In this document: piece after piece, positions 1 through 23,481 of the stretch
Position numbering within the stretch: the stretch's first letter is position 1
Layout of the letters: each line of letters begins with the position of its first letter
DNA from: a virus
Virus record (IMG/VR): IMGVR_UViG_3300025137_000300
Span: 1-23,481 of that record
Length of the DNA: 23,481 nucleotides
Strand: one strand, 5' to 3'
The notes under the pieces: model-generated
The model's input: the letters and a program-made list of their open reading frames with translations, nothing else
Databases searched by the model: none
Told to the model about the DNA's origin: nothing
Made by a program: the position numbers and the translations under genes

Positions 1-143
1 AAAAAATCTTGCGTGGTACGTACGTCCCTTAAAGAGTAGTCTTTCTTAAAGTTCAGCTCTATACTTTCAGTTTTTATACCAACTATAAAGTTGTTTGTAG
101 GTTCTAGGATGGTAGTGCTAAGATTTTTGTCTGTCTCTTTCAC
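1..143 (-). CDS. Unknown protein, amino-terminal part, cut by window edge
   Basis: A reading frame opens with GTG at 143-141, overlapping the TGA of the VRR-NUC gene (GTGA). It stays open for 47 codons to the left end of the window. A GGTGGT stretch lies about 5 nt upstream of the GTG and can serve as the ribosome binding site. The visible peptide begins MKETDKNLSTTILEP and is rich in charged residues; I recognise no family. The coupled start fits the overlap style of the rest of this minus-strand operon. The rest of the gene lies outside the window, so product and length are unknown. Confidence 0.55.
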   Translation of the reverse strand, partial: MKETDKNLSTTILEPTNNFIVGIKTESIELNFKKDYSLRDVRTTQDF

Positions 144-490
144 TGTACACCACCAAAATCAAACTCTAACTGCTCCCAATCGCTACCATTTGAGACCAGT
201 TCCCCACCTACAAGTATGTCCGGCACAGTGTGCACGTTCTCTTCGTTTATTATAGCAACGACACCCCCTGCTCTTGCTATCTCCACTAAGTTCTTTAGTT
301 GTAGTGCGGTAGCCTTGTTCTTTCCTGCTTTACATTCAATACCAAAGAACGAGCCACCATAGCACCCAACTATGTCAGGTACGCCACTCTTACCATAACC
401 ACCAGTAGCAGGGAAAAAGTAGTATGCCCCCATGCTTTTAAGGTGATTAACTACCTTCCTCTTTACTTTCGCTTCGGGAGTCATTGCCAT
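140..490 (-). CDS. VRR-NUC domain nuclease
   Basis: This is a small stand-alone nuclease of the VRR-NUC family within the PD-(D/E)XK superfamily. In the 116-aa form starting at 490 it shows GVPDIVG (catalytic Asp near residue 39), then IECKAGK (Glu 52 and Lys 54), then a Gln-containing helix (TALQLKNL), which is the standard order. Phage VRR-NUC proteins are usually linked to branched DNA or Holliday-junction cleavage, or to replication; that role is inferred here. I chose 490 because GAAGAGG lies 8 nt upstream. An in-frame ATG at 538 would add 16 acidic residues but has only a distant AAGG and a longer overlap with the upstream gene. The start of MTPEAKVK at 484 is also possible. The end overlaps the GTG of the next gene by 4 nt. 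Confidence 0.85.
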   Translation of the reverse strand: MAMTPEAKVKRKVVNHLKSMGAYYFFPATGGYGKSGVPDIVGCYGGSFFGIECKAGKNKATALQLKNLVEIARAGGVVAIINEENVHTVPDILVGGELVSNGSDWEQLEFDFGGVQ

Positions 491-626
491 CACATGTACC
501 TCTTCGTCTACGTTTCCAAAATTCTCGTTCTCTGTCATTCACTATGAGCATAGCACCTTGACAGAGAATACCTAACACACCTAAAAGTAATATACCGAAC
601 ACTATATTTATTATTTCTTCTAACAT
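447..626 (-). CDS. Small single-pass membrane protein (59 aa)
   Basis: Residues 5-29 form one strongly hydrophobic helix (INIVFGILLLGVLGILCQGAM). A basic cluster (WKRRRR) and a polar tail of about 18 residues follow. By the positive-inside rule the carboxyl end would be cytoplasmic. The ATG at 626 is preceded by AGAGGG with 6 nt spacing; the longer in-frame form from 662 lacks such a site. The 3' part overlaps the start region of the VRR-NUC gene in another frame, which may explain the odd Ser/Glu/Arg tail. Function is unknown. A helper of superinfection exclusion or of the adjacent nuclease is possible, but nothing in the sequence decides it. Confidence 0.6.
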   Translation of the reverse strand: MLEEIINIVFGILLLGVLGILCQGAMLIVNDREREFWKRRRRGTCDGNDSRSESKEEGS

Positions 627-639
627 AATTAACCCTCTC

Positions 640-918
640 TTATTTATGTATCCAAAAAACACTAGCGTCTATCCTCCTCCCTATACCATTTACTTCTTTA
701 GTCGGGGGAGTTGGGTCACATAAAAGCAACACCGCTAACCTATCTTGTATCCAATCAGGTAATTTGTCCATAGAATCGTACACACCATTGTCTGGCGAGT
801 CAACACAATCCATGCCTAAACATGATATTTCAATCGTATTGCTATCACTGTGTATACATGCGCGATGAACAGTAGTATCTGAACCATATTCATACGTAGA
901 GTTGTCACTGTGTAACAT
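640..918 (-). CDS. Conserved-looking phage protein of unknown function (92 aa)
   Basis: I place the start at ATG 918 (MLHSDNSTYEYG), with GAAGG about 8 nt upstream and a 14-nt overlap with the preceding gene. The longer form would start at a GTG at 939 without a better site. The protein has no membrane segment. It holds several Cys and Asp residues (ISCLGMDCVDSPDNG) and ends in GIGRRIDASVFWIHK. I do not recognise a domain. The carboxyl-terminal Gly-Ile-Gly-Arg-Arg and Phe-Trp-Ile pattern resembles small hypothetical proteins I have seen in aquatic phages, but that gives no function. It sits in the distal half of the leftward operon, 13 nt before the membrane-protein gene. Confidence 0.65.
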   Translation of the reverse strand: MLHSDNSTYEYGSDTTVHRACIHSDSNTIEISCLGMDCVDSPDNGVYDSMDKLPDWIQDRLAVLLLCDPTPPTKEVNGIGRRIDASVFWIHK

Positions 919-1861
919 AGAATATGCCTTCACTCTCACGATAACCTACATCGTGTATGTACTCACCTATTTCGGCGATGGAAAGGACAGATAACTTACC
1001 CATAATATCTGTAGGTAAAGTCTCCTCAGTGCATGTAGTAGGATCGCCATCCAACCTACTTACGTTGCCCCATGAACTGGCGGTGAGATCCTTAGTTGGT
1101 ATGACATCAAACAGTTGGTGTCCTCTACGCTCATGTATACGTACACAGTAAAAGCTTACAGGGTTTTTGTCATGCTCTACATAATGTTCGTAGGCACTAC
1201 GCAAAGTACTTAGTTGGTTAGTAAACTTTTCTGATAAGAACTTATACTCAGAATCAACTAAGTGAAACAACTCAGTAAACAGTTGAGGTAAGCCCCCAAT
1301 ACTTGGACCTTCTTGAAAGGGTTTCTTTGCCTCAAACAAAGTATTTCTAATTGCGCGTTCGTGCTCTTCTAAACCTTGTACTACACCTGATTTGGAGTAG
1401 TCCACTATCTCTTTGAAGTTAAATGGGGATAGGTACCTTTTAGCATTACGTACCGCTATGTCTAGTTTACTCGTCATAACTATGTGGTGTTGTATTCTAC
1501 TGTAGTCATACTTGTTGTTTTCTATCTTGCGTGAGTACACGCAGTACATACAATCACCTGCACTATCTACTTTGTAATCTTCATAGGCTATCCACCCCCA
1601 ACACCACTCATCTGTATCTGTGTATATGTGTATCTTGTTGGGACGTAGGTTATTCTTTGCGTAGGTCACACCATCTCGTGGATTAAAAACATCCCCTGCA
1701 AACTTGATAGTAGGAAATATCTTACGTATCTCCTTCATAAACATAATAACGTATTGGTTGTTACCGTCTTGATCCAGTTCATCCTCAGTAAACTCACGTA
1801 TACCCCTACCATCAACTAGAATACCTACATCACTCACCCGTACCACGTTCTTATGGCTCAT
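905..1861 (-). CDS. Unknown phage protein (318 aa)
   Basis: The start ATG overlaps the stop of the upstream gene as ATGA, and AAGGAGA lies 9 nt upstream, so the start is secure. The protein is soluble and mixed alpha/beta with no obvious membrane segment. A central aromatic and Cys-rich stretch around residues 83-110 (TDTDEWCWGWIAYEDY, then CMYCVYSRK) may bind a ligand or metal, but Cys-x-x-Cys occurs only once and the next candidate ligands are scattered. A second tract, IQHHIVMTSKLDIAVRNAKR, looks helical and basic. I recognise no family. Position between other unknown leftward genes suggests an early or middle host-interaction protein, which is inference only. Confidence 0.75.
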   Translation of the reverse strand: MSHKNVVRVSDVGILVDGRGIREFTEDELDQDGNNQYVIMFMKEIRKIFPTIKFAGDVFNPRDGVTYAKNNLRPNKIHIYTDTDEWCWGWIAYEDYKVDSAGDCMYCVYSRKIENNKYDYSRIQHHIVMTSKLDIAVRNAKRYLSPFNFKEIVDYSKSGVVQGLEEHERAIRNTLFEAKKPFQEGPSIGGLPQLFTELFHLVDSEYKFLSEKFTNQLSTLRSAYEHYVEHDKNPVSFYCVRIHERRGHQLFDVIPTKDLTASSWGNVSRLDGDPTTCTEETLPTDIMGKLSVLSIAEIGEYIHDVGYRESEGIFYVTQ

Positions 1862-2196
1862 TGCAACATCTCCTTTTTTGCTCGTTTATTGTACTGCGCC
1901 GGATAACTTCTCTTATCGGCTCTCATTCTTTTGTTAGGTATGTCGTTGTATTGCTCTAACGTTAAGTAATACCTAACACCTTCTGCATCATCAAACCAAC
2001 ACAGAGTAACTGCCTCAAAGCCACTAGGTCCGAAACCTATCCACCTTGTATCTGTGTGCTTACTCGCAGGGTACGCAATAGAGGGGAATATACTCTTTAG
2101 GTATATAGCATCCTCCAACTCAGCTACCAATTTAGCCTCCTCTGTCATGTTGGCTTTTAACTTAGCAATAGTACTTAAAGCTTTAGCCTCATCCAT
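1858..2196 (-). CDS. Unknown phage protein (112 aa)
   Basis: The start at 2196 has AGGAGA seven nt upstream, in the motif AGGAGAGTAACTATG that recurs at other genes of this operon. Residues 1-35 are predicted to be a helix rich in Ala, Lys and Glu (KALSTIAKLKANMTEEAKLV). A more beta-like domain follows (DTRWIGFGPSGFEAVTLCWFDD). The end is basic (NKRAKKEMLQ). No catalytic motif can be seen and I do not recognise the family. The stop overlaps the start of the next gene by 4 nt, which implies translational coupling with the 318-aa protein and perhaps equal amounts of the two. Confidence 0.7.
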   Translation of the reverse strand: MDEAKALSTIAKLKANMTEEAKLVAELEDAIYLKSIFPSIAYPASKHTDTRWIGFGPSGFEAVTLCWFDDAEGVRYYLTLEQYNDIPNKRMRADKRSYPAQYNKRAKKEMLQ

Positions 2197-2206
2197 AGTT
2201 ACTCTC

Positions 2207-3133
2207 CTAATAGTCTGTTGTTATGTTAGTAAACCCACCTTGCTTGTTTACCCAAGTGTTGAGCTTTCTACGAAATGTTTTTACATCACCACGTAACTTG
2301 TTGTGGTTCCACGTTCGCGTTTCATAATCAAACACCTGTTCTGAGGTGTCTTTAAGTTGCGCTATACACTCGATAGCTAGATCGGCGTACAGTGGATCGT
2401 CTGGGGTAGCAAGTATACTCAAGAATAACTTGTTGTCGTGAGTTCCCCGATGACTTGTGTGTTGTGCATTTATACCCAATACAGAACATTTATCTCTGCG
2501 CTCTTGCCAGTTGGTGGGGGTGTTATCTTCTAGCAGGGGCAACATGTTCCACGTCCACTCACAAAAATCGCTGATAGCTTTCTTGTGTATCTTCTTAGCT
2601 TCTTTATCTACTCTAGCTCGCGGGATGGTATGATCATCACCTGTAAACTCCCAATCGTGTGACGTATCGGTTCTTGTTAGTTTTACCACGGGTTGTTTTT
2701 CGTCATACTCATACCCTCTACCTGCCTTCCAATTACCTGTGCCTTTGGGTAGGAATTTCTCTCTTGCCAAACCATTTTGATTGGTAGATATAAAATGTTT
2801 ACCTGACCGATTCCTGAAGAACACGTTCCACGGTAAGAACCTATCTAAGAATGAATAGTGACTCGTGTGTGCCCATTCACCTATGCCATTTGCTATGGTC
2901 ACTGTCTCTACACCTGATACCAGTTCCCACTTGATTACGTTGTGAATCTCACCATTCCAGAACGAGAGGCTCATAGAATAGCAAGTGTTTGATAACTTAT
3001 TTACACGTTCCCAATGTCGAGCGCGATCTGCGATAGGTCGTACGTCCTCCTTCCTACCACGTATAGGTTTTACACCGCGCCAATATGCTTCTATCTCTTT
3101 GAAACTTTTAAACTTAACGTCATACATAGCCAT
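2207..3133 (-). CDS. Unknown phage protein (308 aa)
   Basis: The ATG at 3133 follows AAGGAG with 8 nt spacing, and the upstream stop lies 12 nt away. The protein is soluble, basic and Trp-rich (YWRGVKPIRGRKEDVRP near residue 17; WNMLPLLEDNTPTNWQERRDKC near 194). The carboxyl end (TFRRKLNTWVNKQGG) looks like a basic helix that could touch nucleic acid. No nuclease, polymerase or methylase motif is visible and I do not recognise the family. It lies downstream of the ATPase and VWA genes in the same transcript, so it may be expressed with them. A shared function is unproven. Confidence 0.75.
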   Translation of the reverse strand: MAMYDVKFKSFKEIEAYWRGVKPIRGRKEDVRPIADRARHWERVNKLSNTCYSMSLSFWNGEIHNVIKWELVSGVETVTIANGIGEWAHTSHYSFLDRFLPWNVFFRNRSGKHFISTNQNGLAREKFLPKGTGNWKAGRGYEYDEKQPVVKLTRTDTSHDWEFTGDDHTIPRARVDKEAKKIHKKAISDFCEWTWNMLPLLEDNTPTNWQERRDKCSVLGINAQHTSHRGTHDNKLFLSILATPDDPLYADLAIECIAQLKDTSEQVFDYETRTWNHNKLRGDVKTFRRKLNTWVNKQGGFTNITTDY

Positions 3134-3145
3134 TTGTTTATCTCC

Positions 3146-3319
3146 TTACCCTTGTAGTATTCGTACCCACGCTTGCGCTAGGCGTTCTTTGTCATCTTCA
3201 CTAGCGTATGAGAACCTAGAGTCCATAGCATCTAGTCTAAATCTCACCGCTTTCTCCACTTCCTGTACTGCTGTATCCCACTCCATTCGGCGTTTCAACG
3301 TACTCTCAAAATCGTCCAT
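3146..3319 (-). CDS. Short helical protein (57 aa)
   Basis: This short gene fits exactly between its neighbours. Its ATG overlaps the stop of the VWA gene as TGATG, and its TAA is followed by the AAGGAGATAAACAA leader of the 308-aa gene. The peptide begins MDDFESTLKRRMEWDTAV and ends ERLAQAWVRILQG. It is highly charged and predicted to be almost wholly alpha-helical, with no membrane segment. No SD site lies at the usual distance, so translation is probably by termination and reinitiation from the VWA gene. That coupling points to a partner or regulator of the VWA protein, which is inference. No family is recognised. Confidence 0.65.
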   Translation of the reverse strand: MDDFESTLKRRMEWDTAVQEVEKAVRFRLDAMDSRFSYASEDDKERLAQAWVRILQG

Positions 3320-4638
3320 CACATATCCTCTGATTTTATGTGTACTGCTTTACCTGTGCTTGGCACAGCCCCTTTGTGATCTAGGATTGCCCATAACACT
3401 GGACATGTCCAATCACCCCAACCACCAAACAAGTAACCGTCTGTCAATACAATGGTCGCTTGCGGATTGATGTTCTTCTCCTTCATGTACTCGGTAACGC
3501 ATGTAACGTCAGTGCCACCACCTCCACGCGGCTTGGTAGAATGTATTAGCTGATCTAGTTCGTGCGTACCGTACACTTCGTCACGTACCACATCGCTACC
3601 CCAATACAGTAGGCGCACCTTGTCGGGTTTTACTGTGTCACATACACCCTTGACCTCAGTAAGCATGACTGTCAACTCGTGCTGACCCACCGAGCCTGAC
3701 GTGTCAATGGCTAGTACCAACTCATTGACCTTCTCACTGACACCGCTTGGCATGTATATACCCTGACTCATTAGCCTACGATTGGGTCGAGAGTATGTAG
3801 AGTAGTCATTACCTACACACGTAGCATGAATAAACTCACGTAGTACCTCACGCCAATCGACTTGGGGTTGTAGCAGTTCATCGAGTGACCTTGCTTGATT
3901 TGCACCCATCTTACCTGCTGACATAGCACCCTGACGTATGGCCTCGTCAATGTCTCTGGCTAGTTCGCGCTGTTCATCAGCGGATAGTTCTTGCGCACCT
4001 GCGAAATCGTGCTCATCAAAACCACCGTGGGTATCTGTAACATCGCTGTCGGTGTCACCTCCTGACTCGTTATCTTGTGGAGTACTACCACCACTTCTCC
4101 CGGGTGACTTACCTTTACCGTCACCATCTTTGCTACCCTCACTCTCTTCATCGCCATCACCACCGCCACCTTCTTCTTTCTTCTTGCGTAGCATCTTGAA
4201 CACTTGAGCTGTATCCATACCTCGGTACTGCTTATCGACTAGCCCACCCTCAGGCAGTACGGCAAAGCGTACGCCACTCTTGTCGGGGGGATTCTCGTCA
4301 ATCACCTCAAGATTAATAACGTAGTCCATAGACATATTTGCAAGCTTGGGGTCAATGTCCCATAGGTGTTTCCACGTAGTAAGATGTCGGTATATCTTGT
4401 GCTTGTTCTCGTGGATAACCACACCACGTAACTCAGCATCATTGATACCCTTGACAAACTCACGTCCATACTTCTCATCACGTCCATTGGTACACGCGGT
4501 AGGTATACTCTCATCAATAACCTTGTCACCGATCATCAATACCCCTGCCAGTGCTGTGTACTTAGGTTCGCTGATAATAGCAACCACCGCTTTCTCTAGG
4601 CGTTGCTCCTCAGTCAGGTTTCCATTAAGTTTAAGCAT
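3319..4638 (-). CDS. CobT/DUF2201-like metallopeptidase-VWA protein
   Basis: The order of parts is that of the DUF2201 family. A predicted metallopeptidase-like amino-terminal domain carries HENKH at residues 76-80 (an HExxH zinc motif) and is followed by NMSMDYVINLEV. A Gly/Asp/Glu/Lys-rich linker spans about 155-215. A carboxyl-terminal von Willebrand A domain has a complete MIDAS site: DTSGS at 312-316, Thr 376 in GGGGTDV, and Asp 400 in VLTDG. The resemblance to cobaltochelatase CobT lies in the VWA domain and acidic linker. No other cobalamin gene is near, so cobalt insertion is unlikely. MoxR-type ATPases and VWA proteins work as pairs in remodelling or activating protein complexes, and the partner lies directly upstream (11-nt gap). 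The start has AAGGAGA 7 nt upstream. Whether the peptidase site is active is not known. Confidence 0.88.
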   Translation of the reverse strand: MLKLNGNLTEEQRLEKAVVAIISEPKYTALAGVLMIGDKVIDESIPTACTNGRDEKYGREFVKGINDAELRGVVIHENKHKIYRHLTTWKHLWDIDPKLANMSMDYVINLEVIDENPPDKSGVRFAVLPEGGLVDKQYRGMDTAQVFKMLRKKKEEGGGGDGDEESEGSKDGDGKGKSPGRSGGSTPQDNESGGDTDSDVTDTHGGFDEHDFAGAQELSADEQRELARDIDEAIRQGAMSAGKMGANQARSLDELLQPQVDWREVLREFIHATCVGNDYSTYSRPNRRLMSQGIYMPSGVSEKVNELVLAIDTSGSVGQHELTVMLTEVKGVCDTVKPDKVRLLYWGSDVVRDEVYGTHELDQLIHSTKPRGGGGTDVTCVTEYMKEKNINPQATIVLTDGYLFGGWGDWTCPVLWAILDHKGAVPSTGKAVHIKSEDM

Positions 4639-4649
4639 TGTTACTCTCC

Positions 4650-5729
4650 TTACTTGTCAGCAGAAAACATGTAGTTGTTTTGCATAGCCCATGCGGTGAA
4701 CAGTTTGTTACTCATCACCAGTGACCGATGCGCGTAGGTATTAGCACGTACACCATTGGCAAACATACCCTGTGCTTCCTTACTCAGTCGGGGTAGGTAC
4801 TGCATGAATGGTGTGATTGTTTCTCTAGTCATGTTACCTAGTGCGCGATACACCACCATACATACTGCCGAGGCAGAGTCAGGTACTTTGGCGTTGGTTG
4901 GGTCTTGCTTGATAGATTCCCATGATGGTAGTTGGTCAGCCAACTTGACGAATGCCACCAAGTCCATAGCGCCACGATCACCGATAGTACCCATGAGTAA
5001 AGCTGTTAGACTGTGATCATCGAACATATGCCGTTGCTTGAGTATGTCACTGCAAGCTTCCAATGATCTTGGTGTGACAAAAGATATACGCTGTGCTTTG
5101 GGGTGGTTGATGTAGTGATTGTCGTTCGGGTCTCTGACATCCTCGAACCCCTGTAGTATCTGAGGGAACTCACGTATGAATCCCAATACACTAGGCTCCC
5201 ACCCTTTATTGATACCATGCTCAATCAACTCCTCACTGGTAGACTTACGTGCGCGTAGCATAATCATACGATTACGTGCGTGAGGTGGTGTAGTATCGCC
5301 AACACCCTCTGCACCTAGATTACCTGTAGCAAATACGATACTACCTTCTGGTAACTTCTTTGTACCTACTGTGCGCTCTAGCATAGTAACAAGCGTACCG
5401 TTCTTGACTGACTGATTAGCTTTTGGCCACTCATCAAACATGATGATCAGGGGTTTGCCGTGATGGATACCAAACTCTTCATTGGGTAAGTATGTGACGT
5501 ACCCCTCGGTGGTGTTGAGTGATGGTATACTCAAGTCACCCAGATCTTTGGTAACACAGTTGAAGTAACAGGGTATGTGGTCAGGTAACATCTTAGATAA
5601 CATATCTAGTAGTGATGTCTTACCGTTACCCATGTGACCCTCTACATATACTGTGCGTAGATGTCCGACTGCGGCAATAGCTTTAGATATCTGACTAAGG
5701 TTCATTTCGTACATTTTATTTGCGTTCAT
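4650..5729 (-). CDS. MoxR/CobS-like AAA+ ATPase
   Basis: This is an AAA+ ATPase of the MoxR/CobS type. Visible motifs are Walker A GHMGNGKT (residues 31-38), Walker B LIIMFDE (94-100), sensor 1 ATGN (134-137), an arginine-finger region HARNRMI (150-156) and a sensor-2-like TPRSLE near 220. Proteins of this type form hexameric rings that act with a VWA partner to remodel a target, and the VWA gene follows at once in the operon. It is often annotated as cobaltochelatase CobS in phages, but nothing here supports cobalamin synthesis. AAGGAA precedes the ATG. One of the four 18-bp palindromic sites (5750-5767) lies just upstream, at the 3' end of the previous gene. This may give the ATPase-VWA pair extra control. 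Confidence 0.9.
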   Translation of the reverse strand: MNANKMYEMNLSQISKAIAAVGHLRTVYVEGHMGNGKTSLLDMLSKMLPDHIPCYFNCVTKDLGDLSIPSLNTTEGYVTYLPNEEFGIHHGKPLIIMFDEWPKANQSVKNGTLVTMLERTVGTKKLPEGSIVFATGNLGAEGVGDTTPPHARNRMIMLRARKSTSEELIEHGINKGWEPSVLGFIREFPQILQGFEDVRDPNDNHYINHPKAQRISFVTPRSLEACSDILKQRHMFDDHSLTALLMGTIGDRGAMDLVAFVKLADQLPSWESIKQDPTNAKVPDSASAVCMVVYRALGNMTRETITPFMQYLPRLSKEAQGMFANGVRANTYAHRSLVMSNKLFTAWAMQNNYMFSADK

Positions 5730-5749
5730 AGTTACATTCCTTATGGTTT

Positions 5750-5767
5750 GTTATAACGTGTTATAAC
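5750..5767. promoter_or_regulatory. 18-bp palindromic site, copy A
   Basis: The sequence is GTTATAACGTGTTATAAC: two copies of the 8-bp palindrome GTTATAAC whose centres are 10 bp apart, one helical turn. It is identical to copies B (7175) and C (7742), and to copy D (8546) read on the other strand. It spans the stop codon of the 52-aa gene and lies 21 nt upstream of the AAA+ start codon. That position suits repression of an internal transcript or a roadblock. Regulator binding is inferred. Confidence 0.7.
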
Positions 5768-5909
5768 TTTCTAGTATGCGACCCTTGCGAGTCACGACTT
5801 GGTAATACGCTACACGAGGGGTCCGACCCTTCGGTATCCGCATTTCTTTGTAGTGCTTGGTGCGCTTGTAGTTGCGCACACGTAGCACCGCTTGTCCGTT
5901 GATACTCAC
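5751..5909 (-). CDS. Small basic protein (52 aa)
   Basis: The frame runs from a GTG at 5909, two nt after the stop codon of the DUF3150-like gene, to a TAA at 5751. A longer version from ATG 6014 would overlap that gene by about 100 nt and has no reason to exist. The peptide is very basic (MSINGQAVLRVRNYKRTKH then KEMRIPKGRTPRVAYYQVVTRKG) and looks beta-rich, somewhat like a small nucleic-acid-binding fold. The SD site is poor, so reinitiation after the upstream stop is the likely mode. The end of the gene coincides with an 18-bp operator-like site. I do not recognise the family. Confidence 0.5.
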   Translation of the reverse strand: MSINGQAVLRVRNYKRTKHYKEMRIPKGRTPRVAYYQVVTRKGRILESYNTL

Positions 5910-5910
5910 C

Positions 5911-6804
5911 TTACATATCCAACGATGGTAGTGTTGCAATAACTTTGTCCACCGCACGTTTGGTTTCGGCACGGAGGTATGAGTCCTCACGTAATGCGTC
6001 AGGGGTAATGCCACGTAGCGTATCCTCTAGCTTCATAGACATCGCCGACATCTGGCTGTCACCTGTCACATTGCACACGTTAAGTAGTTCTACCATGTCA
6101 GTAACATTGTCAACAAGAGTGTCACGAAAGATCTTCTTCTCTCCCTGCTCATAGTCCAGACGCTCAGACATATTACTCAACACCTTGTAGGTGCGTTGCC
6201 ACACATCATTCATAGCAGAGTGCAGTTGCCTGTTGTAATACTCGTTGTAATGATCTTCGAGTACTTGCTTCTGGTCGTTGCCCACATCCACACGAAAGTC
6301 ACCTGCATCTGGCAGTGGTATGTAAGATATGTTGAATGCAAACTTGCGAGAGATAGAGTCCGTAGTAGGGTAGTCATCACGTACAAACAGATTACCTAGC
6401 CGTGCCTGTGCCCTGCTGATCTCCCAATCATAGTTGCTGATGAATGACTGTGCCATACGCTCGAACTCGTTTTGTAACTCAGTCATCTGTTGGTGGTATT
6501 TGAAATACTGCGCTGTCGGTAGTAGCCGCATACCTGTATCACTCCACGGCATGGTGGACTTGTAGTGTATGTTGCGCGAGTTGGCGGTGAATTTGTGTAT
6601 GGCGGTCAGCTCGTCACAGTTACCTAGTAACTTCTTATTGACTGATGCCGTACCTTTCTCTGCCCAGTTTTGATCAGTCACTTCGACTGATGCTGTCTTG
6701 TCCTTCTTGCGACCTGTCCACTGGCTAACCTGTAACTCTACTAGCATGGCGCTAGAACCGATGGATGGTGCTTCGACTTTAGGTGTTGCAGTTGTATCGT
6801 TCAT
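5911..6804 (-). CDS. DUF3150-like protein
   Basis: The start at 6804 (MNDTTATPKV) has AGGAG 7 nt upstream and overlaps the preceding stop as ATGA. The longer form from 6888 is an artefact of the membrane-protein gene in another frame. The 297-aa protein is soluble and mostly helical, with LVELQVSQWTGRKKDK near residue 20 and a long charged helical second half. In amino-terminal pattern, size and position beside CobS-like and CobT-like genes it matches what I know of DUF3150. That family accompanies the same ATPase-VWA pair in plasmids, integrative elements and phages. No enzymatic motif is seen. The family call is from memory of pattern and context; its role in the trio is unknown. Confidence 0.65.
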   Translation of the reverse strand: MNDTTATPKVEAPSIGSSAMLVELQVSQWTGRKKDKTASVEVTDQNWAEKGTASVNKKLLGNCDELTAIHKFTANSRNIHYKSTMPWSDTGMRLLPTAQYFKYHQQMTELQNEFERMAQSFISNYDWEISRAQARLGNLFVRDDYPTTDSISRKFAFNISYIPLPDAGDFRVDVGNDQKQVLEDHYNEYYNRQLHSAMNDVWQRTYKVLSNMSERLDYEQGEKKIFRDTLVDNVTDMVELLNVCNVTGDSQMSAMSMKLEDTLRGITPDALREDSYLRAETKRAVDKVIATLPSLDM

Positions 6805-6980
6805 TGTAGTACTCCTGATTGTCCCATTAGATAAATTATAGCTACTATGCCAGTAGCGCATAGCGTGATAACAACCAACTCTATGCACACTTGCTTGAGC
6901 GCATACCGAGATGCTAGTCTGCGTTTCTCATACTCGTGCTTTAGCTTGGCGCGTCTGTTCCACTCTCTTATGCTTCTCAT
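6801..6980 (-). CDS. Small single-pass membrane protein (59 aa)
   Basis: The ATG at 6980 overlaps the stop of the upstream gene (ATGA), and its own TGA overlaps the DUF3150-like start in the same way. The gene is therefore locked into the operon on both sides. Residues 1-29 are strongly basic (MRSIREWNRRAKLKHEYEKR). Residues 32-52 are one hydrophobic helix (IELVVITLCATGIVAIIYLM). The short end is polar. The positive-inside rule puts the amino terminus in the cytoplasm. No lysis-gene neighbours or antiholin features are present and the function is unknown. Confidence 0.6.
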   Translation of the reverse strand: MRSIREWNRRAKLKHEYEKRRLASRYALKQVCIELVVITLCATGIVAIIYLMGQSGVLQ

Positions 6981-7153
6981 CGCTTTGTCCTCTGTGTTGC
7001 GTTCCAGTAGCGTTTGAGTTCAGAGTCTAGGTCTTGAACAAACATCGTGTTATGCTCGTCCCTCAGATTGTGATACCCATAGGGGACTGTTTCTTTTTCC
7101 ATAGCGATCTCTCGCTCTCGTTCTACTGCAAAGGTTTTCCATTCACTAGTCAT
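6977..7153 (-). CDS. Short charged protein, first gene of the leftward operon (58 aa)
   Basis: The ATG at 7153 follows AAGGA with 8 nt spacing. The peptide starts MTSEWKTFAVEREREIAMEK, contains NLRDEHNTMFVQDLDSELKRYW and ends NATQRTKR. It is predicted to be helical, highly charged and soluble. No family is recognised. It is the first coding region after the consensus leftward promoter at 7259-7286, and operator-like copy B (7175-7192) lies in its leader about 20 nt upstream of the ATG. Position as the first product of an operon with a strong promoter fits an early takeover or regulatory peptide. This is inference. Confidence 0.6.
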   Translation of the reverse strand: MTSEWKTFAVEREREIAMEKETVPYGYHNLRDEHNTMFVQDLDSELKRYWNATQRTKR

Positions 7154-7174
7154 GTCTGTATTCCTTGTTAGTTT

Positions 7175-7192
7175 GTTATAACGTGTTATAAC
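7175..7192. promoter_or_regulatory. 18-bp palindromic site, copy B
   Basis: This copy of GTTATAACGTGTTATAAC is identical to copies A and C. It lies between the consensus leftward promoter and the first gene of the leftward operon, about 60-77 bp downstream of the expected transcription start. A protein bound here could block elongation or form a loop with the other copies. Confidence 0.7.
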
Positions 7193-7204
7193 ATTTGGGG
7201 TTGT

Positions 7205-7218
7205 GGTAACGAGTTACC
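7205..7218. repeat. Short inverted repeat in the leftward leader
   Basis: GGTAACGAGTTACC has perfect 6-bp arms around a 2-bp centre. It lies 12 bp from operator copy B and within the expected 5' leader of the leftward transcript. A 2-nt loop makes an RNA hairpin poor, so a DNA-binding site is the better guess. Its GTTAC half resembles the TGTWACA motifs further right. Confidence 0.4.
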
Positions 7219-7258
7219 GTGTAAAAGTAGACAGGGCGAATTCCCTAGCTACATTACC

Positions 7259-7286
7259 ATTATACAGGAGTGGCGGCTTATGTCAA
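7259..7286 (-). promoter_or_regulatory. Consensus sigma-70 promoter for the leftward operon
   Basis: On the minus strand the -35 box TTGACA (7286-7281) and the -10 box TATAAT (7264-7259) are both perfect matches to consensus, with a 16-bp spacer. Transcription should start near 7252 and run left into the 7153 gene. The leader of about 100 nt holds the GGTAAC inverted repeat and operator copy B. Being exact at 12 of 12 positions, it should be recognised by host polymerase without help, as expected of an early promoter. Confidence 0.8.
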
Positions 7287-7325
7287 GTTGTGGGTATACG
7301 TGTCAGGGAGTGAGGAGAAGTGTAT

Positions 7326-7350
7326 TGTAATGTAATGTAATGTAATGTTA
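7326..7350. repeat. Tandem TGTAA repeat
   Basis: Four perfect TGTAA units (7326-7345) are followed by a TGTTA variant running into C at 7351. The 5-bp period is about half a helical turn. It lies just outside the left arm of the 32-bp inverted repeat. It could be a simple slippage tract or part of the repeat-rich origin or operator. Confidence 0.65.
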
Positions 7351-7364
7351 CGTAGTTGGTGTCG

Positions 7365-7696
7365 GTAAGTCATTGATATATCTACAATGTTACAAAGTTA
7401 CATTTCACATGGGAAAATAGGTCGCTCGACCACCCCCAAATAAATTTGTAACAATGTAATAAATTCTATGAGAGTTAAATACTATTTTAAAAATGTAACA
7501 TTATAAGTAAGTATTAATAAAAACATATAAATAGATACAATCTGATACTTTGACTCTATCAAACCTGCGTAAACCTGCTCACTATCTGATACGATAACAC
7601 ATCAAAATATAATGTTACATTTTGGCCCTAAATTTTGTAACATTAGGTAACATTAGGGGGGTATTTTGTAACATTGTATATTTATCAATGACTTAC
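7365..7696. repeat. 32-bp inverted repeat, arms 7365-7396 and 7665-7696
   Basis: The left arm begins GTAAGTCATTGATA and ends TACAATGTTACAAA. The reverse complement of 7665-7696 gives the same sequence with two mismatches (30 of 32 identical). The arms start exactly 300 bp apart, with symmetry centre near 7530. Each arm ends in a TGTTACA motif facing inward. The 268-bp core is AT-rich and has no gene. The layout suits a symmetric replication origin, a cruciform or looping regulator site, or the ends of a small non-autonomous element. Confidence 0.85.
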
Positions 7697-7705
7697 GATG
7701 TAACA
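7388..7705. repeat. Cluster of TGTWACA motifs (iteron-like)
   Basis: Exact TGTAACA or TGTTACA occurs at 7388, 7447, 7494, 7613, 7636, 7667 and 7699, with near-copies at 7397 and 7646. The two spellings are reverse complements, so the motif is a palindrome with a central A/T. Starts at 7636, 7646, 7667 and 7699 are 10, 21 and 32 bp apart, close to one, two and three helical turns, so bound proteins would sit on one face. A 7-bp motif of this kind is expected about once per 8 kb by chance. Confidence 0.75.
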
Positions 7706-7791
7706 ATAGGCTCAACGCGAATCTGGAACTGGTATCAAAATGTTATAACGTGTTATAACAAAAGGCTCAACGCGGATGGGGAACTGGTATC
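7701..7791. repeat. 36-bp imperfect direct repeat (7701-7736 and 7756-7791)
   Basis: Both copies begin TAACAA, continue AGGCTCAACGCG and end GGAACTGGTATC. They match at 32 of 36 positions and are offset by 55 bp. The second copy overlaps the last 4 bp of operator copy C. There are only two copies and they diverge, so this is not a CRISPR array. Conserved paired blocks outside a gene suggest binding sites of a replication or transcription protein. Confidence 0.75.
7742..7759. promoter_or_regulatory. 18-bp palindromic site, copy C
   Basis: GTTATAACGTGTTATAAC lies between the two 36-bp direct repeats and shares 4 bp with the second one. It is downstream of the terminator of the 199-aa gene and well upstream (about 470 bp) of the leftward promoter. 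It therefore looks like a distal or origin-linked site rather than a simple promoter-blocking operator. Confidence 0.65.
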
Positions 7792-7812
7792 GCAGGTACT
7801 TTTTGATGGGCG

Positions 7813-7838
7813 AAAAAAAAGCCCCACCGAAGTGGGGC
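7813..7838 (-). terminator. Rho-independent terminator of the 199-aa gene
   Basis: Read on the minus strand, GCCCCAC-TTCG-GTGGGGC forms a 7-bp GC-rich stem with a UUCG tetraloop, followed by eight T residues (7820-7813). It lies 8 bp past the stop codon of the gene at 7847. It ends that transcript before the control region and so keeps it apart from the leftward operon. Confidence 0.92.
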
Positions 7839-7846
7839 ATAGTTGG

Positions 7847-8446
7847 TTAGTGAGTTGGTTCTGGCTGAAGTATTGCGACAATCTTAGCTCTTAACTTACT
7901 AATCTTAATCGCTGTATCCTCTGGCAGATTGTTAAGGCACCAATTCTGAAGGTCAGTCTCTTTCTTGATCGCCTTCATTGATATAGCATTCGCCTCATCG
8001 ACTACCTTATCGCCAGTCTTAGGCATGGAAGGTTGCTGTGGTGCTTTGCTTGCCTTAGGTTTCGGCTCCTGCCTATTCTTAAGGTCGCGTAAAAACGCTC
8101 TCATATAAGCACCGATACTCTGTTGGGCCTTGCGTTTGTCTATCCCGCCTTGGACACTTAAAGACTTAGTAGGCGATAATAATAGCTTGCGCTTACTATC
8201 ACTAAACCCCGATACTACGGCTTCCTTCAGTGCCGCGTATAGCTCCGGTGTAGCAGTAGATTCACCCGACTTACCAGCAGGACTAATAAAGTCTGTCCAT
8301 CTGATGCCGTCAGCAGTTAGCCTACCAACTGCCGATTCCGCTGTCTTATCTGTATGCTCACCTGCTTCGATAGCAACCTTAATTGATTCGATGCCTTCAC
8401 TAGTAAGGCGTGTAGGTACTGCTTTAGCTTCGTTAATGTTTTTCAT
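7847..8446 (-). CDS. Unknown protein with its own promoter and terminator (199 aa)
   Basis: I start at ATG 8446 (MKNINEAKAVPTRLTSEGI), with AAAGAG about 9 nt upstream. An in-frame start at 8500 would add 18 residues over the promoter region. The protein is soluble, basic in the middle (SGFSDSKRKLLLSPTKSL, then GGIDKRKAQQSIGAYMRAFL) and has a Lys/Pro-rich linker (PKPKASKAPQQPSMPKTGDK) before a helical carboxyl end. No helix-turn-helix or enzymatic motif is clear and no family is recognised. It forms a one-gene transcription unit beside the repeat-rich control region, with an 18-bp site upstream. A DNA-binding regulator or an origin-binding protein is therefore a reasonable guess, but a guess. 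Confidence 0.75.
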   Translation of the reverse strand: MKNINEAKAVPTRLTSEGIESIKVAIEAGEHTDKTAESAVGRLTADGIRWTDFISPAGKSGESTATPELYAALKEAVVSGFSDSKRKLLLSPTKSLSVQGGIDKRKAQQSIGAYMRAFLRDLKNRQEPKPKASKAPQQPSMPKTGDKVVDEANAISMKAIKKETDLQNWCLNNLPEDTAIKISKLRAKIVAILQPEPTH

Positions 8447-8500
8447 ATGTATATACTCTTTAGTTATAAACACTCCAGCGTTATTGCTGAAGATGGTCAC

Positions 8501-8528
8501 ATAATAACAACTTTACACATAATAACAA
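8501..8528 (-). promoter_or_regulatory. Promoter of the 199-aa gene, built from tandem 13-mers
   Basis: CACATAATAACAA occurs twice, at 8498-8510 and 8516-8528. On the minus strand the right copy gives a -35 box TTGTTA (8528-8523). The left copy gives a -10 box TATTAT (8506-8501) with an extended TGT in front; the spacer is 16 bp. The start would be near 8494 and the leader about 48 nt. Matches are 4/6 and 5/6, so the call is moderate. Operator copy D is centred about 60 bp upstream of that start. Confidence 0.5.
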
Positions 8529-8545
8529 TAGATAGCCTACAAGAA

Positions 8546-8563
8546 GTTATAACACGTTATAAC
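8546..8563. promoter_or_regulatory. 18-bp palindromic site, copy D (inverted)
   Basis: GTTATAACACGTTATAAC is the exact reverse complement of copies A to C. It lies in the divergent region between the 199-aa gene and the nuclease gene at 8781. Its centre is about 60 bp upstream of the predicted leftward start, a position often used by activators. Confidence 0.7.
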
Positions 8564-8780
8564 AATCAACGATCTGGCACTATTCGATACCTACCCCCTC
8601 CCTACCCCCCGCGCGACACATATGGGACTCCGTGAGACTATATATTACTAATTCACACGAGAAAATCGTATTTCTATGAGTTCAAACCCCCACCCCCTCT
8701 ATATAGGGAACCCCCCACCTCTTTTTAAAATACAGTTGTAAAAAATTTTTTGTACCGCTATTCTGGGTTTAGGAGGTCTT
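8564..8780. other. Divergent intergenic region with pyrimidine-rich tracts
   Basis: No gene is seen. Two C-rich blocks lie at 8590-8610 and 8687-8719, so the minus strand carries runs of up to six G. Between and after them the DNA is AT-rich, with T and A tracts at 8721-8752. AGGAGGT at 8771-8777 is the ribosome binding site of the next gene. A weak rightward promoter (TTGTAA, 17 bp, TATTCT) can be read near 8734-8764 but is not convincing. Confidence 0.5.
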
Positions 8781-9206
8781 ATGAGTGGCACATACAGGAC
8801 TAGCAACTCCAGTCACGTAGGGCGTATAGGCGAATTTTTTGCTATGTACGTACTGGAGAAAAATGGTATAGAGTGTCACCATGTCGATAGATCCGGCATA
8901 GACTTGTGGTGCCAATCGTATAACGATGCTATGTTCACAGTGCAAGTAAAGGCGGCTAATGTATGTACTATAAGTACCCGTAAAGGTGATAAGTCTAGGT
9001 ACATATATAACTTACGGGCTAAGAAAATAGCTGACTTCTATGTATTTATAGCTTTGGATATGGAGAGGTTGTTAGTTAGAAGTACAGAGGAGTTAGGATG
9101 TAGGAAGTCTATTCAGTTACACCCTAACTTGTTTAATGCGGAGTCTCAAGCAGGTGGTATAGAAACTCTTTGGAACTTTACCAAGGAGGATGATCATCAA
9201 TCATAA
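8781..9206 (+). CDS. PD-(D/E)XK superfamily nuclease-like protein
   Basis: The ATG follows AGGAGGT with close spacing (about 3 nt). Residues 14-60 show the order seen in small PD-(D/E)XK endonucleases: a helix with RIGEFFAMYVLEKNGI (Glu 18), then GIDL (Asp 41), then a strand with VQVK (Gln 55, Lys 57). Gln in place of Glu in the (E/Q)xK motif is known in several branches, including resolvase-like and intron-encoded types. The likely role is cleavage of branched or foreign DNA, or processing of replication intermediates before packaging; this is inferred. It is the first rightward gene, just before the terminase pair. The second half has no further motif. The 141-aa length is normal for a single-domain member. 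Confidence 0.7.
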   Translation: MSGTYRTSNSSHVGRIGEFFAMYVLEKNGIECHHVDRSGIDLWCQSYNDAMFTVQVKAANVCTISTRKGDKSRYIYNLRAKKIADFYVFIALDMERLLVRSTEELGCRKSIQLHPNLFNAESQAGGIETLWNFTKEDDHQS

Positions 9207-9282
9207 TAAGTAGCATTCCAATCATACATACAGAACAGACTGTGACTAGAAAAGCAGTCGCAGTTACAGCGATAGACAGCAT
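9178..9282 (-). CDS. Possible 34-aa membrane peptide, antisense to neighbours
   Basis: On the minus strand, in the gap before the terminase genes, an ATG at 9282 is preceded by GAGAGG with 6 nt spacing. The frame gives MLSIAVTATAFLVTVCSVCM followed by IGMLLIMIDDHPPW. It is one hydrophobic helix with a short acidic, Pro-containing tail. The last 29 bp overlap the end of the nuclease gene. Good SD site and clear membrane character argue for a real gene; tiny size, orientation against the neighbours and lack of a visible promoter argue against. Such peptides can be holin-like or exclusion factors, but no function is assigned. Confidence 0.35.
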   Translation of the reverse strand: MLSIAVTATAFLVTVCSVCMIGMLLIMIDDHPPW

Positions 9283-9392
9283 AAGATACCTCTCAAAAAG
9301 GGTGGGGTTAAACGGGAGCTGAATTATACACTTGTTTAGACTGTAAGGATATGGTACAAATGCGTTTCCGGTGAATAACCTGCAAATAAAAT
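9207..9392. other. Gap before the terminase genes
   Basis: On the plus strand these 186 bp hold no gene. The left part is covered by the possible 34-aa minus-strand peptide. A weak promoter-like pair (TTGTTT, 17 bp, TACAAA with TGG in front) at about 9332-9360 could drive terminase expression but matches consensus poorly. No terminator hairpin is evident. Confidence 0.4.
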
Positions 9393-9998
9393 ATGACTTT
9401 ACGACTAGAACCAGAGCTAGGTATACCTATTTCAGACAGAATACTACGTGTTGATCTAAAAGAACGCGTAAAGTCAGCAGCTAACACCTCTCTAGATCTA
9501 GCAGAACACGATTTAGACTTAGAACCTACTAAGGCTGATAAGGATGTAGCCGCTAAACTGGCTATAGCTTATGCAGATGATCCTGAAACTACCTCTAAAA
9601 AGGTAAACCATGCCCGTGCCTCTACCCTAACACCTGCCTCACTGGTGCTAACTAATAATATACTGCAAGAATTTGGGCAATCAGTAGTAAATAGCGCCTT
9701 ACAAGTGCGTCACTTAGTGACTAATAAGCTGTTATTAGAGACAGAGAACCCTGACCCTCGTGTAAGAATACGTGCATTAGAGCTTTTAGGTAAGGTTTCG
9801 GACGTTGGGCTGTTCGCAGAGAAGTCAGAAGTGACAATAACTCACCAATCTACTGATGATTTGAAAGCAAAACTACGCAGTAAGCTAGAAAAACTAGTAA
9901 ATCCTCCTGAAGAAGCAGAAGAAGCTATAATTATTGATGGGGAACCTCTTGATGTAGACGCAGAACTAGACTCAGATGACGAAGAATATGATGATTGA
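9393..9998 (+). CDS. terS: Terminase small subunit (probable)
   Basis: It lies directly before the large terminase and overlaps its start, which is the usual arrangement. The middle (VVNSALQVRHLVTNKLLLET, then DPRVRIRALELLGKVSDV) is helical and matches the pattern of small terminases I know. GLFAEKSEVTI follows, then the helical DLKAKLRSKLEKL. The carboxyl tail is extremely acidic (DAELDSDDEEYDD) and may contact the large subunit. TerS forms a ring that recognises phage DNA and starts packaging. The amino-terminal DNA-binding region is not obvious as a helix-turn-helix. The start codon has no good SD site, so expression may be low or start differently. The family call rests on position and pattern. 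Confidence 0.75.
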   Translation: MTLRLEPELGIPISDRILRVDLKERVKSAANTSLDLAEHDLDLEPTKADKDVAAKLAIAYADDPETTSKKVNHARASTLTPASLVLTNNILQEFGQSVVNSALQVRHLVTNKLLLETENPDPRVRIRALELLGKVSDVGLFAEKSEVTITHQSTDDLKAKLRSKLEKLVNPPEEAEEAIIIDGEPLDVDAELDSDDEEYDD

Positions 9999-11544
9999 GC
10001 CTAACAAGGACTTTTCTGAGCAGGAAGTCCAAAAAATGTTGGACAATCTAGACGCTTTTAGTCAAGAAGAGGTTATAGAGATCAACCGACTGGTAGATGA
10101 GCTAGCTGTTCGTAAACAAAATGCTCTCGCGTACAATGACTTGATTGAATTTTGTAAGCGAATGATGCCAGAGTTCTTAGTGGGTAAGCATCACAGGATA
10201 TTAGCTAACATGTTAATGTCTATAGAACAAGGAAATAAAGATAGAGTATGTGTAAACATACCACCACGTCATGGTAAGTCTCAGTTGGTGTCTATTTTCT
10301 TTCCTGCATGGTATTTAGGGCGCAATCCAAACAAGAAAGTAATGATGGTGTCGCATACCACTGATTTAGCAGTAGATTTTGGACGTAAAGTACGTAATCT
10401 TATATCCACCGCCGATTACAAGGACATATTTCCTACTGTAGCTCTTGCTGTGGACTCTAAATCAGCAGGAAGATGGAATACAAACGTAGGTGGAGAGTAT
10501 TATGCTTGTGGTGTTGGCTCTGCGCTAGCTGGTAGGGGGGCAGATTTATTACTTGTGGATGATCCGCACTCTGAGCAGGATGTGATTAACGGAAACTTTT
10601 CTGTGTTTGAGAAAGCGTACGAGTGGTACACGTTCGGTGCTCGGACACGACTAATGCCCGCAGGTAAGGTGGCGATAATACAAACTCGTTGGCATATGGA
10701 CGACCTGACGGGACGTGTTGTCAAAGATATGGCGCAGAATGAGAGATCTGACCAGTTTGAGGTGATTGAGTTCCCTGCTATATTAGAAGTAAAGGATAAA
10801 GAGACTGATAAGCCTGTAGAAAAACCTCTGTGGCCTGAGTTTTTTGATTTAGAAGCTCTAAAACGTACGAAAGCGTCAATGCCAGTGTTTCAATGGAACG
10901 CCCAGTACCAGCAACAGCCCACTGCCGAAGAAGCTGCCCTAGTAAAAAGAGAGTGGTGGAATATATGGGAACAAGATAACCCACCGCCGTGTGAATATAT
11001 TATAATGTCTTTAGACGCAGCGGCAGAAAAACACAATCGAGCAGATTATACAGCATTAACTACGTGGGGGGTATTCCTAAATGAGGAGACTTCTGCGTAT
11101 AATATAATATTGCTAAACAGTATAAAAGAGCGTATGGAGTTCCATGAGCTAAAAGAACTGGCTATGCAAGAGTACAATGATTGGGAACCGGACTCATTTA
11201 TTGTAGAGAAAAAGAGTTCTGGTGTTGCATTATACCAAGAAATGCGACGGATGGGACTACCCGTGTCAGAATACACCCCACACAGAGGGTCAGGAGATAA
11301 GCTAGCACGTTTAAACTCTGTATCTGACATAGTGCAATCAGGATTGGTCTGGGTTCCGCCCTCTAGATGGGCAGAAGAAGTGGTAGAAGAGATAGCGGGG
11401 TTCCCGTTTATGAGTCACGATGACTTGGTGGATTCTACTGTAATGGCATTAATGAGGTTTAGACAAGGTGGGTTTATACGTTTACCTACGGATGAGCCAG
11501 AAGACATTCAATATTTCAAGCAGCGAAGAGGCGGCTATTATTAA
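9991..11544 (+). CDS. terL: Terminase large subunit (packaging ATPase-nuclease)
   Basis: This is the DNA-packaging motor. The ATPase domain has Walker A PPRHGKS (residues 91-97 from this start) and Walker B LLLVDDP (186-192). IIQTRWHMDDLTG follows and fits the coupling region. The RNase H-like nuclease domain has Asp 342 in MSLDAAAEKHNRADYT, Glu 406 in VEKKSSG and Asp 477/478 in SHDDLVDS. All catalytic acids are therefore present and the length (517 aa) is normal. The protein docks on the portal encoded next. Possible starts are 9976, 9988 and 9991; I chose 9991 because GAAGA lies a few nt upstream and the overlap with the small subunit is shortest. Confidence 0.95.
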   Translation: MIEPNKDFSEQEVQKMLDNLDAFSQEEVIEINRLVDELAVRKQNALAYNDLIEFCKRMMPEFLVGKHHRILANMLMSIEQGNKDRVCVNIPPRHGKSQLVSIFFPAWYLGRNPNKKVMMVSHTTDLAVDFGRKVRNLISTADYKDIFPTVALAVDSKSAGRWNTNVGGEYYACGVGSALAGRGADLLLVDDPHSEQDVINGNFSVFEKAYEWYTFGARTRLMPAGKVAIIQTRWHMDDLTGRVVKDMAQNERSDQFEVIEFPAILEVKDKETDKPVEKPLWPEFFDLEALKRTKASMPVFQWNAQYQQQPTAEEAALVKREWWNIWEQDNPPPCEYIIMSLDAAAEKHNRADYTALTTWGVFLNEETSAYNIILLNSIKERMEFHELKELAMQEYNDWEPDSFIVEKKSSGVALYQEMRRMGLPVSEYTPHRGSGDKLARLNSVSDIVQSGLVWVPPSRWAEEVVEEIAGFPFMSHDDLVDSTVMALMRFRQGGFIRLPTDEPEDIQYFKQRRGGYY

Positions 11545-11555
11545 GAGGCTAGGTC

Positions 11556-14018
11556 ATGGCGATTGAGAAAGGTATATATTCTGCTCCCAAAGGAATAGAA
11601 GAAGAGATAGATAAAGCATCGGCAGGTGAGATGGTTGAGCAAGAATTAGAAATTGAAATAGTAAACCCTGATATGGTTACTTTAGATGATGGTTCTGTAG
11701 AGATTACTATCTTACCTACAAATGATGTCATGGGAAGTTTTAGTAGTAATATTGCTGAAGAGTTAGATGAAGATGTACTAGCTGTACTAGCTGATGATTT
11801 AGCAGGGATGATATCTTCTGATGTAGATAGCCGAAAAGATTGGGCTGACACGTACGTCAAAGGGCTAGATATTGTAGGATTTAAGTACGAAGAGCGTACT
11901 GAACCTTGGGATGGTGCTTGTGGAGTAAACTCTACTGTATTATCTGAAGCAGTCATTCGTTTTCAAGCGGAGACTATGAGTGAGACATTTCCCTCATCTG
12001 GCCCTGTAAGAGTAAAAATACTAGGCGAAGAGACAAAAGAAAAAGAAGAAGCAGCCAACCGTGTTAAAGCTGATATGAATTATCAGCTAACTGAAGAGAT
12101 GGTTGAGTATCGTCCTGAACATGAGCGTATGTTATATAGTCTAGGACTTGCAGGATCAGCGTTTAAGAAAGTTTACTTTGACCCTAACATAGGTAGGCAA
12201 GTAGCTGTTTACGTCCCAGCAGAGGACGTTATCGTGCCTTATGGGGCTTCTAACATAGAATCTGCTGAACGTGTAACTCATGTTATGCGCAAGACCAAGA
12301 ATGACCTGCGTAAACTACAACTAAGTGGTTTTTACCGTGACATAGACCTAGGTGAGCCACAATCTTTCCATACTGACATAGAAGAAAAGAAAGCTGAAGA
12401 TGGTGGCTTTTCTCTGACAGATGATGATCGTTACTCTTTATATGAGATACACGCAGATCTAACCATTGATGGGCTAGATGATGAAGATGATATAGCCAAG
12501 CCTTATATTGTTACTATGGAGCGTGGATCTAACGAAATACTATCTATAAGACGTAATTGGAACGAAGATGACGAGTTAATGTTAAAGCGTCAACACTTCG
12601 TACACTATGTATATATCCCCGGATTTGGCTTCTACGGCCTTGGTTTGATCCACATAATTGGTGGGTATGCTAGAGCAGGAACATCGCTTATACGACAGCT
12701 AGTAGATGCTGGTACATTGTCAAATCTTCCGGGGGGTCTGAAGGCTCGCGGGCTACGAATTAAAGGTGATGACACCCCTATAGAACCGGGGGAATGGAAG
12801 GATGTAGACGTACCATCTGGCAGCATTAGAGAGAATATAATGCCACTTCCATACAAGGAACCAAGTCAAACATTACTTGCGTTACTTAACCAAATAACTA
12901 CTGAAGGCCGCCGTCTAGGTGCTATTAGTGATATGGACATATCTGATATGTCTGCTAATGCTCCAGTAGGTACTACCCTAGCGTTGCTAGAACGAACTCT
13001 TAAACCTATGGCTGCTGTACAAGCTCGTGTTCACTATGCCATGAAACAAGAGTTTAAGATGCTTAAAGCTATTATGGCTGAATACGCACCTGAAGATTAT
13101 GACTACCAGCCGTCACGAGGTGAGATATCCGCACGTCAAGCGGACTATATGATGGTTGATGTAATACCTGTTAGTGATCCTAACAGCTCTACTATGGCTC
13201 AACGTGTAGTACAGTATCAAGCTGTATTGCAAATGTCCCAACAAGCCCCGCAGATATATAATCTGCCGCAACTACACCGTCAAATGATAGAAGTCATGGG
13301 TATAAAGAACGCAGACAAACTTGTACCTACGAAAGACGATGTAGCACCTACAGATCCTGTAAGCGAAAATATGAACGCGCTAACTGGTACCCCCATAAAA
13401 GCGTTCCTATATCAAGACCACGAAGCACACATTGCCGCACACCAAGCGTTTATGCAAGATCCTATGGTTGCACAGACTATCGGACAGAACCCACAAGCAC
13501 AACAGATTATGGCATCTCTAAATGCACATATCGCAGAGCATCTTGGGTTTAGATACCGTAAACAAATGGAAGAGAAGTTGGGCGCTACCCTACCACCACC
13601 AAACGAAGAGTTGCCAGAAGAAATTGAAATTCAGTTGGCACGGCTCGTTGCCGAAGGTGGCAAGCAGCTCACTCAACAGCATCAACAAGAAGCGGCACAA
13701 AAACAAGCGCAAGCACAACAGCAAGACCCCATGTTCCAGCTACAACAAGCAGAACTACAGGTCAAGCAGCAAGAAGTACAACGTAAGGCTCAGAAAGATC
13801 AAGCCGATATGCAAGTCAAACAAGCAGAACTTCAGCGAAAGACCCAGAAGGATCAAGCTGATGCAACCATAGATCTAGAACAACTCAAGCTAGATAGGCA
13901 GGAGTTGGAAATAGATGCCCAGAAAGCGGGCGCAAAACTAGCTGCCGATAGAAGGACAGCTAGCAATAAACTTGACCTTGATCTTATGAGAGAGGTTACT
14001 AACAAACGTAAGGAATAA
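11556..14018 (+). CDS. Portal protein
   Basis: The 820-aa protein has the pattern of large portals of short-tailed phages. After an acidic amino-terminal extension (1-70) comes a core with VLSEAVIRFQAETMSETFPS near 127, then VYVPAEDVIVPYGASNIESA near 222, then WNEDDELMLKRQHFVHYVY near 330. A dodecameric portal forms the channel for DNA packaging and the site for neck proteins. Residues about 690-805 are a long Gln/Lys/Glu-rich coiled coil, which may build a barrel reaching into the head as in P22. Within it, residues 735-770 are two tandem 18-residue repeats. It starts 12 nt after TerL with AGGCTAGGTC as a modest binding site. I am confident of function, less of the exact subfamily. Confidence 0.92.
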   Translation: MAIEKGIYSAPKGIEEEIDKASAGEMVEQELEIEIVNPDMVTLDDGSVEITILPTNDVMGSFSSNIAEELDEDVLAVLADDLAGMISSDVDSRKDWADTYVKGLDIVGFKYEERTEPWDGACGVNSTVLSEAVIRFQAETMSETFPSSGPVRVKILGEETKEKEEAANRVKADMNYQLTEEMVEYRPEHERMLYSLGLAGSAFKKVYFDPNIGRQVAVYVPAEDVIVPYGASNIESAERVTHVMRKTKNDLRKLQLSGFYRDIDLGEPQSFHTDIEEKKAEDGGFSLTDDDRYSLYEIHADLTIDGLDDEDDIAKPYIVTMERGSNEILSIRRNWNEDDELMLKRQHFVHYVYIPGFGFYGLGLIHIIGGYARAGTSLIRQLVDAGTLSNLPGGLKARGLRIKGDDTPIEPGEWKDVDVPSGSIRENIMPLPYKEPSQTLLALLNQITTEGRRLGAISDMDISDMSANAPVGTTLALLERTLKPMAAVQARVHYAMKQEFKMLKAIMAEYAPEDYDYQPSRGEISARQADYMMVDVIPVSDPNSSTMAQRVVQYQAVLQMSQQAPQIYNLPQLHRQMIEVMGIKNADKLVPTKDDVAPTDPVSENMNALTGTPIKAFLYQDHEAHIAAHQAFMQDPMVAQTIGQNPQAQQIMASLNAHIAEHLGFRYRKQMEEKLGATLPPPNEELPEEIEIQLARLVAEGGKQLTQQHQQEAAQKQAQAQQQDPMFQLQQAELQVKQQEVQRKAQKDQADMQVKQAELQRKTQKDQADATIDLEQLKLDRQELEIDAQKAGAKLAADRRTASNKLDLDLMREVTNKRKE
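13758..13865 (+). repeat. 54-bp in-frame tandem repeat in the portal coiled coil
   Basis: Two 18-codon units encode QVKQQEVQRKAQKDQADM and QVKQAELQRKTQKDQADA, identical at 14 of 18 residues. The DNA copies differ at more positions than the protein, so this is not a recent duplication. The repeat fits coiled-coil periodicity and could set the length of the portal barrel. Confidence 0.7.
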
Positions 14019-14020
14019 GT

Positions 14021-14218
14021 ATGGCTACTACCGTCTTTGACGTGCTAACAAAACAAATCGAGGATGCGACATCCTCCGCAACAGAGTTTCTTGAGAATGG
14101 TTCAGCTACAGATTATGCGAACTACCGAGAAGTGGTTGGTTTGATACGAGGTCTTCAAACTAGCTTATCTTTCGTAAAAGACCTTTCGCGCAATTATATG
14201 GATGATGACAATGACTGA
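14021..14218 (+). CDS. Small helical protein between portal and co-chaperonin (65 aa)
   Basis: It starts with ATG two nt after the portal stop, after AAGGAAT. The peptide (MATTVFDVLTKQIEDATSSA, then a tract containing YREVVGLIRGLQTSLSFVKDL, ending MDDDND) is predicted to be two helices with an acidic end. It has no membrane segment. Small helical proteins at this site occur in related virion clusters, but I do not know their function. Its end overlaps the start of the GroES-like gene in another frame, so the two are probably co-translated. Confidence 0.75.
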   Translation: MATTVFDVLTKQIEDATSSATEFLENGSATDYANYREVVGLIRGLQTSLSFVKDLSRNYMDDDND

Positions 14219-14591
14219 TTTAACATCAAACCCCGAAGTAACTGAAGAAGAGTTGGAACATCAAATACCTACTCCCGTAGGTTATAGAGTCCTAGTAGCA
14301 ATGCCTGAGGTAGAAGACACTTACGGTGATACCGGAATTATCAAATCAAGCAAAGAAATGCACCATGATTATATTATGTCTACTATTGGGCTTGTATTGG
14401 ATATGGGCAGACAAGCCTACTCGGATGAAGATCGTTTCCCCGATGGCCCTTGGTGCAAGGCAGGAGATTACGTCATGTTCCGTGCTAACACAGGGACGAG
14501 ATTTAAAGTAGGTGGTGTTGAGTATCGTTTAATGAATGATGACTCAATTGAAGCAGTAGTTAACGATCCTCGTGGCGTTACACGAGTGTAA
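14202..14591 (+). CDS. GroES-like co-chaperonin (Cpn10 fold)
   Basis: The protein lines up with GroES along its length. PVGYRVLVAMPEVE matches the first strand (GroES PLHDRVIVKRKEVE). TYGDTGIIKSS lies where the mobile loop with GGIVL contacts GroEL. STIGLVLDMG matches TRGEVLAVG. CKAGDYVMF matches VKVGDIVIF, and NDDSIEAVV matches ESDILAIV. At 129 aa it is longer than GroES (97 aa); the extra length is mainly an amino-terminal acidic segment and an insertion before the KAGD strand. Like T4 gp31, it probably replaces or assists host GroES so that GroEL can fold the capsid protein. It sits between portal and scaffold. Starts at 14202, 14205 and 14211 are all possible; no strong SD site decides. 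Confidence 0.85.
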   Translation: MMTMTDLTSNPEVTEEELEHQIPTPVGYRVLVAMPEVEDTYGDTGIIKSSKEMHHDYIMSTIGLVLDMGRQAYSDEDRFPDGPWCKAGDYVMFRANTGTRFKVGGVEYRLMNDDSIEAVVNDPRGVTRV

Positions 14592-14601
14592 GGAGAGTAT
14601 T

Positions 14602-15618
14602 ATGGGATTCCAAAAAGTTGAGTATAGTTTTCCTGATGAACCTGAAGGAGAAGGTAAAAGGCCAGAGATTGAGATAGAAAAATCTACTGCTGTAGAGATT
14701 GACTTGTCTGGTAAACAACCTGAAGAAAAACCTGCTAAAGAAACAGTAGCAGAAGAAAAAGAAGATTTGGAGATCGAAGTTGTAGATGACACTCCAAAAG
14801 CGGATAGAAACAGAAAAGCTTCTAAGCCTCCTGAAGATGTTACTGATGAAGAGCTAGAAGACTATTCTGAAAAAGTCCAAAATAGAATTAAACATTTTAG
14901 CAAAGGTTATCACGATGAGCGTAGGGCTAAAGAACAAGCTTTACGTGAACGACAAGAGCTAGAGAGTTTTGCTAAAAAGTTAGTTGACGAAAACAAAAGC
15001 TTAAAAAGTAATGTGGAGAAAAACCAAGAAGCGTTGCTTGAACAGGCTAAGAAAAACTCAGCTATAGAAATGCTTTCTGCCAAACGCTCATATAAACAAG
15101 CATATGAGGCCGGAGACGCAGATAAACTGTTAGAGGCACAGGAAAAGTTAACCAATGCTAAGATAAAGGCAGATAAGTTAGCTAATTTTAAACCTGAACC
15201 TTTACAAGAAGAAGAGAATGAGGTACAACTACCTACACAAGAGTCCGCCCCCGAAACCGTAGTTGACTCCAGAGCCTCAGAATGGGCAGAAAATAACCCG
15301 TGGTTTGGTTCTGATAAAGAGATGACAGGTTTTGCTATGGGGCTGCATGAACGACTTGTTAGTGAGGGTGTAGACCCTGCTAGTGATGAATACTACGAGA
15401 CTATAAATACTCGTATGCAGAAAGTGTTTCCCGAAAGTTTCGGGGATGAGCCAGTGACAAAGACTAAACGGCAGACAAATGTGGTTGCACCCGCTACGCG
15501 GAGCACATCACCTAAAAAGGTGAAATTAACGCAAACACAAGTGGCTATCGCTAAAAAACTTGGAGTTCCACTGGATTTATACGCCAAAAAGGTTGCTGAA
15601 GAGATGAGGAAAATATAA
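14602..15618 (+). CDS. Capsid scaffolding protein (probable)
   Basis: The ATG at 14602 (MGFQKVEYSF) has AAGGAGAG 6 nt upstream. An in-frame start 30 nt earlier lies inside the preceding gene and lacks such a site. The 338-aa protein is highly charged. It has an acidic, low-complexity first third (EEKPAKETVAEEKEDLEIEV), a long coiled coil from about 105 to 190, then EWAENNPWFGSDKEM and a basic carboxyl end (SPKKVKLTQTQVAIAKKLGV). Acidic start, coiled coil and basic helical end are typical of scaffolds, whose carboxyl end binds the capsid protein. Position before the capsid genes agrees. No protease domain is visible, so this is probably an exit-type scaffold. Confidence 0.8.
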   Translation: MGFQKVEYSFPDEPEGEGKRPEIEIEKSTAVEIDLSGKQPEEKPAKETVAEEKEDLEIEVVDDTPKADRNRKASKPPEDVTDEELEDYSEKVQNRIKHFSKGYHDERRAKEQALRERQELESFAKKLVDENKSLKSNVEKNQEALLEQAKKNSAIEMLSAKRSYKQAYEAGDADKLLEAQEKLTNAKIKADKLANFKPEPLQEEENEVQLPTQESAPETVVDSRASEWAENNPWFGSDKEMTGFAMGLHERLVSEGVDPASDEYYETINTRMQKVFPESFGDEPVTKTKRQTNVVAPATRSTSPKKVKLTQTQVAIAKKLGVPLDLYAKKVAEEMRKI

Positions 15619-16067
15619 TGGCCGAGAACAGATTAAACCGTGAATTAGAAACCCGTGAAAAAACAGTGCGTAAGCAAGCTTGGAATAGGCCAGAAGTATT
15701 ACCTTCTCCTACACCTGAAGCTGGATACGCTTATCGTTGGATTCGAGTAGCTACACAAGGCAATGTTGACGCCACTAATGTTTCTTCAAAGTTACGTGAA
15801 GGTTGGGAGCCTGTAAAAGCATCAGACCATCCAGAAATTACACTAGTCACAATCGAGAATGAACGATTTAAAGATAATGTAATTATTGGTGGTTTAATGT
15901 TATGTAAAGCTCCTAGCGAAATGGTTGAAGAACGTACAGAATACTATGAGGGACAAACTAGGTCTCAAATGGAGTCTGTAGATAACAACCTCATGCGAGA
16001 GAGTGATGCTCGTATGCCGCTATTTAATGAGCGGAAAACGAAAGTTACCTTTGGTAAAGGAACTTAA
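15618..16067 (+). CDS. Virion-associated protein between scaffold and capsid genes (149 aa)
   Basis: The start overlaps the scaffold stop as TAATG. The peptide begins MAENRLNRELETREKTVRK. It contains GYAYRWIRVATQGNVDATNV and a run of beta-type segments, and ends ARMPLFNERKTKVTFGKGT. I have seen this pattern, including the Pro-Leu-Phe-x-x-Arg ending, in proteins at the same place in other environmental phages, where no function is established. A minor capsid or assembly role is inferred from position. No enzymatic motif is present. Confidence 0.7.
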   Translation: MAENRLNRELETREKTVRKQAWNRPEVLPSPTPEAGYAYRWIRVATQGNVDATNVSSKLREGWEPVKASDHPEITLVTIENERFKDNVIIGGLMLCKAPSEMVEERTEYYEGQTRSQMESVDNNLMRESDARMPLFNERKTKVTFGKGT

Positions 16068-16093
16068 TTTAATCTTTAAAAAGGATGGATATT

Positions 16094-16708
16094 ATGGCTG
16101 CTACAGCTTCCCCATACGGGTTCGTTCCCGTACGTAAAGCTGACGGTACACCTTATGCAGGTGCCCGTGATGCTTTTCTTATTACTCCTGCTGGCGTAGC
16201 TCAGAACATTGGCTACGGTTCTATTGTTGAGCTAAATGCAGGATACGTGCAACTCGCTTCTGGTACAGGTGCAGACGCAACTACTAACAACCTAGGAGGC
16301 AGCAGTATTGGCGCTCTAGGTGTGTTTGTTGGATGCGAATACATCAATGCTGAAGGGCAGTTGATTTTTGCTCAGTATTACCCCTCAGGCACTGCTAACG
16401 CTACTGCTTACGTGGTAACTGACCCCGGTGTAACCTTCCAAGTACAAGCTGATGGAGCTGTTGCTCAAACGGCTTTGGGGCATAACGCTCCTTTGACTGG
16501 CGCACAGAACGCAACTACTTCTGTAAACACAGTTACTGGTAAGTCTAACGTTGCATTGGACGCTACTACTGCTACTGCAACTAAGGCGTTTAAAGTGATT
16601 GGTTTTGTAACCAAGACTGGTTCTGCCATTGGCGACGCTAAGACTGATGTTTTAGTTAAATTTAACCTACCGTACCATCAAATGGGTACTGGCATTGTAG
16701 GAGAATAA
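16094..16708 (+). CDS. Capsid decoration or head-fibre type protein (204 aa)
   Basis: I start at ATG 16094 (MAATASPYGFVPVRKADG), with AAGGATGGA upstream; an ATG at 16085 lies inside that binding site. The protein is rich in Ala, Thr, Gly and Val with few charges, as expected of a beta-structured surface protein, and has no signal peptide. Proteins beginning SPYGF.PVRK directly before the major capsid gene occur in several environmental phages, and I take this to be a head decoration protein. The alternating small polar residues and NATTSVNTVTGKSN stretch suggest exposed loops. The function is inferred from position and composition. Confidence 0.65.
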   Translation: MAATASPYGFVPVRKADGTPYAGARDAFLITPAGVAQNIGYGSIVELNAGYVQLASGTGADATTNNLGGSSIGALGVFVGCEYINAEGQLIFAQYYPSGTANATAYVVTDPGVTFQVQADGAVAQTALGHNAPLTGAQNATTSVNTVTGKSNVALDATTATATKAFKVIGFVTKTGSAIGDAKTDVLVKFNLPYHQMGTGIVGE

Positions 16709-16712
16709 TTAG

Positions 16713-17618
16713 ATGGCTATTTCAAGAAGTCAATTACTCAAAGAGCTACTCCCCGGATTGAACGCACTATTTGGGCTAGAGTACGCAAAGTATGGCGAAG
16801 AACACAAAGAGATTTTTGAGACTGAAAACTCTGATCGTTCTTTCGAGGAAGAAACTAAACTGTCTGGTTTTGGCTCTGCTCCAACTAAGGCAGAAGGTTC
16901 TGCAATCGAGTATGATAACGCGCAAGAAGCTTTCACTGCACGATACACGCATGAAACTGTTGCTATGGGCTTTGCAATCACTGAAGAAGCGATTGAAGAT
17001 AACCTATACGACTCGCTATCTGCCCGTTACACTAAAGCACTAGCTCGCGCTATGGCTTACACCAAGCAAGTAAAAGCAGCTACAGTTGTAAATAACGCTT
17101 TTGCTGGCACTACTTATGGAGACGGAAAAGTACTTTGTGCTACCGATCACCCTCTAGTTAGTGGTGGAACTAACTCAAACCGTCCAGCGGTTGCATCCGA
17201 TCTTAACGAAACTTCTCTAGAAGCTGCTGTTATTCAGATTGGTGCTTGGACTGATGAGCGTGGTTTGAAAATTGCTGCACAGCCTAAGAAACTCATTATC
17301 CCATCAAACTTGCAATTCGTTGCAACTCGTTTGCTTGAGACTGAGGGACGTGTTGGCACTGCGGACAATGACATCAATGCTCTACGCAATAACGGTGCTA
17401 TCCCACAAGGATACGCGGTTAACCATTATCTAACCGATACTGATGCGTGGTTCTTGATGACTGACGTACCTAACGGCTTGAAGCACTTTACCCGTTCTCC
17501 AATGGCTACATCTATGGATGCAGACTTTGACACTGGTAACAGTCGCTATAAAGCTCGTGAGCGTTACTCATTCGGTGTTTCCGATCCACTGGGTATCTTC
17601 GGATCTCCGGGGGCGTAA
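16713..17618 (+). CDS. Major capsid protein (Mu gpT-like / HK97 fold)
   Basis: The 301-aa protein has the pattern of the Mu gpT-like major head subunit family. It has an amino-terminal helical part (LLKELLPGLNALFGLEYAKY), then FTARYTHETVAMGFAITEEAIEDN, then ALARAMAYTKQVKAATVVNN, and LCATDHPLVSGGTNSNRPAV in the middle. The end is RERYSFGVSDPLGIFGSPGA. It builds the icosahedral shell on the scaffold. No amino-terminal prodomain is evident, which fits a separate scaffold gene. It ends just before a strong terminator, as expected for the most abundant product. It is the likely client of the phage GroES-like protein. Confidence 0.9.
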   Translation: MAISRSQLLKELLPGLNALFGLEYAKYGEEHKEIFETENSDRSFEEETKLSGFGSAPTKAEGSAIEYDNAQEAFTARYTHETVAMGFAITEEAIEDNLYDSLSARYTKALARAMAYTKQVKAATVVNNAFAGTTYGDGKVLCATDHPLVSGGTNSNRPAVASDLNETSLEAAVIQIGAWTDERGLKIAAQPKKLIIPSNLQFVATRLLETEGRVGTADNDINALRNNGAIPQGYAVNHYLTDTDAWFLMTDVPNGLKHFTRSPMATSMDADFDTGNSRYKARERYSFGVSDPLGIFGSPGA

Positions 17619-17634
17619 GGTAACGTGTTTTACT

Positions 17635-17658
17635 AAGGGAGCTTCGGCTCCCTTTTTT
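17635..17658 (+). terminator. Rho-independent terminator after the capsid gene
   Basis: AAGGGAGC-TTCG-GCTCCCTT is an 8-bp stem with a UUCG tetraloop, followed by further T residues. It starts 16 bp after the major capsid stop. The same loop is used in the terminator at 7813-7838. It should reduce transcription into the downstream virion genes. Confidence 0.92.
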
Positions 17659-17662
17659 ATGT

Positions 17663-17692
17663 TTGACGCAAAGATATATACTGTGATATGTT
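17663..17692 (+). promoter_or_regulatory. Probable promoter for downstream virion genes
   Basis: TTGACG (5/6 match to the -35 box) at 17663-17668 is followed after 18 bp by TATGTT (4/6) at 17687-17692, with TGA in front forming an extended -10. It lies right after the terminator and ahead of a leader of about 90 nt. This would restart transcription for the genes from 17785. The -10 box is imperfect, so confidence is moderate. Confidence 0.4.
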
Positions 17693-17763
17693 CTCTTATA
17701 TCGGGAAACAATCCGGTGAATCTGACAGACCCGACTGACGACATGTAGACAGATTTGCTTTAA

Positions 17764-17775
17764 CTCACATGTGAG
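17764..17775. repeat. 12-bp perfect palindrome near a ribosome binding site
   Basis: CTCACATGTGAG is its own reverse complement and ends 9 bp before the ATG of the 17785 gene. Its GTGAG end forms part of the likely ribosome binding site (GAGAA). It could be a protein-binding site or a small RNA hairpin affecting initiation. Confidence 0.4.
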
Positions 17776-17784
17776 AACTTTATA

Positions 17785-18255
17785 ATGGCTAATACTACTT
17801 TTGCTGGCCCTATACGGGCAGGTAACATCCGAAATACTATTGGAACAACTGTAGGTGAAGATGTTGCTAACGTAGGCTACGTTGTAATGACCCAACAACA
17901 CGTAGCTGACCTATCAGGTGGCGCACTTACTGCATCATCTACTGACATAGTTATTCCTGCAAACTCTAAGATTGTAAATATCATAATTGACCTAGAGACG
18001 GCTGCTAACACAACTACTAATATAAGTGTTGGTCAAGCGGGCGGAAATAACAATACTTTCATTAACGCTGTCGCTTCAGGCACAAGTGTAGGACTTAAAA
18101 CAATTACCACGCAAGGTGGTGGTACGTTAGAGTGGAAAGACACTGGTTCTTCTGATCTACGTCTTACTGTTACTTCTTCTGCTGGAACTAATGCAGGCTC
18201 TGCGGTAATTACTGTAATGTATGCACAGGCGTTTAATACTGCAATTCAACCGTAA
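17785..18255 (+). CDS. Beta-rich virion protein (156 aa)
   Basis: The protein starts MANTTFAGPIRAGNIRNTIG and is rich in Thr, Ala, Asn and Gly, with almost no Cys or Trp. This composition and the pattern GPxRxGxI...TTG near the start match virion proteins encoded after the capsid gene in many environmental phages. It probably decorates the head or forms part of a fibre. There is no membrane segment or signal peptide. It is the first gene after the terminator and promoter pair, so its level can be set apart from the capsid gene. The exact location in the particle is unknown. Confidence 0.65.
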   Translation: MANTTFAGPIRAGNIRNTIGTTVGEDVANVGYVVMTQQHVADLSGGALTASSTDIVIPANSKIVNIIIDLETAANTTTNISVGQAGGNNNTFINAVASGTSVGLKTITTQGGGTLEWKDTGSSDLRLTVTSSAGTNAGSAVITVMYAQAFNTAIQP

Positions 18256-18265
18256 GGAGTAGATT

Positions 18266-18856
18266 ATGTCTTCTGACATTCAATCGACATTTATTTCTGC
18301 CGCAGCAGCAAGCGCAACAGCTATATCTACGGCTGCCGCAGTGGGTAATAACGCGGCACTTACGTTGACTGCTAGTCCTTATGTTACTGATGCTGCCCGA
18401 AAGATAACTATTACTTCTGCGGGTGATGATGACGCAATCTCTTTTGATATTATTGGACTAGATCAAGATGGTAATGCTGCTAGTGAAAGAGTTACAGGCG
18501 CTGATACAGGTGTGGTTTCAAGTGTAAACTACTATACGTCTATAACTTCCATAACAGCGGTAGGTGATCCCGCAGCTAACGTTAGTGCAGGTACTAGTAA
18601 TAGTGTAGCCGCATCTATCTTTGGCGGAAGGTTACGTTTAAAAGGTTTGTATGCAGTAAATACAGCTAGTGCAGGAACTATATCTTTCCGTGATACTAGC
18701 CCTACAGGAACGGTCCGTATGCAGTTTAATACTGTAGGTTCCGCTACAACTTCTGAGTATCCTGATGTACCAGACGACGGTATATTGTTTAAAGATGCTG
18801 GTTACGTTGAATACTCAGCCGCTAACATGTCTTCGATAACTGTATTTTATGCGTAA
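18266..18856 (+). CDS. Beta-rich virion protein (196 aa)
   Basis: AAGGAG lies 6 nt before the ATG. The peptide is Ala/Thr/Ser-rich (MSSDIQSTFISAAAASATAI) with ITSAGDDDAISFDIIGLDQ near residue 50 and repeated beta-strand segments, in the style of immunoglobulin-like or jelly-roll surface proteins. This ITSAGDD...DQDGNA pattern is familiar from uncharacterised phage structural proteins. It pairs with the preceding gene in composition and probably location, perhaps as a head fibre or decoration. The last 8 bp overlap the start of the next gene. Function is inferred. Confidence 0.65.
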   Translation: MSSDIQSTFISAAAASATAISTAAAVGNNAALTLTASPYVTDAARKITITSAGDDDAISFDIIGLDQDGNAASERVTGADTGVVSSVNYYTSITSITAVGDPAANVSAGTSNSVAASIFGGRLRLKGLYAVNTASAGTISFRDTSPTGTVRMQFNTVGSATTSEYPDVPDDGILFKDAGYVEYSAANMSSITVFYA

Positions 18857-19151
18857 GTACTATAAAAGAGGTGGCGGAGTAGGCATGAAAGGTATGTCTA
18901 TTAAGAGTGGTGATAAACGTGCTACTAAGTCTGGCGCGGGTATGACTAAAAAAGGCGTAGCTAAGTACAGAAGAAATAACCCCGGATCTAAGCTACAAAC
19001 TGCGGTTACTGAAGACAAACCAACTGGCAAGCGGGCAAGTAGGCGTAAGTCCTATTGTGCTCGTTCTGCTGGACAAATGAAAAAATTTCCTAAAGCGGCT
19101 AAAGACCCTAATTCAAGGTTACGGCAAGCTAGGAAACGATGGAAATGTTAG
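18849..19151 (+). CDS. Small basic protein, DUF6321-like (100 aa)
   Basis: This Lys/Arg/Gly-rich protein begins MRKYYKRGGG. The part from MTKKGVAKYRRNNPGSKLQT through GKRASRRKSYCARSAGQMKK to RLRQARKRWKC at the end matches my memory of DUF6321, found in aquatic phages. The net charge is strongly positive, so it may bind DNA, perhaps inside the head, but this is not shown. The start has no SD site and overlaps the previous gene; MKGMSIKSG at 18888 is an alternative with GGAGTAGGC upstream. I prefer 18849 because the next small gene at 19703 starts with nearly the same MRRYYKSGG. Confidence 0.7.
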   Translation: MRKYYKRGGGVGMKGMSIKSGDKRATKSGAGMTKKGVAKYRRNNPGSKLQTAVTEDKPTGKRASRRKSYCARSAGQMKKFPKAAKDPNSRLRQARKRWKC

Positions 19152-19160
19152 GAGAATATT

Positions 19161-19703
19161 GTGACGATTAGTAGAAATGCAATGTCAAAGCAAATGAGTA
19201 CTGGTGGAAAATCAAAAAAGTCAAAAATAACTGATGAAGAACAAGCTAAAATTGAATTTGATACTATGACTCAAAACTTAAACCTTAGTCCAAAAGAGAA
19301 AGCGGCTAAAAAGAAGCAGGAGCAAACAATGAAAATGAAAGACAAAAAAATGCCTAAGTACCAACGAGGTATGATGGTTGAAGCTGGGATGCCAGAGTCT
19401 GGTCCTCGAAAAAAGAAAAAACCTGTTCCACGTGCGCCGTACGATGATAGTGGCGTTAATGTAGGTGGTGGTCCAAAAGGTGGTCCTAAACCTAGTCCTA
19501 AAGGCGCTGGTGGTGTTATGGCAGGGGACAACCCTATGACAGGCGGTCCTATGCCTCCAAGCAAGGGTCGTGCTCCTATGGGTAAAGGTAGAGGCCGAGG
19601 TAGTAAGATGCCTATGATGAACAAAGGCGGTAAGGTTCGTGGCTGCGGTATGGCAAAACAAGGCGTTCGCAAGGCTAAAATGGTACGGATGAAAGGTTCA
19701 TAA
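19161..19703 (+). CDS. Basic Gly/Pro/Met-rich protein (180 aa)
   Basis: It starts with GTG, with AGGAGA 7 nt upstream. The first half is a charged helix (SPKEKAAKKKQEQTMKMKDK). The second half is low-complexity Gly, Pro, Lys and Met (GGGPKGGPKPSPKGAGG, then KGRAPMGKGRGRGSKMPMM). It ends NKGGKVRGCGMAKQGVRKAK, then MVRMKGS. The GG.VRG.G.A..GVRK ending is a tail I recall on several unrelated small phage proteins, and a related tail occurs in the genes at 19861 and 21465. This may be a shared sorting or packaging signal; that is inference. The stop overlaps the next start as TAATG. Confidence 0.6.
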   Translation: MTISRNAMSKQMSTGGKSKKSKITDEEQAKIEFDTMTQNLNLSPKEKAAKKKQEQTMKMKDKKMPKYQRGMMVEAGMPESGPRKKKKPVPRAPYDDSGVNVGGGPKGGPKPSPKGAGGVMAGDNPMTGGPMPPSKGRAPMGKGRGRGSKMPMMNKGGKVRGCGMAKQGVRKAKMVRMKGS

Positions 19704-19861
19704 TGCGTAGGTATTATAAATCTGGTGGGAAGATATGTGCTAAAGGTAAGTCGTGGGCTAAACGAACCTTTGATACATATCCCTCCGCGTACGCAAACAT
19801 GGCGGCCTCAAAATATTGTAAAGATCCTAATTATGCAAAAGGGTCAAAAGGTAAGAAGTAA
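19703..19861 (+). CDS. Small basic protein with YPSAYAN motif (52 aa)
   Basis: The gene is joined to both neighbours by TAATG overlaps, so its frame is fixed. The peptide starts MRRYYKSGGKICAKGKSWAK, continues RTFDTYPSAYANMAASKYCK and ends DPNYAKGSKGKK. The stretch from Cys-x-x-Gly-Lys to YPSAYAN...CK is a pattern I recall from many small proteins of cyanophages and pelagiphages. Its function is unknown. Two Cys and high positive charge would allow nucleic-acid or metal binding, but this is not shown. The amino terminus is almost the same as that of the gene at 18849. Confidence 0.7.
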   Translation: MRRYYKSGGKICAKGKSWAKRTFDTYPSAYANMAASKYCKDPNYAKGSKGKK

Positions 19862-20190
19862 TGGGCGACCTTAAAAAATGGGTAGACCAAGACTGGGTTA
19901 GAATTGGTACAGACGGCAATATAAAAGGTAAGTGTGGTACGTCTAAAGACAAAAAGAACCCAGACCGATGTTTACCTAGAAGTAAGGCGCAATCACTTAG
20001 TAAAGGTGAAAGAGCGTCCACAGCCAAGAAAAAGAAAAGTGCCGGATCAAAAGGAAAAACTGTAGTGAAAAATACAAAACCTGCTACTGTTAAACTACGT
20101 GAAGGCGGACTTGCTAGAGGCAAGCGATCCATAGCCAAAGGTTGTGGACAGGTAATGAATAATAGACGTAAGAAAACACTTTATGTTTAG
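19861..20190 (+). CDS. Small basic protein, DUF5872-like (109 aa)
   Basis: The first half, MGDLKKWVDQDWVRIGTDGN then KGKCGTSKDKKNPDRCLPRS, has the W-x-DIG...C-x-x-S...K-C-x-P order I associate with DUF5872, known from phages and large DNA viruses. Two Cys residues 13 apart could hold a metal with other ligands. The second half is Lys-rich and ends GLARGKRSIAKGCGQVMNNR, then RKKTLYV, like the tails of neighbouring small proteins. A role as a DNA-associated virion or assembly protein is inferred from charge and position. The start is coupled to the previous stop (TAATG). Confidence 0.65.
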   Translation: MGDLKKWVDQDWVRIGTDGNIKGKCGTSKDKKNPDRCLPRSKAQSLSKGERASTAKKKKSAGSKGKTVVKNTKPATVKLREGGLARGKRSIAKGCGQVMNNRRKKTLYV

Positions 20191-20200
20191 GATATAAATT

Positions 20201-20395
20201 ATGAAAGGTGTAAAACATTACAAAAGAGACGGTACTGAGCATAAGGGTTCTACCCATAAGATGGCTGATGGTACTTTACACAGTAATAAATCTCATACTA
20301 AGACAAGCGTAAAACTATTTCATTTAAAAGATTTGTCAGCCAGAGCTAAAGCTAAAGCCAAAGGAAATACGGTTAAGAAAAGTCGGAGTAGGTAA
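20201..20395 (+). CDS. Small basic protein (64 aa)
   Basis: The peptide begins MKGVKHYKRDGTEHKGSTHK. It continues MADGTLHSNKSHTKTSVKLF, then HLKDLSARAKAKAKGNTVKK. The His/Gly/Thr-rich HYK.DG....G.THKM.DG.LH pattern followed by a basic helix is one I recall from cyanophage and pelagiphage virion regions, without known function. It has no SD site of note and lies 10 nt after the previous gene. It is the last of five consecutive small basic genes. Confidence 0.65.
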   Translation: MKGVKHYKRDGTEHKGSTHKMADGTLHSNKSHTKTSVKLFHLKDLSARAKAKAKGNTVKKSRSR

Positions 20396-20398
20396 ATA

Positions 20399-21088
20399 AT
20401 GGCTACATCAGGTACTACCGCATTTAACATGGAGTTCACGGAGATTGCTGAAGAAGCGTTTGAACGCGCAGGGCGCGAGATGCGTTCAGGGTATGATCTA
20501 AGAACTGCTAGAAGATCTATGAATTTGCTAACTATAGAATGGCAGAATCGTGGAATTAACATGTGGACCATAGATAGTGGGACTGTAGACCTCGTAAAAG
20601 GTCAAACTACTGCTTATGACCTACCTGCCGATACCATAGACTTGTTAGAACAACAAATACGCACTAATCAAGGTAATACAGCTACTCAGTCTGATCTTAC
20701 TATAAGTCGTATAAGTGTAAGTACGTACGCGTCAATCCCTAACAAGTTAACACAAGGTAGACCAATTCAAATTTATATAGAACGCCTTCGTGACCACCCC
20801 AAGTTTCATGTATGGCCTCTACCAGATAACAATGATTATAAATTATATTATTGGAGAATGAGACGTATTGAAGACGCAGGTAGTGGTGTACAGACTGCGG
20901 ATATGAATTTTAGATTTTTTCCTTGCCTAGTAGCAGGGCTAGCTTATTATATATCTCTTAAATTACCTGAAGCTATAGACCGTGTGCCTATGTTAAAAGC
21001 CATGTATGAAGAACAGTTTGAACTAGCCGCAGCAGAGGACAGAGAAAAAACTTCAGCTAGGTTTGTTCCACGCATGAGTTATCAGTAA
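20399..21088 (+). CDS. Neck / head-tail adaptor protein (P22 gp4-like)
   Basis: The 229-aa protein starts MATSGTTAFNMEFTEIAEEA and continues FERAGREMRSGYDLRTARRS, then MNLLTIEWQNRGINMWTID. This helical start with R-T-A-R-R-S-x-N and E-W-x-N-R-G-I-N is typical of the gp4-type adaptor of short-tailed phages. That adaptor stacks beneath the portal and joins it to the tail. The middle is beta-rich (TTAYDLPADTIDLLEQQIRT) and the end is helical and charged. The gene begins 3 nt after the previous stop. Its presence is the main argument, with the large portal, for a podovirus-like particle. Confidence 0.75.
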   Translation: MATSGTTAFNMEFTEIAEEAFERAGREMRSGYDLRTARRSMNLLTIEWQNRGINMWTIDSGTVDLVKGQTTAYDLPADTIDLLEQQIRTNQGNTATQSDLTISRISVSTYASIPNKLTQGRPIQIYIERLRDHPKFHVWPLPDNNDYKLYYWRMRRIEDAGSGVQTADMNFRFFPCLVAGLAYYISLKLPEAIDRVPMLKAMYEEQFELAAAEDREKTSARFVPRMSYQ

Positions 21089-21453
21089 TGAGCAACAGAT
21101 TTGCCTCTAATAAGATAGCCATAGCAGAGTGTGATGTTTGTGGGTTTCAGTACAAGCTACGTGAGTTGCGTAACCTAGTTGTAAAAGGTAGAGATACAAA
21201 CTTAAAGGCTTGCATTGAATGTTGGAACCCTGACCATCCTCAATTAAAATTAGGAGAGTTTCCAGTAGATGATCCACAAGCAATACGTGACCCTAGGCCA
21301 GATCGTAGTTTAGGTGAGTCAGGAGACAATAGTAGTCGAGATATATACTGGGGTTGGAACCCTGTTGGTGGGGGCGCAAACCCTTACAATTTAACACCCA
21401 ATCCTCTCCAAGCTGTTGGAGCTGTAGGGGACGTAACTGTAACAACTTCATAA
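21088..21453 (+). CDS. Zinc-ribbon protein (121 aa)
   Basis: The start overlaps the upstream stop as TAATG. Residues 15-44 contain two CxxC knuckles: CDVC, then CIEC after 24 residues, in the order IAECDVCGFQYKLRELRNLV...LKACIECWNPDHPQ. This is a treble-clef or ribbon-type zinc site. The remainder is acidic and Pro/Gly/Asn-rich (WGWNPVGGGANPYNLTPNPL) and likely disordered. Similar zinc-ribbon genes lie beside the gp4-like gene in other environmental phages. A structural role in the neck or a nucleic-acid contact are both possible. Confidence 0.7.
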   Translation: MSNRFASNKIAIAECDVCGFQYKLRELRNLVVKGRDTNLKACIECWNPDHPQLKLGEFPVDDPQAIRDPRPDRSLGESGDNSSRDIYWGWNPVGGGANPYNLTPNPLQAVGAVGDVTVTTS

Positions 21454-21464
21454 GGAAACGTAAC

Positions 21465-21653
21465 ATGGCACTTAAAGGCAAACAACATAAGCTAGATAAG
21501 AATAAAGATGGTAAAATTTCTGGCGAAGATTTTAAAAAGATGTCTAAGTATAAAAACGGTGGGCCAGTTAAAGCAACTACCAACCGTAAAGTTAAAGTGC
21601 GTGGCACTGGAGCAGCAACTAAAGGCATATACGCTAGAGGGCCAATGGGCTAA
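21465..21653 (+). CDS. Small protein with EF-hand-like loop (62 aa)
   Basis: I start at ATG 21465, with AAGGAAACG upstream; a longer frame from 21354 runs across the preceding gene and is an artefact. The peptide contains LDKNKDGKISGEDFKKM. This matches the calcium loop DxNxDGxIxxxD at positions 1, 3, 5, 6 and 8, with Asp rather than the usual Glu at 12. It ends KVRGTGAATKGIYARGPMG, similar to the tails of other small phage proteins. Single calcium loops of this type occur in small aquatic-phage proteins; the purpose is unknown. Calcium binding is a prediction. Confidence 0.7.
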   Translation: MALKGKQHKLDKNKDGKISGEDFKKMSKYKNGGPVKATTNRKVKVRGTGAATKGIYARGPMG

Positions 21654-21656
21654 CGC

Positions 21657-22289
21657 ATGAATTACACTGAGTTAAAAACTAACATTCAAGACATTTGTGA
21701 GACTAGTTTCACGAACGACCAGCTTGCTATGTTTACTCAACAAGCAGAACAAAAGATATATAATGGTGTACAACTACCTGCACTCCGTAAAGTAGATGAA
21801 GGGCCAGTGGTCCAAACAAATAAGCTATATACTTTACCTAGCGATTATTTGTATACGTATAGCCTAGCTATTATAAGTAGTGGTACTTATACCTATCTAT
21901 TAAACAAAGATGTTAATTTTTTACGTGAAGCATACCCAATTAACACTAATGCTCACTACGGAGCGCCAAAATTTTATGCTTACTATAGCGATACTAAGTT
22001 AGAGTTTGCTCCAACGCCTGATGCTAATTATGAAATAGAACATGTTTACGGGTATTACCCTGCATCTATAGTTACAGCAAATACTACTTGGTTAGGTACA
22101 AACTTTGATTCTGCGCTATTAAATGGGGCATTAGTAGAAGCCATAAGGTTTATGAAAGGTGAGCCAGACATAATAGCTAACTATGAAAAAATGTATGCCT
22201 TATCTATGGGACTACTTAAAAACATGGGTGATGGCAAGTTACGAGAAGATGTGTATCGTTCTGGACAATACAGAGTCTCTCCAACATAA
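21657..22289 (+). CDS. Connector or tail-adaptor type protein (210 aa)
   Basis: The protein starts MNYTELKTNIQDICETSFTN and continues DQLAMFTQQAEQKIYNGVQL. Strands with YTLPSDYLYTYSLAI and FAPTPDANYEIEHVYGYYPA follow, and then a helical end. A helical start with a D-Q-L...F-x-x-x-A-E-Q-K-I pattern followed by a beta domain is common in head-tail connector or neck proteins of podoviruses and siphoviruses. Together with the gp4-like gene it probably builds the neck. It begins 4 nt after the previous stop. I cannot tell whether it corresponds to a P22 or T7 type component. Confidence 0.6.
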   Translation: MNYTELKTNIQDICETSFTNDQLAMFTQQAEQKIYNGVQLPALRKVDEGPVVQTNKLYTLPSDYLYTYSLAIISSGTYTYLLNKDVNFLREAYPINTNAHYGAPKFYAYYSDTKLEFAPTPDANYEIEHVYGYYPASIVTANTTWLGTNFDSALLNGALVEAIRFMKGEPDIIANYEKMYALSMGLLKNMGDGKLREDVYRSGQYRVSPT

Positions 22290-22299
22290 GGTAGTATAG

Positions 22300-22734
22300 A
22301 TGGCACTAACGCAAACATTATGTACTTCTTTTAAAGTATCTCTTCTTGATGGGGAGATGGACTTTAGTGCTAATACAAACGACGTATTTAAAATAGCTTT
22401 GTTTACTTCTACTGCATCCTTAGATGCTACTACTACGGCGTATTCTAACACTAGTGAAGCTTCAGGCGCAGGGTATACAGCAGGGGGTGAAACCCTTAGT
22501 ATAAATACCAACCCTACGTCTACAGATACAACAGCGTATATAAGCTTTTCAACAGTAACATGGCCTAGTTCAACTATAACAGCGCGAGGCGCGTTAATAT
22601 ATAGGTCATCAGGTACTGGTAATAACGCTGTAGCAGTGCTAGATTTTGGAGTAGATAAACAAACTAACAATAGTACTTTTACAGTAACTTTCCCTACAGC
22701 GGATAAAAACACCGCTATCATACGGATAGCTTGA
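22300..22734 (+). CDS. Virion protein upstream of the fibre (144 aa)
   Basis: The peptide begins MALTQTLCTSFKVSLLDGEM and contains VFKIALFTSTASLDATTTAY and GYTAGGETLS. It ends FTVTFPTADKNTAIIRIA. This sequence pattern is very common in environmental and other phages, always beside tail or fibre genes, and is beta-rich. It is probably part of the tail tip, the fibre base or a decoration of the particle. There is no catalytic motif. The ribosome binding site is weak (AAGGTAG) and the gene lies 10 nt after the preceding stop. Confidence 0.7.
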   Translation: MALTQTLCTSFKVSLLDGEMDFSANTNDVFKIALFTSTASLDATTTAYSNTSEASGAGYTAGGETLSINTNPTSTDTTAYISFSTVTWPSSTITARGALIYRSSGTGNNAVAVLDFGVDKQTNNSTFTVTFPTADKNTAIIRIA

Positions 22735-22744
22735 GGTTAATTAA

Positions 22745-23481
22745 ATGGCAACTGGATTCACTACAATATTAAAACTAGCCTTACCCGTACAGGGCGAACT
22801 TAGCGGGACGTGGGGCACAGTAGTAAACGACAACATTACTAAGATGATTGAAGAGTCTGTTGCTGGCTTGGCTACTATTAATAGTTGGTCAAACAATGCG
22901 CATACACTGACTACCGCAAACGGTACTACTTCTGAATCACGATGTGCAATGTTGTCTCTTACTGACACTGGAAGCTCTTTAAGCGGTGCGGCTTCTGTAG
23001 TATGTCCCGCTGCTACTAAAACATATATTGTAAAAAACTCCTCTGGTCAAGCAGCTACATTAAAAACAGCAAGTGGAACTGGTATCGCTGTTCCTAACGG
23101 TAAGACTATGTTGTTGTTCTGTGATGGGACCAATGTAGTTGAGGCTGTAGATCACGTTGTCACTATGTCTGCGGGCACTCTTACTATAACTGGGCTTACT
23201 ACATTTGCTTCCTTAAAAGGAGCTGACTCTACTACGGTAACAGGCATACTTGATGAAGACAACATGTCCTCTAACAGTGCTACTAAACTTGCCACTCAAC
23301 AGTCAATCAAAGCCTATGTAGACTCTCAAGTCGCTACTTCAGACACTTTACCTGAGGTTCTTGCCAACGGTAATACTACTGGTGGGACAGATATAGCAGT
23401 AACTACAGATGATAAAGTACAGTTCCGTGATAGTGCTATATTTATAAATTCTAGCGCCGATGGTCAACTAGACATTGTTGC
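22745..23481 (+). CDS. Tail fibre or spike protein, amino-terminal 245 codons
   Basis: The frame starts at ATG 22745 after GAGGT with 8 nt spacing and stays open to the right end of the window. The start, MATGFTTILKLALPVQGELS then GTWGTVVNDNITKMIEES, is the amino-terminal particle-binding domain I know from many phage fibres. It is followed by VKNSSGQAATLKTASG and GKTMLLFCDGTNVVEA. Further on, SATKLATQQSIKAYVDSQV is a short helix typical of trimer formation, and DKVQFRDSAIFINSSADGQL, then DIVA, begins a repeat-type shaft. The receptor-binding part lies beyond the window, so host range cannot be judged. It is spaced 10 nt from the preceding gene. Confidence 0.8.
   Translation, partial: MATGFTTILKLALPVQGELSGTWGTVVNDNITKMIEESVAGLATINSWSNNAHTLTTANGTTSESRCAMLSLTDTGSSLSGAASVVCPAATKTYIVKNSSGQAATLKTASGTGIAVPNGKTMLLFCDGTNVVEAVDHVVTMSAGTLTITGLTTFASLKGADSTTVTGILDEDNMSSNSATKLATQQSIKAYVDSQVATSDTLPEVLANGNTTGGTDIAVTTDDKVQFRDSAIFINSSADGQLDIV

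Follow-up and report, generated by a model that had tools for sequence, protein, structure and literature searches.

Small basic proteins with exchangeable terminal tags beside the capsid genes of a marine podovirus: a probable set of internal head proteins

Gene content of the locus

The window (the whole stretch analysed, 23,481 nt of IMG/VR record IMGVR_UViG_3300025137_000300) carries, between its capsid and adaptor genes, six ORFs for small basic proteins, all present where the first-pass annotation had placed them, five of them consecutive and one more at 21465 (Table 1). Lys and Arg make up 23–32% of these proteins and their pI is 10.06–11.44, whereas the packaging, head, and adaptor genes on the window's plus strand encode products of pI 4.1–6.0. 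An 8-nt overlap connects the 100-aa gene to the gene upstream. Of the basic genes, two, with their stops at 19703 and 19861, show the TAATG junction described in the annotation, and the remaining ones do not; another TAATG, at 21088, joins a pair of non-basic genes.

Table 1 Features of the basic-protein cluster and its neighbours in the window.
Feature	Position	Strand	Evidence or remark
Major capsid protein (context)	16713..17618	+	Pfam Phage_capsid_4 8.9e-13; Mu gpT-like 3.8e-9
Cement-like protein (context)	17785..18255	+	'cement protein' annotation on homologue, phage DSL-LC04
DUF6321 protein, 100 aa, pI 11.4	18849..19151	+	Pfam PF19846 E=1.6e-12; phrog_10346 4e-25
N-terminal tag MRKYYKRGG of DUF6321 protein	18849..18875	+	on 60/139 DUF6321 proteins of relatives
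Hypervariable-slot protein, 180 aa	19161..19703	+	GTG start behind AGGAG
C-terminal tag class I KGGKVRGCGMAKQGVRKAKMVRMKGS, 180-aa protein	19623..19700	+	tag HMM E=6.9e-9
'YPSAYAN' protein, 52 aa, two conserved Cys	19703..19861	+	phrog_27331 E=4.8e-25
N-terminal tag MRRYYKSGG of 52-aa protein	19703..19729	+	on 137/175 family members
DUF5872-like protein, 109 aa	19861..20190	+	phrog_23735 E=1.2e-26
C-terminal tag class II GGLARGKRSIAKGCGQVMNNRRKKTLYV, 109-aa protein	20104..20187	+	tail recurs on unrelated bodies
Basic protein, 64 aa	20201..20395	+	optional member, ~40 relatives have it
SU10-type adaptor (context)	20399..21088	+	Pfam PF24175 1.5e-10
C-terminally tagged protein with EF-hand-type loop, 62 aa	21465..21653	+	EF-hand models 5.6e-5 to 9.4e-5
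EF-hand-type loop DKNKDGKISGED	21495..21530	+	read from sequence; residues fit EF-hand pattern by eye
C-terminal tag class III KVRGTGAATKGIYARGPMG, 62-aa protein	21588..21650	+	tag HMM E=1.9e-9
Second SU10-type adaptor (context)	21657..22289	+	Pfam PF24175 1.1e-20

The locus was compared with about 200 related marine-phage loci. The 100-aa protein scored above the curated cut-off of PF19846 (48.3 vs 28.5 bits), in agreement with the earlier DUF6321 assignment, and has a conserved Cys70 and a C-terminal Cys100 in the alignment. The DUF5872 assignment was not matched directly in the 109-aa product, for which Pfam DUF5872 (PF19197) gave no hit at E up to 1; an indirect relationship is suggested by phrog_23735 and the P-SCSP2 homologue, which matches both phrog_23735 and Pfam DUF5872. 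Of the products of this region, the 52-aa protein is conserved best: its mean identity in lineage A is 94%, compared with 88% for the major capsid protein and 69–80% for the adaptors, and it is identical in 26 loci, with synonymous differences at up to 35 of 156 nucleotides. A host origin of this gene was considered and rejected, the genome collection giving just 11 relatives, all in metagenome-assembled genomes. The body of the 180-aa protein is not conserved (~36% identity in relatives), and 29 body clusters were needed to group 136 tag-bearing proteins of 66–481 aa, almost all of them encoded in this slot. Homologues of the 64-aa protein occur in the Roseobacter phages CRP-902 and CRP-207; its likeness to a stretch of the P-SSM7 DUF6321 protein, seen by eye, was discarded, an HMM search giving no link. 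The EF-hand match of the 62-aa protein lies below the curated cut-off (22.9 vs 25.9 bits), and the loop is missing in 42 of the 61 distinct proteins that bear the same tail.

Terminal tags on unrelated bodies

The starts of the DUF6321 and 52-aa proteins, which the first-pass annotation had noticed as a common MR(K/R)YYK.GG, agree in 7 of their 9 residues (shuffle probability 0.0001), and MRxYYKxGG starts were found on four protein families, these two and two more. The G(C/T)G tails likewise proved to be shared by three proteins: [KR]GxGx[AV] lies in the last 30 residues of 3 of the 6 (shuffle probability 0.00015), and [KR]G[CT]G in 3 of 6 was equalled in 0 of 20,000 shuffles. A tag-only tblastn against phage records returned nothing useful, the peptides being too short, and tags were searched by HMM and regular expression on the fetched loci instead. 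The related loci hold 3718 distinct plus-strand ORFs, in which [RK]GxGx[AV] matched 353 times; 318 of these matches lay within 25 residues of the end (vs ~14 in shuffles), and a single match near the end was counted in minus-strand ORFs. The C-terminal tails are carried by many unrelated bodies, some acidic, the class II tail being an example (acidic bodies in, among others, L027, L034, L061, L075, L076, L139, and L186). Compositional bias as their origin was ruled out by the shuffles, the minus strand, and the presence of the same tail on acidic bodies.

One class I tail of 17 residues recurs unchanged in 27 genes, encoded by 22 different DNA sequences; nucleotide differences between these tails average 18% and reach 33%, all of them synonymous, so that selection acts on the protein. 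The shared ends are modular and kept at the protein level, and the idea of a common tag is well supported. In long relatives, the tags are confined to the module. They track the capsid lineage (N-terminal tag on the 52-aa protein, 131/145 vs 2/15; C-terminal tag class I, 148/164 vs 4/24 loci), whereas the bodies cross lineages, reaching phage C75C1 and the T7-like P-SCSP2. The set lies between the scaffold and capsid genes in P-SCSP2, away from the gp11/gp12 tail-tube genes; the trio of C75C1 is placed towards the tail genes, and the DUF6321 gene of HTVC010P does not adjoin capsid genes, two placements that speak against a head role. Common descent also accounts for tags and capsid lineage going together, which counts against the tags as a targeting signal.

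Fused relatives and a probable place in the head

HMMs of the window-side families matched T4-like cyanophage proteins as three ordered domains (in L301, residues 92-202, 5.6e-6; 356-397, 6e-10; 464-557, 1e-22), with no matches in reversed controls. The DUF5872-like, YPSAYAN, and DUF6321 families, separate genes in the window, are fused there in T4-GC 119 (YPSAYAN domain of S-SM1 SSM1_115, 1.6e-18), one long precursor with predicted head-protease sites, encoded between gp16 and gp17, on which, unlike on the window proteins, no RG-type C-terminal tags were seen. A published S-SM1 proteome gives 41 proteins detected in purified virions (PMC3037559). In the records, each of the nine proteins singled out in that paper bears the note 'similar to Synechococcus phage S-SM1 protein', as does GC 119, whereas no replication gene bears it, nor do gp16, gp17, or gp22; matched in this way to the published proteome, the record notes report GC 119 in virions. 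The P-SCSP1u cryo-EM and MPP-C genome papers report no virion proteomics.

Leaders of the T4 internal-protein type (T4 ipII and ipIII begin MKTYQEFI, as we checked) were present on 15 of 74 cyanophage DUF6321 proteins vs 13 of 958 other ORFs (p = 3e-11), a minority whose 15 members are related to each other. Prohead-protease sites, [LI]xE[GAS], were enriched 2.5-fold in GC 119 relatives (121 vs 48 expected) and 0.97-fold in other proteins. Among the DUF6321 junctions listed, 46 of 83 fit [LIVM]xE[GAS], most others being E-GAAW or E-AAW, and the L306 junction reads MKSYSELKNLTE, then AAW and DUF6321; a site fell within -10 to 25 residues of the DUF6321 start in 11 of 85, a poorly suited range because domain envelopes begin inside the domain. 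Among 11,297 podovirus-side ORFs, 0 matched the leader pattern M[KR]x[YF]x[EQ][FLI], with targeting residues 4 and 7. Ten long relatives (53–62 kb), searched for prohead proteases of families S77 and S78, yielded neither, the positive control being detected, and gp21-type S77 (PF03420) had no match in the window, which is a fragment, or in those ten relatives, whereas the control P-SSM7 gp21 was recovered. Packaging, cleavage, or DNA binding had been proposed as the role of the tags: cleavage is weakened by these searches, DNA binding is plausible from charge, and packaging is best supported. Since relatives of the bodies are reported in the virions of another phage type, behind head-targeting leaders and protease sites, the proteins are probably packed in the head, and we regard the cluster as probably encoding a kit of basic proteins that enter the head interior together with the genome.

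The strong basicity of all six proteins and their Arg/Lys/Gly-rich tails would also suit nucleic-acid-binding tails, in which case the proteins would associate with phage DNA or RNA inside the infected cell and any that ended up in virions would have been carried there by the DNA. This is unlikely, because charge alone would neither keep an exact 17-residue sequence in so many genes nor put the same tail on acidic bodies, and the tags follow capsid lineage and stay within the module. The hypervariable slot and the lack of known function among these small ORFs recall host-takeover or anti-defence proteins made late and kept out of the particle altogether, an improbable reading given the virion flag on the fused cyanophage homologue, the targeting leaders and prohead-protease sites of its family, and the near invariance of the 52-aa body, a trait that arms-race proteins lack.

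Very improbable, too, is a connector or neck role, suggested by the interleaving of the genes with two SU10-type adaptors (18849-22289): the P-SCSP2 set sits away from gp11/gp12, and the T4-like homologue has the precursor features of head-interior proteins. The swapping of bodies beside a constant end might also be explained by recombination at conserved DNA, with the ends serving as recombination or regulatory sites and not as protein tags; this is barely credible and, as the main cause, is contradicted by the synonymous divergence of identical tails.

As internal head proteins, the bodies (DUF6321, YPSAYAN, DUF5872-like, EF-hand, and slot protein) would probably occupy the lumen of the capsid and could bind and neutralise DNA there through their Lys/Arg charge, and the slot protein, perhaps with others, may resemble the T4 internal proteins in being ejected into the host. 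The same bodies form domains of one precursor in T4-like cyanophages, with predicted prohead-protease sites and, in some members, leaders; here, as separate genes and with no recognised prohead protease, the short tags would most likely recruit them to the forming head. The MRxYYKxGG start and RGxGxA-type tails are thus probably a lineage-specific encapsidation signal. More tentatively, marine podoviruses may target the capsid by N- and C-terminal tags that can be exchanged and have no relation to the T4 leader, loading the cross-lineage kit and the slot protein into the head for delivery to the host.

This reading offers a testable function for the DUF6321, YPSAYAN, and DUF5872-like families, common in marine phages and with no function given in Pfam or PHROGs, and would link podoviruses, T7-like, and T4-like phages through a single set of exchangeable proteins of the head interior. 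Should the tags prove to be encapsidation signals, nature would have a second way of loading proteins into the heads of phages, and proteins delivered into abundant ocean bacteria could be sought in the hypervariable slot.

Comparison with known loading systems

In T4, the internal proteins are basic and pass into the prohead (PMC9026906; PMC3012670). As with IPI, IPII, and IPIII and their capsid targeting sequence, small proteins with different bodies share a short terminal signal here, and the bodies vary between relatives. The T4 leader is N-terminal and removed by gp21, whereas the window has a different N-terminal tag together with C-terminal tags, and the podovirus side yielded neither a match to the T4 signal nor an S77/S78 protease. 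In P1, a terminal peptide directs DarB into the capsid (PMC9024508), which resembles the role proposed for the window tags. Unlike these, the DarB signal is N-terminal, lies within 30 residues, and has no consensus among Dar proteins. Encapsulin cargo-loading peptides are short C-terminal signals on unrelated cargo entering an HK97-fold shell, a possible parallel to the window tails; the proposed system differs in involving a phage head with DNA and in having several tag classes and an N-terminal tag.

Shared ends of the basic proteins

The first-pass annotation had proposed, from their recurring ends, that the small basic proteins carry a common tag for packaging, cleavage or DNA binding. We confirmed that these ends are shared beyond chance, using shuffle tests in the window and counts in its relatives. 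In the window alone, the shuffle probability was ~0.0001 for the shared start (MRxYYKxGG) and ~0.00015 for the three shared tails. In the ~210 related loci retrieved, [RK]GxGx[AV] matched 353 times, and 318 of these matches lay at most 25 residues from the ORF end, against ~14 in shuffles; minus-strand ORFs gave one match. The six basic products had a pI of 10.1-11.4, versus 4.1-6.0 for the packaging, head and adaptor proteins encoded on the plus strand. On the minus strand, motifs read from the sequence mark adjoining genes for a MoxR/CobS-like ATPase and a von Willebrand A-type protein (3319-5729).

Head module and basic genes of the window (IMG/VR virus record, 23,481 bases)
Feature	Position	Strand	Basis or remark
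Large terminase	from 9976	+	position and homology
SU10-type portal	after large terminase	+	
GroES-like protein	14202-14591, inside head module		Pfam Cpn10, 1e-6; also annotated in DSL-LC04 and HTVC023P
Probable scaffold, 348 aa	after GroES-like protein	+	position and homology
Mu gpT-like capsid protein	after scaffold	+	
Cement-like protein	after capsid protein	+	homology to DSL-LC04
Acidic protein, 196 aa	between cement-like and basic genes	+	
DUF6321, 100 aa	18849-19151	+	basic
Slot protein, 180 aa	19161-19703	+	basic, hypervariable
YPSAYAN, 52 aa	19703-19861	+	basic
DUF5872-like, 109 aa	19861-20190	+	basic
Fifth basic protein, 64 aa	20201-20395	+	basic
Adaptor	after fifth basic gene	+	
121-aa protein	21088-21453, between both adaptor genes	+	two CxxC pairs; Prok-RING_2 match sub-threshold only
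EF-hand-type protein, 62 aa	21465-21653	+	basic
Second adaptor	after sixth basic gene	+	

Modular tags and mobile bodies

In relatives, the slot combines one recurring tail with bodies of 66 to 481 aa falling into 29 similarity clusters; the largest cluster has 92 members and many Lys/Gly/Met repeats, which may link unrelated bodies. Some short, acidic bodies (MAEQTEEELREEFF.., MSTRQQQLISLARDG..) also carry the tail of the 109-aa protein, and that of the 62-aa protein was found on 61 distinct proteins, only 19 of them with the EF-hand loop. MRxYYKxGG starts 60 of 139 DUF6321 proteins, 137 of 175 proteins of the 52-aa family and members of two more families, one ending AAYWADKSKW and one of DUF5872 type (WFQEDWKDV..). 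The 27 genes with the tail VRGAGIARKGVRPAKMR use 22 distinct nucleotide sequences for it, and selection therefore acts on the protein. Each of ten longer relatives (53-62 kb, comparable in length to the complete relatives HTVC023P and DSL-LC04) carried one to four tags, all lying in a stretch of a few kb that in one relative spans the record ends, and none elsewhere. Split by capsid lineage, the MRxYYKxGG start was present on the 52-aa protein in 131/145 versus 2/15, and the slot tail in 148/164 versus 4/24 loci.

The bodies themselves are conserved and mobile, crossing capsid lineages. Mean identity in the window's lineage was 94% for the 52-aa protein, 88% for the capsid protein and 69-80% for the adaptors, and an identical 52-aa protein occurred in 26 loci differing at up to 35 of 156 nucleotides. 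Phage C75C1 has DUF6321, YPSAYAN and DUF5872-like proteins at 68-85% identity, with a capsid and adaptors that do not match the window's; the T7-like Prochlorococcus phage P-SCSP2 has YPSAYAN, EF-hand, DUF5872 and DUF6321 genes between its scaffold and capsid genes. In the genome collection, relatives of the 52-aa protein were found in only 11 contigs, all from metagenome-assembled genomes (L315-L325; named Maricaulis, Aliivibrio, Oceanicoccus and others), which are probably phage contigs binned with bacteria. At one related locus (L045:1193-1474), DUF6321 has shifted to a place directly following the portal gene, and its MRxYYKxGG start is missing; P-SCSP1u holds an unannotated EF-hand-type ORF of 35 aa (L219:8001-8108, MPLKGNQRKIDANKDGKITRKDF..).

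Fused cyanophage proteins and head-targeting leaders

HMMs built from podovirus-side families only (the window and its relatives) detected all three domains fused in individual T4-like cyanophage proteins, ordered DUF5872-like, YPSAYAN, DUF6321, and the reversed-sequence control gave no match; after iteration, the first domain was found in 59 cyanophage proteins and the second in 57. One fused protein, S-SM1 SSM1_115 (T4-GC 119), is encoded between gp16 and gp17. Purified S-SM1 virions contained 41 proteins, a result extended to orthologues (Sullivan et al. 2010, PMC3037559), with nine singled out (gp4, 5, 14, 21, 25, 48, 53, GC 15 and GC 190; PMC3037559). All nine are flagged 'similar to Synechococcus phage S-SM1 protein' in the database entries of P-SSM7 and P-HM2, as are other structural genes and GC 119; replication genes, terminases and the degraded scaffold gp22 lack this note. 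From these record notes we infer that GC 119 is a virion protein.

In T4, residues 4 and 7 of the capsid targeting sequence (CTS) direct targeting, and gp21 cleaves after L/I-x-E (PMC9026906). T4 ipII and ipIII start MKTYQEFI, as checked in the record. A CTS-like leader was present in 15/74 distinct complete cyanophage DUF6321 proteins versus 13/958 among the remaining ORFs of 80 aa or longer from the same stretches (p = 3e-11, optimistic given relatedness), and in 0/11,297 podovirus-side ORFs. Cyanophage DUF6321 proteins held 121 [LI]xE[GAS] sites versus 48 expected (other proteins, 0.97x), and the junction ahead of DUF6321 mostly reads E-GAAW or E-AAW. In one of them (L306, MKSYSELKNLTE-AAWTKK..), leader, cut site and body are laid out exactly as in a T4 internal protein. 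The gene next after DUF6321 in T4-like cyanophages often has a CTS-like start as well (MKSFQQFLSES..; L249:2208-2513 and similar), which suggests, from sequence, that several internal head proteins are encoded in a row at this site.

Possible recruitment to the prohead and known systems

The best reading is that the bodies are head-interior proteins. T4-like phages would make them as one precursor, leader-targeted in some members and with predicted release by gp21; in podoviruses each has its own gene. A search for proteases of families S77 and S78 gave no match in the ten long relatives and recovered the control, P-SSM7 gp21; with separate genes and neither family found, some other recruiting signal is therefore needed in podoviruses. 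The tags fit such a signal because they are common to unrelated bodies and follow capsid lineage while the bodies cross lineages, a tag pattern that could instead come from common descent. If the tags are indeed this signal, they would recruit the bodies to the prohead. Judging from charge and T4 precedent (PMC3012670), the basic bodies would neutralise DNA; more speculatively, the hypervariable slot protein might be delivered into the host, by analogy with T-even internal proteins.

In the literature searched, DUF6321 is mentioned nowhere and DUF5872 in one paper. Internal head proteins that share a signal belong to a known kind; the proposed cross-lineage kit, with its different and partly C-terminal tag set, would be a new variation on it.
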